Shown here: positions 1 to 64,000 of the stretch, piece after piece | How the letters are laid out: every line of letters begins with the position of its first letter | Numbering within the stretch: position 1 is the stretch's first letter | Source: Rhodospirillaceae bacterium | Lineage (GTDB): Bacteria > Pseudomonadota > Alphaproteobacteria > SP197 | Reading direction: 5' to 3' | Assembly (NCBI GenBank): GCA_002722885.1 | Contig: PBNE01000008.1 | Span: 17,880-81,879 of the forward strand | DNA: 64,000 nucleotides | Position numbers and translations under genes: made by a program | Notes under the pieces: generated by a model | What the model was told of the DNA's origin: nothing | What the model saw: only the letters and a program-made list of their open reading frames with translations | The model's database searches: none

Positions 1-402
1 ATTCGCGATGATGCGTTTGTCGCCAGCATCAAGTCGCACGAGCAGAGCTTCGGCGACCCGAAAGAGCCCAATCACGTTCGTGCGGACCGTCCGTTCCCAC
101 ATCGCATAATCAACATTGCCCACGTCCTGACGGTCACCACCGATAATTCCAGCGTTGTTGATCAGCACATCGACCGGCTCATCCTCGATCGCCTGGGCGA
201 AGGCCATAATCGAAGCAGGGTCCACAATATCCAGCCGATGGATGACCGCGTTGTGTCCCAGCAACGTTTTGCGCAACGCATCGGCGCCTTCGGGATCGCG
301 GCACGCGGCATGTACACGCCAACCATCCGCCGCGTACTGCCGCGCAAACTCCAGTCCGATGCCCCGGTTGGCACCGGTAACAACAACCGTAGGGGTCACC
401 AT
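1..402 (-). CDS. Short-chain dehydrogenase/reductase, 3' end cut by the window edge
   Basis: This is the N-terminal part of an NAD(P)-dependent oxidoreductase of the classical SDR family. Translation from the ATG at 402 begins MVTPTVVVTGANRGIGLE, which carries the TGxxxGIG cofactor loop. The NNAG motif follows in LINNAGIIGG, about 85 residues in. The catalytic YxxxK lies beyond the window edge, so activity cannot be judged. The start overlaps the stop of the upstream SDR (396-1082) as ATGGTGA, so the two are probably co-translated. The two proteins look like tandem paralogues; both continue the Rossmann loop with GIGLEF and a DGW-V-HA segment. The substrate is unknown. Confidence 0.85.
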   Translation of the reverse strand, partial: MVTPTVVVTGANRGIGLEFARQYAADGWRVHAACRDPEGADALRKTLLGHNAVIHRLDIVDPASIMAFAQAIEDEPVDVLINNAGIIGGDRQDVGNVDYAMWERTVRTNVIGLFRVAEALLVRLDAGDKRIIAN

Positions 403-1082
403 GGCATGGCCTCCCGATTGTAACGCCGGAAACTCCCGCTCTGCTCCAGCCCCGCTTCCGCGATCATTTCGCGCATGCCCGCGACACTCTCAGACGGTTT
501 GAGGTCCGAGGCGTGATCGGTCATGTCCGTTGCGACAAAGCCAGGCGTAAAGGCCAGAACCGAAATGCCCCGATCGGCAAGGTCGAGCGAAAGCCCCCAG
601 GTCAGCATGTTCAGCGCGGCCTTGGTCGAGTTGTAAGGATAGTCTGTGGCTTTGGCTTCCCACCCGAAGCTGCCGTTCCCGCTGGAAATGTTGACGATCA
701 GACGATTTTCACTGGCAGAGATGTTCTCGACCAGCGCCTCGGTCATCGCCATCACGGCAAAGACATGGACCTCGAATTCCTCGATCCAGGCATCGTCGGA
801 ACAACGGCCCATGGCCTCATCGTCGCCGAACCACAGTCCCGCATTGTTGATCAGAACGTCGACCGGTTGCCCGCTCAACAATTGACCCAGCGCGGCGATC
901 TGGTCGCGGTTCCTGAGGTCGAGCGCGTGAACATGCAGGCGATCGCAGGCCAGCGCCTTGAGCATGCCCGACCCGGCCAGATCACGTGCCCCGGCATGAA
1001 CGGTCCAACCGTCCTCGAGATACTGGCGCACAAACTCAAGGCCGATTCCACGGCTCGCCCCGGTTACGACAACAGTCGGCAT
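396..1082 (-). CDS. Short-chain dehydrogenase/reductase
   Basis: A complete 228-residue SDR oxidoreductase. The N-terminus MPTVVVTGASRGIGLEF contains the TGxxxGIG dinucleotide-binding loop. LINNAGLW carries NNAG, NISSGNGSFG supplies the catalytic serine region, and YNSTK is the YxxxK active site. Length is near the usual 230-250 residues. It is the first gene of a two-gene SDR pair with the partial gene at 1-402, overlapping it by 7 bases. The family acts on alcohols, ketones and sugars. Sequence alone gives no substrate. Confidence 0.9.
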   Translation of the reverse strand: MPTVVVTGASRGIGLEFVRQYLEDGWTVHAGARDLAGSGMLKALACDRLHVHALDLRNRDQIAALGQLLSGQPVDVLINNAGLWFGDDEAMGRCSDDAWIEEFEVHVFAVMAMTEALVENISASENRLIVNISSGNGSFGWEAKATDYPYNSTKAALNMLTWGLSLDLADRGISVLAFTPGFVATDMTDHASDLKPSESVAGMREMIAEAGLEQSGSFRRYNREAMPW

Positions 1083-1103
1083 GCTCGCCCCCTTTTTCGA
1101 TCG

Positions 1104-2126
1104 TCAGGCTATGCCGGTGTGATCAACTCGCCAATCCCCATAGCTCTTCATATCGCCAAGACTTTTGGCAGCAACCATGGCCCGCCCGACAGCGCGTGTC
1201 AGACAATCCGCTGCCAGGCCACCGATCACCGCCAGACGGCCGGACCCGATCTCACGCGCATCCCGTGCCGTTGCCAATGAGAACACCGTGTCGCCATCGA
1301 ACGGCGTGTGGATCGGCCGGATAGCACGCGCGAGGCCATCGTGGGCCATGATCGCGACACGTTGGGCCTGCGCCTTGTCGAGCGTCGCATTGGTCGCAAC
1401 GACGGCAACGGTGGTGTTCTCGCCGGGAAATCCACCGACGACCGCATCGAGCGGCAAATCACCATCGGGAAGATCGCGGGGTGCCGATCCCATCTCGTCA
1501 GTTTGTTCGTAGGGTGCGGACCACAGGGTTGCCGTGCCGGGTATGACGGCCGAACCGACCGCGTTGACCGCCACCAGCACCCCGACCTGGAGACCGTCGT
1601 CCGAAACGCTGGATGCGCTGCCCAGGCCTCCTTTCAGATGGCCTGCCTTCGCGCCCAAACCTGCACCGATGTTGCCGAGATCGAAGGTCTTGCCGGCAGC
1701 GGCGACGGCACGACGGCCGAGGTCGCGGTAGGGCGGAAGCTCACCCCAGGTCTTGTCACCGCCATTTGCCAGGTCGAACAGGATCGCGGCAGGAACGATC
1801 GGCACAACCGCCTCACCCACACGAAAGCCGCGGCCCTGCGCGGTAAGCCAGCTCATCACGCCGCCCGCGGCATCAAGCCCGAAGGCAGAGCCGCCGGAAA
1901 GCACAACCGCATCCACATGGTCGACGAGACATGTGGGATCCAGAGCATGGGTGTCGCGGGTGCCGGGTGCACCACCTCTTACATCGACCGCAGCTACACA
2001 GCGCGGCTCAGGCAGAACCACCGTTGTGCCGGAACGAGCCCCAAGGTCTTCCGCATGACCAACAAGGATGCCTTCGACATCGGTGACCAGATTGTTTGGG
2101 CCGGGCCGGACCGCGTGCTCTGCCAT
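1104..2126 (-). CDS. P1 family (S58, DmpA/NylC-type) autoproteolytic aminopeptidase or amidase
   Basis: The protein is 340 residues from ATG 2126; an in-frame ATG at 2138 would add four. The family makes an inactive precursor that cleaves itself, exposing a Ser or Thr nucleophile at the start of the beta chain. Members include L-aminopeptidase DmpA, beta-peptidyl aminopeptidases and nylon-oligomer hydrolase NylC. The expected cleavage site is visible as PGENTTVAVVATNA, between Asn237 and Thr238. LSGGSAFGLDAAGGV and NIGAGLGAKAG are further family signatures. No signal peptide is seen, so it should be cytoplasmic. It is divergent from gamma-glutamyltranspeptidase (2220-3926), another self-cleaving Thr enzyme. 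The exact substrate is unknown. Confidence 0.85.
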   Translation of the reverse strand: MAEHAVRPGPNNLVTDVEGILVGHAEDLGARSGTTVVLPEPRCVAAVDVRGGAPGTRDTHALDPTCLVDHVDAVVLSGGSAFGLDAAGGVMSWLTAQGRGFRVGEAVVPIVPAAILFDLANGGDKTWGELPPYRDLGRRAVAAAGKTFDLGNIGAGLGAKAGHLKGGLGSASSVSDDGLQVGVLVAVNAVGSAVIPGTATLWSAPYEQTDEMGSAPRDLPDGDLPLDAVVGGFPGENTTVAVVATNATLDKAQAQRVAIMAHDGLARAIRPIHTPFDGDTVFSLATARDAREIGSGRLAVIGGLAADCLTRAVGRAMVAAKSLGDMKSYGDWRVDHTGIA

Positions 2127-2146
2127 GTTCTTCCCCATGTGGTGCT

Positions 2147-2168
2147 GCTTGCGGGCCTTGCCGCAAGC
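2147..2168. promoter_or_regulatory. Inverted repeat between divergent peptidase and ggt genes
   Basis: GCTTGCGG (2147-2154) and CCGCAAGC (2161-2168) form a perfect 8-base stem around a 6-base loop. It lies in the spacer between the P1 peptidase start (2126) and the ggt start (2220). It could be an operator or a leader hairpin; it has no T-tract, so it is not a typical terminator. Function is inference. Confidence 0.3.
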
Positions 2169-2219
2169 GCCAAGAATAGCGCGCGCCTCTATCCGAGCCA
2201 CCCACGGAGATTGCCTCTC

Positions 2220-3926
2220 ATGGTCCGTTTCAAGTCCTGCTGTCTGACCGCTGCCCTGTTTGCCGTTTTCGTGATGGCAGAGGCTCGCGCGGGCGAACCC
2301 GTGGTGTCCGAAGAGTTCATGGTGTCGACAGCCAATCCGCACGCCACCCAGGTGGGACGTGACATCATCATGCAGGGTGGCAGTGCGGTCGACGCAACCA
2401 TCGCCGCCCAACTTGTCCTGACGCTCACGGAACCGCAGTCGTCAGGGATCGGTGGCGGTGCCTTCATGCTGCATTTCGACCAGCAATCCGGCGTGGTCGT
2501 CAGCTACGACGGACGCGAGACAGCCCCGGCATCAGCAACACCCGATCTCTTCCGCCATGCTGACGGCACGGTGATGGGTTGGCTCGAAGCCGCCGAAGGC
2601 GGCATTCCCGTCGGGGTGCCCGGCGTGATCCGCATGCTGGAACTTGCCCACCAGGAACAAGGCAACCTGCCCTGGGCCGCCCTCTTCGAACCAGCCATCA
2701 ATCTTGCTGAGAACGGATTTGCAATCTCGCCCCGGGTTTTTGAAGTCGTTGGCTGGGTCGAGGGGCCCGAGCGGTTCCCCGCCTTCTATGCGTTCTACTT
2801 CAATGACGACGGTTCGCGGAAGCCGGTCGGCACGGTGCTGACCAACCCCGAACTCGCCGATAGCCTTCGTGCCATCGCATCAGGGGGCGCCGACGCCTTC
2901 TACCAAGGTCCGTTGGCCAAAACGATCATCGAGGAGGTAGCCGAAACATCGGTCAATCCCGCCGCGATGACCCTGGATGATTTTGCGTCCTACGAGGCCG
3001 TGGAGCGCCCCGCGGTCTGCGTCGACTATCGCGACTGGCACGTGTGCGGCATGGGTCCGCCCAGCAGTGGCGGTGTAACTGTTGCGCAGATTCTGCTGCT
3101 CCTGGAGCGCTTCGACATGGCGTCGGTCGCGCCGGGGTCGCTCGATGCCGTCCACCTGATCTCCGAGGCAGAGCGGCTGGCCTATGCCGACCGCAATCTC
3201 TACCTCGCCGACAGCGACTTCGTCGCCATTCCGCTGGAGGGGCTGCTTGATGAGAGCTATCTCGCCGCCCGCAGTTCCCTGATCGATCCTGAGGTTTCGA
3301 TGGGCATCGCGGAGCCGGGCGATGTCGGGGGATGGGATGACGCCGCCCTGGCGCCCGACGACGGCGACCAAGGCTTTTCGACCAGCCACATCAGTGTGGT
3401 CGACCGCGATGGCAACGCCGTCTCCATGACCACGAGCATCGAACGCGGGTTCGGCAGCCGCCTGATGGCCGGGGGATTCATGCTCAACAACGAACTGACA
3501 GACTTCTCGTTCGAAGCCGAGGTCGACGGCGTTCCCGTCGCCAACCGTGTCGAACCCAGCAAGCGGCCCCGGTCGTCGATGGCGCCAACCCTGGTGTTCG
3601 ATCTCGACGGCAACCTGATCATGGCGATCGGCACCGTCGGCGGGTCACGCATCATCTGCTATGTCGCCAAGACAGTGATCGCGGCGCTCGACTGGGGACT
3701 CGACATCCAGGCCGCCATCGAGCTTCCCCATCACGTCAACCGAAACACCGGCACCGAGCTGGAAGAAGGCACCGTCCTCGCCGACCTGATGGAAGGCCTC
3801 CAGGCACGTGGCCACGAGGTGAGCCAGCGCTCGATGACGACGGGCCTTGCCGGATTCTTTATCGAGAATGGTGTGATCAGCGGGGGCGCCGATCCACGGC
3901 GCGAGGGGACAGCCCTGGGTCACTGA
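2220..3926 (+). CDS. ggt: Gamma-glutamyltranspeptidase
   Basis: A 568-residue exported enzyme that hydrolyses or transfers the gamma-glutamyl group of glutathione and related compounds. The ATG at 2220 is chosen because it opens a good signal peptide (MVRFKSCCLTAALFAVF... ending near ARAGEP). The precursor self-cleaves before Thr388 in FSTSHISVVD, which aligns with Thr391 of the E. coli enzyme (TTHYSVVD). Here the second Thr is Ser. GIGGGAFML and the PSSGGVTVAQIL loop are typical of the family. Length matches the usual 560-590. It probably works in the periplasm, salvaging Glu and Cys from glutathione. Confidence 0.95.
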   Translation: MVRFKSCCLTAALFAVFVMAEARAGEPVVSEEFMVSTANPHATQVGRDIIMQGGSAVDATIAAQLVLTLTEPQSSGIGGGAFMLHFDQQSGVVVSYDGRETAPASATPDLFRHADGTVMGWLEAAEGGIPVGVPGVIRMLELAHQEQGNLPWAALFEPAINLAENGFAISPRVFEVVGWVEGPERFPAFYAFYFNDDGSRKPVGTVLTNPELADSLRAIASGGADAFYQGPLAKTIIEEVAETSVNPAAMTLDDFASYEAVERPAVCVDYRDWHVCGMGPPSSGGVTVAQILLLLERFDMASVAPGSLDAVHLISEAERLAYADRNLYLADSDFVAIPLEGLLDESYLAARSSLIDPEVSMGIAEPGDVGGWDDAALAPDDGDQGFSTSHISVVDRDGNAVSMTTSIERGFGSRLMAGGFMLNNELTDFSFEAEVDGVPVANRVEPSKRPRSSMAPTLVFDLDGNLIMAIGTVGGSRIICYVAKTVIAALDWGLDIQAAIELPHHVNRNTGTELEEGTVLADLMEGLQARGHEVSQRSMTTGLAGFFIENGVISGGADPRREGTALGH

Positions 3927-3988
3927 TCGCCTCGCCAGCATCCGATTGCTCTGTTAGAAGGCCGCTCAACCCGCGTCAGGAATCCACA

Positions 3989-5188
3989 ATGAGCGAACGT
4001 TACCCCGAAGTCCGGCTGCGGCCGGGCGCCGACAAGCGCCTGTCCCACGGTCATCCCTGGGCCTTCTCCAACGAAATCGCGATGGATGCCGAGACCAAAG
4101 CGCTGCCGCCCGGCGGTATTGTGTGCCTCAAGACCGCCGATGGTGAAGAGCGCGGCGTTGCCATGTTCAACCCGCATTCCCTGATCGCGGCACGGGTCAT
4201 GAGCAGGTCACCCCATGCCCGGATCGACCGCGCGGACCTTGCGGAGCGCGTTCGCCATGCTGCCCAGATGCGCGATCGGCTGTTCGACGTGCCATACTAT
4301 CGGCTGGCGCATGCCGAGGCCGACGGCCTTCCCGGCCTGGCCATCGACAGGTTTGGCGATCTCGCTGTCTGCCAGGTCAACACGGCGGGCATGGACCGAC
4401 TCGGCGACGATCTCGCGGGCGCGTTGATGGACGAACTGGGTATCGCCACGGTCATCCTGCGCGGCGACAGCCCCGTTCGAAAGCTGGAAGGCCTTGAAGA
4501 TTCGATGCGTATCGTAGGGCGTGCGCCCACCGAAGGCATCGATGTCCTGGAGAACGGATTTAACTATCGGGCCAGTCCGATTGCGGGGCAGAAGACCGGC
4601 TGGTTCTTCGATCAACGCGACAACCGCGCCTTTATGGCTCGACTCGCCGAGGGCGCCTCGGTTCTGGACGTCTACACGCACACCGGCGGCTTCGGGATCG
4701 CCTGTGCAGCCCACCGGGCCGCGTCGGTCGACATGGTCGACAGGTCGGAAGTCGGCCTGGCCCACGCCATGGAGGCCGCCGTTGCCAACGACGTTGCCGC
4801 GCGCTGCAGCACGACGGCATCCGACGCCTTTGAGAATCTCCAGCGTCGTCGTGACAGGGCAGAGCTGTTCGACATCGTGATCTGTGATCCCCCGGCCTTC
4901 GCACGCAGCAAGAAGGACCTTGGCGCGGGCATTCGCGGCTATCGCAAGCTTACCCGCATGGCGGCGAAACTGGTGGCGCCGGGTGGTTATCTCGCCATGG
5001 CAAGCTGCTCGCATCACGTCGACCGGGATGCGTTTCTGTTTCAGGTTCTCCGTGGTGTGCAGGACGCCGGGCGCGAAGGCATGGTAATGCGAAACACAGG
5101 TGCCGGGCCGGATCACCCGATCCATATGCAGCTTCCCGAATCGGCTTATCTGAAGTTCGTCTGTCTCAGGCTCGATCAGGCAGGCTGA
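3989..5188 (+). CDS. Class I rRNA methyltransferase, RlmI-like (PUA plus Rossmann)
   Basis: A 399-residue SAM-dependent RNA cytosine-C5 methyltransferase of the RlmI/YccW type. The N-terminal PUA region (about residues 1-80) includes the family signature SHGHPWAFSNEI. The methyltransferase domain (about 190-399) has KTGWFFDQRDNR, SAM motif I near VLDVYTHTGGFG, and the DPPAFARSKKD motif. The final segment ASCSHH resembles the conserved cysteine motif of the group. In E. coli RlmI modifies C1962 of 23S rRNA; the same target is likely but inferred. Its last 23 bases overlap the convergent histidine kinase gene. Confidence 0.88.
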   Translation: MSERYPEVRLRPGADKRLSHGHPWAFSNEIAMDAETKALPPGGIVCLKTADGEERGVAMFNPHSLIAARVMSRSPHARIDRADLAERVRHAAQMRDRLFDVPYYRLAHAEADGLPGLAIDRFGDLAVCQVNTAGMDRLGDDLAGALMDELGIATVILRGDSPVRKLEGLEDSMRIVGRAPTEGIDVLENGFNYRASPIAGQKTGWFFDQRDNRAFMARLAEGASVLDVYTHTGGFGIACAAHRAASVDMVDRSEVGLAHAMEAAVANDVAARCSTTASDAFENLQRRRDRAELFDIVICDPPAFARSKKDLGAGIRGYRKLTRMAAKLVAPGGYLAMASCSHHVDRDAFLFQVLRGVQDAGREGMVMRNTGAGPDHPIHMQLPESAYLKFVCLRLDQAG

Positions 5189-6560
5189 TCCGGAATCGGG
5201 TTCCCGTCTCATCGCTGCGGATCAGAGTGAGATCACCGCCGTGGGCCCGTGTCAGTTCGCGGGAGATCGCCAGTCCAAGTCCGGTACCCTTGGCACCTTC
5301 CGCAAACGCCTCGAAGAGCTCCGCTTGCACACGTGCGGGGATGCCGGGGCCGGTATCCGTCAGATCGATCGTGACACCACCTTCGATGCGGCCAACCTCG
5401 ACGGTGATGGAGCCGCCTTCGTCGCCCATCGCTTCTGCGGCATTGCGGGAGAGATTGAACAGGACACGGAACATCTGGTCACGGTCGGCATGAACCACCA
5501 CCGCGGCGTCGACCGCATTTCTGTAACTCGCAGCCGTCATACCGCTGCCAACAAGAGCGTTGGAGACGTCATCTATCAGCGGCGCCAGCTCGAACCGGTT
5601 GAAGTGAAGATCAGGTTCGTCGGCCCGGGCATAACGCAAGGTGTCCTGGCAGAGCTTCACAGCGCGGTCGATTGCAGCCAGCACCACAGGCGCCTGGCGC
5701 TGCACCTCGGGGTCGCCTGACATGCTGAGGCGATCAGAAACCAGGGCGGCTGTAGCGAGAATGTTGCGCAGGTCATGACTGATCTTGCTGACTGCCGAAC
5801 CGACGGCAGCAAGCCGCGTGCGCTGGCGCAGGGACTGGCGCAATCCGCGTTCCATCTCTGCCAGTTCCCGCTGTGCGATGCCAATCTCATCGCTGCGGTT
5901 GGTGATCTCGATCGTCCGGGACACATCCTCAGGCGCCTCACGGAAGGCGATCAGATCTTCCGTGAGGCGCTGGACCGGACGTACCATCATGCGCTGCAGG
6001 GCGAAAAAGACGAGACCGGCGGTGATAACCGAGATGAAGATCGAAAGACCGAGAATACGCCACGAAAAATCGATCATCGCGGATTTGAGCGGACCGGAAG
6101 CCATGGTGAGTTCGATCCAGGCGTCGGTGGCCACAGCACGAGGCTGACCGGCGATGCGAATGATCCCGTCGTCGGGGCCTGCCAGCGTTCGGAAAACGTC
6201 GATGATCAGAACCGGGACCGACTGGTCTGAGAGGTTGTAGGCAACCTCGACCGGTTCCGGCATGCCCAACATGAGGTAGGAAACAGATTCGAGCTTCAGG
6301 CCAACCGACTGAATACCGATATAGTCGAGAAGTTCAGCCTTGAGCTCCGGGGTGACCCGGCCGTCAGGCGCCGCACGCACGGTCAGGGTGGCCTGATAGG
6401 CCGCATCGATGGCCTCCTGCAGGTAATCGACACGAAACCGGGAGATCGACGGCACAAAGATCAGCACCTCGGCCACCATCACGAAGATGATCGTGAGCAC
6501 CACGAGGCGGGCCGAGAGGCCACGCCAGAATCCGGGCATATCGATGCGGGAGCCTGCCAT
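5166..6560 (-). CDS. Membrane sensor histidine kinase (orphan)
   Basis: A 464-residue inner-membrane kinase. Membrane helices lie at about 18-38 and 167-190, with a 130-residue extracytoplasmic sensor between. A HAMP-like region follows (about 190-245), then the phospho-acceptor H-box with His262 in SKISHDLRN. The ATPase domain shows NLSRNAAEAM (N-box), DTGPGIP (G1) and KGTGLGLAISREL (G2). H-box HDLRN differs slightly from the usual HELRT. No response regulator gene is adjacent, so the partner is unknown. It lies downstream of the Lpd-like and TVP38 genes on the same strand and may be co-transcribed with them. Confidence 0.9.
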   Translation of the reverse strand: MAGSRIDMPGFWRGLSARLVVLTIIFVMVAEVLIFVPSISRFRVDYLQEAIDAAYQATLTVRAAPDGRVTPELKAELLDYIGIQSVGLKLESVSYLMLGMPEPVEVAYNLSDQSVPVLIIDVFRTLAGPDDGIIRIAGQPRAVATDAWIELTMASGPLKSAMIDFSWRILGLSIFISVITAGLVFFALQRMMVRPVQRLTEDLIAFREAPEDVSRTIEITNRSDEIGIAQRELAEMERGLRQSLRQRTRLAAVGSAVSKISHDLRNILATAALVSDRLSMSGDPEVQRQAPVVLAAIDRAVKLCQDTLRYARADEPDLHFNRFELAPLIDDVSNALVGSGMTAASYRNAVDAAVVVHADRDQMFRVLFNLSRNAAEAMGDEGGSITVEVGRIEGGVTIDLTDTGPGIPARVQAELFEAFAEGAKGTGLGLAISRELTRAHGGDLTLIRSDETGTRFRISLPDRA

Positions 6561-6606
6561 GGCGGCAGCCTAGTCCAGTTTATCCGCTGTTTGAATCGTG
6601 CCAATG

Positions 6607-8028
6607 TCAGCCAAGGTGGCGCAAGAATCGCACGACGCGTTTCATGCCGTCGCCAAACACCTTGGGCGTGTAGAACGACCCCGCGGCCCGTTTGTTGATC
6701 TCGCCCATCGTGGGATAGGGCGAAATCATGCCCGCCATGGCGCCTACTTTGAGGCCAGCCGAGATCGAGAGGATCCATGGCTGGATCAGCTCACCCGCGT
6801 TGGCGCCGACAATCGACGCCCCCAGGACCTTGCCCTTTTTCGTGGTGACAACCTTCACAAGACCCTCGGTCCGACGCTCGGCGATCGCCCGGTCGTTCTC
6901 GTGATAGGGAAAGCGAAGCACCGTGACCTCACCGTGCTGCTTCTTTGCATCCGCCTCAGTCAGGCCGACATGGGCCATCTCGGGGTCGGTGTAGGTCACC
7001 CAGGGCAGCGCCGAAAGATTGACCTTGGCGGGGACTTTCAGCAGCACGTTCCGGATGATGATGCCGGCATGATAGTTGGCGAGATGGGTAAACTGGAATC
7101 CCCCGGCGCAATCGCCTATGGCGTAGACCCTGCGATTCGAGCTGCGCAGCCGGTTATCGACCTTGATCCCACGCCGGTCATACTCAACATCCGCCGTTTC
7201 CAGACCGAGATCATCGACATTAGGCTGACGCCCGGCGGCCACAAGAAGGTGTGAGCACTCGACCCTGCCTTCCACACCATCGCGCTCATAGCTGATCGTG
7301 ATGGCGCCGGCACCGCCCGACACGCCCTTGATGGCCGCGTTCTCGACCAGTTCAACACCGTCGTCGAGCATGCTCTGCTTGACCACCGCAACCAGTTCCT
7401 GATCGTCCTTGGGAAGGATCGGACCCATGTCGACGATCGTGACCCGCGAACCCAATTGGCGGTGGGCCTGGGCCATCTCCGAGCCAATGGGACCGCCGCC
7501 GATGATGACCAGATGGTCCGGCTTCTGGGTGTTGTCGAAGATCGTCTCGTTTGTGAAAAACGGCACCTGATCGAGTCCCAGGATCGGCGGCACCGCCGCA
7601 CGGCTGCCCGTTGCGACAACAAAGCGGCGTGCGCGGATCGTGCGGCCGCCGGCCTCAACCTTATCCGGACCGGTAAAGCGAGCATGAGCCGTGATCACGT
7701 CAATGCCGAAACCCTGGTAACGCTCGACCGAATCATTGGGTTCGATGGTGGCGATCACATCCTTGATGTGCCGGTTCACGGCCTCGAAGTCGACCTCTGG
7801 CTCCACGGACTTGATGCCGATCCGGCCGGCGTGGCGCATGGCATGCGCGGCATGCCCGGCGGCCAGCAGCGCCTTGGACGGCACACAACCGAAGTTCAGG
7901 CAGTCGCCACCCATCTTGTGGCCTTCGATCAGGGCCACATCGGCGCCCATGTGGCTGGCGCCGTAGGCGGTGGAGAGGCCACCGGACCCTGCGCCGATCA
8001 CGCAGACATCAAACATCTTCTCGGCCAT
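6607..8028 (-). CDS. FAD-dependent pyridine nucleotide-disulfide oxidoreductase, Lpd/MerA-like
   Basis: The protein is 473 residues. It has the FAD loop GAGSGGLS, the redox-active disulfide GGDCLNFGCVPSK (Cys43, Cys48), the NAD(P) loop IGGGPIGSE, and a C-terminal dimerisation domain. In dihydrolipoamide dehydrogenase and glutathione reductase a His in an HPT motif acts as base; here the equivalent stretch reads SPYPTMGE, with Tyr in that position. It is therefore probably not a standard dihydrolipoamide dehydrogenase. No 2-oxoacid dehydrogenase genes are nearby. The TVP38-type gene upstream (8092-8841) is a known recurrent neighbour of this family. The true electron acceptor is unknown. Confidence 0.88.
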   Translation of the reverse strand: MAEKMFDVCVIGAGSGGLSTAYGASHMGADVALIEGHKMGGDCLNFGCVPSKALLAAGHAAHAMRHAGRIGIKSVEPEVDFEAVNRHIKDVIATIEPNDSVERYQGFGIDVITAHARFTGPDKVEAGGRTIRARRFVVATGSRAAVPPILGLDQVPFFTNETIFDNTQKPDHLVIIGGGPIGSEMAQAHRQLGSRVTIVDMGPILPKDDQELVAVVKQSMLDDGVELVENAAIKGVSGGAGAITISYERDGVEGRVECSHLLVAAGRQPNVDDLGLETADVEYDRRGIKVDNRLRSSNRRVYAIGDCAGGFQFTHLANYHAGIIIRNVLLKVPAKVNLSALPWVTYTDPEMAHVGLTEADAKKQHGEVTVLRFPYHENDRAIAERRTEGLVKVVTTKKGKVLGASIVGANAGELIQPWILSISAGLKVGAMAGMISPYPTMGEINKRAAGSFYTPKVFGDGMKRVVRFLRHLG

Positions 8029-8091
8029 GGAGTTCTCCTGGTCGTGTTCACAAAGGGATGGAAAGGATAGTCCGCTTTGCGCCGGCAGGTA

Positions 8092-8841
8092 TCAGGTCGC
8101 CGCAGCGCCGTCCTGGCGGCCCTTGACCTTGCGCCAGACGATGGGCGCCAGGGCCACGATAGCGAGGCCGACCAGACCGATCAGAATCTCCTGATTGATC
8201 GCGTTATGCAGCGAGAATTCCTGGCCGCTGGCGAAGATATCGCCCAGTCCACTGCCGATGAAGTTATAGACCGCCGTACCCGGGATGATGCCGATGAAGG
8301 TTGTGGCGACAAACAGTCGCGTCTTCACGCCCAGGAACGCCGGAACAAGGTTGACGACGAAGAACGGAAACACGGGCATCAGACGCAGGAACAGCAGGTA
8401 GCTGACGGCATCCTTGTGGAAGCCTTCTTCCATACGCCCGACATAAGGATTCACCTTTTCGCGCAATGCATCACCGAAGGACGTACGCGCTGCCGTGAAC
8501 AGGATTGTGGCCCCCATGGTGGCGCCGATCACCGTAAAGATGGTGCCGAAGAACCAGCCAAACAGAAAACCGCCGACCACGGTCAGCAGCGACGCAATCG
8601 GCAACGAAGCAGAGGTCGTGATGGTGTAGGCGACGATGTAGAGCAACATTGCCACAAGGAAGTTGCTCTCAACAAAACCCTGAAGGTCCATGTAATTGGC
8701 CTGCAGCGTGTCGAACGTCAGATACTCATGGCCGCCGACTGCGAAGAACGTGACGAGAATCGCCACCAGAATCGCCAGAGGCAGAAGCTTCTTGAGCCTG
8801 CCGCCTGAACTTCCGCGCGTCATATTGTCCTGATCGGTCAT
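8092..8841 (-). CDS. TVP38/TMEM64 family (VTT domain) membrane protein
   Basis: A 249-residue integral membrane protein of the DedA-related VTT family. The ATG at 8841 is chosen because it gives a short charged N-terminus (MTDQDNMTRG) before the first helix. There are about five hydrophobic stretches. GGFLFGWFFGTIF with the following small-residue segment, and FFVVNLVPAFLGVKTR, are family landmarks. Related proteins act in membrane homeostasis or lipid scrambling; no bacterial substrate is firmly known. It is followed after 63 bases by the Lpd-like flavoprotein, and the two probably work together. Confidence 0.85.
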   Translation of the reverse strand: MTDQDNMTRGSSGGRLKKLLPLAILVAILVTFFAVGGHEYLTFDTLQANYMDLQGFVESNFLVAMLLYIVAYTITTSASLPIASLLTVVGGFLFGWFFGTIFTVIGATMGATILFTAARTSFGDALREKVNPYVGRMEEGFHKDAVSYLLFLRLMPVFPFFVVNLVPAFLGVKTRLFVATTFIGIIPGTAVYNFIGSGLGDIFASGQEFSLHNAINQEILIGLVGLAIVALAPIVWRKVKGRQDGAAAT

Positions 8842-8996
8842 ACGTTGAACCTCGATCACATCTGAACTGTTGCCGCAATCGCCTCCCACCGGTGAATTGC
8901 GCCCCGTCACGCATGAGACTATGAGGATGGCCTGGCGTCGCCAAAAGGCTGCGTCAATCGTTTGTGATGACAGGTGACGAGGTATCACGGTCGTGA

Positions 8997-9025
8997 TTGA
9001 CACGGTTCGGGCCGTCACCTATACA
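8997..9025 (+). promoter_or_regulatory. Sigma-70-type promoter for the rpmH operon
   Basis: TTGACA (8997-9002) and TATACA (9020-9025) are separated by exactly 17 bases. Transcription should start near 9032, about 48 bases before the rpmH start. This is the best promoter match noticed in the window, fitting a highly expressed ribosomal protein operon. Confidence 0.75.
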
Positions 9026-9079
9026 GCGCCGCCCGTGCAGACCCCTCGTCTGTGCGGTAGATTTCATGGAGAATTGACG

Positions 9080-9214
9080 GTGAAGCGCACTTTTCAGCCC
9101 AGCCGGATCATCCGGAAGCGCCGCCACGGCTTCCGCGCCCGCATGGCCACTGTCGGCGGCCGCCTTGTGCTCGCGCGCCGGCGCGCCAAGGGTCGCAAGC
9201 GCCTGTCAGCCTGA
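9080..9214 (+). CDS. rpmH: 50S ribosomal protein L34
   Basis: A 44-residue basic protein, [20 protein letters not shown] at the N-terminus, a near-universal L34 sequence; the C-terminus is [12 protein letters not shown]. The start codon is GTG at 9080, preceded by GGAGAATT. It is the first gene of rpmH-rnpA-yidD-yidC-engB. dnaA, which often sits divergently upstream of rpmH in other phyla, is absent; the divergent neighbour is the TVP38 gene. Confidence 0.97.
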
Positions 9215-9219
9215 GTTTC

Positions 9220-9579
9220 ATGCCTGGAGCCTTTGTGCGTCTGAAGCGAAGGCGGGATTTCCTTCGAGTGGCCGCAGCACGGCAAAAGGCCGTGATGCCG
9301 GGTATGGTGGTGCAGGCTTGTCCCCGCCCCGATGGCGGAATCGACCCGCGTGTTGGCTTCACGGCCAGCCGTAAGGTCGGCAATGCCGTGTTGCGCAATC
9401 GCGCACGGCGACGACTGAAGGCCCTGGTGGAGACCATGCTGCCCGAACAAGGTATGGATGGGACCGACTACGTACTGATCGCCCGGCAAGCCACGCCAGA
9501 GCGCAACTTCGCAGACCTGCGACAGGATCTGGAGACTGCCTTGAAGCGTTTGAGCCGAACCGAAAGGTCCCGCGCATGA
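9220..9579 (+). CDS. rnpA: Ribonuclease P protein component
   Basis: A 119-residue basic protein that assists the RNase P RNA in tRNA 5' maturation. The N-terminal [10 protein letters not shown] and the RNR signature in [15 protein letters not shown] are typical. It starts 5 bases after rpmH and overlaps yidD by 4 bases (ATGA), indicating a coupled operon. Confidence 0.96.
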
Positions 9580-9851
9580 CGCGTCTGGTTCTCCTTGTTC
9601 TGCGCGCGCTTCTGGCGATCTATCGCTACGGCATCTCGCCGTTCACACCGATGTCATGCCGCTATCTGCCGACCTGTTCGGCTTACGCCGAGGAGGCCGT
9701 GATGCGCCATGGCCCATGGCGCGGCAGCTGGCTGGCACTGAAACGTGTTGGCCGCTGTCATCCGCTGGGCGGCCACGGTTATGACCCCGTTCCCGACCTG
9801 CCCGCCGAAAGAGCCGCCGTTCAAGGCGCCGCGACGCTGAGGAGCCACTGA
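9576..9851 (+). CDS. yidD: Membrane protein insertion efficiency factor YidD
   Basis: A 91-residue protein with an amphipathic N-terminus and the conserved core [19 protein letters not shown]. The three conserved cysteines (SCRYLPTCS and RCHPLGGHG) are present. It is thought to assist YidC at the inner membrane. It overlaps rnpA by 4 bases, and its TGA shares a base with the yidC ATG at 9851. Confidence 0.95.
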
Positions 9852-11614
9852 TGCAACCGGACCAAAAAAACATCTGGCTCGCCATGGCGATCATCGTCCT
9901 GATGTTCGTCGGATGGCAGTTCTTCTATGAGCTTCCGCGCATCCAGCAGGAGCAGGAGGCCCTGGAACGCCAGCAGCAACTGGCTGCCGAACAGGGTGGC
10001 GATCCGACCCTGCCTGAGCTTTCCGGCGTCGAAGGCCTCGAAGACGCCCAGGCCGAGGCCAATTTTCCCGACGTTCAGTTGACCCGTGGAGAAGCCCTGG
10101 CGCTCTCTGAACGCATCACCATCGACACACCCAGCCTGCATGGCTCGATCGCACTGACCGGTGGCCGGATCGATGACCTGACCCTGGTGAAGTACCACGA
10201 ACGGGTGGATCCGGATTCACCGGAGGTCGTGCTTCTTTCGCCCGCGAACGGCCCTTCACCGTACTTTGTCGAGTTCGGCTGGCTGGCCGAGGAATCGGGT
10301 GTCGTCGTGCCGGACAACAGTTCGGTCTGGCAGGCCAGCGGATCGACGCTCACGCCCGATACGCCGGTCACAATGACCTGGGACAATGGCCAGGGCCTCA
10401 CCTTCGAACGCACCCTCTCGGTTGACGATCAGTACATGTTCACCGTCAACCAGAGTGTGACCAACAGCGGCGGCGCGGCGGTCACGCTGTTCCCTTATGG
10501 TCTGATTAACCGCCACAACACACCTGAGATTCTGGGCTTCTACATTCTGCATGAGGGTCTGATCGGCGTGCTCAACGAGACGCTGGAAGAGGTCGACTAC
10601 GACGACCTCAACGATCTCGAAGAGCCCAACCCGATAACCTATGACAGCACCAACGGGTGGCTGGGTATCACCGACAAGTACTGGCAGACCGCGCTGATCC
10701 CCGACCAGGGCGACAGCTTCAAGGGCCGTTTCCTGCACAACCTGCGCAACGGCACCATCGACACATATCAGGCCGACTATCTGCGCAGTGCGGTGACGGT
10801 CGATCCTGGCGCCACGGCCTCCACCGAAGATCTGCTGTTTGCCGGTGCCAAGGTCGTCACCGAGCTCGATGCCTATGCCGAGCAGTACGACATTCCGCTG
10901 TTCGACCGTTCGGTCGACTTCGGCTGGTTCTATTTCATGACCAAGCCGATCTTCTTTGTGCTGCTCTGGCTCAAAGGCCTGATCGGGAACTTCGGTCTCG
11001 CGATCCTGGCGCTGACCGTCATCATCAAGCTGCTGTTTTTCCCACTGGCCAACAAGTCCTACAAGGCCATGAGCAAGATGCGGAAGCTGGCTCCCGAGAT
11101 GAAGGAGATGCGCGAGCGCTACAAGGACGACAAGCCGAAGATGCAGCAGGAACTGATGGCGATGTACAAGAAGGAGAAGGTCAACCCGGCGTCGGGCTGC
11201 CTTCCGATTCTGGTGCAGATTCCGGTCTTCTTTGCCCTCTACAAGGTGCTGTTTGTCACCATCGAAATGCGCCACGCCCCGTTCTACGGCTGGATCGAGG
11301 ATCTCTCTGCACCCGATCCCACGGTGATCTGGAACCTGTTCGGCCTGCTGCCGTTCGATCCTTCGCAGTTCCTGCCGGCCTTCCTTCTGATCGGCGCCTG
11401 GCCGCTTTTGATGTCATGCACCATGTGGTTGCAGCAGAAGATCAGCCCGCAGCCGCCTGATCCCATGCAGGCCAAGATCTTCCTGTTCATGCCATTGATT
11501 TTCCTCTTCATCTTCGCGACCTTCCCCGCGGGCTTGGTGATCTACTGGACATGGAACAATCTGCTTTCGGTCGGCCAGCAGTACTTCATCATGAGGAAGG
11601 AAGGCGTCACCTAG
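9851..11614 (+). CDS. yidC: Membrane protein insertase YidC
   Basis: A 587-residue inner-membrane insertase/chaperone (Oxa1 superfamily). The N-terminal helix (WLAMAIIVLMFVGWQFFYE) is followed by a charged linker and the large periplasmic domain (about 60-350). The conserved core with five membrane helices runs from about 360 to 580. GWFYFMTKPIFF and NPASGCLPILVQIPVFFAL are strong family signatures. It has a good ribosome-binding site (GAGGAG) inside the end of yidD. Confidence 0.97.
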   Translation: MQPDQKNIWLAMAIIVLMFVGWQFFYELPRIQQEQEALERQQQLAAEQGGDPTLPELSGVEGLEDAQAEANFPDVQLTRGEALALSERITIDTPSLHGSIALTGGRIDDLTLVKYHERVDPDSPEVVLLSPANGPSPYFVEFGWLAEESGVVVPDNSSVWQASGSTLTPDTPVTMTWDNGQGLTFERTLSVDDQYMFTVNQSVTNSGGAAVTLFPYGLINRHNTPEILGFYILHEGLIGVLNETLEEVDYDDLNDLEEPNPITYDSTNGWLGITDKYWQTALIPDQGDSFKGRFLHNLRNGTIDTYQADYLRSAVTVDPGATASTEDLLFAGAKVVTELDAYAEQYDIPLFDRSVDFGWFYFMTKPIFFVLLWLKGLIGNFGLAILALTVIIKLLFFPLANKSYKAMSKMRKLAPEMKEMRERYKDDKPKMQQELMAMYKKEKVNPASGCLPILVQIPVFFALYKVLFVTIEMRHAPFYGWIEDLSAPDPTVIWNLFGLLPFDPSQFLPAFLLIGAWPLLMSCTMWLQQKISPQPPDPMQAKIFLFMPLIFLFIFATFPAGLVIYWTWNNLLSVGQQYFIMRKEGVT

Positions 11615-11640
11615 GCCCCTGGCCTGACGCCAGCCCCGGC

Positions 11641-12291
11641 ATGACAGACCCATCAAGCAGCGACGGCCCTGTGCCCGGTGCAGGCCGCCTGCTGTTTGCA
11701 CAGCCCTGCCGGTTCGTGGCGGCAGCGCCGACACCCCGCGCCCTGCCCGCACCGACCCTGCCCGAAGTCGCCTTCGCCGGTCGCTCGAACGCCGGCAAGT
11801 CGTCGCTGATCAACGCGTTGACGAACCGCAAGGACCTTGCACATGCGTCAAAGACGCCCGGCCGGACCCGGTCCGTCAACATTTTCGATCTCGGCGATCG
11901 GATCCACCTGATCGATCTGCCAGGCTACGGCTACGCCAAGGCCGGAAAGGCCGAGGTCGGCAGCTGGGCCCGGACAGTCGACAGCTACCTGATGGGCCGC
12001 TCGACCCTGCGCCGCGTCTGTCTGTTGCTGGATGCCCGCCGTGGCCCGACAGACAACGACCGCGAGGCCTGTGAACACCTCGACATCATCGGCATGACCT
12101 ACCAGCTGGTCCTGACCAAGGCGGACAAGGTGAAGAAGACCGAGCTACCGGGAATTCTCGAGCGGACGGCAGCAGAGCTCGGCAGTCGCCCCGCCGCCTT
12201 TCCACGGATCGTGACGACGAGTTCCCGCACGGGTGCGGGGATGGCTGATCTGCGCGACGAAATCGCTGCCCTGGCCGAATCCGGCCAATAG
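11641..12291 (+). CDS. engB: Ribosome biogenesis GTPase EngB (YihA/YsxC)
   Basis: A 216-residue GTPase needed for 50S assembly. GTP motifs are G1 AGRSNAGKS (residues 46-54), G2 TPGRTRSVN, G3 DLPGYG and G4 TKAD. The ATG at 11641 gives a length close to the family norm and follows yidC by 26 bases. The N-terminal extension of about 20 residues is Pro/Gly-rich and not conserved. Confidence 0.95.
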   Translation: MTDPSSSDGPVPGAGRLLFAQPCRFVAAAPTPRALPAPTLPEVAFAGRSNAGKSSLINALTNRKDLAHASKTPGRTRSVNIFDLGDRIHLIDLPGYGYAKAGKAEVGSWARTVDSYLMGRSTLRRVCLLLDARRGPTDNDREACEHLDIIGMTYQLVLTKADKVKKTELPGILERTAAELGSRPAAFPRIVTTSSRTGAGMADLRDEIAALAESGQ

Positions 12292-12343
12292 GACAATGCC
12301 CACGAAGGAATGGTTCCCTTCGTTCTCCGGAATGCGATAAACC

Positions 12344-13270
12344 ATGGCCATGGACAAACGCGACATCGCCGGCAAGAACTTCGGGGTCACCAAGCACTGG
12401 TTGAGGACCGCCCACACCCTCGGCGAGGCCCTGCCCTATCTGCGTCAGTTCTCCGGCCATACCTTCGTTATCAAGTACGGCGGTCACGCTATGGGCGACG
12501 ACAAGCTGGCCCGTGATTTTGCAAGGGATATAGTGCTGATCAAGCAGGTCGGCATCAATCCGATCATCGTGCACGGCGGCGGCCCCCAGATCGGCGCCAT
12601 GCTCAAGAAGATGAACATCCAATCCGAGTTCGTCGACGGGCTGCGCGTGACGGATCGCGAATCGGTCGACGTCGTGGAAATGGTCCTGGCCGGATCGATC
12701 AACAAACAGATCGTCACGGCGATCAACGAAGAGGGCGGCAGGGCCATCGGCATCTCAGGCAAGGACGGGCGCCTAATCGAGGCGCGCAAGCTGCGCCGGA
12801 CGAAGCGTGATCCCGATTCGAACATCGAGGAGATTCTCGATCTCGGCTTCGTCGGCGAGCCAAAGAAGGTGAACGCTGAGATCTTCCGAATCTTCGAGAA
12901 CTCCGACGCGATTCCGGTCATTGCCCCGATCGGCGTGGGCCGCGACGGAGACACCTACAACATCAACGCCGACACAGCGGCGGGCGCGATCGCCGAAGCG
13001 GTCAACGCCACCAAGCTTCTGATGCTCACCGATATCGCCGGTGTGCTCGACAGCGACGGCCAGTTGATCTCCGAGATGAGCCGTGCCGAAGCCAAAGAGC
13101 TCTTTGCGACCGATGCCATCACCGGCGGCATGATCCCTAAGCTGGAGACCTGCATGAAGGCGCTTGAGAACGGGGTCGAGGCCGCCCATGTGCTCGATGG
13201 CCGCATCCCCCATGTTCTGCTGCTGGAGCTGTTCACCGCGGACGGCACCGGAACCAAGATCGACGCGTGA
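12344..13270 (+). CDS. argB: Acetylglutamate kinase
   Basis: A 308-residue enzyme that phosphorylates N-acetylglutamate in arginine synthesis, the step after ArgJ (also in this window at 53127). Motifs include IKYGGHAMGD, VHGGGPQIG, the N-acetylglutamate loop, and the DTYNINADTAAG nucleotide region. An ATG at 12350 is an alternative start. The N-terminal extension before the kinase core resembles that of arginine-inhibited hexameric enzymes, so feedback control by arginine is plausible. It overlaps the next gene by 4 bases (GTGA). Confidence 0.96.
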   Translation: MAMDKRDIAGKNFGVTKHWLRTAHTLGEALPYLRQFSGHTFVIKYGGHAMGDDKLARDFARDIVLIKQVGINPIIVHGGGPQIGAMLKKMNIQSEFVDGLRVTDRESVDVVEMVLAGSINKQIVTAINEEGGRAIGISGKDGRLIEARKLRRTKRDPDSNIEEILDLGFVGEPKKVNAEIFRIFENSDAIPVIAPIGVGRDGDTYNINADTAAGAIAEAVNATKLLMLTDIAGVLDSDGQLISEMSRAEAKELFATDAITGGMIPKLETCMKALENGVEAAHVLDGRIPHVLLLELFTADGTGTKIDA

Positions 13271-13953
13271 AGACGGCCTTAGACAGGCTGGCCGGGGTCG
13301 ACACCTGGATCTTCGATCTCGACAACACGCTTTATGCCGCAAAACACAGCCTCTTCGATCAAGTCGAAGTGAGGATCACGGACTTCGTGGCCGACTTCCT
13401 GAACCTGGAGCGAACCGAGGCGCGCAGTCTACAGAAACAGTACTTTCTGGACCACGGGACGACCCTGAACGGTCTGGTCACCTTGCATAACTGCGATCCG
13501 GAAGAATTTCTGGCCTATGTCCACGATGTCGACTACTCGCCAATTCCACCTGATCCAGACCTCGACGACGCCCTGCGCCGACTGCCCGGGCGCAAGCTGA
13601 TCTTCACCAATGGCGACATCCCCCATGCCGAACGTGCGATGGACAGGCTTGGCGTGGGTCATCATTTCGATACCGTCTTCGACATCGTGGCCTCGGACTA
13701 CAAGCCCAAGCCTGAACCGGAAGTCTATGACGCGCTGGTCGACGTCCATGGCATCGAGCCGAGTCGCGCCGCGTTTTTCGAAGACATTGCGCGGAACCTG
13801 AAGCCCGCGAAGGACCGGGGCATGGCCACGGTCTGGATCGAGGGTGACAGCAACTATGCGCAATCCGGCGCCGATGAAGGCTACATCGATTTCCGCGCCC
13901 ACGAGCTGACCCCGTGGCTGGTCGATCTAGTCCAGCACTTCGACAGGCGGTGA
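13267..13953 (+). CDS. HAD-family pyrimidine 5'-nucleotidase
   Basis: The protein is 228 residues, starting at GTG 13267 inside the argB stop. HAD motif I is FDLDNTLY (Asp17, Asp19), motif II is IFTNGD, the lysine motif is SDYKPKPEPEVY, and motif IV is FFEDIARN. This pattern belongs to the SDT1/Phm8 type that dephosphorylates pyrimidine nucleotides. Placement right after argB is common in alphaproteobacteria. Substrate assignment is by family only. Confidence 0.88.
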   Translation: MKTALDRLAGVDTWIFDLDNTLYAAKHSLFDQVEVRITDFVADFLNLERTEARSLQKQYFLDHGTTLNGLVTLHNCDPEEFLAYVHDVDYSPIPPDPDLDDALRRLPGRKLIFTNGDIPHAERAMDRLGVGHHFDTVFDIVASDYKPKPEPEVYDALVDVHGIEPSRAAFFEDIARNLKPAKDRGMATVWIEGDSNYAQSGADEGYIDFRAHELTPWLVDLVQHFDRR

Positions 13954-13957
13954 CCTC

Positions 13958-14593
13958 ATGAAACTCTACACCCGATTCCGCAACTCCGCCGGCGAGCGCG
14001 TGCGCATCGCCCTCTATCTCAAGGGGCTCGATTACGAGTACGTGCCCGTAGGCTCGCTGCTCAAGGGCGCCTACCAAGCAATCAACCCGCAGGGCCTGAT
14101 GCCGACGCTTGAGATCGATGGCCGGTGTTTCGCCCAATCATCGGCCATTCTGGAGTTTCTTGAAGAACGCTATCCGGAACCCAACCTGTTGCCCGCCGAT
14201 CCCGTGGATCGTGCGCGCGCCCGTTCGTTCGGCGCTCATATTGCAGCCGAAATGCATGCCCTGACCGTCACCCGCGTGCGAGCTTTTGTGGAGAGGGACC
14301 TCAATGCCGGTGAAGACGGGCTCAAGGCCTGTCTGCACCACTGGCTCGATCTGGGCCTGCGCGCGCTGGAGACCAGCCTGGAAGCGCGTGAAACGCCGAC
14401 ACCGTTCTGCTTCAGTGACACGCCGGGCTGGGCCGATCTTCATCTGGTGCCCCAGCTCGACAACACCCGCGGATTCGGCGTCGATCTGGCGCCCTATCCG
14501 CTGCTCTCGGAGATCGACGCACGATGTCGTGCGCTCGAGCCGTTCCAACGGGCGCACCAATCCGCACAGCCAGATTTTTCTGGCGACGGTTGA
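13958..14593 (+). CDS. maiA: Zeta-class glutathione S-transferase, maleylacetoacetate isomerase-like
   Basis: A 211-residue cytosolic protein with thioredoxin-fold N-terminus ([19 protein letters not shown]) and an all-helical C-terminal domain. GLMPTLEID and [14 protein letters not shown] are glutathione-binding signatures, and the VRIAL segment is characteristic of the zeta class. The usual SSC or SSA active-site triplet reads NSA here. No homogentisate or other tyrosine-breakdown genes are nearby, so the physiological isomerisation is uncertain. It may use another substrate. It starts 4 bases after the nucleotidase. Confidence 0.8.
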
Positions 14594-14645
14594 CAGCCGC
14601 TCTGCCGGGGGTATCAGTGCGCGCCGCACACAAGGGGATCGCGCC

Positions 14646-15476
14646 ATGGCCGACAATCTGCAATCCATCATCGACGCAGCCTGGGAAAACCGTGCCGAGG
14701 TGAGCGGCGACACCAAGGGCGAAGTCCGTGACGCGGTCTTCGAGGCCCTGAACCTGCTCGACAGCGGCCAACGTCGTGTCGCCGAGCCCGGCGCCGATGG
14801 CTGGACCGTCAACGAGTGGTTCAAGAAGGCCGTGCTGCTCTCCTTCCGCCTGACCCCGACCAAGGTGATCCCTGGCGCGCCGGGCAGCAACGCAAGTTGG
14901 TACGACAAGGTCGACAACAAGTTCGAAGGCTGGGACGAAGCCCGTTTCGAAGCTGCCGGTTTTCGTGCCGTACCGCACGCCATCGTCCGTCGTGCCGCCC
15001 ACATCGCTCCCGGCGTGGTGCTGATGCCCTGTTTCGTGAACATTGGCGGCTTCGTCGACAGCGGCACCATGATTGACACTTGGGCCACCGTGGGAAGCTG
15101 TGCGCAGGTCGGCAAGAACTGCCACATCTCCGGCGGTGCCGGACTGGGTGGAGTTTTGGAGCCATTGCAGGCCTCGCCAGTGATCATCGAGGATAACTGC
15201 TTTGTCGGCGCTCGCAGCGAGGTCGTCGAAGGCGTGATCGTCGAGGAAGGCTCCGTGATCTCGATGGGCGTGTTCATCGGTGCCTCGACCAAGATCGTCG
15301 ACCGCAACACCGGTGAGATCCACATGGGCCGCGTGCCGGCCTACTCGGTGGTTGTTCCGGGATCGCTACCATCCAAGGAACCGGGCGGGCCGTCGCTCTA
15401 TTGTGCCGTGATCATCAAGCGTGTTGACGAAAAGACCCGCGCCAAGACCTCGATCAACGACCTTCTGCGCGATTGA
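14646..15476 (+). CDS. dapD: 2,3,4,5-tetrahydropyridine-2,6-dicarboxylate N-succinyltransferase
   Basis: A 276-residue enzyme of the succinylase branch of lysine/diaminopimelate synthesis. The alpha-helical N-terminus is followed by a left-handed beta-helix (about residues 100-240). Signatures include [27 protein letters not shown] and [13 protein letters not shown]. Its stop overlaps the dapE start (TGATG), so the two are translationally coupled. Confidence 0.97.
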
Positions 15477-16624
15477 TGTCTTCCGCCATCGACCCCGTCG
15501 AGCTGGCAGCTGCCATGATGCGGCGGCCCAGTGTGACGCCGGCCGATGCCGGGGCGCTCGATGTGCTGCAGCAAGCCCTCGAGAACCTGGGTTTCACTTG
15601 CCATCGCCTGCCCTTTGCAGAGGTTGGGACCGAGGAGGTCGACAATCTCTATGCGCGTCGCGGCACAACCGGGCGCAACTTCTGCTTTGCCGGACACACC
15701 GATGTGGTTCCCCCCGGGGATGTCTCGGCCTGGTCGGTCGACCCCTTCGAGGCAGCGCAGAAGGACGGCGTTCTGATCGGACGCGGTGCCTGCGACATGA
15801 AGGGAGCGATCGCCTGTTTCGTGTCGGCGACGGAACGTTTTCTGGCTTCGGCATCAGACGAACACAGCATCAGCCTTCTGATCACAGGTGATGAAGAAGG
15901 TCCGGCCGTGAACGGCACCCGCAAGGTTCTGGACTGGTTGAAAGAGCGTGGCGAGACCCTGGATGCCTGCCTGGTCGGCGAGCCAACCAACCCCACGGCC
16001 CTGGGCGAGATGATCAAGGTCGGCCGGCGTGGCTCACTGAATGCGCGCATCACTGTGCGCGGCACGCAGGGCCATTCGGCCTACCCGCATCTCGCCGACA
16101 ATCCCATCGGCCGTTTGGTCGGCATTCTGCACCAGCTCAACAGCACGCCGCTGGATGAAGGCAGCGAGCACTTTCAGCCTTCGACCCTTGTGACAACGAC
16201 GTTTGATGTCGGCAATCCGGCCACCAACGTCATCCCCGCCGAGGCAGTGGCCGCTGTGAACATCCGCTTCAACGACCACCACACCGGCGCCAGCCTGACC
16301 GAGCACCTTCAGAAGGTCTGCGACGAAGCCGACGGTGATGTCGATCTGGCCGTGACGGTTTCCGGTGAGTCCTTCCTGCGCGAGCCCGACGAGTTTGCCG
16401 TGGTGATCGCCGATGCCGCCGAGGGCGTGCTGGGCATCAGGCCAGAGTACAGCACCACCGGCGGCACATCGGACGCCCGGTTCATCAAGGATCACTGCCC
16501 GGTCGCCGAATTCGGACTGATCGGGCAGACTATGCACAAGGTCGACGAACGCATCGCAGTTGAAGAGCTTCATCGCCTGACCGATGTCTACCAGGCCGTG
16601 CTGGAACGGTACTTCGCGGCGTGA
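15476..16624 (+). CDS. dapE: Succinyl-diaminopimelate desuccinylase
   Basis: A 382-residue M20 zinc peptidase that removes succinate to give LL-diaminopimelate. Zinc-ligand segments are visible: [28 protein letters not shown] (catalytic Glu) and the C-terminal [12 protein letters not shown]. The ATG at 15476 overlaps the dapD stop; a TTG one codon earlier is a weaker alternative. It acts immediately after the DapC step in the DapD pathway. Its end overlaps the following membrane gene. Confidence 0.96.
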
Positions 16625-17187
16625 TCCCCAGCGGTCAAGAGATCTCCTCCTCGCTTCAGGGCGCCTGGCAGCTGATCTTTCTCGATCCGAATGCGATGGA
16701 TCACTTCACCGTCACGATCGATGGCTTCTGGCGATCCTTCTTTGCCGCAGTGGTCGCACTGCCCTACTTCCTCGTCGCCATCATCTGGCCGGCCCCCGCA
16801 CCGGAGGGCGCGCCATTATGGGAACCCAATGCGGTTCTGGCGACCCTGGGCTACATCCTGAGCTGGATCATCTTTCCGATCGTGGCAGCCTTTGTTGCAC
16901 GCCAGTTCGAGCTCACGCAGCGCTATATCGGCTACATCATCGCGTTCAACTGGTCGGGCGCCCTTGTCGCCCAGCCCCTTCTGGTCATGGAGTTCATGGG
17001 CCATGCCGGTTTGATCGGCGCCAACACACTGGGCGCACTTCATATGCCCATCTTTGTCTTTGTCCTGTTCTACGGTTGGGCCATCGCACGGATCGCCCTG
17101 GGTGCCAGCACCTGGCTTGCCGCGGGGTTGATCTTTATCGCCAAGATGATCGACATGGTGATCGTCGCCCTGATGATGCAGCCCTGA
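16621..17187 (+). CDS. Small integral membrane protein, unknown function
   Basis: A 188-residue protein not assigned to a named family with confidence. It starts at GTG 16621, overlapping the dapE stop by 4 bases. Five hydrophobic stretches are visible at roughly 40-58, 75-96, 104-125, 138-160 and 165-186, and it has almost no soluble domain. Tight coupling to dapE suggests it is expressed with the lysine genes, but nothing in it indicates a biochemical role. Confidence 0.75.
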
Positions 17188-17251
17188 GCGCTTGAATTTT
17201 CCGTCAACGCGGCAGAATCATAACAAACCGCCCTGACTGGAGGACTATGCA

Positions 17252-18013
17252 ATGGCTGTCAGCACCCTCGCCGCCGCGACCCATGCGGATATGGACCACC
17301 GAGAGGCCAGGATCGATCTGGCCTGCGCCTTCCGATGGACCGCGCGCTGGAACATGCACGAGAGCGTGGCGAACCACTTCAGCATCGCGGTCAACGACGA
17401 CGGTAGCGAGTTTCTGGTCAATCCGCGTGGCCGTCACTTCGGCCGCATAAGTGCGAGTGAGCTGCTGCTGACCAATGCCAATGACCCCAGCGTCATGGAG
17501 CGGCCCGATGCGCCCGATCCCAGCGCCTGGGCACTCCACGGCGGCGTTCACCGTCGCGTACCCCATGCCCGCGTGATCCTGCATGTCCATTCGAAGTACG
17601 CCACCGCACTCGCCAGTCTGAAAGACCCGACGATGCTACCGATCGAGAACAACACGATGCGGTTCTACGAACGCATCGCCTATGACCTCGGCTTCGACGG
17701 TATGGGCGTGGGCGACGAAGCCGAACGGGTGGCGGGCCTTGCCTGCGACAAGCCGATCCTGCTTCTGGGTAACCACGGCCTGATGGTCCTGGGTCCTGAT
17801 GTCGCCCAGGCCGTCGACGACCTTTATCATTTCGAACGCGCCGCAGAGACCCTGATTACCGCCATGCAGACCGGCCGGGAGCTGTCTGTCGTCTCACACG
17901 CTGTTGCAGCCAAAACGGCACAGCAGTGGCAGGAGTACCCGGACCTCACCAAGAACCACTTCAAGGCGCTGAAGGAAATCCTCGACGAGGAAGAGCCGGA
18001 TTATCGGGACTGA
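17252..18013 (+). CDS. Class II aldolase/adducin family protein
   Basis: A 253-residue protein of the fuculose-phosphate aldolase/adducin fold. Metal-ligand segments include ALHGGVHRRVPHARVILHVH, which has the HxH pair, and LLGNHGLMVLG, with a further His. The N-terminal NHFSIAVNDDG matches the family start. The class cleaves sugar phosphates or, in many proteobacterial members, has no proven activity. A GGAGGA ribosome-binding site precedes the ATG. It ends 37 bases before the convergent truA. Confidence 0.85.
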   Translation: MAVSTLAAATHADMDHREARIDLACAFRWTARWNMHESVANHFSIAVNDDGSEFLVNPRGRHFGRISASELLLTNANDPSVMERPDAPDPSAWALHGGVHRRVPHARVILHVHSKYATALASLKDPTMLPIENNTMRFYERIAYDLGFDGMGVGDEAERVAGLACDKPILLLGNHGLMVLGPDVAQAVDDLYHFERAAETLITAMQTGRELSVVSHAVAAKTAQQWQEYPDLTKNHFKALKEILDEEEPDYRD

Positions 18014-18049
18014 TCAGTTTGTTTCGCTCGGCCCAACGGATGGCCCGCG

Positions 18050-18790
18050 TCACCGGTATCCCACCTCGACCAGATAGAGCCCGCAGGCCGGTGCGATGAC
18101 ACCGCAGGCGGCACGATCGCGGGCTTCGAGCGCGGCCCTAAGGTCTGCGGCGGACCACTTGCCCTCACCCACATGCATGAGAGAACCGACCATCGAACGG
18201 ACCTGGCGGTGCAGAAAGGATCGCGCTCGGGCTCGAACCTCAATCAACTCACCGGTACGTCCGACGGTGAGCTCGTCCAGCGTCTTCACCGGCGACTTCG
18301 CCTGACACTGCGCGTCCCGAAAGGTCGAAAAATCGTTGTGGCCGACCAGTACCTGGGCGGTCTCATGCATCGCCCCTGCGTCGAGCAGACGCGGTACGTG
18401 CCAGGCCTGCCCCTGCTCCAACGCCAACGGCGAAGGGCGGCTGATGATACGGTAGAGATAGGCGCGTTCGACGGCGCTAAACCGCGCGTGAAACTCCTCG
18501 TCGACCTCTGCAGCATCCAGAATGCTGATCGGCTGCGGCCGCAGATGCTGGTTCACCGCCTTGCGCACCGTCTCGGCAGGCCAGTCCCGGTCGAGATCGA
18601 CATGGGCCACCTGCCCCAGAGCATGCACACCGGCATCGGTCCGCCCGGCGGCAGACAGCGTCACGGACTCCCCGCAGAATGCGGTGAACGCCTCTTCAAG
18701 AGCTTGCTGCACCGAGGGCCCGTTGTCCTGCCGTTGCCAGCCAACGAGACCGGTGCCGTCATATTCGATGGTAAGACGGTAACGCGGCAT
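18050..18790 (-). CDS. truA: tRNA pseudouridine(38-40) synthase
   Basis: A 246-residue enzyme that isomerises uridines 38-40 in tRNA anticodon stems. The N-terminus [20 protein letters not shown] and the catalytic [15 protein letters not shown] (Asp52) are definitive. The C-terminal [14 protein letters not shown] is also conserved. It is last in def-fmt-truA, starting 4 bases after the fmt stop. Confidence 0.97.
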
Positions 18791-18794
18791 GATC

Positions 18795-19718
18795 TCAGGC
18801 CAGTCTGGCGCCCGGCTCAAGACGCAGGCCGCGCAGGAACGACGCACCATCCGTGCGAGGCTTACCGGCCCGCTGGACCGTGACGAGGCGCAGCGCCCCG
18901 TCACCACAGGCGACGGTCATGTCTTGATCAAGCAACGTACCGGCAATACCGGCCCCTGAAACGGGTTCAGCCTCCAGGACCTTCACCGTGGTGCCGCCCA
19001 ACGTGAAGAAGGCACCAGGCCAAGACGACAGGGCCCTGACTTTGCGATCCAGAACAGCCGAGGTCTTGCCCCAGTCAATCCGGCCATGGTCCTTGGCGAA
19101 CTTCGAGGCATAGGTCGCCTGGCTGTTGTCCTGCGGGCGGGATGATGCTGCGCCCTTCGCAAGGTCATCGAGGACCTGAAGCAGCATGGTGGCACCCAAT
19201 TCGGCCATCTCATCTTCCAAGCTGGCCGTGGTCGCGCGTGGAGGCATCGGAACGGCCTTCTGGGCAAGGATTGGGCCGGTATCGAGCCCCTCGTCCATCT
19301 GCATGATGGTCATGCCGGTCTCCGCATCGCCGGACAGGATGGCATGGGCGGCGGGTGCCGCACCGCGCCAGCGGGGCAAAAGCGAGGGATGAAGGTTCAC
19401 ACATCCGAGCCGCGGCGCCTCAAGAATGGCTGACGGCAGCAGCAGGCCGTAGGCAGCGACGACGGCGACATCGAGATTCAGGCCCCGAAACGTATCCTGT
19501 TCGACCTCACCTTTGAGTGACAGCGGCGTATGGATCGCCAGTCCCAATTCGTCAGCGCGCTCGTGGACCGGCGTGGGCCGTTCCTTGCGTCCTCGCCCCG
19601 CCGGTCGGGGTGGCTGACTGTAGACGGCGGCAATCTCGTGGGCAGACAACGCAAGCGCCTCGAGTTCGGGAACCGCGAACCGAGCCGCACCCATGAAGGC
19701 GAGGCGGAGAGGTGTCAC
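18795..19718 (-). CDS. fmt: Methionyl-tRNA formyltransferase
   Basis: A 307-residue enzyme that formylates initiator Met-tRNA using 10-formyltetrahydrofolate. The N-terminal [15 protein letters not shown] and the catalytic [15 protein letters not shown] (Asn, His) are clear. The C-terminal tRNA-binding domain runs from about 205 onwards. It overlaps def by 4 bases, and the protein pair acts at opposite ends of the same N-formyl cycle. Confidence 0.97.
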
Positions 19719-20239
19719 GCGCTGTCGCGCAGCCGCGCCTTCTTCTGCTTGGTCAGCTTGCGCAGGATCATACCGCGCTTGAGTGCGGAGAGATGGTCGA
19801 CAAACAGGATGCCGTCCAGATGGTCGATCTCGTGCTGCAGGCAGCGTGACAGGATATCGTCGGCGTGCAGGGTCTGCGCATCGCCGTTCTCATCGATGTA
19901 GCTGACATCGACCTCCGCCGGCCGTTCAACCTCAGCGAAGTGTTCGGGCAGCGACAGGCAACCTTCATCGAAGATCGCTATCTCCTCGGATGTGGCCGTG
20001 ATCACAGGGTTCACTAGCCGGATCGGCTGGGGTTCCTCGCCCTTGCGCGCGACGTCGACCACAACAACCCGCTTGGGCACACCAATCTGAATTGCCGAGA
20101 GCCCGACACCTGGTTCGTCGTACATGGTGTCCAGCATGTCATCCATCAAAGCGCGCACATCGTCATCGACCGTCTCGACCGGTTCGGAGACAACCTTCAG
20201 GCGCGGGTCAGGAGCCCAGATGATCTGCAGGATAGCCAT
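19715..20239 (-). CDS. def: Peptide deformylase
   Basis: A 174-residue metalloenzyme that removes the formyl group from nascent proteins. Motif 1 is GVGLSAIQIG (44-53), motif 2 is EGCLSLPE with metal ligand Cys94, and motif 3 is QHEIDH with His136, Glu137 and His140. The ATG at 20239 is chosen because the protein then begins MAILQIIWAPDPRL, the standard deformylase start. It leads the def-fmt-truA operon. Confidence 0.97.
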   Translation of the reverse strand: MAILQIIWAPDPRLKVVSEPVETVDDDVRALMDDMLDTMYDEPGVGLSAIQIGVPKRVVVVDVARKGEEPQPIRLVNPVITATSEEIAIFDEGCLSLPEHFAEVERPAEVDVSYIDENGDAQTLHADDILSRCLQHEIDHLDGILFVDHLSALKRGMILRKLTKQKKARLRDSA

Positions 20240-20365
20240 GGTTCGGTGGATCGTTTGATGAGATCGTTTCGTTGCTGTCGGGCCGCGCACTATAGTGGGC
20301 GGCGATGGCTTAGGTAAGGCCACGCTCGACCCCGATCAAGCCCCCAGCAGGAGCCCCGCGACCCC

Positions 20366-21520
20366 GTGGAGATCATCGACATCATCATTCTGGCGGCGAT
20401 CGCGGGCCTGGCGGTGCTTGTGATCTGGAATCTCCACCGTTCTCATGACGGCAAAGATGACGAACTGGCCCGTCAGGTCGCAGACATAGCAACCCAGATG
20501 GCGTCGAGTCAGGCCGTGCTGAACGACCGGCTGAGCCAGATCACACAAACCGGACAGGCGGGCCAGGATGCTCTGGCCCAGCGATTGGCCGAGCAGGAAA
20601 AGAAGCTCACCGAACAGCTTGGTCAGCGTCTCGACACGATCCAGCAGCGTGTCGGCACCTCTCTCCAAACATCGACACAACAGACACTCGAGACTATGGG
20701 CAAGCTCCAGGAGCGCCTTGCGGTGATCGACGAAGCCCAGCGCAACATCGCCTCGCTCGGCACCCAGATCGTCGGGTTGCAGGACATTCTCTCCAACAAG
20801 CAGAGCCGTGGCGCGTTCGGCGAGTTGCAGCTTTCTGACCTGGTGAGCACAATCCTACCGCCCAGCGCCTACAGCTTTCAGGCGACACTTTCGACCGGTG
20901 TGCGTGCCGACTGCCTGCTTGATCTGCCCAATCCTCCGGGTTCGATCGTCGTCGACGCAAAGTTCCCACTCGACGGCTACCGTCGGTTGCGCGACGCCGC
21001 CACACCCGATGAGACGATCAAGGCGCAACGTCAGTTCCGCGACGATGTGACCAAACATGTGAAGGACATGGCTGAGAAGTACATCATCACCGGCGAAACG
21101 GCGGAATCGGCAATCATGTTCCTGCCCAGTGAGGCCGTCTATGCGGAACTCCACGCGAACTTCGAGGCCGTGGTCGAGGAATCCTACCGCCGCAGAGTCT
21201 TCATCGTATCACCGACCACACTGATGGCGACGCTGAACACTATCCGCGCCGTGCTCAAGGACGCCCGGATGCGCGAGCAGGCCGGCCTGATCCAGCACGA
21301 GCTGACCCGCATGCTCGACGACGTACGCCGCCTGGGCGATCGCGTCGACAAGCTCGACAAACATTTCGGCCAGGCGACCAAGGATATCCGGGACATCCAG
21401 ATCTCGACCGACAAGATCGCCGGCAAGGCCGAGAAGATTACGGAGCTGGAGATGGATGATGAATCCGGTGATGCGGTTGTGGCCAAGCCTCACCTTGTGG
21501 AACAATCGGGCGGGGACTAG
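20366..21520 (+). CDS. rmuC: RmuC family DNA recombination protein
   Basis: The protein is 384 residues from GTG 20366. It has an N-terminal membrane helix (about 2-20), a long Gln-rich coiled coil (about 35-125), and the RmuC nuclease-like domain (about 140-350). The domain shows GAFGELQL, VVDAKFPLDGY and FLPSEAVYAEL. E. coli rmuC limits inversion between short inverted repeats; the enzymatic activity is not established. It is divergent from def, a common arrangement in alphaproteobacteria. Confidence 0.92.
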   Translation: MEIIDIIILAAIAGLAVLVIWNLHRSHDGKDDELARQVADIATQMASSQAVLNDRLSQITQTGQAGQDALAQRLAEQEKKLTEQLGQRLDTIQQRVGTSLQTSTQQTLETMGKLQERLAVIDEAQRNIASLGTQIVGLQDILSNKQSRGAFGELQLSDLVSTILPPSAYSFQATLSTGVRADCLLDLPNPPGSIVVDAKFPLDGYRRLRDAATPDETIKAQRQFRDDVTKHVKDMAEKYIITGETAESAIMFLPSEAVYAELHANFEAVVEESYRRRVFIVSPTTLMATLNTIRAVLKDARMREQAGLIQHELTRMLDDVRRLGDRVDKLDKHFGQATKDIRDIQISTDKIAGKAEKITELEMDDESGDAVVAKPHLVEQSGGD

Positions 21521-21546
21521 GGCTATGACCATCACGACGGGGAGTT

Positions 21547-22497
21547 GTGACCTTGGATAGCGCAGCCATCGGCGGATTTGCCGTCTTCGTTCTCGTTCTG
21601 GCGGTCATGGCGATCATTCTGGTCTTCATGGCCGTGGTCACCGTGCGCCAGGGTTTCGAGTACACGCTGGTCCGGTTCGGGCGGTACACCCGCACACTGA
21701 GCCCGGGACTTCATGTCATCGTGCCATTCATCGACCGGGTCGGTCAGAAGTTGAACATGATGGAAACGGTGCTGAACGTGCCCGAACAAGAGGTCATCAC
21801 CCGAGACAACGCGATGGTCTCGGTCGACGGTGTCCTGTTCTTTCAGGTGTTGGAGGCGGCCAAGGCCGCTTACGAGGTGACCGATCTGGAAGGCGCGATC
21901 ATCAACCTTTCGATGACCAACATACGAACCGTCATGGGCTCGATGGACCTTGATGACCTTTTGTCCAAACGTGACGACATCAACCACAAGCTTCTGACCG
22001 TGGTCGATGAGGCAACCTCGGTCTGGGGCGTGAAGGTCACACGCATCGAGATCCTGAAGATTCAGCCGCCGACCGATCTGGTGGCCTCGATGGCACGCCA
22101 GATGAAGGCCGAACGTGAGAAGCGCGCCAACATCCTGGAATCCGAAGGTGTGCGCCAGGCCGACATCCTGCGTTCGGAGGGCGAGAAACAATCCGCCATT
22201 CTCAAGGCCGAAGGCGAGCGGGAATCGGCCTTCCGCGACGCCGAAGCGCGCGAACGTCTGGCCGAGGCGGAAGCGTTCGCGACCAACGAGGTGAGCCAGG
22301 CCATCGCCGAAGGCAACATTCAGGCGATCAATTACTTCGTGGCCCAGCGCTACATCGACGCGCTGGGCGCCTATGCCCGAAGCCACGGCGAAAAGGTTCT
22401 GTTCCTGCCGCTCGAGGCCTCAACGGTGATCGGAAGTGTCGCCGGTGTCGCCGATCTGGCCGACAGCGCCCGCCAGCAACGCAACGTGGAGGGCTGA
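21547..22497 (+). CDS. SPFH/Band 7 family membrane protein (paralogue 1, QmcA-like)
   Basis: A 316-residue stomatin/prohibitin-type protein from GTG 21547. An N-terminal membrane helix (about 4-28) precedes the SPFH domain (about 30-190) and a charged coiled coil rich in EGE-QSAILKAEGERES repeats. These proteins form oligomeric rings on the membrane and often act with NfeD partners, here at 23566-24018. It shares long runs with the next gene (for example FGRYTRTL, MTNIRTVMGSM), so the two arose by tandem duplication. Confidence 0.9.
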   Translation: MTLDSAAIGGFAVFVLVLAVMAIILVFMAVVTVRQGFEYTLVRFGRYTRTLSPGLHVIVPFIDRVGQKLNMMETVLNVPEQEVITRDNAMVSVDGVLFFQVLEAAKAAYEVTDLEGAIINLSMTNIRTVMGSMDLDDLLSKRDDINHKLLTVVDEATSVWGVKVTRIEILKIQPPTDLVASMARQMKAEREKRANILESEGVRQADILRSEGEKQSAILKAEGERESAFRDAEARERLAEAEAFATNEVSQAIAEGNIQAINYFVAQRYIDALGAYARSHGEKVLFLPLEASTVIGSVAGVADLADSARQQRNVEG

Positions 22498-22500
22498 GCC

Positions 22501-23550
22501 ATGCCATTTGTTGTCGCAGCCTTTGCACTCTTCGCGATCATCCTTGTCTTCAAGGCGATCAAGATCGTCCCGCAGGGCAACGCCTACACGGTCGAACGGT
22601 TCGGGCGGTACACCCGCACCCTGATGCCGGGACTGACCGTGATCTTGCCGTTCATCGATCGTATCGGCGCCCGCATCAATGTGATGGAAAACGTGCTGGA
22701 GGTCCCAGAACAGGACGTCATCACCTACGACAACGCCATGGTGGCTGTGGACGGTGTGGTGTTCTTCCAGGTCATGGAGCCGGCCAGTGCTGCCTATGAG
22801 GTCAACGACCTGCAACGGGCCATCGTCAACCTCGCCATGACCAACATCCGAACCGTGATGGGGTCGATGGCGCTCGATGAGTTGCTGAGCCAGCGTGACC
22901 GGATCAACCAGACGATTCTGGGTGTGGTCGATGAGGCGACGTCGACCTGGGGCGTGAAGGTTACCCGTGTCGAGATCAAGAACATCGAGCCACCGCGCGA
23001 TCTAGTTGACGCCATGGGTCGCCAGATGAAGGCCGAACGCGACAAGCGCGCGACCATCCTGGATGCCGAGGGCGACAAGCAGTCGGCCATTCTGCGCGCC
23101 GAAGGCCACAAGCAGTCGGCCATTCTGGAAGCCGAAGGCCGTCGCGAGGCGGCCTACCGGGAGGCCGAGGCCCGCGAACGTGGGGCCCAGGCCGAGGGCA
23201 AGGCGACCCGCGATGTCTCCGGCGCCATCGAGCGCGGCGACCTGCAGGCGATCAACTACTTCGTCGCCCAGAAGTATGTCGATGCGCTCAAGGCCCTGGC
23301 CGATGCACCGAACCAGAAGATCCTGTTTGTGCCGCAGGAGGCGGCCGGGACCATCGGCGCTCTGGGCAGCGTGACGGAGATTGTGCGCGAGGCGTTCGGG
23401 GGCGGAGGCGGAGGTTCTTCAGGACGTACCATCCCGTCGGCCCAGGCCAGCACCGCGTCACGCAACAGCCCGCGGACCCGGTCGTCGGTCCCGTCGTCCG
23501 AACATCCCATGACGCTGCGCCCCGAGCCCGACAGCCCCTGGGATCCCTGA
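22501..23550 (+). CDS. SPFH/Band 7 family membrane protein (paralogue 2, QmcA-like)
   Basis: A 349-residue paralogue of the preceding gene, 3 bases downstream. It has the same layout: one N-terminal helix, SPFH domain, and coiled coil with repeated AEG-KQSAIL units. It differs by a C-terminal tail of about 55 residues containing a Gly-rich run and many Ser, Pro and Arg, probably disordered. Two different SPFH subunits could build a hetero-oligomer; that is inference. Confidence 0.9.
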   Translation: MPFVVAAFALFAIILVFKAIKIVPQGNAYTVERFGRYTRTLMPGLTVILPFIDRIGARINVMENVLEVPEQDVITYDNAMVAVDGVVFFQVMEPASAAYEVNDLQRAIVNLAMTNIRTVMGSMALDELLSQRDRINQTILGVVDEATSTWGVKVTRVEIKNIEPPRDLVDAMGRQMKAERDKRATILDAEGDKQSAILRAEGHKQSAILEAEGRREAAYREAEARERGAQAEGKATRDVSGAIERGDLQAINYFVAQKYVDALKALADAPNQKILFVPQEAAGTIGALGSVTEIVREAFGGGGGGSSGRTIPSAQASTASRNSPRTRSSVPSSEHPMTLRPEPDSPWDP

Positions 23551-23565
23551 GAGTAGGAAGAAATC

Positions 23566-24018
23566 ATGTTCGACACGCTTCTCTACTGGCACTGGTGGGT
23601 CATCGCCATCGTGCTGATCATCTTGGAGCTGACGATCTCGGGCGCGTTCTTCTTCCTGTGGCTGGCGGCCGCGGCGGTTGTCGTGGGTCTGCTCGCCATG
23701 ATCCCGGGCGTGAACTGGGAAGTGCAGCTTTTCGTTTATGCGGCACTCGCCATCGTTTCGGTCTTCGGGTGGCGCAAGTTCAAGACCAAGGCGCAGGAAA
23801 GCGAACATCCCACGCTCAACAAGCGCGGCCACCAGTACATCGACCGCCAGTTCACCCTGAGCCAGCCGATCGTCAACGGCACCGGTAAGCTGATCGTGGC
23901 AGACACGACGTGGAAAATAACGGGCCCCGACCTGCCGGAAGGAACGCAGGTCACCGTGACAGAGGTCGCCGGAACGGCCCTTGTGGTACAAAAGGCCGAC
24001 GACGCGGCCACATCCTGA
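23566..24018 (+). CDS. NfeD family membrane protein
   Basis: A 150-residue protein with two or three N-terminal membrane helices (WHWWVIAIVLIILELTISG and the two following hydrophobic stretches). A C-terminal OB-fold domain (about 85-145) carries IDRQFTLSQPIVNGTGKL and KITGPDLPEGTQVTV. Short NfeD proteins are standard partners of SPFH proteins, and this gene closes the SPFH-SPFH-NfeD operon. Confidence 0.9.
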   Translation: MFDTLLYWHWWVIAIVLIILELTISGAFFFLWLAAAAVVVGLLAMIPGVNWEVQLFVYAALAIVSVFGWRKFKTKAQESEHPTLNKRGHQYIDRQFTLSQPIVNGTGKLIVADTTWKITGPDLPEGTQVTVTEVAGTALVVQKADDAATS

Positions 24019-24387
24019 TCAGCAGAGCTCGATGGCCTTGCAGTAGTTCTGCATGGCGTTCTTGATCGTCGTTTCAAGGTCCGTGATGCGGGCTTCATAA
24101 GCCGACTGGAGACACGACATCGTATCGCCGCAGTCGTCTCGTTTGCTCAGAAAGGCCTGCGCTGCATCGGTCTGGTCACTGCCCGCGCCCATCATCATCG
24201 GAAGCTCTTCAACGACGCTTTAGAGCGTCGCCATCTTCATATCGAGATTGGAGAGCGTGTGACTGTCAGAGATCGCGTGCTCGGTCGGCGTCGTGGCTTT
24301 GGTGCAATCGAAGCTCTGGGCCCTAGCTCCTCCGGAGAAGGTCATCAGGACACCAAGAAGACCAACCATTCCGCCTGTGCGATTCAT
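24019..24387 (-). pseudogene. LprI/DUF1311-like secreted protein with an in-frame TAA
   Basis: Reading from ATG 24387 gives a signal peptide (MNRTGGMVGLLGVLMTFSGG, then ARAQ) and SFDCTKATTPTEHAISDS. After ATL at codon 55, the frame meets TAA at 24220-24222. The same frame then stays open for 66 codons to the TGA at 24019, with the family-like SKRDDCGDTMSCLQSAYEAR. Both halves resemble the lysozyme-inhibitor LprI/DUF1311 domain (FDC...LSxLD...RxxCG...CLxxAY). One expected Cys in the first half is Ser. A single substitution or a base-call error explains the break. It lies 20 bases downstream of recR. Confidence 0.75.
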
Positions 24388-24407
24388 CTCTACCATCCCT
24401 GTTGTGA

Positions 24408-24998
24408 TCAGATGTCCCGGCGCGCCTTCAGGGCGGCACCCAATGTGCCTTCGTCGAGAAAGTCGAGCTCGCCGCCGACCGGCACACCCAGGGCCAAGCG
24501 TGACATACGCACCCCGCTGCCTTCCAGCCTGTCGGTCACGTAGTGCGCAGTGGTCTGCCCATCGACCGTGGCGTTGGTTGCCAGGATGATCTCGTCCACA
24601 CCCTGCCCGGCGCGCGCAACAAGATCGGCGATACGCAGGTCTTCCGGGCCGACCCCGTCGAGTGCCGAGAGCGTGCCGCCGAGAACGTGATAAATGCCAC
24701 CGAAGACCCCTGCCCGCTCAAGCGCCCAGAGATCGCCGACCTCTTCGACAACGCAGATCACGCTGCGGTCCCGGCGCGGATCCGTACAGACGGTGCAGGG
24801 CTGTGCGGTATCGAGGTTGCCGCAGTCAGGGCAGGCTTTCACGGCATCCGTCGTCTGCTCCAGCGCTGTCGCCAGCGGGCTCAGAAGCGTGTCCTTGTTT
24901 TTCAGGAGATGCAGAACCGCACGGCGCGCCGATCGCGGACCCAGCCCCGGCAGGCGGGCCAGCAGCGCCACAAGTCTCTCAATCTCCGGACCACCCAT
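24408..24998 (-). CDS. recR: Recombination mediator protein RecR
   Basis: A 196-residue protein that helps RecFO load RecA at gaps. The N-terminal helix-hairpin-helix region ([19 protein letters not shown]), the C4 zinc finger ([16 protein letters not shown]) and the Toprim segment ([14 protein letters not shown]) are in order. It ends the dnaX-ybaB-recR operon, 3 bases after ybaB. Confidence 0.97.
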
Positions 24999-25001
24999 GG
25001 A

Positions 25002-25322
25002 TCAGAAGGGAAGGTTCAGGCCCGGCGGCAGGTTGAGACCGCCTGTGACCTCGCTCATCTTCTCCTTCACATGCACCTCGACACGCGTTCGGGCATCGTT
25101 GACCGCCGCAACGATCAGGTCTTCCAGCACTTCGGTGTCATCGCGTGTCACCAGGGACGGGTCGATCGAAAGGCTGCGTAGTTCGTGCTTGCCTGTCATC
25201 ACGGCCTTCACCATACCGGCGCCGGAACTGCCTTCGATCTCGGCAGCCGCCAGGTCTTCCTGCACCTGGGCCATCTTGCCCTGCAGCTCCTGGGCCTGCT
25301 TCATCATCTTCGCGAGGTTCAT
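25002..25322 (-). CDS. ybaB: YbaB/EbfC family nucleoid-associated protein
   Basis: A 106-residue DNA-binding protein. MNLAKMMKQAQELQGKMAQV is the typical N-terminal helix, and the Gly/Pro/Leu-rich tail is also usual. It overlaps the dnaX stop by 4 bases (ATGA) and sits in the classical dnaX-ybaB-recR order. Confidence 0.95.
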   Translation of the reverse strand: MNLAKMMKQAQELQGKMAQVQEDLAAAEIEGSSGAGMVKAVMTGKHELRSLSIDPSLVTRDDTEVLEDLIVAAVNDARTRVEVHVKEKMSEVTGGLNLPPGLNLPF

Positions 25323-27031
25323 GAACCTGTACTCTCCGTCTTGATGTCTTCGGGATCGTGGACCGCCACGACCTCGGCGCCGGGAAAGGCGTCCAGAATG
25401 CCTGCAACCCCGGGGTCGGCTTCGGCGTCCTTGATGCGCGCCACGCGCCACGCCTCTTCCTGTTCGACAATCGTGTCAGCGCCGGGCTGGGACGAAATTG
25501 CCACCATCCACCGGGCGCCGGTGATGGTTTCCAGGGTTCGCGCGAGATCACGTGACAGTTCGGGCGGCGCCAAGTCATCGGGCCGGAACTCAATCTTGCC
25601 GGGTTCGTAGGCCACGAGATGAACATTGCCGCGCAGCATCGCCCGCAGACGCGCCTCACGTTGGGTTTCGAGCAGAACCAGAAGATCTCCGAACGTGGCC
25701 GGCATCGACGCCTGATCACCTTCAGCGGGTGCAGGCGCCGGGGTCGGTGGTGGTGCCACCGGTTCCGGTTCAGGGAGCGAAACGGCCTCGGAAGCCGACG
25801 ACGAAGGCACAGACGGCGCGGCGGCGGGAGCCGCGGCAGAACCGGCCGCGTTGAGCAACGTTCCACCGTTCAGAACCGTCTTCAGCGCCTCCTCGGGCGT
25901 CGGAAGGTCGGCGCTGTGAGCAACACGCACAAGGGTCATCTCGACGGCCTGCAGGCTATTCGGCGCCGTGCGGGCCTCGTTAATACCCTTGAGCAGAATC
26001 TGCCAGGCGCGCGTCAGATGCGGAACGGTGAGCTTCTGCGCCATCGCGCTGCCGCGCTCACGTTCAAACTCCGGCGCAGCGTAGCTCGCCGCTTCCGGCG
26101 CGGCCTTGTACCGGGTCAGCCAATGGGTGAATTCGAGCAGATCTTCCAGCACCACGACGGGATCAACGCCGGCCGCATACTGTCCGTCCAGATTGGCCAG
26201 CGCCTTGGCGATGTCGCCGCCCATCACGGCCTCGTAGAGGTCAAACACCAGTCCACGGTCCGCCAGCCCCAACATGTCGCGAACATCGTCTTCGGCTACC
26301 TTGCCCTGGCCCTGAGCGATCGCCTGATCGAGGATCGAGAGCCCGTCGCGAGCCGAACCGTCCGCCGCGCGGGCGATCAGCGCCAAGGCGTCATCGGAAG
26401 CTTCCGCACCTTCCTTGCCAACCAGTTCAGCGAAGTAGGTCTGCAACTCTCCAGCGTCGATCCGCCTGAGATCGAAGCGCTGGCAGCGGGACAGGATCGT
26501 AGCCGGAATCTTGCGCAACTCGGTTGTCGCGAAAACGAACTTCAGGTGTTCAGGTGGCTCCTCCAGGGTCTTCAGCAACGCATTGAACGCTGCGTTGGAG
26601 AGCATGTGGACCTCGTCCATGACGTAAATCTTGTAGCGGCCCATCACCGGCCGGTAGCGCGCCGCTTCGAGCAATTCGCGCATGTTGTCGATTCCGGTGT
26701 GGCTCGCCGCATCAATCTCCAGAACATCGACATGGCGGTCTTCGGCTATCGCGACGCATTGCTCGCAGACCCCACACGGCTCTGCGGTCACACCGCCGGA
26801 ACCGTCAGGTCCGACGCAATTGAGGATACGGGCCAGTATGCGGGCCGTGGTCGTCTTGCCGACACCGCGCACACCGGTGAGCAGAAAGGCCTGGGCAATC
26901 CGGCCCGAGGCCACAGCGTTACGCAGGGTCCGCACCAAGGCGTCCTGACCGCGCAGGCCGTCCAGACTGGTCGGCCGGTACTTGCGTGCCAGTACGCGGT
27001 AGTCGGTGGCGGTGTCGTCCTGCTCTGCCAT
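25319..27031 (-). CDS. dnaX: DNA polymerase III subunit tau/gamma
   Basis: A 570-residue clamp-loader ATPase. Domain I has Walker A GVRGVGKTTTAR, a Cys zinc knuckle (CVGPDG...CGVCEQC), Walker B VMDEVHML and the SRC motif LSRCQRFDL. Domain III ends near 360, followed by a Pro/Ala/Ser-rich linker (about 395-445) and a C-terminal domain. The linker lacks an evident A-tract slippery site, so no gamma-form frameshift is proposed. The ffs RNA gene lies upstream on the same strand. Confidence 0.96.
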   Translation of the reverse strand: MAEQDDTATDYRVLARKYRPTSLDGLRGQDALVRTLRNAVASGRIAQAFLLTGVRGVGKTTTARILARILNCVGPDGSGGVTAEPCGVCEQCVAIAEDRHVDVLEIDAASHTGIDNMRELLEAARYRPVMGRYKIYVMDEVHMLSNAAFNALLKTLEEPPEHLKFVFATTELRKIPATILSRCQRFDLRRIDAGELQTYFAELVGKEGAEASDDALALIARAADGSARDGLSILDQAIAQGQGKVAEDDVRDMLGLADRGLVFDLYEAVMGGDIAKALANLDGQYAAGVDPVVVLEDLLEFTHWLTRYKAAPEAASYAAPEFERERGSAMAQKLTVPHLTRAWQILLKGINEARTAPNSLQAVEMTLVRVAHSADLPTPEEALKTVLNGGTLLNAAGSAAAPAAAPSVPSSSASEAVSLPEPEPVAPPPTPAPAPAEGDQASMPATFGDLLVLLETQREARLRAMLRGNVHLVAYEPGKIEFRPDDLAPPELSRDLARTLETITGARWMVAISSQPGADTIVEQEEAWRVARIKDAEADPGVAGILDAFPGAEVVAVHDPEDIKTESTGS

Positions 27032-27104
27032 GGCTCCAATGACATATGGGCTCTGCGCCCCGCCCGGAGCGGCGCCGGAATGCCGGGAAACCGGCGGGCG
27101 GCAT

Positions 27105-27197
27105 GGAAGACCGGCTCGACCCGAGTGAATCCCGCTACGGCTGCTTCCTTCCGGACCTGACCGGGTTCACGAGCCAGCCCGTCCGGGCCAGCCTTCC
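27105..27197 (-). ncRNA. ffs: Signal recognition particle RNA, small bacterial type (4.5S)
   Basis: On the minus strand this contains GTCAGGTCCGGAAGGAAGCA and the following GCC, the conserved SRP domain IV with its GGAA tetraloop region. The ends pair: GGAAGGCTGGC at 27197-27187 with GCCGGTCTTCC at 27115-27105. This gives about 93 nucleotides, near the size of known small SRP RNAs. It binds Ffh for membrane protein targeting. A hairpin GCCGG-TTTC-CCGGC follows at about 27082-27095. Position upstream of dnaX is usual in alphaproteobacteria. Ends are approximate. Confidence 0.92.
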
Positions 27198-27204
27198 ACC
27201 GCTG

Positions 27205-27234
27205 ACAATATCGACCGCGCAAGGTGCGGCGCAA
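27205..27234 (-). promoter_or_regulatory. Likely promoter of ffs
   Basis: On the minus strand, TTGCGC (27234-27229) and TATTGT (27210-27205) are 18 bases apart. The -10 hexamer ends 7 bases before the predicted RNA 5' end at 27197, which agrees with the end deduced independently from base pairing. Confidence 0.55.
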
Positions 27235-27308
27235 GACCCGAGGGTCGATTCAGCATCACGAGTCGCAGCGAATTGCACGGTTTGGGGCGGCGTGCCAACG
27301 TGATCACC

Positions 27309-28208
27309 ATGACCGACCTCACCCACTACAGCGGCCAGGCCATCGAACGGGCCGGAGGACGGCGCAAGGACAGCGACTGGATCACTCAACAGCTTGCTTC
27401 GCCCGGCGCCCGCCTGGTGCCGATCTGGCGTGGTCTCAGCCTGCTGAATGGTGAAAGCGCGGCGCATATCCCGGCCGCAGATGCCTGGCATCTGCTGGAA
27501 GGCGCACCGGCCGAACCGGTCTTTCTGGGAATTGATGAGGTCGGTGCTCTGTTCGCCCTCGATCTCTCACATCTCGACGAGGATGACGCAGCCCGTCTTG
27601 CCCCCGGTGCAGCGTTTCAGGAGCTCTATGGCGTTGCGACCCAACTCGTACGGCGGGAGGCCTCCCTGCTCTCACACGCCGCCTGGATGATCCACTGGAC
27701 CCGGCGGCATCGCTTCTGCGGCGCCTGTGGCTACCCCACCATGGGCCACGAGGCCGGCCATGTTCGCGCCTGCACCAACGCCGATTGCGGCATCTTGCAC
27801 TTTCCACGCACCGATCCGGCGGTGATTGTGGTGGTAGAACACGACAATCATTGCCTTCTGGCCCACCAGAAGGGCTGGCCGGGACGCCTGCATTCGTGCG
27901 TCGCCGGCTTTGTTGAACCGGGCGAATCGGCTGAGGAGGCCGTGGTGCGCGAGGTGAAAGAGGAATCGGGCATCACGGTCCACTCCGTCCGCTCCTTCGG
28001 GTCGCAGCCCTGGCCCTATCCCTGCTCCCTGATGCTCGGTTTCTATGCGGAGGCCGACGACGGCATGATCACTTTGGACGATGACGAACTGGCTGAAGCC
28101 CGCTGGTTCAGCCGTGATCAGCTGCGCGATCCCGATCTCGACATCGAGCTGCCGCGGCACGATTCCATCGCGCGACGCCTGATCGACGAATGGGTCGCCA
28201 GAGGTTAG
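27309..28208 (+). CDS. nudC: NAD+ diphosphatase / RNA deNADding hydrolase NudC
   Basis: The protein is 299 residues from ATG 27309; an in-frame GTG at 27300 is an alternative. A zinc ribbon (Cys137, Cys140, Cys155, Cys160) precedes the Nudix domain. The Nudix box GX5EX7REUXEEXGU spans residues 200-222. The SQPWPYP array (232-238) downstream of the box marks NADH pyrophosphatases rather than other Nudix enzymes. It cleaves NAD(H) to NMN(H) and AMP, and related enzymes remove NAD caps from RNA. It runs divergently from ffs/dnaX. Confidence 0.93.
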   Translation: MTDLTHYSGQAIERAGGRRKDSDWITQQLASPGARLVPIWRGLSLLNGESAAHIPAADAWHLLEGAPAEPVFLGIDEVGALFALDLSHLDEDDAARLAPGAAFQELYGVATQLVRREASLLSHAAWMIHWTRRHRFCGACGYPTMGHEAGHVRACTNADCGILHFPRTDPAVIVVVEHDNHCLLAHQKGWPGRLHSCVAGFVEPGESAEEAVVREVKEESGITVHSVRSFGSQPWPYPCSLMLGFYAEADDGMITLDDDELAEARWFSRDQLRDPDLDIELPRHDSIARRLIDEWVARG

Positions 28209-28241
28209 GTTCCGGCAACGAGCAACCTACGGAGCAGCGCC

Positions 28242-29012
28242 ATGAGCCGCCTGGAGATTCATCAGATTCCGGTCCTTTCGGACAACTATGTCTACCTGGC
28301 GCACTGCCCCGAAACCGGTGACACGGCCGTGGTCGACCCTGCGGTCACAGGCCCCGTAATGGACACAGCCAAGGTCAAGGGATGGACCATCACCCATATT
28401 CTCAACACCCATCATCATGACGACCACACCGGCGGCAACCTGGAAATCAAACAGGCCACCGGCTGCACGATTGTCGGCCCTAAGGCCGACCAGGACCGCA
28501 TTCCGGGAATCGACGTCGAGGTCGATGAAGGCGACAGCTACACGCTGGGCAATGCCGAAGCGAAGGTGTTCTTCGTGCCGGGCCATACCCGCGGCCACAT
28601 CGCGTTCTGGTTCGCGGATTCCGATGCGCTCTTCTGTGGCGACACCATGTTCGCGATGGGCTGCGGACGCCTCTTTGAAGGCACACCGGCCCAGATGTGG
28701 ACCTCGTTGCAGAAGTTCATGAACCTGCCCGGCGAAACCCGCGTCTATTGCGCCCATGAGTACACCCAGGCCAACGGCCGGTTCGCCCTCTCGGTCGAGC
28801 CTGACAACGAAGAGCTGGTCCGCCGGATGGCGGAGGTCGACGACAAGCGCGCCAACGACATCCCGACCGTGCCCTCGACCGTGGCCGATGAACTCGCCAC
28901 CAATCCCTTCCTTCGCCCCGAAAGCCCCTTGCTCCAGAAGACGGTGGGCATGACGGGCGCCGATCCGGTGGCCGTGTTCGCCGAAACGCGGGCGCGCAAG
29001 GACAACTTCTAG
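28242..29012 (+). CDS. gloB: Hydroxyacylglutathione hydrolase (glyoxalase II)
   Basis: A 256-residue metallo-beta-lactamase-fold thioesterase that hydrolyses S-lactoylglutathione. The binuclear metal site shows in NTHHHDDHTGGN, the single His of VPGHTRGHIAFW, the Asp of FCGDTMFAMGCGRLFEG, and the C-terminal YCAHEYTQAN. The C-terminal glutathione-binding helices end LRPESPLL with the rest of the normal tail (KDNF). Length fits the family. No gloA is seen in the window. Confidence 0.95.
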   Translation: MSRLEIHQIPVLSDNYVYLAHCPETGDTAVVDPAVTGPVMDTAKVKGWTITHILNTHHHDDHTGGNLEIKQATGCTIVGPKADQDRIPGIDVEVDEGDSYTLGNAEAKVFFVPGHTRGHIAFWFADSDALFCGDTMFAMGCGRLFEGTPAQMWTSLQKFMNLPGETRVYCAHEYTQANGRFALSVEPDNEELVRRMAEVDDKRANDIPTVPSTVADELATNPFLRPESPLLQKTVGMTGADPVAVFAETRARKDNF

Positions 29013-29182
29013 GTTTGCACTCTACCCCGTCCCCGCGAGGACTTCGTGAGCATTCGGTTACAATCGGTGCATAGCTCGGCTGGGGTCGGGCCGGGCTGGT
29101 TGTCGCAGCCTTGAATCAGTGCAAGCGTTCGTTGGATTCACGAAATGGCCGAACATCTCGGCTGCACGCGGGGAGATCAAAA

Positions 29183-29629
29183 ATGAAAGCACTTGTCCTC
29201 AGACTGATGCTGGCTGTTGCTGCAACACTCGGAAACCCGGCCGCTGCAGGTGAAGCCTCCGACGCGATCCATGCAGGCTCGCCAGAGTTCATTGTTGCCT
29301 TCAACTCTGGAGACAGCGCGAGGTTGGCCTCGTTCTACACGACCTCCACGCAGCTTCTGCCGCCCGGCCCCGAATTCATTCAGGGCCGCGAAGCCATTGC
29401 CGCGTTCTGGCAGAGCGCCATGGATATCGGGCTGAAGTTGACCGGTCTCGAACCCGTAGAGATCGTTCAGGCCGGCGACATAGCAACTGATGTGGATGTG
29501 CTGCATCTATCGGCGCCGGACGGCGAAGGCGGCACCGTTGCACTGTCGGACAAGTACATAGTGATCTGACTGAAGGACACCGATGATGTCTGGCGGCTGC
29601 ACCGCGACATGTGGAACATGAACTCCTGA
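29183..29629 (+). pseudogene. SnoaL/DUF4440-like secreted protein with an in-frame TGA
   Basis: From ATG 29183 there is a signal peptide (MKALVLRLMLAVAATLG, then NPAAAGEA) and a SnoaL-like domain (AGSPEFIVAFNSGDSARLAS, LLPPGPEFIQGREAIAAFW). After KYIVI the frame hits TGA at 29567-29569. It then continues LKDTDDVWRLHRDMWNMNS to TGA 29627-29629. The lost codon sits where this family has Trp (K-Y-x-V-I-W-K), so TGG to TGA is the simple explanation. Without the tail the last beta strand (WRLHRDMWN) is missing, so the short product is probably not functional. A GGGGAGA ribosome-binding site precedes the ATG. Confidence 0.75.
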
Positions 29630-29659
29630 TCCCTGGGAACAGGCCGGGACGGCTGCGAT

Positions 29660-30538
29660 TCAGTCGTCCCCGGCAGCTTCCGCTGCGATGCGCGACGCTT
29701 CTGCCCGATAGGGATGCGCCGGGTAGGTGCCCAGGATACGCACCTCGCGGGCGTAGAACTCGAGCTCTTCCAGCGCGAGCCGCATGAGGCGTTCCTCAGG
29801 ATGACCGTCCGCGTCGGCGTAGAACTGCGCCGCGCTGAATGAGCCATCGATCATGTAACTTTCGAGCTTTGTGAGGTTGACCCCGTTGGTCGCAAACCCG
29901 CCCAGCGCCTTGTAGAGCGCAGCGGGCACACTGCGAACGCGGAAAATCATGCTGGTGATCAGCGGCCCCTCATCCGTCGCGGGCACCACAGCCTCGCGTG
30001 CCAGGATCAGGAACCGCGTATGGTTGTGATCGGCATCCTCAAGGCCAGCCGACAGTACGTCGAGACCGTAAATCTCACCGGCAAGCGCCGAAGCGATGGC
30101 GCCATGTGCCGCGTTACCGGCTTCAGCGATATCACGCGCCGCGCCCGCCGTGTCCGCATGGGACATCGGCGCCACGCCGATCCTGCGCAGGGCCCGCCTG
30201 CACTGACCCAGCGCCTGAACGTGCGAGTGGACTTCGGTCAGGCCGTCGATGGTTGAACCGGGCACACCGAGAAGGTGGTGGTACACGCGCTGGAAGTGTT
30301 CGCCGACAATATGAAGGGACGAGTGCGGCATCAGCAGATGCACGTCTGCAACCCGGCCGGCCAGTGAGTTCTCGATCGGCAGCATGGCCAGACGCGCATC
30401 GCCGTTTTCGACCGCATGGAATACATCTTCGAACGACGCGCAAGGAAGCACGTCCATATCAGGATAAGTCTCGCGGCACGCCAGGTGCGAATAGGCGCCC
30501 GGCTTGCCCTGGAAGGCAATGGTGTTGTCGGCGGTCAT
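29660..30538 (-). CDS. pheA: Prephenate dehydratase
   Basis: A 292-residue enzyme converting prephenate to phenylpyruvate. The periplasmic-binding-like catalytic domain (about 1-180) begins IAFQGKPGAYSHLACRE and includes MLPIENSLAGRV and HNHTRFLIL. An ACT domain (about 195-275) with LTKLESYMI is the phenylalanine feedback site. ATG 30538 is preferred; ATG 30553 would add five residues. It follows kdsB by 28 bases, a pairing common in alphaproteobacteria. Confidence 0.95.
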   Translation of the reverse strand: MTADNTIAFQGKPGAYSHLACRETYPDMDVLPCASFEDVFHAVENGDARLAMLPIENSLAGRVADVHLLMPHSSLHIVGEHFQRVYHHLLGVPGSTIDGLTEVHSHVQALGQCRRALRRIGVAPMSHADTAGAARDIAEAGNAAHGAIASALAGEIYGLDVLSAGLEDADHNHTRFLILAREAVVPATDEGPLITSMIFRVRSVPAALYKALGGFATNGVNLTKLESYMIDGSFSAAQFYADADGHPEERLMRLALEELEFYAREVRILGTYPAHPYRAEASRIAAEAAGDD

Positions 30539-30566
30539 GGTCTGAAGTTCCATTTGCTGAGCGGCA

Positions 30567-31304
30567 TCAGGCGTCTTGCGCCAGAAGCGAACGAGCCCGC
30601 TCCAGATCGGCGGGAGTATCGACACCCAGCGGAATCGAGTCAACGCGCGCCACAGCGATGCTCATACCCGCTTCCAGAGCGCGCAGTTGCTCCAGTTTCT
30701 CGCGCCGTTCCAACGGACTGACTGGTAGCGTGACAAAGCGCTCCAAAGCGCTGCGCCGGTACGCGTAGAGGCCGATATGATGCCACAGCGGTCCGTCACC
30801 CGCTGGAGCCGTTGCGCGGGTGAAGTAGAGCGCCCTGCCCTTCCGGACCGCATCGTCCCACGCCACGATGGCCTTGACCACGCCGGGGTCTTCGCGCTCG
30901 TGATCTTCCCGAATTTCCGTCACCAGGGTCGAAATATCAGCCCGGGAGGTCTCAAGAGCACCGACGGCATCGTTGATCGCAGCGGGGTCGAGCGTCGGCA
31001 GATCGCCCTGAACGTTGACGATGATGTCGTACTGGCCGTCCTGGTCGAGGCGTGATAGAGCCTGACTGATGCGGTCAGAACCGGAAGGCAAATCGGGATC
31101 GGTGAGCACTGCCAGTCCGCCGGCGGCCGTGACGGCATCAGCGATGGCCTGTTCGGCGGCTGCGACGACAACTGGACCGACATAGGCCTCCATGGCCCGC
31201 CGCCAAACATGCACGATCATGGGAAAACCCGCGATATCGGCAAGCGGCTTGTCAGGCAGGCGCGTGGAGGCAAGTCGCGCTGGAATCAGGACAATCGGTG
31301 ACAT
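30567..31304 (-). CDS. kdsB: 3-deoxy-manno-octulosonate cytidylyltransferase
   Basis: A 245-residue enzyme that activates KDO as CMP-KDO for lipopolysaccharide inner core. The N-terminal [15 protein letters not shown] is the nucleotide-binding signature. [11 protein letters not shown] and [10 protein letters not shown] also match, and the latter is diagnostic. Its presence implies a lipopolysaccharide outer membrane with KDO. It forms an operon with pheA. Confidence 0.96.
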
Positions 31305-31439
31305 CAAAATCCGCCCTCAGAAGCGATGGTTTTCACGGGCTAGGGGTTGAACACGTGACGGTGACTTGGCTAATCTCCGCCGCGCCTTTCCGGGCTCCGC
31401 GATCCGGTGCGGAACCCCTCTTATTCGAGGTCGGTACAC

Positions 31440-32552
31440 ATGGATTCGCTCGAGTTCAACAAAATTGCCGCAGGCCTTCTAGTCGGGCTGCTTCTGGCTG
31501 TAGGCATCGGCAAGCTGAGCGACATTCTCTATGCACCCGACCTACCCGAACACGCTGCCCTAGAAACCGAAGCGGACGCCCATTCCGATGCGGATGTCGG
31601 CGGTGGCCTCGACACCGATATGGCCGATGAGGCCGACCCGGCGACGTCGGTCGCCGCGCTGCTCGCCGCAATCGTCGATCCGGCAGCTGGCGAGAGCCAG
31701 TTCCGGAAGTGCCAGACCTGTCACACTATTGAGGTTGGCGGTGAGAACAAGGTGGGCCCGAATCTTTACGGGATCGTGGGCGGTCCGGTTGAGCACAGCG
31801 ACGGGTTCAACTATTCCGGCGCTCTGGCCGAAGTGGCTGACACCTGGACCTTCGAGAACCTGGACGCCTTACTGACCGATCCCGATGACTTTGCGCCGGG
31901 CACCAAGATGAACTTCAAGGGTATCACCGATGCCGAGGATCGCGCCGAGCTGCTTGCCTGGCTCAACACCCAGAGCGACGCACCGCTGGCATATCCCGCT
32001 GTCGAGGCGCCGGTCGGCGATGAGGCATCGGGCATGACGGACGAAGAGATCGCCGCACAGAATCCGGAGCTGCATGGTGACACCGTGGACTACATGGTCG
32101 ACGACGCCGGCGACGCCATGGATAGCGCGGCCGAAATGGTCGAGGACGCGGTGAGCGGCGACGGAACCGATGACGCCGCCATGTCGGCCAGCGCCGAGCT
32201 CGCCATGATCGCCGCTGCGTCGCCGGAAGACGGCGAAAGCGAATCCCGCAAATGCAAGAGCTGCCACACCTTCGAGGAAGGCGGCGCCAACCGTGTTGGA
32301 CCGAACCTCTGGGGCATTGTCGACCGCCCGATCGGCACCTTCGACGGTTACAGCTATTCCGACGCCATGGCGTCGGATGGCCGAACGTGGACCTTCGAAC
32401 GCCTGTGGACCTATCTGAAGGATCCCAAGGCGGATATACCGGGTACCAAGATGGGCTTCCGCGGCATCTCCGACGAGGAAGAGCTCGCTTCGCTCATCGC
32501 CTATCTCCGCACGCTGTCGAACGATCCAGTTCCGCTGTCCGAAGCTCAGTAG
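31440..32552 (+). CDS. Membrane-anchored cytochrome c with two heme domains
   Basis: A 370-residue protein. An uncleaved N-terminal helix (about 8-24) resembles the anchor of CycM/cytochrome c552-type proteins. Two class I cytochrome c domains follow. Domain 1 has CQTCH (91-95) with axial Met157 in GTKMNF; domain 2 has CKSCH (272-276) with Met338 in GTKMGF. Each contains the KVGPNLYGIVG or RVGPNLWGIVD segment. A long acidic linker (about 195-255, rich in Asp, Glu and Ala) separates them. It probably shuttles electrons on the periplasmic face between the bc1 complex and terminal oxidases. The tandem arrangement is unusual, since most relatives have a single heme. Confidence 0.88.
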   Translation: MDSLEFNKIAAGLLVGLLLAVGIGKLSDILYAPDLPEHAALETEADAHSDADVGGGLDTDMADEADPATSVAALLAAIVDPAAGESQFRKCQTCHTIEVGGENKVGPNLYGIVGGPVEHSDGFNYSGALAEVADTWTFENLDALLTDPDDFAPGTKMNFKGITDAEDRAELLAWLNTQSDAPLAYPAVEAPVGDEASGMTDEEIAAQNPELHGDTVDYMVDDAGDAMDSAAEMVEDAVSGDGTDDAAMSASAELAMIAAASPEDGESESRKCKSCHTFEEGGANRVGPNLWGIVDRPIGTFDGYSYSDAMASDGRTWTFERLWTYLKDPKADIPGTKMGFRGISDEEELASLIAYLRTLSNDPVPLSEAQ

Positions 32553-32576
32553 AGCGCCGGGCAACTGGAGAGCGGT

Positions 32577-33524
32577 GTGACGGCGGACGAGAACCTCAAG
32601 CACAAGGATCTCGACGGCAAACGTATTGCCGCCGATATGAATGCTGCCTCCAACGACGATGTAGAGCGTCTGAAGGAAGGCGGCTGGGCACCGAGGCTAA
32701 TCTCGGTTGTGATTGGCGATGTCGATGCTGTTGAAATCTATGTCCGCAACCAGAAGCGTGCGGCGGAGAAGATCGGCATCGCCTTCGATGAACGCGACTT
32801 TCCCGCGGACATCACCGAGCCAGAAATGATCGCGGCCATTCAGGCAATGAATGCTGACCCGCGTGTGACCGGCATCATCATCCAGCGCCCAGTGCCCGAG
32901 CAGATCAACGTCAAGCGCCTGCAGAGTGCGATCCACCCACTCAAGGATGTCGAGGGCCTGCATCCGGCCTCGATCGGCAACATCGTCTACAACGAAATCG
33001 AGCTTGGCCCGTGCACAGCCATGGCGTCGGTCCACATGCTGCGCAAGACGGGGCTTTCTCTCTCAGGCTTGGAAGTCGTTGTTGTTGGTCATTCGGAGAT
33101 CGTGGGCAAACCCATCGCATTTCTGCTGATGGCCGAGGGTGCAACGGTGACCGTGTGCCACCACATGACCCGCAATCTGGCCGTTCACTGCAGGCAGGCC
33201 GATGCCGTTTTCGTCGCGGTCGGCAAGCCCGGACTGGTCACAGGCAATATGATCAAGCCGGGCGCTGCGGTGATCGATATTGGCATCAACCGGATTGAAG
33301 ACGCTGCCGGCAACGGCCGCACGGTGGGCGATTGTGACTACGAAAGCTGCAGCGACGTCGCGGGCTGGATCACGCCGGTGCCGGGCGGCGTGGGGCCTGT
33401 GACTGTCGCCATGCTGATGCACAACACCGTCACGGCGGCCAAACGGCAGATGGAGTTCTACGGCAACACCTTCGCCGCCGACGCCTGGACCACCAGCCCC
33501 GACCAGAACGGCGGTCGCGGCTAG
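32577..33524 (+). CDS. folD: FolD-like methylenetetrahydrofolate dehydrogenase, divergent active site
   Basis: A 315-residue protein from GTG 32577. The NADP domain is normal (VVVGHSEIVGKPIAFLL, PVPGGVGPVTVAML). In the catalytic cleft, however, the YxxxK lysine (human Lys56) is Gln59 in YVRNQK. The second Asp of the usual KDVDG is Glu126 in KDVEG. The conserved Gln of the VQLPLP loop is retained, Gln103 in IIQRPVP. Mutants of the human enzyme at Lys56 lose cyclohydrolase but can retain dehydrogenase activity, so this could be a monofunctional dehydrogenase. It follows the cytochrome gene by 24 bases. Sure of the family, less sure of the activity. Confidence 0.85.
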   Translation: MTADENLKHKDLDGKRIAADMNAASNDDVERLKEGGWAPRLISVVIGDVDAVEIYVRNQKRAAEKIGIAFDERDFPADITEPEMIAAIQAMNADPRVTGIIIQRPVPEQINVKRLQSAIHPLKDVEGLHPASIGNIVYNEIELGPCTAMASVHMLRKTGLSLSGLEVVVVGHSEIVGKPIAFLLMAEGATVTVCHHMTRNLAVHCRQADAVFVAVGKPGLVTGNMIKPGAAVIDIGINRIEDAAGNGRTVGDCDYESCSDVAGWITPVPGGVGPVTVAMLMHNTVTAAKRQMEFYGNTFAADAWTTSPDQNGGRG

Positions 33525-33631
33525 GCTGCGTAGCCGGGCAGTGGAACCAACCCGCCCATCTCCCTGGCCGGAAGTTCTCGAAGACTGATGGCGTAGAATC
33601 CCCGGCTGAGGGCCGTTGAGGCCATAAGGAA

Positions 33632-34753
33632 TCACGCAGCCTCCGTTTCCCGGGCTTCGTGATAATCCGCCGATTGCATTTCCGTGAGCCGTGATGCTGT
33701 GCGCTGAAACTCGAACGAACCGTCGCCGGCGATGTAGAGACCGCCAGGCGGTGCATCGGCGGAGCAGAGAAAACCGCAGTGATTTTCGTAAAGCACATCG
33801 ATCAGGGTGACGAAGCGCTTGGCCTCGTTACGCCGGTCGGCATTCATGACGGGAATGCCGTCCATAAGGATCGTGTGGAACGCTTCGGCAAGTGCCAGGT
33901 AATCGGCGCTGCCCAGAGGTTTGTTGCAGAGATCGTCGAAGCCGAACCTGGCGACTTGGCGCGCCTGCTGCGGCACATGGAGCATACGGCCCTGAACCTC
34001 GATTTCGGCCGGCTCAACATCGGCGTCGCCGACAAGCCGGGCAAAGGCGGCATCCAAGGCACGGGTCGCCGCCTCGTCCACGGGGACGTGGTAGAGTCCG
34101 GTTTCCGCGAGGAAGGCCATGCGGTAGTCCTGCTCCGCCTCCACGGCGACAACATCCAGCTTCTCTTCCAGCATCGCGATGAAGGGCAGGAAGAGCTGGC
34201 GGTTGATCCCGCCGGTGTAAAGGTCGCCGGGGTGCCGGTTCGAGGTCGCCACAACAACAATGCCGCGGACAAAGAGCTGCTCGAACAAACGGCCCAGGAT
34301 CATTGCGTCAGCGATGTCCGTGACATGGAATTCGTCGAAGCAGATCAGCATGCCCGGCGTCGACACCTTGTCGGCGACGGCACCGATCGTATCGGGATCG
34401 CTGTCGTGTCGGCCCGACTGGCGTTCCTGATGTATGGTCCGGTGGACCTCCTGCATGAAGGCGTGGAAGTGGACACGGCGCTTGGTCTCAACGACGGCCG
34501 TTTCGAAGAAGAGATCCATCAGCATGGACTTGCCGCGCCCGACACCACCGTAGAGGTAGACGCCACGGGGCGTCTGGACCGTGGCATCACGCCCCAGCAG
34601 ACGCGACAGAAGACCGCAGTCCCGCTTCACCGGGGTCGCAAGGGCCTGCGCCAACTGGTCCAACCGTTCCATGGCTGCAGTCTGCACGGGATCGTGGCGG
34701 AGTTCGCCGGAACGACAGAGTGTGGTATAGTGATCAAGAGGGCTGGATATCAT
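33632..34753 (-). CDS. zapE: Cell division ATPase ZapE (AFG1 family)
   Basis: A 373-residue AAA-type ATPase. The Walker A loop is YGGVGRGKS (68-76), Walker B is LICFDEFHV, and the sensor segment VATSNRHPGDLY is typical. In E. coli ZapE associates with the Z-ring under stress; mitochondrial AFG1 handles respiratory subunits. It is convergent with folD (107-base spacer with nothing recognisable) and divergent from the amidase gene. Confidence 0.93.
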   Translation of the reverse strand: MISSPLDHYTTLCRSGELRHDPVQTAAMERLDQLAQALATPVKRDCGLLSRLLGRDATVQTPRGVYLYGGVGRGKSMLMDLFFETAVVETKRRVHFHAFMQEVHRTIHQERQSGRHDSDPDTIGAVADKVSTPGMLICFDEFHVTDIADAMILGRLFEQLFVRGIVVVATSNRHPGDLYTGGINRQLFLPFIAMLEEKLDVVAVEAEQDYRMAFLAETGLYHVPVDEAATRALDAAFARLVGDADVEPAEIEVQGRMLHVPQQARQVARFGFDDLCNKPLGSADYLALAEAFHTILMDGIPVMNADRRNEAKRFVTLIDVLYENHCGFLCSADAPPGGLYIAGDGSFEFQRTASRLTEMQSADYHEARETEAA

Positions 34754-34870
34754 GCACGGAACCGGGAGAAGAGGTCTTCGTTTAGACCAGAAGCCGGGGC
34801 CGTGTCACGGCGCAGACTTGACCGGACGCCCGTGCTGGCGTGGGATCGTGCCGACAAGGGAGTCCTTATC

Positions 34871-36286
34871 ATGTCCAATCTCGATCTCTGCTACACCTCC
34901 GCCACCGAACTGGCGCGGCGCATTGCCGCAGGCGAACAGTCGCCGGTGGCGATTGTTGAAAACAGTCTGGAAAGGATTGAGGAGGTCAACGGCACGCTGA
35001 ACTGCTTCTGCTTCACTTATCCCGATGAAGCCCTGGAGCAGGCCAAGGCGGCCGAGGCGGCGGTGAAGGCCGGCGACCCGCTGGGGGCTCTGCATGGCGT
35101 TCCCATCGCGATCAAGGACTTCACGCCGACCAAGGGCAAGACCACGACCCTGGGCAGCGTGGTCTACAAGGACAACGTGCCCGACGACGACGCCCAGATC
35201 GTGAAGGACTTGCTGGGCGCCGGCGCGATAATGGTCGGCAAGACCACGACGCCCGAATTCGCCCATGACGGCTTCACGCACAGCCCGCTGTGGGGCACAA
35301 CCCGCAACCCCTGGAACCCGGAGCGAACGCCGGGCGGCTCGTCCGGCGGGTCCGGCGCAGCGGTGGCCTCGGGCTGTGTGCCGCTGGCAGAGGGCTCCGA
35401 CATGGGCGGCAGTGTGCGCATTCCCGCCAGCTTCTGCGGCACCGTCGGCCTGAAACCCAGCCTTGGGCGCATTCCCATGACCGTGCTGCCCACAGTGTTC
35501 GACAACATCAGCCACTTCGGCCCGCTGGCCCGCACGCTGGACGATGCGGCGCTGTTCCTGGACATCGCCCAAGGGCCGTTCGAACCCGACATCATGTCGA
35601 ACCCCGTCCCGATCGACATCACTCGTCCGGTGCCCGGCGACGTGACAGGGCTCCGGATCGCCATGGATATGGATTTAGGCATCTATCACGTCGACGACGA
35701 GGTCGCGGCCAATGTGGAAGCCTGTGCGGCCGCCCTGCGCGATGCCGGTGCCGTGGTCGAGGAGGTTGATCTGGGCTGGACACCCGATTGTGTCGACGCC
35801 TGGCTGGTCTACTGGAACGTCTATCTCGCCGCGTTCTTCGAGCAACATCTCGACACCCGGCGCGACGATCTCGATCCCACGATCGCCGGCATGTTCGATG
35901 CCGCGCGTAAGGTCAGCGCGATCGAGTTCAAGCGCCTGGAGTTTGTCCGCACCGCGCAATGGCACAAGCTGTGCCAGGTGTTCGAAACCCACGACGCCCT
36001 GATCTGCCCGACAACACCGGTTCCCGCGCCCTCGGCCAACAGCTCCGACGCCGAACAGCTCGGCATGCGCCCCGACGGCAAGATGAACTCGTCTGACATG
36101 ACCCTGGTGTTCAACAACGTGGCGCAGTGCCCCGCCCTTTCGGTGCCGTCGGGCATACACAGCTCAGGACTGCCCACCGCGCTCCAGATCGTCGGTCACC
36201 GCTTTGACGATCTAACGGTCCTGCGAATCGGCGTAGCAGTCGAGAAAGCGCGGCCCTGGGCAGAAAAACGCCCTAAGCTCGTGTAG
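34871..36286 (+). CDS. Amidase signature family protein
   Basis: A 471-residue hydrolase with the Ser-cisSer-Lys triad visible as Lys82 (PIAIKDF), Ser157 (PGGSSGGSGAA) and Ser181 (DMGGSVRIPASF), with the normal 24-residue Ser-Ser spacing. Family members include acetamidases, nitrile-pathway amidases and 6-aminohexanoate hydrolases. No GatB or GatC is adjacent and the length and tail do not favour GatA. The ATG at 34871 gives the usual start. Substrate unknown. Confidence 0.9.
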   Translation: MSNLDLCYTSATELARRIAAGEQSPVAIVENSLERIEEVNGTLNCFCFTYPDEALEQAKAAEAAVKAGDPLGALHGVPIAIKDFTPTKGKTTTLGSVVYKDNVPDDDAQIVKDLLGAGAIMVGKTTTPEFAHDGFTHSPLWGTTRNPWNPERTPGGSSGGSGAAVASGCVPLAEGSDMGGSVRIPASFCGTVGLKPSLGRIPMTVLPTVFDNISHFGPLARTLDDAALFLDIAQGPFEPDIMSNPVPIDITRPVPGDVTGLRIAMDMDLGIYHVDDEVAANVEACAAALRDAGAVVEEVDLGWTPDCVDAWLVYWNVYLAAFFEQHLDTRRDDLDPTIAGMFDAARKVSAIEFKRLEFVRTAQWHKLCQVFETHDALICPTTPVPAPSANSSDAEQLGMRPDGKMNSSDMTLVFNNVAQCPALSVPSGIHSSGLPTALQIVGHRFDDLTVLRIGVAVEKARPWAEKRPKLV

Positions 36287-36296
36287 GTCTGTTGTC

Positions 36297-36455
36297 CTAG
36301 AGAGAGCCGATCAGCGCAGCAGTCGCCGGCATGGCATTGGCGACCGCCTTGAGGCCAGCGTCGTTGTTGCTGGCCTTCATGGTCGGGAAGATGATGTGGA
36401 AGGCCGTCGTGATGCCAAACTGGACCCGCGACAGAAAAAGAGCGTCGAATTCTAT
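36297..36455 (-). pseudogene. Remnant of cytochrome bd oxidase subunit I (cydA) N-terminus
   Basis: The minus strand encodes EFDALFLSRVQFGITTAFHI followed by IFPT, matching the first helix of CydA/CioA (R-x-QF-x-x-T-x-x-FHIIFP). There is no start codon: the Met position is ACC before ATA-GAA-TTC. The frame then switches to unrelated residues (KASNNDAGLKAVANAMPATA, then ALIGSL) and stops at 36297. The fragment begins 2 bases after the stop of the SirB1-like gene. No other cyd sequence is present. It looks like a deletion scar joining cydA to the 3' end of another gene. Confidence 0.6.
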
Positions 36456-36457
36456 GG

Positions 36458-37327
36458 TCAGTTCAGGGCCCGGCGCAGCTTGGACAGCATCTGCTCGGCC
36501 TCCGTGCGCTCGGCGCCCGCAGGCGCGGTTTCCAGAAAGTCGTGAAAGGCTTCGATCGCCGCACCGACGTTGCCGCGATGGGCTTCGACCATACCGAGAT
36601 CGCGCTGCAGGCCCTTTGACCCCGGCGCGATCAGGATCATCCGGCGGGTGATCTCCGCACCACGCTCCAGCTCGCCGTTCTGCAGGGCACGGGTGCGGAT
36701 GTTGTTCTGCAGGCGCATCAGCATGCCTCGGTTGCCCGCCGGCTCGAACCAGGCGCGCTCCATTTCGGCGTTGGTGCCGAGAACCTTCTTGGCGAGGTCC
36801 CGCAAGGCCGGGGGATCGAGCACAGCGCCGTCGTCGAAGGGATCGACAATCAGCCGCTCGCCCTGGCCATCGAGGCGCAACAGAAAGTGTGACGGAAAGT
36901 TCAAGCCCTCAACCGCCCAGTCCATGCTCCGCGCGACATGGACGTAAAGAATTCCGAGAGAGATGGGGATACCCATCTTGCGGTCAATCACGCTCACGAG
37001 GTCGGCGTTGTCGGGGTTGTCGTAGTTCGAGCGGTCGCCCTGGTAGCCGTGTCGCTCGAACAGCACACGGGCTATCGCCCAGGCCCGCCCGTCCAGCGTG
37101 TTGCCGCGATGGCCGAGCGCCGCGACATCGGCCGTCAGACCCGCGAGATGACCCTGATAGCCGATAATGTCGGTCTCCGGATGATCCAGAGCGGACAGCA
37201 GCAGCGCCGTCTCGGCGAGATCGATGGCCGAATCGTCACGCTCGCCGATCACGGCGAGAGCTTTCCGAATGTCGTCGGGGCTGCGCACGGTTCCTGACGC
37301 CTCGGGCTTTTCAACGGCCGGGATCAT
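36458..37327 (-). CDS. SirB1 family protein (transglutaminase-like plus TPR)
   Basis: The protein is 289 residues from ATG 37327; an in-frame GTG at 37351 is an alternative. The transglutaminase-like part (about 25-190) has IDRKMGIPISLGILYVHVAR, NFPSHFLLRL and VDPFDDG. The C-terminal part (about 200-285) is a TPR-like helical repeat region. The family is widespread but its biochemical role is not established. The gene ends against the cydA remnant. Confidence 0.85.
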   Translation of the reverse strand: MIPAVEKPEASGTVRSPDDIRKALAVIGERDDSAIDLAETALLLSALDHPETDIIGYQGHLAGLTADVAALGHRGNTLDGRAWAIARVLFERHGYQGDRSNYDNPDNADLVSVIDRKMGIPISLGILYVHVARSMDWAVEGLNFPSHFLLRLDGQGERLIVDPFDDGAVLDPPALRDLAKKVLGTNAEMERAWFEPAGNRGMLMRLQNNIRTRALQNGELERGAEITRRMILIAPGSKGLQRDLGMVEAHRGNVGAAIEAFHDFLETAPAGAERTEAEQMLSKLRRALN

Positions 37328-37368
37328 GGCACATTGCGGCTCTGGCTTCACCCGTCATAGGCGCATGG

Positions 37369-37683
37369 ATGGTATCGCGACGCGACAACACGGACCCCAG
37401 CCTTGACCTGGGCCCCTGCCCGCTCTGCGGCCGCGCGATGATCGACGGCGCCAGTGTAGACCGGCACCACTGGGTGCCGAAGGCCGAGGGCGGCAGGGAA
37501 CAGACGCCCATGCACCGGGTCTGCCACAAGAAGATCCACAGCGTCCTGAGCGAAAAGGAGCTCGCGGCGAGTTATGCCACCGTCCAGGCGCTTCTGACCC
37601 ATCCGGAGATCGCCAAGTTCCTGCGCTGGGTGCAGCGCAAGCCACCGGAATGGAACGACCGGCACCGGCGTGTGCGGCGCTGA
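37369..37683 (+). CDS. Small HNH endonuclease
   Basis: A 104-residue protein. Zinc-binding CPLC (17-20) and the HNH core DRHHWVPKAEGG with MHRVCHKKIH are present; the second Cys pair is reduced to Cys52 with nearby His. Short free-standing HNH proteins of this type occur widely in alphaproteobacteria, with unclear roles. It is divergent from the SirB1-like gene (41 bases apart) and convergent with the broken MFS gene. Confidence 0.8.
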   Translation: MVSRRDNTDPSLDLGPCPLCGRAMIDGASVDRHHWVPKAEGGREQTPMHRVCHKKIHSVLSEKELAASYATVQALLTHPEIAKFLRWVQRKPPEWNDRHRRVRR

Positions 37684-37687
37684 CCGG

Positions 37688-38953
37688 TCATTCCACCTCG
37701 AGCATGTGCCTGAGCCGCCGAACAGGCGAGGCCAGCAACACGAACGGCGCCACCAGACCACCGACCACTCCGGTCCAGATCACCGCATACATCTCGAAGG
37801 TACTGGCGAGGACACCGCCAACAGCGGCGCCAGCGGGCATCAGCAACCCGGCGACAACATGGAACGAGGCGTTGGCCCGGCCCAGGGCGGCCTGCGGCAG
37901 AACGGTCTGGCGTAAGCTAATGTCGTGGATCAGGAATCCAACGATCAGGGCATCGCTGAAGAGCTGGTGGCTGGCCAGGAGCAGGATCGAAGTCCAACCG
38001 TCATCCCAGGCCAAGGGCGCCAGAACCGCGATCACGCGGCCGCCGAACAACAGCACGATCATCGCGGGACCCAGGCACTACCAGCGGGCCACCCGCATCA
38101 CCAGAAAGGCCCCGACCAGTGCGCCGATATCGCCCAGGGCAACCAGTGTTCCGTATGTGGCCGGTGAGATCACAAGAGTGTCGATGACGAAGACCATGTA
38201 AAGGCCGCCGTAGGTGAAGCCGCCGAAGAAAGCCTCCAGCGCGGCAACCCAGAATAGAGTTCGCACGACCGGTTCGGCTAGACAGACGTCAATGCCTGCG
38301 CGCAGGTCAGACCAGATGCCACGACGGCGCTCTATCACCTGCTCAGGGGATTCGCGTGCCTTGATGCGGAACAGAAACACCGCCGAGATGAGATAGGTGA
38401 AGGCATCGGCGAGAAGTGCGAAGGGCGCGGACAGCAATTGGACCAGAACACCTGCCAGGCTGGGCCCACCGATTTCAGCGATCGCGTCGGTGGCCTCCAG
38501 CCTGGCATTGCCTTCGGTGAGACTCTTGCGGCCGATCAGGGCGGGCAGATAGGTGTTGTCGGCGATCTGGAACAGCGTGGTGAGTGCACCCATGCCGGCT
38601 GCAACGATGTAAAGCTGGACCATCGACAACAGATCAAACCACGCCGCCAGGGGCACGGTGAGCAAGAGAGCGGCGCGCAGGAGGTCGCACAGGATCAACA
38701 GCGGTCGCTTGGCATTGCGGTCGATCAGACCACCCAGAAAGAGCCCGACCAGCACACCCGGCGCCATGGAGAGTGCCGCCAGCACACCGATCTGCCAGGG
38801 TTCAGCACCGATCGTGAGCAGTGCGGCCATGGGCAGGGCCGTGCGGCTGATGCGGCTGCCGAAGGCTCTGATCGCCTGGGCCGCCCACAGGTTCATGAAG
38901 TCGCTGTGACGCCAAAGGCCCGAGGTCGGCCACCAAGTCGGAAATCGTGTCAT
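37688..38953 (-). pseudogene. MFS transporter (MFS_3, EntS-like) with an in-frame TAG
   Basis: The first 291 codons from ATG 38953 encode an MFS exporter N-half and beyond (FMNLWAAQAIRAFGSRISR, GLIDRNAKRPLLI, GNARLEATDAIAEIGGPSLA). A TAG at 38078-38080 follows MRVARW. The same frame stays open for 129 more codons, with CLGPAMIVLLFGGRV and LRQTVLPQAALGRANASFHV, a typical C-half. Full length would be 421 residues, normal for the family. A single substitution is sufficient. The truncated product lacks about the last four helices. Confidence 0.8.
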
Positions 38954-39029
38954 CGGGGCCGCTCACCTCTCAGGAGCGGAACAGGTCTATAGTGGGTCCA
39001 CGCCCTCCTTGCCACCACGCGGCCTTACC

Positions 39030-40280
39030 GTGACTTCAACCCTACCTCCGGAGACCGGCGCGTCGAACAACCGCCGCTCAGCCATCCATCTTCTGATCGG
39101 CAGTCTGGTCTGTGTCGGGCTGGGTCAGTCGCTGCTGTTCACCGTGCTGCCGCCGCTGGCCCGTACCCTGGGACTGGTGGAATGGCAGGTCGGTGCGGTG
39201 TTCGCGTTCTCGGGGCTCATGTGGTTCGTCATGAGCCCGTTCTGGGGCCGAAAAAGCGACCGCTGGGGGCGCAAGCCGGTCGTGCTGCTGGGGATCACGG
39301 GCTACGGGCTCTCGATGGCGCTGCTAATCGCCGTGATCGAGGCCAATCTTGCGGGCTGGATATCACTCGCCCTGGCGTTTCCGTTGATGGTGCTGGTGCG
39401 CGGAATCTTCGGGCTTGTCGGCTCCGGCGCCTTTCCCGCTGCACAAGCCTACATCGCCGATCGGACGAGCCGTGCCGAGCGCACATCCAACATCGCGCTG
39501 ATCAACGCCGCTTTCGGCATCGGCGTGGTGCTGGGGCCGGGCCTGGGTGCGCTGCTGATCGGTGCGGGCCTTCTGGCGCCGCTTTATGCCGTTGCGGCCA
39601 TCGCCTTCTTCTCGGCCCTGATGATCACACTCTTCCTGCCGGAGAACCCGGTGACACGCCAGCAGCGGCAAGAACGCGCGGCCTCAAGGAAGCTCAGCTT
39701 TCTCGATCGCCGTATCCTACCGCTGGCGATCGCCAGTGTGGTCATGAGCATCTGCCAGTCCGCAACGATGCAGACGGCTGCATTCTTCACGATGGACCTG
39801 CTCGATTTGACGCCGGAATCGGCCGCGCTGAAATCGGGCATTGCGCTCACCATCTCGGCGGCCGCGTCGCTACTGGTGCAGGTGGTGGTGATCCGGCAGT
39901 TCGGTCTGGGGCCGAAGGTGCTGCTGATCTGGGGTGCCGCCATCGCCCTTTCGGGCTACGTCGTGTTTCTGCTGTCAGAGTCCTATGTGCCGGTCGTTCT
40001 GGCGCTGGTGCTGCATGGCGTGGGCCTGGGAATGCTGCGGCCGGGCTTGGGATCGGCCGCCTCGTTGACCGTGGGACCGGGCGAACAGGGTGCTGCGGCC
40101 GGGCTGATCATGGCAACCGGCCCGGTGGGCCATGTGCTCACGCCGTTTATCATCATGCCGCTTTACCAGATTTATATCTTCAGCCCCTACATTGTGACCG
40201 GGGTGCTCATGGCGGGCCTGCTGGTTTACATTCTGGTCAACCCCACGATCCAAGCGGTCCTGGGCAGAACGCACGTGTGA
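39030..40280 (+). CDS. Major facilitator superfamily transporter
   Basis: A 416-residue protein from GTG 39030, with about 12 membrane helices. The loop 2-3 signature reads SPFWGRKSDRWGRKPVVLLG, and the central cytoplasmic loop is basic (RQQRQERAASRKLSFLDRR). It resembles drug-efflux type MFS proteins related to tetracycline exporters. Substrate unknown. It runs into the M20 hydrolase 13 bases later, suggesting an operon that moves and cleaves the same compound. Confidence 0.88.
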   Translation: MTSTLPPETGASNNRRSAIHLLIGSLVCVGLGQSLLFTVLPPLARTLGLVEWQVGAVFAFSGLMWFVMSPFWGRKSDRWGRKPVVLLGITGYGLSMALLIAVIEANLAGWISLALAFPLMVLVRGIFGLVGSGAFPAAQAYIADRTSRAERTSNIALINAAFGIGVVLGPGLGALLIGAGLLAPLYAVAAIAFFSALMITLFLPENPVTRQQRQERAASRKLSFLDRRILPLAIASVVMSICQSATMQTAAFFTMDLLDLTPESAALKSGIALTISAAASLLVQVVVIRQFGLGPKVLLIWGAAIALSGYVVFLLSESYVPVVLALVLHGVGLGMLRPGLGSAASLTVGPGEQGAAAGLIMATGPVGHVLTPFIIMPLYQIYIFSPYIVTGVLMAGLLVYILVNPTIQAVLGRTHV

Positions 40281-40293
40281 AGGAGAGCCAACC

Positions 40294-41463
40294 ATGCCCG
40301 TGATCAACCGCATCGCCGAATTCCACGACGCCATGACCGAATGGCGCCGCGACATCCACGCCCATCCCGAAACCGCCTTCGAGGAAACCCGCACATCCGA
40401 TATTGTGGCCAACCTGCTGGAAGAGTTCGGCATGGAGGTACACCGGGGCCTCGCCACGACCGGCGTTGTCGGCACGCTGAAGGCTGGCACCAGCGACCAC
40501 CGAGTCGGCCTGCGCGCCGACCTCGATGCGCTCCATATCCACGAAAAGAACACCTTCGATCATCGCTCGCAGAACGATGGCAAGATGCATGCCTGCGGCC
40601 ATGACGGACACACCACGATGCTGCTGGGTGCGGCGAAGTATCTGGCGGAGACGAAAAACTTCGACGGCACGATCCACTTCATCTTTCAGCCTGCCGAAGA
40701 GAACGAGGGCGGCGGCCGGGTGATGATCGAGGACGGCCTGTTCGATCTCTTCCCCTGTGACGAGATCTACGGCATGCACAACGCACCGGGCATCGAGGTC
40801 GGTAAGTTTGCCGTACGCGAGGGACCCTTCCTGGCGGCCTTCGACATCTTCGAGATTACCGTGACCGGCATCGGCACCCACGCGGCGATGCCCGACCGGG
40901 GGATCGACCCCATGATCCCCGCGGCCCAGATCATCTTGGGCCTGCAGGCAATCCCGTCACGCGAGACCTCGCCGCTCAACGCCGCGGTGGTGAGCGTGAC
41001 CCAGGTCCATGGCGGCGACACCTGGAACGTCATTCCCGATACCGTGGTGCTGCGCGGGACCTGTCGCTGGTTCGACAAGGAGGTGCGCGATCTCTTGGAG
41101 CCGGCCATGAAGCGCATCGCCGACGGCATCGCCGCGGCGCACCGTTGTTCCGCCGAGTTGCGTTACGAGCGGCGCTATCCCGCCACCGTCAACACGCCGG
41201 AACACACAGGCTTTGCCGCCGGCGTTGCCGAAAACCTGGTGGGTGCGGGAAACGTCGACCGCGACTTCCAGCCCGATATGGGATCGGAGGACTTCGCCTT
41301 CATGCTGGAGGAAAAGCCCGGCTGCTACATCCTGATCGGCAACGGCCCAGAAGAAGGCGGCTGCCTGCTCCATAATCCGCATTACGACTTCAACGACGAG
41401 GTCCTGCCGCTGGGTGCAAGCTACTGGGCACGGCTGGCCGAAAGCGCCCTATCCAAGAGCTGA
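40294..41463 (+). CDS. M20 family amidohydrolase (hippurate hydrolase/IAA-amino acid hydrolase type)
   Basis: A 389-residue metal-dependent amidohydrolase. The conserved RADLDALHIHE, MHACGHDGHTTMLLG, FQPAEENEGGGRVM (catalytic Glu pair), MHNAPG and GSEDFAFMLEEKPG are all present. The dimerisation domain occupies about 185-295. Such enzymes remove acyl or aryl groups from amino acids. AGGAGA precedes the ATG. A terminator hairpin follows at 41491. Confidence 0.92.
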   Translation: MPVINRIAEFHDAMTEWRRDIHAHPETAFEETRTSDIVANLLEEFGMEVHRGLATTGVVGTLKAGTSDHRVGLRADLDALHIHEKNTFDHRSQNDGKMHACGHDGHTTMLLGAAKYLAETKNFDGTIHFIFQPAEENEGGGRVMIEDGLFDLFPCDEIYGMHNAPGIEVGKFAVREGPFLAAFDIFEITVTGIGTHAAMPDRGIDPMIPAAQIILGLQAIPSRETSPLNAAVVSVTQVHGGDTWNVIPDTVVLRGTCRWFDKEVRDLLEPAMKRIADGIAAAHRCSAELRYERRYPATVNTPEHTGFAAGVAENLVGAGNVDRDFQPDMGSEDFAFMLEEKPGCYILIGNGPEEGGCLLHNPHYDFNDEVLPLGASYWARLAESALSKS

Positions 41464-41490
41464 TCAGCACTACATGCGTCTCCAAACGAG

Positions 41491-41525
41491 AACGGCACGG
41501 AACCGAATGTCGATTCCGTGCCGTT
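41491..41525. terminator. Bidirectional hairpin terminator
   Basis: AACGGCACGGAA (41491-41502) and TTCCGTGCCGTT (41514-41525) form a perfect 12-base stem with an 11-base loop, flanked by TTGGTTTC on the right and AAACGAG on the left. It lies 28 bases after the M20 stop and could also end transcription of the converging reductive-dehalogenase-like gene. Confidence 0.7.
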
Positions 41526-41595
41526 TGGTTTCGGCGATGTTGCCTGTCAGATCAGGCCGTGGCTCCGTCTTCCGGGCCTTCTTCAGGACGGCGCT

Positions 41596-41661
41596 GTTCG
41601 GCTGGGCGCCGGCTACTGGGTACGGTTGGTGAAGAAGGCGCTGGCGAAGGCCCAAAGCGGT
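41596..41661 (+). pseudogene. Remnant of a second M20 amidohydrolase C-terminus
   Basis: The plus strand reads VRLGAGYWVRLVKKALAKA. The end of the intact M20 protein upstream reads LPLGASYWARLAESALSKS. The shared pattern LGA-YW-RL-AL-K over 17 positions, in the right orientation, indicates the tail of a decayed tandem copy or close relative. No other part of the copy is recognisable in the 210-base spacer. Confidence 0.5.
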
Positions 41662-41673
41662 TCGGGATATGCT

Positions 41674-43725
41674 CTAATCTGCCGCCTTCCCAGACGCCTT
41701 TGAGCCGCAGCGTGCCTGCCGGGCGGTTTCGATCTCCAGCCCGGCGGCCAGCGCCGCCTTGCGATCGATCGGAACGGGCTCGGTCTGATCAGCGCGCGGC
41801 ATGACCGAAGCGGGGTAGTAGGCGATTTTGTGTTTGCCGGGATCGAGAACCTTGTCGGGTTCCAGTTCACGCTTGTTCGCACCACGCGGCTGGCACACCC
41901 GGCCATCGACGATTTCCAGGTCACTCCACCACTTCTGCAGCGGCACGCGGCGTCCATTTCCGACTTTGTCATCCATCCGCGCAATCCAGCTCCGGCTCCA
42001 TGGCGCAGCAATTGCCAGCTTCAGAAATGCGTTGTGAACGAGCAGTCCCTCATGGTTGTAGGGGCAGGTCTTCATGCAGCGACCACAACTTGATCCCTTC
42101 GGGTTCGTGACCCGGTAACGGACACACCGTTCGACATCTGGCTTCCACATCTCATAGCCGTTGAACATGACCTTGTCGCCCCAGGAAATCGCATCAGAGG
42201 GACATTCGCGGGCGCATTTCATACATTTCGAGCACATGTCCTGCAGCCCGAAATCGACCGGACGATCGACAGCAAGGGGCAGGTCGGTCGTGATCACGGC
42301 GGACTTGAACCGTGGCCCCACGAACGGATTGAGCACCAGTTCGCCGATCCGCGAGAGCTCTCCCAGACCAGCCAGAAGAACAAGAGGTATCTGCAGTACC
42401 TGACCCTTGTAGGCGGAGTGGCAGCGCGCATCGTGGCCCAGGTCACGGAGCATGGCGGCGGCAACCGAACCGATCTGCCCACCTCTCATGTAGGCGCGGT
42501 AGCTCTGGGCGCCGCTGATCCAGTCATCGCCCGACGAACCTTCCATCGTGGCGTATCCCTGATCGAACAACATGACGATGGCATAACGATGATCGGGCTC
42601 GATTTCCTTGCCCTCTGGGTCATGCGAATACCAGGCGTAGGGCTTGGCTCCGCAGATACCGACGAGATCGGCACCAAGTGCGTAGCACAGCGATTTCACC
42701 GCTCGTGCATTGGCCTCAGGCTCGGTGAGCCCTGGAGCGTTCCGGGGTGCGGTCGCGCCATCCTGAAGCGGCAATTGCGCTTCCATCAGGACTTCCATGG
42801 CCTCGGCAAAGGGATGTTTGCCGGCAAAGCGCGGGACTTCCCGTTTCGCCTTGTCACCCAGGTCACCATGAGCGGCACGGCTGAAGAACCCTGCGCGGCT
42901 CGGCACGCGCGGGACCTCATCTTCGCGGATCAGCGTTGTCGGTTCCTTGACGCGGCGGATCCGTTCCATGGGGTAACGGCTGAGATGGGTCGGACGAAGG
43001 CTGTGTTTCAGCCTCTCCAACCCAGACACCGCGCCGCCGCGGCCGAACCAGTAACCCGGCCCGCGGTCGAAGATGCGGTGGCGTTTAGCATCAAGCGGCC
43101 GATCCGCCATGAGCGGAGCTCCAGTCGTCACGGCCGCCAGTCCAAAGGCCGCGCCCACGAAGGGATTAGTCAACTGTCCGCGTCGCACTTCGGCCAAGCC
43201 CGAGTCCACCGCAAGCTCCGCAAGGTCGACGTCGCTTGCGTCGGCAAAGTGCGCCTTTGCCGGATAACCCAACCAGCGCAGATAACCCGCTAGCGTGTTC
43301 GCGACTTCGCTGCCCCGGAGCGCGACATGGCTGTGCTCGGCGCCTTCGATCCAGGCACGCGCCGGGTTGTCCTTTTCGGGCAGGCGGGGATGTTCGATCA
43401 ACAGAACGATCGCGCTGCCGTCATCCGTGGCGCAGATCCCGACCATGGACGTATCGAGAAAGTAGGCTGCTGCCTTCATTTGTCGCGCCAGCGCTTCGGG
43501 GCTGTGATCCAGTGGCGCGCGCTCTGTCGCCACATCGCCATCGCGCAGACTGGAAGCCAGTTCAAGGAATGGTTCGGCGCAGCGCGCCAACAAAGCGTCG
43601 TCGCGCACCTCTGCAGTGGATTTGGGTGGTGCGCTGTGCTCGCCAACTCCATCGCTGCGATCAATAAATTCCATGGGGAACGACCCGAGTTCGGGAGGCC
43701 GCTTGCGGACAGACAAGAACTTCAT
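41674..43725 (-). CDS. Cytosolic reductive-dehalogenase-like iron-sulfur protein
   Basis: A 683-residue protein. Two ferredoxin-type clusters are clear: Cys498-X2-Cys501-X2-Cys504-X3-Cys508-Pro, and Cys534-X12-Cys547-X2-Cys550-X3-Cys554-Pro, the spacing of RdhA enzymes. Upstream lies a nitroreductase-fold cobalamin-binding-like domain (about 335-495). A related segment occurs once more at about 85-215 without clusters. There is no Tat signal or membrane anchor, so it should be cytosolic, like the catabolic enzymes of Nitratireductor and Comamonas. No reductase domain is fused. Those enzymes remove halogens from phenols using cobalamin; the substrate here is unknown. Its start overlaps the TetR gene by 4 bases (ATGA). 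Confidence 0.75.
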   Translation of the reverse strand: MKFLSVRKRPPELGSFPMEFIDRSDGVGEHSAPPKSTAEVRDDALLARCAEPFLELASSLRDGDVATERAPLDHSPEALARQMKAAAYFLDTSMVGICATDDGSAIVLLIEHPRLPEKDNPARAWIEGAEHSHVALRGSEVANTLAGYLRWLGYPAKAHFADASDVDLAELAVDSGLAEVRRGQLTNPFVGAAFGLAAVTTGAPLMADRPLDAKRHRIFDRGPGYWFGRGGAVSGLERLKHSLRPTHLSRYPMERIRRVKEPTTLIREDEVPRVPSRAGFFSRAAHGDLGDKAKREVPRFAGKHPFAEAMEVLMEAQLPLQDGATAPRNAPGLTEPEANARAVKSLCYALGADLVGICGAKPYAWYSHDPEGKEIEPDHRYAIVMLFDQGYATMEGSSGDDWISGAQSYRAYMRGGQIGSVAAAMLRDLGHDARCHSAYKGQVLQIPLVLLAGLGELSRIGELVLNPFVGPRFKSAVITTDLPLAVDRPVDFGLQDMCSKCMKCARECPSDAISWGDKVMFNGYEMWKPDVERCVRYRVTNPKGSSCGRCMKTCPYNHEGLLVHNAFLKLAIAAPWSRSWIARMDDKVGNGRRVPLQKWWSDLEIVDGRVCQPRGANKRELEPDKVLDPGKHKIAYYPASVMPRADQTEPVPIDRKAALAAGLEIETARQARCGSKASGKAAD

Positions 43726-44030
43726 GCCGCGGCCTCAGACGAGTTCGCTTGCGGCAGGCCGCAGTGTCGCGCGTTGCGTATCGTTCCGAACCGCTCGAAG
43801 CCCTGGCGTGCGACATCGGCCAGCAGTTCGTCGCGGTCACGAAAATGCCTGTAGAGAGCTGCCGCACTCACCCCTGCGGAACGGGTAGCCTGAGCAAACG
43901 TAAAGCCGCCGGTCCCTTTGGTTCCGATCAGCTCCAGGGCTGCCTGAATCAGGGCCTCGCGCAGGTTGCCGTGGTGATAACCACGACGCGAACCCTCGTC
44001 TCCATCGTCCTTTTTGCCTGACCAAGCCAT
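43722..44030 (-). CDS. Truncated TetR family regulator (DNA-binding domain only)
   Basis: A 102-residue protein. The N-terminal GYHHGNLREALIQAALELIG and the HTH segment FTFAQATRSAGVSAAALYRH followed by FRDRDELLADVARQGFE are a normal TetR DNA-binding domain. A full protein would continue about 100 more residues as a ligand-binding dimer domain; here only TIRNARHCGLPQANSSEAAA follows. The stop overlaps the start of the dehalogenase-like gene, so the truncation may come from a deletion that fused the operon. Whether it still dimerises and binds DNA is doubtful. Confidence 0.75.
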   Translation of the reverse strand: MAWSGKKDDGDEGSRRGYHHGNLREALIQAALELIGTKGTGGFTFAQATRSAGVSAAALYRHFRDRDELLADVARQGFERFGTIRNARHCGLPQANSSEAAA

Positions 44031-44092
44031 GTGAAGGGTCTTTACATCATGCGGCTGCGACGCCGGACTTGTGGAGAAGAGGTTGCCCGGCG

Positions 44093-44572
44093 CTAGCCGT
44101 CGAGCTTCGGGACATCGGGAAGCTGGCCGAACTCGATGCCATCGTCGACCAGCTCCTGCGCCTGTTCCTTGGTCGCCTGACCGTAGATGTTGCGCTTTTC
44201 GGCTTCGCCGTAGTGAATCTTCTTGGCTTCGTCGGCAAACTTTGTGCCGACGTTGTCGAAGTTCTGCTCCACGTGGTCCCTCACCGCCCGCATCATTGCC
44301 ATTATCTGACCGGCCCGCTCCTTCTGGTGGGCGAGCATCACGGAATCGCCCGACGGAGCGGCAGGAACCTCGGCAGCGGGTGTGCTGACACCCTTGGCCG
44401 ACGACTTGGTCGTGGAGACATTGGGGGCCATCAGGGTCTTTTCGATCGACGTGTCGCCGCAGACCGGGCACGCGATCTGGCCCGCTTCAGCCTGGACCTG
44501 AAACGTCGCATTGTCGGCAAACCAGCCTTCAAAGGCGTGGTCGTTGCCACATTTCACGTCAAACACGATCAT
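44093..44572 (-). CDS. DUF1178 family protein
   Basis: A 159-residue protein with a zinc-ribbon-like N-terminus: MIVFDVKCGNDHAFEGWFAD and CPVCGDTSIEKTLMAP. The C-terminal half has the family segment YGEAEKRNIYGQATKEQAQE, then ELVDDGIEF. The function of the family is not established. In alphaproteobacteria it usually follows a nitrilase and glutaredoxin gene; here a methyltransferase lies between. Confidence 0.88.
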   Translation of the reverse strand: MIVFDVKCGNDHAFEGWFADNATFQVQAEAGQIACPVCGDTSIEKTLMAPNVSTTKSSAKGVSTPAAEVPAAPSGDSVMLAHQKERAGQIMAMMRAVRDHVEQNFDNVGTKFADEAKKIHYGEAEKRNIYGQATKEQAQELVDDGIEFGQLPDVPKLDG

Positions 44573-44643
44573 GACGCTAGTGAACTCCGCTGCAGCCCGG
44601 TCGCGTGCCGGGCGTCAACCTAACTATATGGCACTGTCTCACC

Positions 44644-45207
44644 ATGGAACAAGATCACGGCACGATGAGGCCAGCCGACGCCCGGCACAGGAAAATCGGC
44701 GATCCCAGCCCGTGGATCGTCCGTCATGCAGACCAGATTCCACCCAGTGGCACGGTTCTGGACCTCGCCGCCGGCGGCGGTCGCCATGCACGTTATCTGC
44801 GGGATCGCGGTCATCCCGTCGTTGCCGTCGATCGATCACTCGACGGTCTTTGCGACTTCGCCGACATGCCCGATGTCGAGCTGATCGAAGCCGACCTTGA
44901 AGACGGCAGTCCCTGGCCTCTGGCAGGGCGGGGCTTCGATGCGGTAGTCGTCGCCAACTACCTCCACCGCCCGCTCCTGCCCGCGATCGTGTCTGCAGTC
45001 GCACCGGGCGGTCTACTGCTTTACGAAACCTTCGCCCTGGGCAATGAACGGTTCGGCAAGCCCAGCAATCCTGATTACCTGTTAAAGCCGGAAGAATTGC
45101 TGGCCGCAGTCGCCGGCACGCTTCGTGTTCTGGCTTATGAGGATATCGTGGTGGAGCAGCCGAAACCGGCTGCCATCCAGCATATCTGCGCCCGACGGGA
45201 CGCCTGA
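44644..45207 (+). CDS. Class I SAM-dependent methyltransferase (TehB-like)
   Basis: The protein is 187 residues from ATG 44644. SAM motif I is VLDLAAGGGRHARYL, motif II ends in VAVDRS, and motif III/IV is FDAVVVANYLHRPLLP. The tail YLLKPEEL and the QHICARR end are shared with a tellurite-resistance-like group. It converges on the nitrilase gene with a 3-base gap between stops. Substrate unknown. Confidence 0.85.
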   Translation: MEQDHGTMRPADARHRKIGDPSPWIVRHADQIPPSGTVLDLAAGGGRHARYLRDRGHPVVAVDRSLDGLCDFADMPDVELIEADLEDGSPWPLAGRGFDAVVVANYLHRPLLPAIVSAVAPGGLLLYETFALGNERFGKPSNPDYLLKPEELLAAVAGTLRVLAYEDIVVEQPKPAAIQHICARRDA

Positions 45208-45210
45208 GAT

Positions 45211-46059
45211 TTACTCGGCGGCGGCACGCTCTGTCTGAGCCGGCGAAGCGTACGGGCGATCGTGCTCGAGGGCGGGGATCGTCCCGCGCACCTTGGCCAC
45301 CTCGGAGAGGTCGACCTCGGCGATACAGAAGCCGACATCGGTGCCGGCATCGGCCAGCACATCACCCCAGGGGCCGATGATCAGGGAGTGACCGCAGGTC
45401 CGGCGACCGCCGGGGTGATTGCCGGTCTGGCAGGGCGCGAACATGAAGGCGCCGCACTCAATCGCACGGGCACGCAACAGAAGCTCCCAGTGCGCATCGC
45501 CCGTGACCTTGGTGAAGGCTGCGGGGCAGGTCAGCAGCACCGCGCCAGCCTTGCCCAGATCGCGATAAAGATGCGGGAATCGCAAATCGTAGCAGATCGT
45601 CATACCCAGCGGTCCCCAGGGGGTCGGGGCCAGGACGGCCTTATCGCCGGGATTGAACATGGTCGATTCGCGGTAGCGGGAGCCATCGGGAAGATCGACA
45701 TCGAACATGTGAATCTTCTCGTAGTCGGATGCCACCCGGCCCTGATCGTCGAACAGGAAGGCATGATTGGCGAGCGAACCGTCAGTCCGCAGTGCCGCGA
45801 CGGAGCCGGCCTGAAGCCAGATGCCCTTTTCGCGCGCCACGTCGGCGAAGGCCTTCAATGCGGGGTGATCGACCGGACGATAGGCATTCTCGAGTCGGTC
45901 TTCTTCGCTGGCCGCCATCAGGGCGACATTCTCGGGCAGGCCGATCAGTTCAGCGCCGGCATCGGCAGCCTGGCGCACGAGATCGCAGGCCTGTTCGACA
46001 TTGGTTATCATGTCAAGCTGCGCGTTGACCTGGACGCACGCGATCTTGAGCTTCGTCAT
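45211..46059 (-). CDS. Carbon-nitrogen hydrolase (nitrilase superfamily, Nit-like)
   Basis: A 282-residue protein with the Glu-Lys-Cys triad: Glu43 (GLPENVAL), Lys115 (SDYEKIHMFDVDL) and Cys156 (MTICYDLRFP). The pattern matches the Nit1/Nit2 branch, whose members repair deaminated glutathione or act as omega-amidases. Deaminated-glutathione amidase would fit the glutaredoxin partner, but this is inference. It overlaps grxC by 4 bases (ATGA). Confidence 0.9.
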   Translation of the reverse strand: MTKLKIACVQVNAQLDMITNVEQACDLVRQAADAGAELIGLPENVALMAASEEDRLENAYRPVDHPALKAFADVAREKGIWLQAGSVAALRTDGSLANHAFLFDDQGRVASDYEKIHMFDVDLPDGSRYRESTMFNPGDKAVLAPTPWGPLGMTICYDLRFPHLYRDLGKAGAVLLTCPAAFTKVTGDAHWELLLRARAIECGAFMFAPCQTGNHPGGRRTCGHSLIIGPWGDVLADAGTDVGFCIAEVDLSEVAKVRGTIPALEHDRPYASPAQTERAAAE

Positions 46060-46319
46060 GCGGCGATCCCCAGTTTGGCATCAAGGGTGCCATCATACTC
46101 CATGGCGTAAAGTTCGTCGCATCCGCCGATCCCCTCACCATCGATGAAGATCTGCGGCACCGTGTGGCGGCCACTGGCAAGCTCCATCATCTCGGCTCGC
46201 TTGCCGGAGCTCATCGTGACATCGATCTCCTCGAAGGCCACACCCTTGTCCTTCAGGAGGTGTTTGGCCCGATGGCAGAAGGGGCAGAACATGGTGGTGT
46301 AGATGACGATGTCGGCCAT
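46056..46319 (-). CDS. grxC: Glutaredoxin 3
   Basis: An 87-residue thioredoxin-fold reductant of disulfides. The active site is CPFC (Cys12, Cys15) instead of the more common CPYC. TVPQIFID with its cis-proline and GGCDELYAM for glutathione binding are present. It is coupled to the nitrilase gene. The usual upstream partner in alphaproteobacteria, comF, is broken here. Confidence 0.95.
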   Translation of the reverse strand: MADIVIYTTMFCPFCHRAKHLLKDKGVAFEEIDVTMSSGKRAEMMELASGRHTVPQIFIDGEGIGGCDELYAMEYDGTLDAKLGIAA

Positions 46320-46388
46320 AATTTGCTCCGATGTTGGTGCGGCGAACCTACCAGCGTTCCCGTTTGGTGGGAAAGGTCCGCAAAAGGC

Positions 46389-46912
46389 TTAGGTGGTCTC
46401 GCGTACGACCCTTGCAAGGGTTGTGACGGCGACGTGATCGGCCCCGGCCCGGCGCAACGCCTTGGCACAGGCATCCACGGTGGCGCCGGTGGTCATGACA
46501 TCATTGACCACGAAGACACGGCGCCCCTTCAGGTGCTCGGCATACCGTTCACGCACCGCGATCGCACCGTGCAGGTTTTCGATGCGCTGACGCCGGTTCA
46601 GCCCGCCTTGTGACGGCGTGGCGCGGCGAGGTCGTTGTAGCGCAAGGCGGAACGGGCCCGAACGAACGCGGGCGGATGGGCAAGGCAGCCGCCGCAGAGC
46701 GCGTCCGGTCCCCCGTCATGGCCGAAGGGCAGGCCGCAGGTGGCACATTGAGGATCGGACACCAGCTCCAAGCCGGACCAGCAATCGGGGCACAGGGCGC
46801 CGAGCTGATCGACAATCACGCCGCAACCAAGGCAGCGTAGCGGCAGAACCGCATCGACCACGCGACGGTCGATCCGGGAGACCGGAGCAAGAGCAGCAAA
46901 ACCCGTCATCAT
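46389..46912 (-). pseudogene. comF: comF, internal deletion with frameshift
   Basis: From ATG 46912 the frame encodes a ComF zinc-ribbon region (CLGCG, LCPDCW, CATCGLPFG, CGGC) and FVRARSALRYNDLAAPRR. It then stops at 46598. In another frame downstream, the C-terminal part QGGLNRRQRIENLHGAIAV and VFVVNDVMTTGATVDAC runs to TAA 46389. About 80-90 residues of the phosphoribosyltransferase middle are missing at the junction. The PRPP loop also has Asn in place of the first Asp of the usual DD. ComF supports DNA uptake in competent bacteria; this copy should be inactive. Confidence 0.82.
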
Positions 46913-46986
46913 GCTATCGGGCGACAAGTGGCCGGCACCGTCAACAGCGATTGCCCTCGCTGCGTGAAGCGGGCACAAGACCGGCC

Positions 46987-47868
46987 ATGAACGAAATCGC
47001 CACCCCCTTCGACCAGCGTTCCGTGCGGCACCATCGCGACCGTGCCGCAGCGCACCCGGACGATGACACGGACTTTCTGTTTCATGATGTCTCGGATCGT
47101 CTGCTCGACCGCATGGACGACATCACGCGCCAGTTCCCGACCGCGCTGGAACTCGGCGCACGTCGCGGCCATCTGGCCGATGGCCTGAACGGCCGCAACG
47201 GGATCGAAAGGCTGTTCCAGAGCGACTGTTCGCCCGGTTTCGTCCAGCACCTCCGGCACCGTCGCCTCGCCGCTCAGGATGACCTGCTACCCTTTGCCTT
47301 CGGGTCACTCGATTTGGTGATCAGCAATCTGGCACTGCACTGGGTCAACGATCTTCCAGGCGCACTGTCCCAGATCCGGCGCGCTCTGAAGCCCGACGGT
47401 CTCTTCCTCGCCTCGATCCTGGGCGGTGAAACGCTTCATGAGCTGCGAGGCGTGCTGGCCGATGCCGAGATCGCCGTGACCGGCGGGCTGTCCCCTCGCC
47501 TCTCGCCCATGGTCGATGTTCGCGATGCCGGTGCGCTGATGCAGCGCGCGGGCTTTGCCCTGCCGGTGGTCGATATTGACCGTATCGACGTAACCTATTC
47601 CGATGCGCTGGCGCTGATGCGGGACCTCAGAGCGATGGGTGAGACAAACGCGGTTCTGGAAAGGCCCAGAGGCATGGCGCGACGTGATGTGCTGCTGTCG
47701 GCAGCGGCCCTCTATGCCGAACGCCATGCCAATGCCGAGGGCCGCATTCCCGCGACCTTCGACGTGCTGTTCCTGACCGGATGGGCACCCCATGAATCAC
47801 AGCAAAAACCGCTGCGCCCGGGCAGTGGCCAGATCAGCCTGACACAAGTTTTGGGCGATAACGCCTGA
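46987..47868 (+). CDS. SAM-dependent methyltransferase, BioC/NDUFAF5-like
   Basis: The protein is 293 residues from ATG 46987. The motif I region reads ALELGARRGHLADGL, less Gly-rich than usual. LVISNLALHWVNDLPGALSQ and LKPDGLFLASILGGETLHEL are diagnostic of the group containing BioC and mitochondrial NDUFAF5. No other biotin genes are nearby, so the NDUFAF5-type role (modifying a complex I subunit) is as likely as malonyl-ACP methylation. It is divergent from the comF remnant. Confidence 0.87.
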   Translation: MNEIATPFDQRSVRHHRDRAAAHPDDDTDFLFHDVSDRLLDRMDDITRQFPTALELGARRGHLADGLNGRNGIERLFQSDCSPGFVQHLRHRRLAAQDDLLPFAFGSLDLVISNLALHWVNDLPGALSQIRRALKPDGLFLASILGGETLHELRGVLADAEIAVTGGLSPRLSPMVDVRDAGALMQRAGFALPVVDIDRIDVTYSDALALMRDLRAMGETNAVLERPRGMARRDVLLSAAALYAERHANAEGRIPATFDVLFLTGWAPHESQQKPLRPGSGQISLTQVLGDNA

Positions 47869-47928
47869 CGTTGCCTTCTGCTGAGATTTCGAACCGTCTA
47901 CGCTGAGGACGTTCTTGGAGATGCTGTC

Positions 47929-49055
47929 ATGACGGAACATGAACTCGACCATCTGATCAGCCCAGCCGACCGTGCAGCCGCATCTTCGAGCGCCACTGGA
48001 TGGCAATCGGCTTTGCACATCAGGTCGCAGGCACGAGCGACGTCCACCCCTTCACGCTGGTCGACATTCCACTGGTCATGATGCGCGGCGACGACGGGAT
48101 CGTGCACGTATTTCACAACATCTGCCCCTATGACGCCTATCCGGTGGTCTTTGATGATGCCTCCGGGCTCAAGGAGATCATCGCGCCCTAACATGGATGG
48201 CGTTACGACCTCCGGGGTCGATTGACGCGTATGCACTACTGGGACGGAACAGCTGAGCCCAGCCTGTCAGTTCTGAACGGTCGCAACGGGAACCTAATCG
48301 AAGTCCGATCGGTGATATGGCACGGCATTGTGTTCGTCGATCTTTCTGGCGAAGCCAGGGACCACAACGATTACATCGCCCCCCTTGAACGCTGCCTTGA
48401 GCAGTATGATCTCGACGACATGCAGCCAGACCACGATGCACGGGGGCGACCGGTGACTGCAGGGTTCGATGTGCCCTGCAACTGGAAGACCTTCACGGAA
48501 AACGACTGCACCAACGGGCTGCGCCAGTTAACCGTTCATGACATTTACCGCTTCTCGCCGGACATCCCGAGGGTCGATGGCTCCGGCACCAAGCGTTCGT
48601 TCGACATCATGGACAAACACCTTCTTGGCTATGGCTATCGTTTCGAGGATATGGCCCGCACCTACCCCGAGGGTCCGCTGCCACACCTGTGGCGCGACGG
48701 CGCACCTGATTGCGGCTTCTTTCTGAACCTGTTTCCTAACTTCTCGATTTCCGTGATGGCTCATTCCATCGGCGCGTGGTGCATGATGCCCGACGGCGCC
48801 GACATGACGCGCATGGTCACCGCCGATTTCTTTCGGCCCGAGGCAACGACGAACGAGCGTTTCCGGCCATAAAAGCAGATGCTGAACCATCCCTTCGCCC
48901 ACGCCGGCCTGGAGGATGGCCGGATCGTCAAGGCGATCCAGATGGCCCGCCGGTCACTGGTCTGTCGCCAGCCGTTCTTCTCGCCGTTCTGGGGCGCGAT
49001 CCACCATCACGTTCTCAATCTCGTGGTAGACGCCCTGGAAGGATCGCCGCACTAA
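47929..49055 (+). pseudogene. Rieske-type aromatic ring-hydroxylating oxygenase alpha subunit, broken
   Basis: ATG 47929 opens MTEHELDHLISPADRA, but the oxygenase continues in another frame from about 47985 (IFERHWMAIGFAHQVAG), so there is a frameshift near 47971-47983. A TAA at 48189-48191 falls inside the second Rieske ligand region (IIAP-stop-HGWRYDLRGRLT). A second TAA at 48870-48872 follows ERFRP; the frame then runs to TAA 49053. The cluster ligands are also degenerate: CPY instead of CxH, and Ala where the second Cys is expected. Three independent lesions make this a firm pseudogene. The end overlaps the stop of convergent mutT. Confidence 0.88.
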
Positions 49056-49450
49056 AGCAGATCACACAGCATCGCGACGAGCGGTGCGTCGGCAGGCGGC
49101 ATGGTATAGGCGCTCATACGGTTGGGCCGGACCCAGGCGAGCTCGTCGTGTTCCAGGGCCGTGACCCGTCCTTCCCAACGACGGCAGACGTAAAGTGGCA
49201 TCAGAAGATGAAAGTCGTCATAGGCATGGCTGGCGAAGGTGAACGGCGCCAGACAGGCCTGGGTGACGTCAATGGCGAGCTCTTCCTTGAGTTCACGAAT
49301 CAGCGCCTGTTCCGGGGTTTCTCCGTCGGCGACCTTGCCGCCGGGGAATTCCCACAGCCCGGCCATCGCCTTGCCTTCAGGCCGGCGGGCGATCAGCACG
49401 CGGTCGTCGGGATCGACAAGCGCACAGGCGACGACAAGCAGGCTGATCAC
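49052..49450 (-). CDS. mutT: 8-oxo-dGTP diphosphatase MutT
   Basis: A 132-residue Nudix hydrolase that sanitises oxidised dGTP. The Nudix box GX5EX7REUXEEXGU is complete, starting at FPGGKVADGE. KAMAGLWEFPGG and the C-terminal LAWVRP also match MutT. The GTG at 49450 overlaps the GNAT stop as GTGA and gives the normal family length, so it is preferred to the upstream ATG at 49489. Confidence 0.92.
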   Translation of the reverse strand: MISLLVVACALVDPDDRVLIARRPEGKAMAGLWEFPGGKVADGETPEQALIRELKEELAIDVTQACLAPFTFASHAYDDFHLLMPLYVCRRWEGRVTALEHDELAWVRPNRMSAYTMPPADAPLVAMLCDLL

Positions 49451-49998
49451 TGCAGGCTCTCCGTCCAGAACACGCGGTAGGCTTCGCACAGGATGTGACG
49501 GCCGCGGGCCGGAGCGGGCAGAATCTGTTCACCGACCCGCCGCAGTCCCGCCTTGCTCAGAACACGGCAGGACGCGGGGTTCTCGACCATGGCAAACGCC
49601 TCGATCAGATCGAGACGCAGATAACTGAAGCCGAAGTTGACCAGGGCACGGGCCGCCTCGGTGGCATAGCCCTGGCCCCAGGCCCAGGGCGCGAAGGCAT
49701 AGCCGAGTTCGCCGGAACGGCGATCGTCCGACAGCGTGATGTCGACGACGCCCAGCACGCCGGGATCGTCCTGCGGCACCACCGCAAAAACCCAACCGCC
49801 GCCGTCACGGCGCTGGTCAACCGACTGCTTGGTGAAGGCTTCCGCACAACCGGCGGGATAGGGGTGCGGAATGTTGGCGGTGTAACGCGCGACCTCCCAA
49901 AGCCGCGCAAAACGCGTGAGCGCCAGCGCGTGTGCCGGAACCAGAGGTTCCAGCAGCAACCGTTCAGTCCTGATCGTCTGCGGTTCGTCGACCTGCAC
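49447..49998 (-). CDS. GNAT N-acetyltransferase, RimJ/RimL type
   Basis: The protein is 183 residues from GTG 49998, which has AGGGG five bases upstream. An ATG at 50088 would add 30 residues of unlikely sequence. The start IRTERLLLEPL and the acetyl-CoA loop WGQGYATEAARALVNFGF are RimJ/RimL hallmarks. ENPASCRVLSKAGLRRVG also matches. It may acetylate a ribosomal protein or a small molecule. It is translationally coupled to mutT; this GNAT-mutT pair commonly sits beside argJ in alphaproteobacteria. Confidence 0.87.
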   Translation of the reverse strand: MQVDEPQTIRTERLLLEPLVPAHALALTRFARLWEVARYTANIPHPYPAGCAEAFTKQSVDQRRDGGGWVFAVVPQDDPGVLGVVDITLSDDRRSGELGYAFAPWAWGQGYATEAARALVNFGFSYLRLDLIEAFAMVENPASCRVLSKAGLRRVGEQILPAPARGRHILCEAYRVFWTESLQ

Positions 49999-50164
49999 AC
50001 GCGCCCCTGTGTCGTCAGCCCGTGCGCATGCTAGTTCACAAGCTGCACGGTTTGAATCCACCTGAGACGGAAAAGATGTCGCGGGCAAAGGGCCTGTGCC
50101 GCGGTTTCAAACCCCAGCAATCCGCTCTACAGATGCATGCCACACCCAGCCTGGCATCCCAACC

Positions 50165-51568
50165 ATGTCGAGACAGCAACCGCAACGGGATACCCCGTCC
50201 CGCCACGTTGACCGTGAAGAGGTCTCGGCCATCGCGCGGCTGGGCGTGCCGCTGGCCGGTGTTGCCCTGGCGGACAACGGCATGGCGCTGACGGATATGG
50301 CCATCGTGGGGCGCCTCGGCGCGCTTGAGCTGGCGGTCGTCGGCCTTTCGGCGGGCCTCGCCTTTGAGACACTCTACATTCTTCTGGGGCTGCTCACAGT
50401 CGTGGGCGTGCTGATCGCCGAAGCGGTCGGCGCAGATGACCGGCCGCGTATCATTGCAATCATCGGTGAGGGAATCAGGATCACCGTCCTGCTGTCTATC
50501 CCCATGGTCGCATTGTGCCTCGCCCTGCCCTGGTTGCTGACCCTGACACCGCAGGACCCGGGTGTTGCACTGATGTCCCGTGAGTATCTCCATGCCCTGG
50601 TCTGGACCTTCCCGCTCGCCATGGTCTTTGGCGTCCAGGCCGATGCCGCCTCGGCGCTCGATCGCGCGCGTTCGGTCTTTGCGGTGTCATTCGGCGCGGT
50701 GATCCTCAATGTGCCCTTGAGCTGGGTTCTTGTCTTCGGCTTCGAGGACGGGGGTGGTATCGGCATTGCGGGAGCGGGCTATGCAACCAGTCTGGTGCAT
50801 CTCGGGATGGTGCTTGCCATGACGGTAATGCTGGTACGCGACAAGACGCTCGCCGGCGGATTCACGATCAAGGGATTTGTACAGGGCGACAGACCCGTGC
50901 GGCGCGACATCATGCGGCTCGGCCTTCCGGTTTCGGGCCTGTCGCTGGTCGAGAGCGGCTTGTTCTCCGTCCTGGCCGTTCTGGTCGGTGGTTTCGGTGC
51001 GGCGGTGCTGGCAGCCCACAAGATCGTCTTCGGCTTCGTCGAGTTCGCCGGCTCCTTCGGCTTTGCAATCGGCGATGCCGCGACGATACGTGTTGCCCGC
51101 GCCATCGGGGCGGAAGAGATTTGGCGTGCCCGGCGTGTCGGCCAATTGAGCTACCTGATCGGCGGCGGCCTTCACCTGCTGTTTGCAGTGTGGCTAGTGA
51201 TCGACCCCGACACGATCGCCTGGGTCTTCCTCGGCAACCTCGATGACAGCAACGCCGAGGCCTATCGCTGGACCAGTCTGCTGGCCGGGATCGGCGCGGC
51301 CTATCTCTTCATCAACGGACTGCAGATCATCGGCGAGCACTCCCTCAGAGGGGTCAAGGACACGCTGGTGCCCATGTGGCTGGGCGCGGCTGGTCTCTGG
51401 GGTGTGGGCCTGTTGGGTGGCCTCATCCTCGCCTACGGCCTGGATCTGGATGCCTACGGTTTCTGGTATGGCCTGACCGTAGGATCGGCCATGACCGCCG
51501 CGCTCTACGGCTTGCGCTTCATGCGCCTGACCCGGAACCCCGGCGTCAGTCCCCTAGATAGGCGATGA
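50165..51568 (+). CDS. MATE family efflux transporter
   Basis: A 467-residue inner-membrane protein with about 12 helices. The N-terminal LGVPLAGVALADNGMALTDM and the repeated half starting LGLPVSGLSLVESGLFSV show the two-fold pseudo-symmetry of MATE proteins. It should export cationic or other compounds using a Na+ or H+ gradient. The last 23 bases overlap the convergent ridA-like gene. Confidence 0.9.
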   Translation: MSRQQPQRDTPSRHVDREEVSAIARLGVPLAGVALADNGMALTDMAIVGRLGALELAVVGLSAGLAFETLYILLGLLTVVGVLIAEAVGADDRPRIIAIIGEGIRITVLLSIPMVALCLALPWLLTLTPQDPGVALMSREYLHALVWTFPLAMVFGVQADAASALDRARSVFAVSFGAVILNVPLSWVLVFGFEDGGGIGIAGAGYATSLVHLGMVLAMTVMLVRDKTLAGGFTIKGFVQGDRPVRRDIMRLGLPVSGLSLVESGLFSVLAVLVGGFGAAVLAAHKIVFGFVEFAGSFGFAIGDAATIRVARAIGAEEIWRARRVGQLSYLIGGGLHLLFAVWLVIDPDTIAWVFLGNLDDSNAEAYRWTSLLAGIGAAYLFINGLQIIGEHSLRGVKDTLVPMWLGAAGLWGVGLLGGLILAYGLDLDAYGFWYGLTVGSAMTAALYGLRFMRLTRNPGVSPLDRR

Positions 51569-51923
51569 AGTCCATCTCGACCTTGGCGTTGATCGTCATG
51601 CCGGCCACGACGCCGATACGCGCGGGTTTGGCGCCCGGGAACCAAGTGGCATAGGCCTGATTGAAGGCATCGAAATCATTGGCATCGGTGAGGAAGACAC
51701 AAACCTTGATGATCCGCGACATGTCACCGCCGGCTTCCTCCAGGATGGCCTTGAGGTCTTCCATGATGCGGCGTGTTTCTTCGCCGATCCCACCGTCGAC
51801 GATGGCGTCGCCCGCCTCGTTGAACCCAACCATGCCGGAGACAAAGAGGAAGTCGCCCGCACGAACGGCCTCGGACAGCGGCAGGCCTTCGACGGAAGCG
51901 CCGGCAATGTGGGTGATGGGCAT
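51546..51923 (-). CDS. RidA family (YjgF/YER057c/UK114) enamine deaminase
   Basis: A 125-residue protein. FLFVSGMVGFNEAG, the DMSRIIKVCVFLTD helix-strand and the KPARIGVVAGM segment, with the catalytic Arg conserved in RidA, are present. RidA hydrolyses reactive 2-aminoacrylate-type enamines released by PLP enzymes. It lies 24 bases after a SelA-like PLP enzyme on the same strand, which could be its source of enamines. Confidence 0.9.
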   Translation of the reverse strand: MPITHIAGASVEGLPLSEAVRAGDFLFVSGMVGFNEAGDAIVDGGIGEETRRIMEDLKAILEEAGGDMSRIIKVCVFLTDANDFDAFNQAYATWFPGAKPARIGVVAGMTINAKVEMDFIAYLGD

Positions 51924-51947
51924 GGATGTCTCCGCTTGGTGACGATG

Positions 51948-53090
51948 TCAAGTGGTCAAAGCCGTGATACGAGCTGCGACATAACGCGCCTCGTCATCGC
52001 TCATCTCGTCGACGGCAATGATCAGACGCTCACCGTCGGGGATAATCAGAACCTGCGGGTTTTCGGACGCCAGCGCATCCGAAAGTGAACCCGGGGTCAT
52101 ACCCCCGTCGTCAAAGGTCAGCACGGCGCAGTTTACCGGGTCGGACACGACCCGTTCATCGAGTGTGAAGCACATCGGTTGCGCGCTGACGCCGCCGGCC
52201 TCCGACAAACCGTCGCACAGGATGCCCACACGCGTGACCCAGCTTGCCAACCGTTCGTCATGGTCGCGCGCCAACCACTCTTGAAACGCCACCACGACAG
52301 CGACAACCGTATGGCGGTCCATCTTCAGCGGGCGACCGTACTTGAGGTAATCACCGGACTCATAGCGGGTGAAGTAGACGTTGCGCACCGCTTCGATCAA
52401 ATCCTTGCACCCCACGATGAAACCGCCGGCATTGGGGCCGCCGAAGTACTTGGCGCTGACCGCCAGGAGATCCGCACCCTGCTCGATGAGACCCGGCAAG
52501 ACGTCGGTGGGGTAGTTCATAAATGCGGCATCGACAAAAAGCGGAACACCTTTGCTACGGGCAACCCCGGCAACCTCCGAAATCGGAACAGAGCCCGCCT
52601 TAGGCTCGAGATGGGCGGGATAGAGGATCATGCCGGTCGAGCCGTCGACCGCCTCCTCGATCTGCTCGATGCGTGTCCCGTTCTTGCTGCCAACCTCGAC
52701 CAGAGACGCGCCGGTCATGGTGACCTGGCGGTCATACTTGTAGCGATGCCCGCTCTGGATCAGCACGTTGCTCTTGAGGCCTGAGACGTCAGGCAAACGT
52801 TCAGACCGCGTGCCATCGGTTCCGGCCATCACAGCGGCCGAACCCAACATGATGGCCGCGGCAGCACCCGGCGTGACCAGCCCGGCCTCGGCGCTCAGCA
52901 TATCGGCGATGCGCTGACCGGCGGCATCCAGAAGGTCTGGAAGGTCAACAAAGTGGTGGTTGACCTCTTCCATCGCCTGCCAGACGGCCGGTGAGAACCG
53001 TGAACCCCCGAGATCGGTGTAGACACCGCAGCCATTGATCACCGGCCTGACTCCGATGCGGTTGAAAATGCCGTTGTCTGTTGCAGCCAT
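51948..53090 (-). CDS. PLP-dependent enzyme, SelA/D-glucosaminate-6-phosphate ammonia-lyase-like
   Basis: A 380-residue fold-type I enzyme. RPVINGCGVYTDLGGS at the N-terminus and the PLP lysine motif AVSAKYFGGPNAGG place it in the SelA-like superfamily. Relatives include selenocysteine synthase, DgaE-type ammonia-lyases and amino acid racemase-like proteins. It is shorter than true SelA (about 460) and no selB or selD is nearby, so selenocysteine synthesis is unlikely. The adjacent RidA suggests a beta-eliminating reaction with an enamine intermediate. Substrate unknown. Confidence 0.85.
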   Translation of the reverse strand: MAATDNGIFNRIGVRPVINGCGVYTDLGGSRFSPAVWQAMEEVNHHFVDLPDLLDAAGQRIADMLSAEAGLVTPGAAAAIMLGSAAVMAGTDGTRSERLPDVSGLKSNVLIQSGHRYKYDRQVTMTGASLVEVGSKNGTRIEQIEEAVDGSTGMILYPAHLEPKAGSVPISEVAGVARSKGVPLFVDAAFMNYPTDVLPGLIEQGADLLAVSAKYFGGPNAGGFIVGCKDLIEAVRNVYFTRYESGDYLKYGRPLKMDRHTVVAVVVAFQEWLARDHDERLASWVTRVGILCDGLSEAGGVSAQPMCFTLDERVVSDPVNCAVLTFDDGGMTPGSLSDALASENPQVLIIPDGERLIIAVDEMSDDEARYVAARITALTT

Positions 53091-53126
53091 CGTTTGCCCC
53101 TACTCCAAAATGCCGCCCGGACCAGA

Positions 53127-54380
53127 TCAGCTCCGATAGTCGGCGTTGATCTCTATGTAGCCGTGGGTGAGATCGCAGGTCCAGACCGTGGCCTTGCCCC
53201 GGCCGACGCCGACATCGACAACAATTTCGATGTTCCTGCCGGCCATGTGCCTGGCAACCGGCGTCTCATCATAATCCGGCGGCGGCGCACCGTTGCACGC
53301 GACGATATGGCCGCCAACAAGTATTTCCAGACTGGTTTCGGCAATCGCCTCACCCGACTTCCCGACGGCCATGACAATCCGGCCCCAGTTGGCATCACCA
53401 CCGGCGATCGCCGTCTTGACCAGCGGTGAGTTGGCGATGGCGAGACCGATACGACGCGCCGCGCGGGCGGACTTGGCACCGGTCACAGCAACCTCGATGA
53501 ACTTCTGCGCGCCTTCACCGTCCTTGATGACCTGATGGGCGAGATCGAGACAGAGCGCGTCCAGGGCCTTGCGGAACGCACGGAGTGCGGGCTCGCCCAG
53601 CCGTGTAATGGCAGAGTGCTTCGCCTGACCTGTGGCAAAGAGCTGCAGCGTGTCGCTGGTCGAGGTGTCGCTATCCACGGTAATCGCGTTGAACGACTTG
53701 TCCGCGGCAGACTTGAGCAGCTTCTGCAGGACATCGGCAGGCAGCTTCGCATCGGTAAACACGTAGGCCAGCATGGTCGCCATGTCGGGCGCGATCATAC
53801 CCGAGCCCTTGGCGATGCCGGAGATGGTTACTGATTCGCCACCGATTTCTGTGGTGACTGACGCGCCCTTGGGGAACGTGTCGGTGGTCATGATCGCAAC
53901 GGCGGCATCATGCCAGGCCCGAGGCTTGGCCAGCAGCTTGCGGTGCACACCGGGCAACGCCTTGACGATACGGTCGATCGGAAGCGTTTCGCCGATCACC
54001 CCGGTGGAGGCGACAAACACATCACCGGCCCGCCCGCCGACCAGCTTCGCCACGCCGGCAGCTGCCGCCTTCACGGCATCATCCCCGGCCTTGCCCGTGT
54101 AGACATTGGCGTTGCCCGAATTGATGATCAGCGCGCGCGCCTTGCCCTTCGGAAGGTGTTTGCGGCACCAGCGCACGGGGGCACCAGCGGTGCTGGACTT
54201 TGTAAAGACACCAGCAACGGTAGCGGGTCTGTCGAACACGGCCAGCATCAGGTCAAGCTTTGTGCTGGATGACTTGATACCGCAACGGCCCGAGCCTAGA
54301 CGTACGCCGGGAACAGGCAGCATGTCCGGGAAGCTCTCGGGCGCCAGCGGCGACAGACTGGTCTGCAACGTCTTGGCCAT
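53127..54380 (-). CDS. argJ: Bifunctional glutamate N-acetyltransferase / amino-acid acetyltransferase
   Basis: A 417-residue enzyme of the cyclic arginine pathway, moving acetyl from N-acetylornithine to glutamate. It self-cleaves in KGSGMIAPDMATMLA between Ala201 and Thr202, giving alpha and beta chains. NSGNANVYTGKAG and the C-terminal YIEINADYRS are conserved. Together with argB at 12344 it covers early arginine synthesis. It starts 7 bases after the parvulin gene. Confidence 0.96.
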   Translation of the reverse strand: MAKTLQTSLSPLAPESFPDMLPVPGVRLGSGRCGIKSSSTKLDLMLAVFDRPATVAGVFTKSSTAGAPVRWCRKHLPKGKARALIINSGNANVYTGKAGDDAVKAAAAGVAKLVGGRAGDVFVASTGVIGETLPIDRIVKALPGVHRKLLAKPRAWHDAAVAIMTTDTFPKGASVTTEIGGESVTISGIAKGSGMIAPDMATMLAYVFTDAKLPADVLQKLLKSAADKSFNAITVDSDTSTSDTLQLFATGQAKHSAITRLGEPALRAFRKALDALCLDLAHQVIKDGEGAQKFIEVAVTGAKSARAARRIGLAIANSPLVKTAIAGGDANWGRIVMAVGKSGEAIAETSLEILVGGHIVACNGAPPPDYDETPVARHMAGRNIEIVVDVGVGRGKATVWTCDLTHGYIEINADYRS

Positions 54381-54387
54381 CGGACGA

Positions 54388-55209
54388 CTACTCCGTGGTT
54401 GGCGCCGGCATCAGGATCTCGATCTCGGCATCGGCCCGCAAGCGATCGAGCGTGTTGAGAATGGCGTCGCTAGCCATTTCACCGCGGATGTCGGCCTCAA
54501 CCTCTTCAAAACTCGGCGGTGCGATCGGGCGACGTTCCTCCATCTTGATGACATGCCAGCCGAAGGCTGACTGGACGGGATTGGACACCTCTCCAGCCTG
54601 GAGCGCGTAGGCACCTTCCTCAAACTCCGGCACCATGTCGCCAGGACGGAACCAGCCGAGATCTCCGCCGTCGACGCCCGACGGCCCGATCGAGAGCTCC
54701 TTAGCAAGCTCGGCAAAGTCCTCACCCGCCCGTGCGCGTTCGACGATGGCCGCAGCGTCCTCTTCACTCGACACCAGGATGTGGCGCGCCCAAACCTCTT
54801 CGCCCAGCTCCTCGGCCTCGAGTTCCGCGATCCAGGTGTCGTAGGTTTCGCGCACCGCTTCATCGGTCAGGGCGTTATCAACGGCATTCTGCATGTAGAT
54901 CTGCTGCAGAACGCTGAATTCGATCGCTGCCATCTCATCCAGAAATGCCTCGGTCTCGTCGATGCCATCAGCACGCGCCGCAGCCACGATCAACTTCTCG
55001 TTTACGACGCGCTCGATAACGGCATCCCAATACTCCTCGAGCGGGACCTCTTGATACTCGGGCGGCAGGCTGGCGATGTAGGCCACCATGTCGTCACGGG
55101 TGACCTCGACGCCATCCACCGTTGCGACGACCTCTGGGCCGTCCTGGCCAAATGCGGAGACAACACTGGCGAGGACCGCGAAAGCGGCGGCCGCGAGGCA
55201 TTTCTTCAT
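54388..55209 (-). CDS. Periplasmic parvulin-type peptidyl-prolyl isomerase
   Basis: A 273-residue exported protein. The signal peptide is [20 protein letters not shown] with a cut near GQDG. A helical chaperone region (about 30-135) precedes the parvulin domain (about 140-245) with [31 protein letters not shown] and [13 protein letters not shown]. It probably folds exported proteins, and it is divergent from secA, which exports them. Confidence 0.92.
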
Positions 55210-55305
55210 GGGCGGGGAACTCCGGGCTACTGGGTCCGGTTAGAGAACACATCACTCCGCCCCACACAACCCGGCAGGCTTCACATTGGCTGCGGTTCGG
55301 CGACG

Positions 55306-55334
55306 TTGACACTGCCGGGGCTGGACCCTATCTC
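55306..55334 (+). promoter_or_regulatory. Candidate secA promoter
   Basis: TTGACA (55306-55311) is a perfect -35 box. With 17 bases of spacing, the -10 position reads TATCTC (55329-55334), a weak match. It would give a leader of about 55 bases before the secA ATG at 55395. Confidence 0.45.
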
Positions 55335-55394
55335 TGCCCTACACGAACGCCCGAAAAACTCTGTCGTAAAGAGCGGAAAACGGATGATTTTCTC

Positions 55395-58166
55395 ATGATG
55401 GGTTCCCTCGCAGGCCGGATCTTCGGATCGGCCAACCAGCGCTATATCAAGAAGCTGGGCAAGACGGTTGACCGGATCAACGCCCTGGAACCCGCTCTGG
55501 AAGCCCTCAGCGACGACAAACTGGCCGCCAAATCGGTCGAATTCCGCCAGCGGCTGGACGACGGCACCGACCTCAACGATCTGATGATCGACGCCTATGC
55601 CGTGGTTCGCGAGGCGGCAAAACGGACTCTGGGACAGCGACATTTCGATGTGCAGATGCTGGGTGGCATCGTGCTTCATGGCGGCAACATCGCCGAAATG
55701 AAGACCGGCGAAGGCAAGACCCTGGTCGCCACCCTGCCCGTCTACCTCAACGCGCTGACTGGCGACGGTGCCCATGTCGTGACCGTAAACGACTATCTGG
55801 CCCGCCGCGATGCCGAATGGATGGGGCAGATCTATCGTTTCCTGGGGCTCACTGTGGGCGTCATCGTGCCTGGCCTGGACGATGCCCAGCGCAAGGAAGC
55901 CTACGGCTGCGATGTCACCTACGGGACCAACAACGAGTTCGGCTTCGACTATCTGCGCGACAACATGAAGTTCTCGCTTGAGAGCATGGTGCAGCGCGGC
56001 CAGAACTTTGCCATCGTCGACGAGGTCGACAGCATCCTGGTCGACGAAGCGCGGACCCCGCTGGTGATCTCCGGCCCGACCGAAGATTCCTCGGAGATGT
56101 ACCGCAAGGTCGACGTCCTGATCCCGAAGTTGGGAGACGATCACTTCGAAAAAGACGAGAAGCAGCGTGCCGTCTCGCTGACCGACGACGGCAGCGACTT
56201 CATGGAAGGCCTTCTGATCGAGGCCGGCCTGATGAGTGACGGAACACTCTATGACATTCAGAACGTCAGCATTGTCCACCATGTGAACCAGGCGCTGCGG
56301 GCCCACAAGCTCTTCACCCGCGACGTCGACTATATCGTGAAGGACAACAAGGTCGTCATCATCGACGAGTTCACCGGCCGCATGATGGAAGGCCGCCGCT
56401 ATTCCGAAGGTCTGCACCAGGCGATGGAAGCCAAGGAAAAGGTCGAGATCCAGACCGAAAACCAGACCCTGGCCTCAATCACCTTCCAGAACTACTTCCG
56501 TCTCTATCAGAAGCTGGCCGGCATGACCGGCACTGCGATGACCGAAGCGGGCGAATTCTCGGAGATTTACAGCCTGGATGTGGTCGAGATTCCGACCCAT
56601 CGGCCGATGGTGCGCAAGGACAGCGACGACGAGGTCTATCGCACGGTCAACGAGAAACACGAGGCGATCGTCGACCTGATCGCCGACTGTCACGAGCGAG
56701 GCCAGCCGGTTCTGGTCGGCACGGTCTCGATCGAAAAGTCCGAACTGATTGCGGCGATGCTTAAGAAACGCAAGATCAAGCACAGTGTGCTCAACGCCCG
56801 ATATCACGAACAGGAAGCTCATATCGTGGCCCAGGCCGGACGGCTGGGTGGCGTGACAATCGCCACCAACATGGCCGGTCGCGGCACCGATATTCAGCTC
56901 GGCGGCAACGCCGACATGCGGATCGAGCACGAGCTTGAGAAAGTCACCGACGAGGCCAAGCGTGGAGCCGAGGAAGAACGCATCCGATCCCAAGTGGCCA
57001 CCGAACGCGAAAGGGTGCTGGAGGCCGGCGGCCTCTACATCCTTGGTACGGAACGCCACGAAAGCCGCCGGATCGACAACCAGCTCCGGGGCCGCTCCGG
57101 ACGGCAGGGCGATCCCGGTGCCTCGACCTTCCTGCTTTCGCTGGAAGACGACCTGATGCGCATCTTCGGCTCGGAACGGCTGGACTCGATGCTGCAGAAG
57201 CTGGGCCTGGAGGAAGGTGAAGCGATCATGCATCCCTGGGTCAACAAGGCGATCGAACGCGCCCAGGGCAAGGTCGAAGCGCGCAACTTCGACATCCGAA
57301 AGACGCTGCTGCGCTTCGACAACGTCATGAACGACCAGCGCAAGGTGATCTATGAACAGCGCCGCGACCTGATGGCCGCTCAGGATGTGTCGGAGACCAT
57401 CGCCGACATGCGGCATGAGGTGATCGAGGACATGGTGGCCAACACCATTCCTGCTGATGCCTATCCCGAAACCTGGGAGACCGATTCTCTGGCCGAAGAG
57501 GTCCATCGGGTGCTCGGGCTCAACCTTCCGGTCAGCGAATGGGCAGCCGAAGAAGGCATTGCCGACGAAGAGGTTCTGGAACGCATCACCAGGGCCGCCG
57601 ACGAGAAGGTCGAGCAGAAAGAAGATGCCTACACGCCCGGCGTCATGCGTGTTGCCGAGAAAAGCCTGCTGCTGCAGATCATCGACCAGAAATGGCGTGA
57701 CCATCTGCTGTCACTCGATCATCTGCGCCAGGCCGTAGGCCTGCGCGCCTATGCCCAGAAAGATCCGCTGCGCGAGTATCAGCGCGAGGCCTTCACCCTG
57801 TTTGACGGGCTGCTGGACAGTATTCGTGAGTCCGTGACGCAGATGCTGATGCACGTCGAGATTCGGGTCGATGCCGCCGACCTCCTGGCACGCCGCCAAC
57901 AGAACCAGCAGCAGAAGCTGCAGGAGACCCGTTCCGATCCCGCGCTCGCCGCACCGCCCGCAGCTCAGCAGCAGCGGATCGGTGACTGGGAACAGCAGGC
58001 CACGGTGGTGCGCAAGACCGATCCATCCGAGCGCAAGGCCAACGACCCCAACACCTGGGGAAAGGTGGGCCGCAACGAACCCTGCCCCTGCGGTTCAGGC
58101 AAGAAGTACAAACAGTGCCACGGCAGACTGGGTTCTGACGCCTCAGCGGTCGAACGGGTCGGCTAG
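55395..58166 (+). CDS. secA: Protein translocase ATPase SecA
   Basis: A 923-residue motor that drives preproteins through SecYEG. NBD1 has Walker A GEGKT (105-109) and [14 protein letters not shown]. The cross-linking domain follows, then NBD2 with [14 protein letters not shown], and the helical scaffold. The C-terminus has the zinc/SecB-binding motif [20 protein letters not shown] 55395 is followed by a second ATG one codon on. Divergent from the periplasmic parvulin gene. Confidence 0.98.
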
Positions 58167-58192
58167 AGAAATCTGCTAGCAGCCGCGAACGG

Positions 58193-58441
58193 TCAGGTCG
58201 ATTCGAGCCGGGAACCGACAAAAAAGTCACGACAACCGATATCGATGACCGACGGTTTCTTGCCGTTGGCCAACCTGAGGCCGTGAAGCAGCCCGCGGAC
58301 TGACGCGAGGTAGGGAGCCATGACAATCGGATCGCGGCTGCCATGCCCGGAAAAGAGCCGATCGGCGGGATCATTCGAACGTCCCCAAAACTGGGACTCG
58401 TATGTCTGAGCGAAGATTGAAGACAGAGTCTGGTCGTTCAC
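58193..58441 (-). pseudogene. N-terminal fragment of a class I SAM methyltransferase
   Basis: An 82-codon frame, MNDQTLSSIFAQTYESQFWG at its start, then GSRDPIVMAPYLASVRGLL, ends just after SAM motif I (SVIDIGCRDFFVGSRLEST). A working enzyme would have about 120-140 more residues, and the motif has Arg where Gly is expected (GCG to GCR). The 3' part is gone and secA ends 27 bases away. It is most likely a truncated pseudogene rather than a small protein. Confidence 0.65.
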
Positions 58442-58518
58442 AGTCGTGCCTGCTGGACGGAGCTAGGCTTCATCTCATTTCCAAGGTTCAGGCATCGCGA
58501 TGCCGGTGCCCTCGAACA

Positions 58519-59103
58519 CTAAAGGTCCCTGACCATCAGAAGGACATCGCCGCCATAGCGGATTTTGTCGTGGGGGACTGCAGGTTCGCGGGCACATTCC
58601 ACATAACCCAGGGATCTGTATAGGCGCACAGCGCCCTCGTTCTCCGCAAAGACATTGAGACTCATTTGTTTGAAGCCCTTTGCCCTCGCCGCATCCTCAA
58701 CCTCGGCGATCAGGCGGCTGCCGGTCCCATGTCCCTGCGCATCGGGATAAACGGAGACAGCCATGATGTAGTAGCTGCCGTCGGCATGCATCTTCATGAA
58801 GGGTTCGAAAAGGCCGTAACGGTCCTCCGACACGAGCAGGTCGGGCGGGCCGTCGCCCATGTCATCCATTGGAAAGGCGTGGATTGACCCGAGTACGTTG
58901 CCGTCGTCTTCCGCCACCAGGCAATGTTTGATCGCCGTTGTGCCATCCGGCCGAGAGAACAGGTGTTCAACGATCAGATGGGTTTCGCGATCCGGAATCG
59001 CTCGCTCGTACACAGCTTCAACCAGACCGCCCGACGCTTCCATCAGGGCATGAGCCAGATGCGGAATGTCGGCGACCCTTGCGGGCCTTAAGGAAATGCT
59101 CAT
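58519..59103 (-). CDS. GNAT family N-acetyltransferase
   Basis: The protein is 194 residues from ATG 59103 (start MSISLRPARVADIPHLAHAL); an ATG at 59124 would add seven. The acetyl-CoA region SVYPDAQGHGTGSRLIAEVE and the C-terminal NVFAENEGAVRLYRSLGYVE are standard GNAT motifs. A central insertion (about 60-115) rich in Asp and Gly is specific to this subgroup. Substrate unknown. Confidence 0.85.
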   Translation of the reverse strand: MSISLRPARVADIPHLAHALMEASGGLVEAVYERAIPDRETHLIVEHLFSRPDGTTAIKHCLVAEDDGNVLGSIHAFPMDDMGDGPPDLLVSEDRYGLFEPFMKMHADGSYYIMAVSVYPDAQGHGTGSRLIAEVEDAARAKGFKQMSLNVFAENEGAVRLYRSLGYVECAREPAVPHDKIRYGGDVLLMVRDL

Positions 59104-59191
59104 GTCCGTTGCCCCCATCGACACTTTGCCCCGAACGGGTGTGATCCAATCTCGGCGACGCGCCGCGATCCACTTGCACCGGAGAACTGGA

Positions 59192-60148
59192 TCAACTCAG
59201 CCCCTGGCGGCCCATATCCATGAACTTGTCGCGACGGCTTTGCAGCAAGGCTCCGGGCTCGGTTTCCTCAAGTTCATCCAGTGCGCGGGCCAACGCCTTT
59301 CCGACTTCAGTGATCATCGCCTGAGGATCGCGATGGGCTCCGCCAAGGGGTTCTTTCACAACCTCATCGATGACCTTCAGACCGGCGAGATCGGAGGCCG
59401 TGACTTTCATTGCCTCGGCGGCCTGTTCGGCCTGATCACCGCTACGCCACAGGATCGAGGCGCAGCCTTCCGGGGAGATCACGGAATAGATTGCGTGTTC
59501 CAGCATCATCACACGGTCAGCGACGGCGATGGCAATGGCACCGCCGGACCCGCCCTCACCGATCACGATGGAGAGGAACGGCACCTTGATCTGAAGGCAG
59601 GTCTCGATCGCACGCGCGATGGCCTCTGCCTGACCACGTTCTTCGGCCCCGATCCCGGGATAGGCACCGGACGTGTCGACCAAGGATATGATCGGCAGAC
59701 TGAAGCGGTCCGCCATCTTCATCAGGCGCTGCGCCTTGCGATAGCCCTCGGGGCGGGCCATACCGAAGTTATGGCGGACTCGGCTTTCGGTATCGCTGCC
59801 CTTCTCGTGGCCCATAATCAGAACAGAGCGGCCCTCAAAGGTTCCGATGCCGGTGATCAGGGCATAGTCTTCGCCATAGAGCCGATCACCGGCCAGCGGC
59901 ACAAAATCCTCGATAAGCTGGTCGATGTAGTCGCTGGTGTGCGGCCGCTCAGGGTGTCGCGCCACCTGCGTCTTCTGCCAGGGCGTCAGCTTGGAGTAAG
60001 TCTGGACCATCATGCGGTCGAGCTTGGATTCAAGCCGACCGACCTCCTCAACGATATTCACACCGTCGCTGTCGGAAAGCCGACGCAGCTCCTTGATCTT
60101 GCTCTCAAGTTCCCCGATCGGCCGCTCGAATTCGAGGTAGTGCTGCAT
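59192..60148 (-). CDS. accA: Acetyl-CoA carboxylase carboxyltransferase subunit alpha
   Basis: A 318-residue subunit that, with AccD, transfers carboxyl from biotin to acetyl-CoA for fatty acid synthesis. The coiled-coil start MQHYLEFERPIGELESKIKE and the crotonase-fold core (LVDTSGAYPGIGAEERGQAE, IGEGGSGGAIAI) are definitive. AGGAGC precedes the ATG. accD is not in the window, as usual for alphaproteobacteria. Confidence 0.97.
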   Translation of the reverse strand: MQHYLEFERPIGELESKIKELRRLSDSDGVNIVEEVGRLESKLDRMMVQTYSKLTPWQKTQVARHPERPHTSDYIDQLIEDFVPLAGDRLYGEDYALITGIGTFEGRSVLIMGHEKGSDTESRVRHNFGMARPEGYRKAQRLMKMADRFSLPIISLVDTSGAYPGIGAEERGQAEAIARAIETCLQIKVPFLSIVIGEGGSGGAIAIAVADRVMMLEHAIYSVISPEGCASILWRSGDQAEQAAEAMKVTASDLAGLKVIDEVVKEPLGGAHRDPQAMITEVGKALARALDELEETEPGALLQSRRDKFMDMGRQGLS

Positions 60149-60188
60149 GATGCTCCTGTCAGAACCGGTCCGCGTCAGTTTGGTACAG

Positions 60189-61169
60189 TCAGCCGGCGTT
60201 CGCGATCTCGGCCGCTTTGCGCACCATCACCTCGGCCTGCTTTATCGAGGCTATATCGATCAGACGGCCATCGAGCGACACAGCACCCTGGCCATCCTTC
60301 TGGGCCTGTTCCATAGCCTCGAGGATCCGCTTGGCCTGGGTCACTTCCTTCTCGGAGGGGCTGTAGACCTCGTTGGCGAGATCAATCTGGCTGGGATGAA
60401 TGGCCCATTTGCCCTCACAACCCAACGCCGCGGCGCGGTTGGCCTGAGCGCGATAGCCGTCAGCATCCTTAAAGTCGCCGAACGGGCCGTCGACCGGGCG
60501 CAGGCCGGCAGCGCGTGCCGCCACGACCATGCGGGAAATGGCGTAGTGCCACATGTCGCCCCAGTGGAAGTCGCGCGGATTGTCACCGTCCATGTCGGTC
60601 AGAACACCGTAGAGCGGGTTCGGGCCGCCGATCGTCGTCATCCGCGCCTTGGTCGAGGCAGCATAGTCGGCAACGCCGAAATGCAGGCTCTCGTTGCGCT
60701 TGCTGGCCGTGGCGTTGGCCTCGACATTGGCCATGCCAAGCGCGGTCTCGATGATGAGCTCGAAGCCGATCCGCTTTTCGCGGCCCATGGCGTCTTCGAC
60801 CTGGGTCACCAGCATGTCGACGGCATAGACGTCGGACGGCGTGCCAACCTTCGGAATCATGATGACATCGAGACGTCCATTGGTCTGTTCAATGACATCG
60901 ACCACATCGCGATACATGTAGTGGGTGTCGAGGCCGTTGATACGGACCGAAAGAGTCTTGTTGCCCCAATCGAGATCATTGATCGCCTCGATTACATTCT
61001 TCCGGGCCTGCGGCTTGTCATCGGGCGCCACAGCATCCTCAAGATCGAGGAAAATGACGTCGGCATTGCCGTTGGCAGCCTTTTCAAACAGTTCCGCACG
61101 GCTGCCGGGAACGGCGAGCTCGCTGCGGTTCAGGCGCGCGGTCGCGGGCTCAAAGATGGTGAAGCTCAT
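60189..61169 (-). CDS. mcl1: L-malyl-CoA/beta-methylmalyl-CoA lyase (HpcH/HpaI-citrate lyase family)
   Basis: A 326-residue TIM-barrel enzyme. ELAVPGSRAELFEKAANGNA, the metal-binding LDLEDAVAPDDK, MIPKVGTPSDVY and the Glu of LIIETALGMANVEA are as in Rhodobacter Mcl1. FHWGDMWHYAISRMVVAARA matches the same subgroup rather than CitE. The reaction splits malyl-CoA into glyoxylate and acetyl-CoA, used in the ethylmalonyl-CoA pathway. No other genes of that pathway are in the window. Subgroup assignment is by motif similarity. Confidence 0.87.
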   Translation of the reverse strand: MSFTIFEPATARLNRSELAVPGSRAELFEKAANGNADVIFLDLEDAVAPDDKPQARKNVIEAINDLDWGNKTLSVRINGLDTHYMYRDVVDVIEQTNGRLDVIMIPKVGTPSDVYAVDMLVTQVEDAMGREKRIGFELIIETALGMANVEANATASKRNESLHFGVADYAASTKARMTTIGGPNPLYGVLTDMDGDNPRDFHWGDMWHYAISRMVVAARAAGLRPVDGPFGDFKDADGYRAQANRAAALGCEGKWAIHPSQIDLANEVYSPSEKEVTQAKRILEAMEQAQKDGQGAVSLDGRLIDIASIKQAEVMVRKAAEIANAG

Positions 61170-61248
61170 GGGTCGAAAATCCTCTGTCGGGGCGCTATGG
61201 CCGGTCGGTCCACCGGCGGCGCGTCAATGCACGCGGCGGAAGCGGCTG

Positions 61249-62148
61249 TCAAGCGAGTGGATGATGTTCCAATACCGAAGCCTTCAGGCGCTCTTCGAGG
61301 ACATGGGTGTAAATCTGTGTCGTCGAGATATCAGCGTGGCCCAGCATGGTCTGGACCGATCGAAGATCAGCTCCGTGAGCCAGCAGATGGCTGGCGAAAG
61401 CATGACGCAGGACATGGGGGGAAACCCGTTCCGGCGCAAGCCCGGAATCCAGCGCCAACTGTTTCAGCATCTTGCCTACAGCCTGCCGCGTGAGGTGGCC
61501 CGACGCGCCGTGGGACGGGAACATCCAGGGCGACGGACCATCACGAACAGCGAGCCAGGCGCGAACCGCCCGCGCCGCGCCCTCACCGACCGGAACCAGT
61601 CGCTCACGCCCGCCTTTGCCACGAACGATGATGAAGGGTGTGTCATTCCGCAGCGCGCGGCCCGGAAGGCTGATGAGTTCGGAAACACGTAGACCACTGG
61701 CGTAAAGCAGTTCGATCAAGGCCGCCCGGCGGAGCCCTTCGATGCTCTGATCGGCGCGGGCCGCGGCCAGCAAGGCATCAGTCTCCGCCTCGGTGAGAAC
61801 CTTGGGCAGGGGCCGGCCGGAACGCGGCGCTTCGACAGTGGCGGTGGGGTCGTCGGAACGGTCCCCTTCGGCGTAGAGGAACCTGAAGAACTGCCGCAGG
61901 GCCGAAAGACGTCGTGCAGCCGTGCGGCTGCTGGCCCCAGATCGGTTCAGTGCTGTGAGATACGCCCTGATGTCGTCGGTTGTGGCGTTAGCGAGATCGC
62001 GGCCGCGGCGCGCGACAAACGACCCCACATCGGCAAGATCCCGGCGGTAGGCCACTTGTGTGTTGGCCGAAGCGCCGCGTTCGGCCACCATCATCTCGAA
62101 GAAGCGCTCGCCTTCGGTGCCGATGGTTTGTGGGACGGGTGCCGTCAT
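61249..62148 (-). CDS. xerD: Tyrosine recombinase XerD
   Basis: A 299-residue chromosome-dimer resolvase. The SAM-like N-terminal domain (about 10-95) is followed by the catalytic domain with Arg154 (SGLRVSEL), Lys178 (RGKGGRER), His245 and Arg248 (HVLRHAFASHL), His271 (LGHADIST) and the nucleophile Tyr280 (QIYTHV). It lies 9 bases after a secreted-protein gene on the same strand. Confidence 0.94.
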   Translation of the reverse strand: MTAPVPQTIGTEGERFFEMMVAERGASANTQVAYRRDLADVGSFVARRGRDLANATTDDIRAYLTALNRSGASSRTAARRLSALRQFFRFLYAEGDRSDDPTATVEAPRSGRPLPKVLTEAETDALLAAARADQSIEGLRRAALIELLYASGLRVSELISLPGRALRNDTPFIIVRGKGGRERLVPVGEGAARAVRAWLAVRDGPSPWMFPSHGASGHLTRQAVGKMLKQLALDSGLAPERVSPHVLRHAFASHLLAHGADLRSVQTMLGHADISTTQIYTHVLEERLKASVLEHHPLA

Positions 62149-62157
62149 TACAGGCGG

Positions 62158-63945
62158 TCAGACGCCGTTGGCAAACGCCGCTTCCATGGCGATCAGGCGT
62201 GCCTCTCGGCCGAGCCCGACGCTCTGCAGGGCGGCCACAACAGCACCAAGGGTCTGCGGGTCGGCATCAGCCGGCCCACCCTGGCCAAGAGCCACCAGCG
62301 ACAACAGGACCGTTTCTCCCAGACGCCCTTCGCGAGAGGCGGGATTCAGCGCGACCAGCAGACCGCCGTTTCTGAGTGCCTCTCCGCTGGCTTCAGCCTG
62401 GGGTGGCGTGGCAAGAACCTCGGCCATAAGCGGTTCAGCGGCACGGTCGTTCAGCGCTGCCATCAAAGCCAGATAGAGTTCGCCCTGAGCAGCGACACGA
62501 TCGGGAGCCATGCGGGCGCTGGCATCCCACCAAGCGCGCATGCTTCCCCCCTCGTCGGGAAGCTGTTCGCCGAAGGCAAGGCGGTAGAGCGGCCAAAGGA
62601 CCGCCGCCTGGGTCGCCACCACGGTGTCACTCCGTGCGCGATCCTGGAGGATCGGCCACCAGCGGGCAGCAGGTTGTGGCATGCCGGCTGCTATTAGAGC
62701 CATGGCCGCATCGCCCGAGAACCACGCCAGCTCGACGCTGGGAAGAATTGCCTGGATATCGGGCGCTGCTGCTCGCGCCGCAGCGAGGAACCCTGCCTGG
62801 CCGTTTTCGGCAGCCCCGTGGCGCAGCATGGCGGAATAGGCTTCGGCACGGCCGGCTGCCAGGGATTGCTGTCCGGCAGCCTGAAAGAGCAAGGCCCGCC
62901 CGACGGGCCCCGCCGTGCTGTTGGCGCGGGACAGGGCATTGAGAATCTGGTCGTCGTTGAATGACGCCTCACTGTAGAGCGACGCCAGAACAGCACCGTC
63001 CATGGCGCCGCCGGCCACCGCCGCCTCTGCCGCGATCAGACGCGTTTCCAGGGGCAGAGCCGCGTGTCCGGTGGTCGCGACCAGAAGGGGCGCAGGCGCG
63101 GTGGCAAGCGCTTCTTCCGAGAGCTGCGCGCCGGTGGCCAACACCATGGCAAACAGGAGCGGGTTAGCATCGGCAAAGCTGTCGAGCGACACCGGCTGGC
63201 CGCTGGCAAGGCCGCGATCAAGTGTCAGAAAACGCTCGTCGATTGTGGTTTCGGTATCCTGCAGCACAGCAATGCCAAGATCGGCTGCCGCCTGCTCACC
63301 GGCCATACGCTGGCAGAACACTAGCGTGAGCGCGATCATGCTGTCGTCGCTCGTTGCGAGGGCATCACGGGCGGCCTGACATGCTTCCCCGTTCCGACCT
63401 TCCAGCAGCAGCGCCTCGACCCGGCCCCGGTGACCATCGGCACTGAGCCCCCGCCGGCCTGCACTGGCAATCAGACCGGGCACGTCCCGTTGCAGACCCA
63501 GTGCGATCAGACGGTCGATCCTGGCACCGAGAAGATCGCCACTGTCGCCTTGCGGCGAGCTTGCAGCGGTGAGCAGGAGACGGCGTGCGAGGTCTGTCGC
63601 TGCAGACGATCCGTTGCCACCCTGCAGGCGCGGCAGCACGACAGCGACAAGAGCGGCATCACTGCCCTGCCACATGTCGAGACCGAAACCGCCAGCGCTG
63701 ATATCGAGAGATCCGGCGTTGTCAGCACTCACGGCCTCCAGCACCTCGACCTCCAGTCCGGAACCCGAACTGCCGCCGGAGCCGGTGGCCTGATCCGAAC
63801 CGGTGGATTCTGTCTCACCCAGGGGAATGATGCTGAGCGGCTCGTTGCTGTCGTCCGACTGAGCAAAGGCAGTGGTGGCCGGGAGTGCGCCGAGCGCAAG
63901 GCAAACCGCACCTGTGCGCAGAGCCTTAAGGGTCGAAACGGTCAT
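62158..63945 (-). CDS. Large secreted protein of unknown function, Ala-rich helical repeats
   Basis: The protein is 595 residues from ATG 63945. A signal peptide (MTVSTLKALRTGAVCLALGA, cut near AFAQS) is followed by a Ser/Gly-rich linker (about 40-65). The rest is Ala/Leu-rich and looks like stacked alpha-hairpins, without a motif I can name. It probably resides in the periplasm. The close spacing to xerD suggests joint transcription, and a similar uncharacterised protein is often found upstream of xerD in related bacteria. Upstream bases 63946-64000 show no recognisable signal. Confidence 0.75.
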   Translation of the reverse strand: MTVSTLKALRTGAVCLALGALPATTAFAQSDDSNEPLSIIPLGETESTGSDQATGSGGSSGSGLEVEVLEAVSADNAGSLDISAGGFGLDMWQGSDAALVAVVLPRLQGGNGSSAATDLARRLLLTAASSPQGDSGDLLGARIDRLIALGLQRDVPGLIASAGRRGLSADGHRGRVEALLLEGRNGEACQAARDALATSDDSMIALTLVFCQRMAGEQAAADLGIAVLQDTETTIDERFLTLDRGLASGQPVSLDSFADANPLLFAMVLATGAQLSEEALATAPAPLLVATTGHAALPLETRLIAAEAAVAGGAMDGAVLASLYSEASFNDDQILNALSRANSTAGPVGRALLFQAAGQQSLAAGRAEAYSAMLRHGAAENGQAGFLAAARAAAPDIQAILPSVELAWFSGDAAMALIAAGMPQPAARWWPILQDRARSDTVVATQAAVLWPLYRLAFGEQLPDEGGSMRAWWDASARMAPDRVAAQGELYLALMAALNDRAAEPLMAEVLATPPQAEASGEALRNGGLLVALNPASREGRLGETVLLSLVALGQGGPADADPQTLGAVVAALQSVGLGREARLIAMEAAFANGV

Positions 63946-64000
63946 TGGGAATGGTCTTTTCAACGTGATGGGTGGGCGGTGGAATATCCCATGTCGCCAG

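Follow-up and report, generated by a model that had tools for sequence, protein, structure and literature searches.

A predicted cytosolic reductive dehalogenase of the NpRdhA kind at a truncated tetR gene in a Rhodospirillaceae genome

Introduction

The closest described system to the protein considered here is NpRdhA of Nitratireductor pacificus pht-3B (structures 4RAS, 6ZXU, 6ZXX, 6ZY0 and 6ZY1), a reductive dehalogenase (RdhA) without a fused reductase. Other catabolic RdhAs, including BhbA and JtRdhA, carry a fused reductase. In the account of Fisher et al. (PMC10463259), a vestigial duplication marks the catabolic RdhAs, and every one of them characterised by 2023 has ortho-halophenols as its substrates; JtRdhA is described there as accepting bromo- and iodophenols and not the chlorinated ones tested. 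The NpRdhA pocket as described by Halliwell et al. (PMC7565698) has a hydrophobic side made up of F290, F310, P311, A419 and M423, and substrate binding is accompanied by small shifts of N452 and F291. The residue at position 423 is presented in the same source as hydrophobic and orienting, not catalytic. A different type of RDase that also lacks a Tat signal has its Fe-S motifs around residues 290-340 and is represented by Ros_A3X954 (PMC13101508).

The DNA analysed here, termed the window, is the whole stretch of 64,000 nucleotides from a Rhodospirillaceae bacterium, and the gene of interest lies at 41674-43725 on the minus strand. A preliminary description made from the sequence alone had read this gene as a cytosolic RdhA-type dehalogenase of 683 residues, with two iron-sulfur motifs, no Tat signal and no membrane anchor. 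Considered as a whole, the locus is very probably best explained, on sequence comparison and a predicted structure, by a cytosolic dehalogenase of the NpRdhA kind whose gene was inserted in a tetR gene, the resulting allele having probably been exchanged between species.

Results and Discussion

Identity and anatomy of the window protein

The gene and its parts were as follows:
41674..43725, minus strand: rdhA, predicted catabolic reductive dehalogenase of 683 residues that has no fused reductase (open reading frame, profiles, NpRdhA alignment, Foldseek)
43090..43587, minus strand: vestigial repeat of the cobalamin-domain half, residues 47-212, lacking 4Fe-4S motifs (internal local alignment)
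42253..42807, minus strand: cobalamin-domain half predicted to be catalytic (residues 307-491), carrying S408, Y412 and K474 (NpRdhA alignment)
42499..42501, minus strand: Tyr409, the pocket position equivalent to Met423 of NpRdhA (Tyr in 4 of 90 aligned rows)
42055..42234, minus strand: two [4Fe-4S] motifs (residues 498-557) with R538 between them (profiles, Pfam, alignment)

The rdhA open reading frame was intact, with an ATG start and no internal stops. The TIGR02486 “reductive dehalogenase” profile matched the window protein at 194.5 bits (cut-off 160.35) and NpRdhA itself (L124) at 171.8 bits. In a phmmer search NpRdhA was the best solved match, over query residues 1-678 (E 6.9e-191), and the respiratory PceA matched far more weakly (E 9.8e-23). 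A structure model built with 25 relatives (mean pLDDT 82.6, pTM 0.90) matched the NpRdhA chains in Foldseek with TM-scores, normalised by query length, of 0.91-0.93 at 46-48% identity. Pfam returned no dehalogenase domain for the window protein, which is no counter-evidence because NpRdhA likewise yields Fer4 families only.

No Tat-like motif, the signal used to recognise respiratory RdhAs, occurred in the first 60 residues. The highest mean hydropathy over 19 residues was 1.58 (residues 189-207); the model shows a strand at residues 194-201, so the protein has no clear membrane helix. A C-terminal flavin/2Fe-2S reductase domain (phthalate-dioxygenase-type) was absent from the window protein by both Pfam and alignment. 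The enzyme type, length, iron-sulfur motifs and lack of export or anchoring signals given in the preliminary description were thus borne out, and the profile search and structure prediction that it had proposed both pointed to RdhA.

The N-terminal half of the protein repeats the catalytic half (internal local alignment score 227, against at most 53 in 200 shuffles). Both Fe-S motifs sit in the C-terminal half: the first, CSKCMKCARECP, spans residues 498-509 and the second, C534...CGRCMKTC, ends at residue 554. In total, the window protein and NpRdhA were alike over their whole length (47% identity) and had in common the duplicated architecture, both Fe-S motifs, the four residues S422, Y426, K488 and R552 (NpRdhA numbering) and the lack of a fused reductase. 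In the reductase-fused catabolic RdhAs (BhbA and JtRdhA, and those of G001 and G006 from the same genus as the window genome), the RdhA part shows this duplication and the catalytic set as well. Identity to the window protein was 44% for L005 and 42% for L006, both fused proteins, and fused open frames were 1071-1095 residues long as opposed to 683 for the window protein, which lacks the C-terminal reductase. Fold, residues and duplication are the basis on which assignment of the window gene to the catabolic cobalamin reductive dehalogenases, and among them to the reductase-less NpRdhA kind with that predicted activity, is supported.

An epoxide reduction of the QueG kind had also been considered in the preliminary description. 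QueG (epoxyqueuosine reductase) shares the class-III cobalamin fold with the window protein, and TIGR00276 gave a weak match of 25 bits. Score and structure nevertheless differ: the TIGR00276 cut-off is 200 bits, the QueG chains reached TM-scores of 0.20-0.22, and the QueG match in the search that had returned NpRdhA was near noise level (E 0.042). The window genome also encodes a separate QueG (450 bits). With the dehalogenase profile above its cut-off and the reductive-dehalogenase catalytic set present, a role as QueG or as another class-III cobalamin reductase is extremely improbable and was rejected.

Distribution and phylogeny of related proteins

A pattern scan of 84,980 species, with one genome each, gave at least 592 matches; among the matches listed, 529 encode some relative (tblastn E 0.001). 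The best 80 of these 529 were kept. They came from several phyla, were 45-58% identical to the window protein, and had at most 137 residues beyond the match in each, with three running off their contig. Near-full-length matches accounted for 72 of the 80 kept loci (45.5-53.7% identity), and the overall top value of 57.8% came from a partial match. The 42 pattern matches on viral contigs yielded no confirmed case. Judged from these sequences, the NpRdhA-like family is known and widespread, not the small group that had been supposed. The window protein adds an intact but distant member, at 47% identity to NpRdhA and no more than 53.7% to any near-full-length protein among the 80 kept loci.

In the tree, a starred set of 56 rows contained the window protein, which was placed on its own branch (length 0.7) with unsure nearest neighbours. 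NpRdhA fell in a separate starred group of seven, and two fused rows fell in a set of 22. In this tree the reductase-less proteins did not form one clade, and the window protein stood apart from the group of NpRdhA. The tree was built without L009 (an empty outgroup row); its outgroup branches were of extreme length, which makes the root and the placement of the single-module proteins unsure.

Two of the NpRdhA-like proteins consist of a single module of about 450 residues (L007:851-2194 from G022 and L015:1465-2832 from G016). These grouped with each other near the base of the tree, in an unsure order. Both were 51% identical to the window protein over the shared part and had the same catalytic set and a Tyr at position 423, and both lack the vestigial N-terminal half that the window protein has.

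Two congeners of the window genome, G001 (L005) and G006 (L004), encode the reductase-fused form instead, in an open frame of 1095 residues. The window protein being reductase-less, one genus holds both subclasses.

No neighbourhood was shared across the 80 kept loci, L026-L028 and the window; the commonest neighbouring family, short-chain dehydrogenases, occurred at 15 loci, the window not being one of them.

The insertion site and the tetR remnant

Three features define the site at which rdhA lies:
40294..41463, plus strand: M20 amidohydrolase gene, a long-standing syntenic neighbour at the insertion site (genus comparison)
43722..44030, minus strand: tetR remnant of 81 conserved tetR codons and 21 unrelated codons, with its TGA overlapping the rdhA ATG (Pfam, alignments)
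44093..44572, minus strand: DUF1178 gene, likewise a long-standing syntenic neighbour (genus comparison)

In the congeners G002 and G005 the gene order was M20 amidohydrolase, DUF2852 (PF11014), a full TetR of 214 residues and DUF1178. The rest of tetR past codon 81, and DUF2852, had no match in the window. A DUF1178 gene was present in 10 of 10 genus genomes and a close match to the M20 gene (77-100%) in six of 10. RdhA matches (E 0.001) were found in five of 10: the window genome, G009, G001 and G006 (both fused), and G004 (partial). It would follow that rdhA arrived between the M20 amidohydrolase and DUF1178 genes and replaced the second part of tetR together with the DUF2852 gene.

A 4-base ATGA overlap joins rdhA to the upstream frame, which has a TetR_N domain (PF00440, 4.3e-12). 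The coupling to a TetR-type DNA-binding domain seen in the preliminary description is therefore present, and the frame that carries the domain is a truncated remnant. Pfam found only TetR_N in it, and the TetR match stops at residue 81 of 214, whereas the full copy in G002 contains TetR_N and TetR_C_33 (at 102-202).

The overlap and the intact TetR_N would also suit a short but functional DNA-binding protein regulating the coupled rdhA. This is very unlikely: the C-terminal domain is lost, the complete genes that G002 and G005 have at this site mark the window copy as a truncation, the helix-turn-helix part is altered where G009 retains the full-length residue, and this TetR was matched in the window only among 84 stretches. 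The same gene is independently broken in G003 (L142:7483-7788), in a different manner, by stops; since no RdhA match occurs in this genome, tetR can be lost at the site without harm to the host. A functional TetR partner was accordingly rejected, as was a TetR C-terminus hidden by a frameshift, the TetR match ending at 43788 and rdhA starting at 43725. By sequence comparison, the TetR frame is what is left of the gene at the insertion site and not one half of a regulator-enzyme pair. Starting inside the stop codon of the stump, rdhA probably uses the transcription and translation start of the stump.

Guilt by association was rejected as a guide to function. The M20, nitrilase, glutaredoxin and DUF1178 neighbours also occur in G002 and G005, which have no RdhA match, and the neighbours are therefore uninformative on the substrate.

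A near-identical allele in a congener

The congener G009 showed the same tetR-rdhA junction and tail as the window. Its rdhA comprises the first 175 codons only, at a contig end, and 519 of 525 bases (98.9%) were identical to the window gene over this part. Identity in the flanks was as follows: DUF1178, 369/473 (78.0%); methyltransferase, 397/580 (68.4%); nitrilase, 671/849 (79.0%); and GrxC glutaredoxin, 195/261 (74.7%). Through tetR, successive blocks were 95.2, 98.4, 90.0, 98.3 and 75.0% identical, with a break at about 43970. As rdhA is 98.9% identical beside four flanking genes of 68-79% identity, the tetR::rdhA allele (stump and rdhA) probably moved between species, and we infer homologous recombination as the probable route.

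A chimeric contig or cross-binned DNA, instead of interspecies transfer, could also give rise to such identity; the identical stretch reaches the end of the G009 contig, and the listed contamination is 8.66% for the window genome (G000) and 6% for G009. Against this, the near-identical gene and those of 68-79% identity lie on a single contig of 4993 bases, and through tetR the identity varies from block to block without a clean step. An assembly artefact of this kind is considered rather unlikely, and exchange of the allele between species is preferred.

Within the 89 comparable codons of the remnant, the window and G009 differed silently at 10 and with a change of residue at six. The window remnant differed at Q33, T35 and L45 of the TetR-like part (from RRGYHHG) and at G68 just after it; at all four positions G009 agrees with the full-length TetRs. 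These numbers are small and suggest, at the sequence level, that the window copy of tetR is decaying. Over 174 codons of rdhA there were three silent and two residue-changing differences, too few to show selection.

Catalytic residues and the substrate pocket

In the alignment, S422, Y426, K488 and R552 of NpRdhA corresponded to S408, Y412, K474 and R538 of the window protein, so that the Tyr, Lys and Arg positions singled out for checking in the preliminary description are all occupied as in NpRdhA. The four positions were invariant in 90 of 90 aligned rows, the window included, in an alignment whose 80 kept rows were gathered by conserved-core patterns and ranked by likeness to the window protein, a choice biased towards conservation and towards proteins without a reductase. 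The 90 rows comprised the window, the 80 kept loci and nine further rows, three of the nine being duplicates (pairs L002/L027, L003/L026 and L015/L028).

Phenylalanines F280, F281 and F300 of the window protein occupy NpRdhA positions 290, 291 and 310. Five pocket positions differed from NpRdhA: K307V, P311A, A419G, M423Y and N452A (V297, A301, G405, Y409 and A438 in the window protein). Three of the replacements were common among the 90 aligned rows: V307 (21), A311 (67) and G419 (84). The other two were rare, with Y423 in four rows (three distinct proteins, namely the window protein and the two single-module proteins) and A452 in three rows. These two rare changes may shift the substrate range, which keeps a new substrate, an option raised in the preliminary description, possible. 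The pocket changes allow a direct test of substrate selection in a family of bioremediation interest.

Proposed mechanism and substrate

By analogy with NpRdhA and JtRdhA, the window enzyme would be a monomer with base-off cobalamin in its C-terminal half, and its two [4Fe-4S] clusters would carry electrons from a ferredoxin to the cobalt. S408, K474 and R538 would hold an ortho-halogenated phenol with its halogen bound to cobalt, and Y412 would donate the proton. On the same analogy, ortho-halogenated phenols are the most likely substrates.

Three ring-cleavage families were searched for, PcaH (TIGR02422), HmgA (TIGR01015) and LigB (PF02900), and none had a match in the window genome; control genomes were positive for each. 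The lack of matches to these three families weakens a carbon-catabolic role, and we infer that detoxification of halogenated phenols is no less likely than carbon catabolism.

The enzyme could instead have the NpRdhA fold and a substrate other than a simple ortho-halophenol, either another halogenated aromatic compound or a non-halogenated one, in a pocket reshaped by Tyr409, which is bulkier and polar, and by the loss of Asn452. The rarity of both replacements, the long branch of the window protein and the lack of matches to the three ring-cleavage families would fit, as would the want of a close relative among the 80 kept loci, the 175-codon fragment in G009 being the exception. The complete phenol-binding and proton-donating set, the orienting and not catalytic part ascribed to position 423 (PMC7565698) and the uniform ortho-halophenol activity of the catabolic RdhAs covered by PMC10463259 speak against it, and such a substrate is regarded as improbable, with ortho-halogenated phenols preferred. 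Similarly doubtful is a fuller version in which a lone lineage, its pocket reshaped by Tyr409 and Ala438, serves to detoxify a different halogenated aromatic compound rather than to gain carbon from it and, once rdhA had landed in a resident tetR and taken over its start, spread by homologous recombination as a ready-expressed allele of tetR stump and rdhA.

Cofactor and electron supply

CobN was found above its cut-off in the window genome (1654.7 bits), which fits de novo synthesis of cobalamin. NpRdhA is followed downstream by genes for a pyridine nucleotide-disulphide-type reductase and for 2Fe-2S and 4Fe-4S ferredoxins, in agreement with the account in PMC10463259. The window rdhA differs in being without such a linked reductase and two ferredoxins: used as queries against 84 stretches (the 80 kept loci, L026, L027, L029 and the window), many of them short, the NpRdhA partner genes had no match in the window and, besides their own locus, matched only L084 and L094.

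Searches of the 84 stretches with a ferredoxin and a reductase of the window genome likewise gave no match in the window, a weak test that also missed the known partners of NpRdhA. The ferredoxin query matched L063 and L072 and the reductase query L072 and L095. A 2Fe-2S ferredoxin motif scan of the neighbours, which missed the ferredoxin of NpRdhA itself, gave three candidates and none in the window. Across the reductase-less proteins compared by sequence, linked partners as in NpRdhA look exceptional.

As none was found beside rdhA, a ferredoxin or reductase encoded elsewhere in the genome would serve as donor. Nine Fer2 matches were found elsewhere in the window genome and are candidate donors; one is a reductase that stands alone and has 37% identity to the reductase portion of the fused protein L005. 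The window locus shows how an rdhA can become established with neither a regulator of its own nor a redox partner linked to it.

Other genes in the window

Three further genes in the window were interrupted or shortened. An MFS transporter gene (37688-38953, minus strand) is interrupted by an in-frame stop at a point where its G005 homologue reads through. A ring-hydroxylating oxygenase alpha-subunit gene (about 47870-48872, plus strand) has a stop within its apparent Rieske part. The gene at 46392-46921 (minus strand), which we take to be comF-like, is missing 76 residues from its middle part relative to G009 and shows a change of frame; the G009 copy has DZR_2 and phosphoribosyltransferase domains by Pfam.
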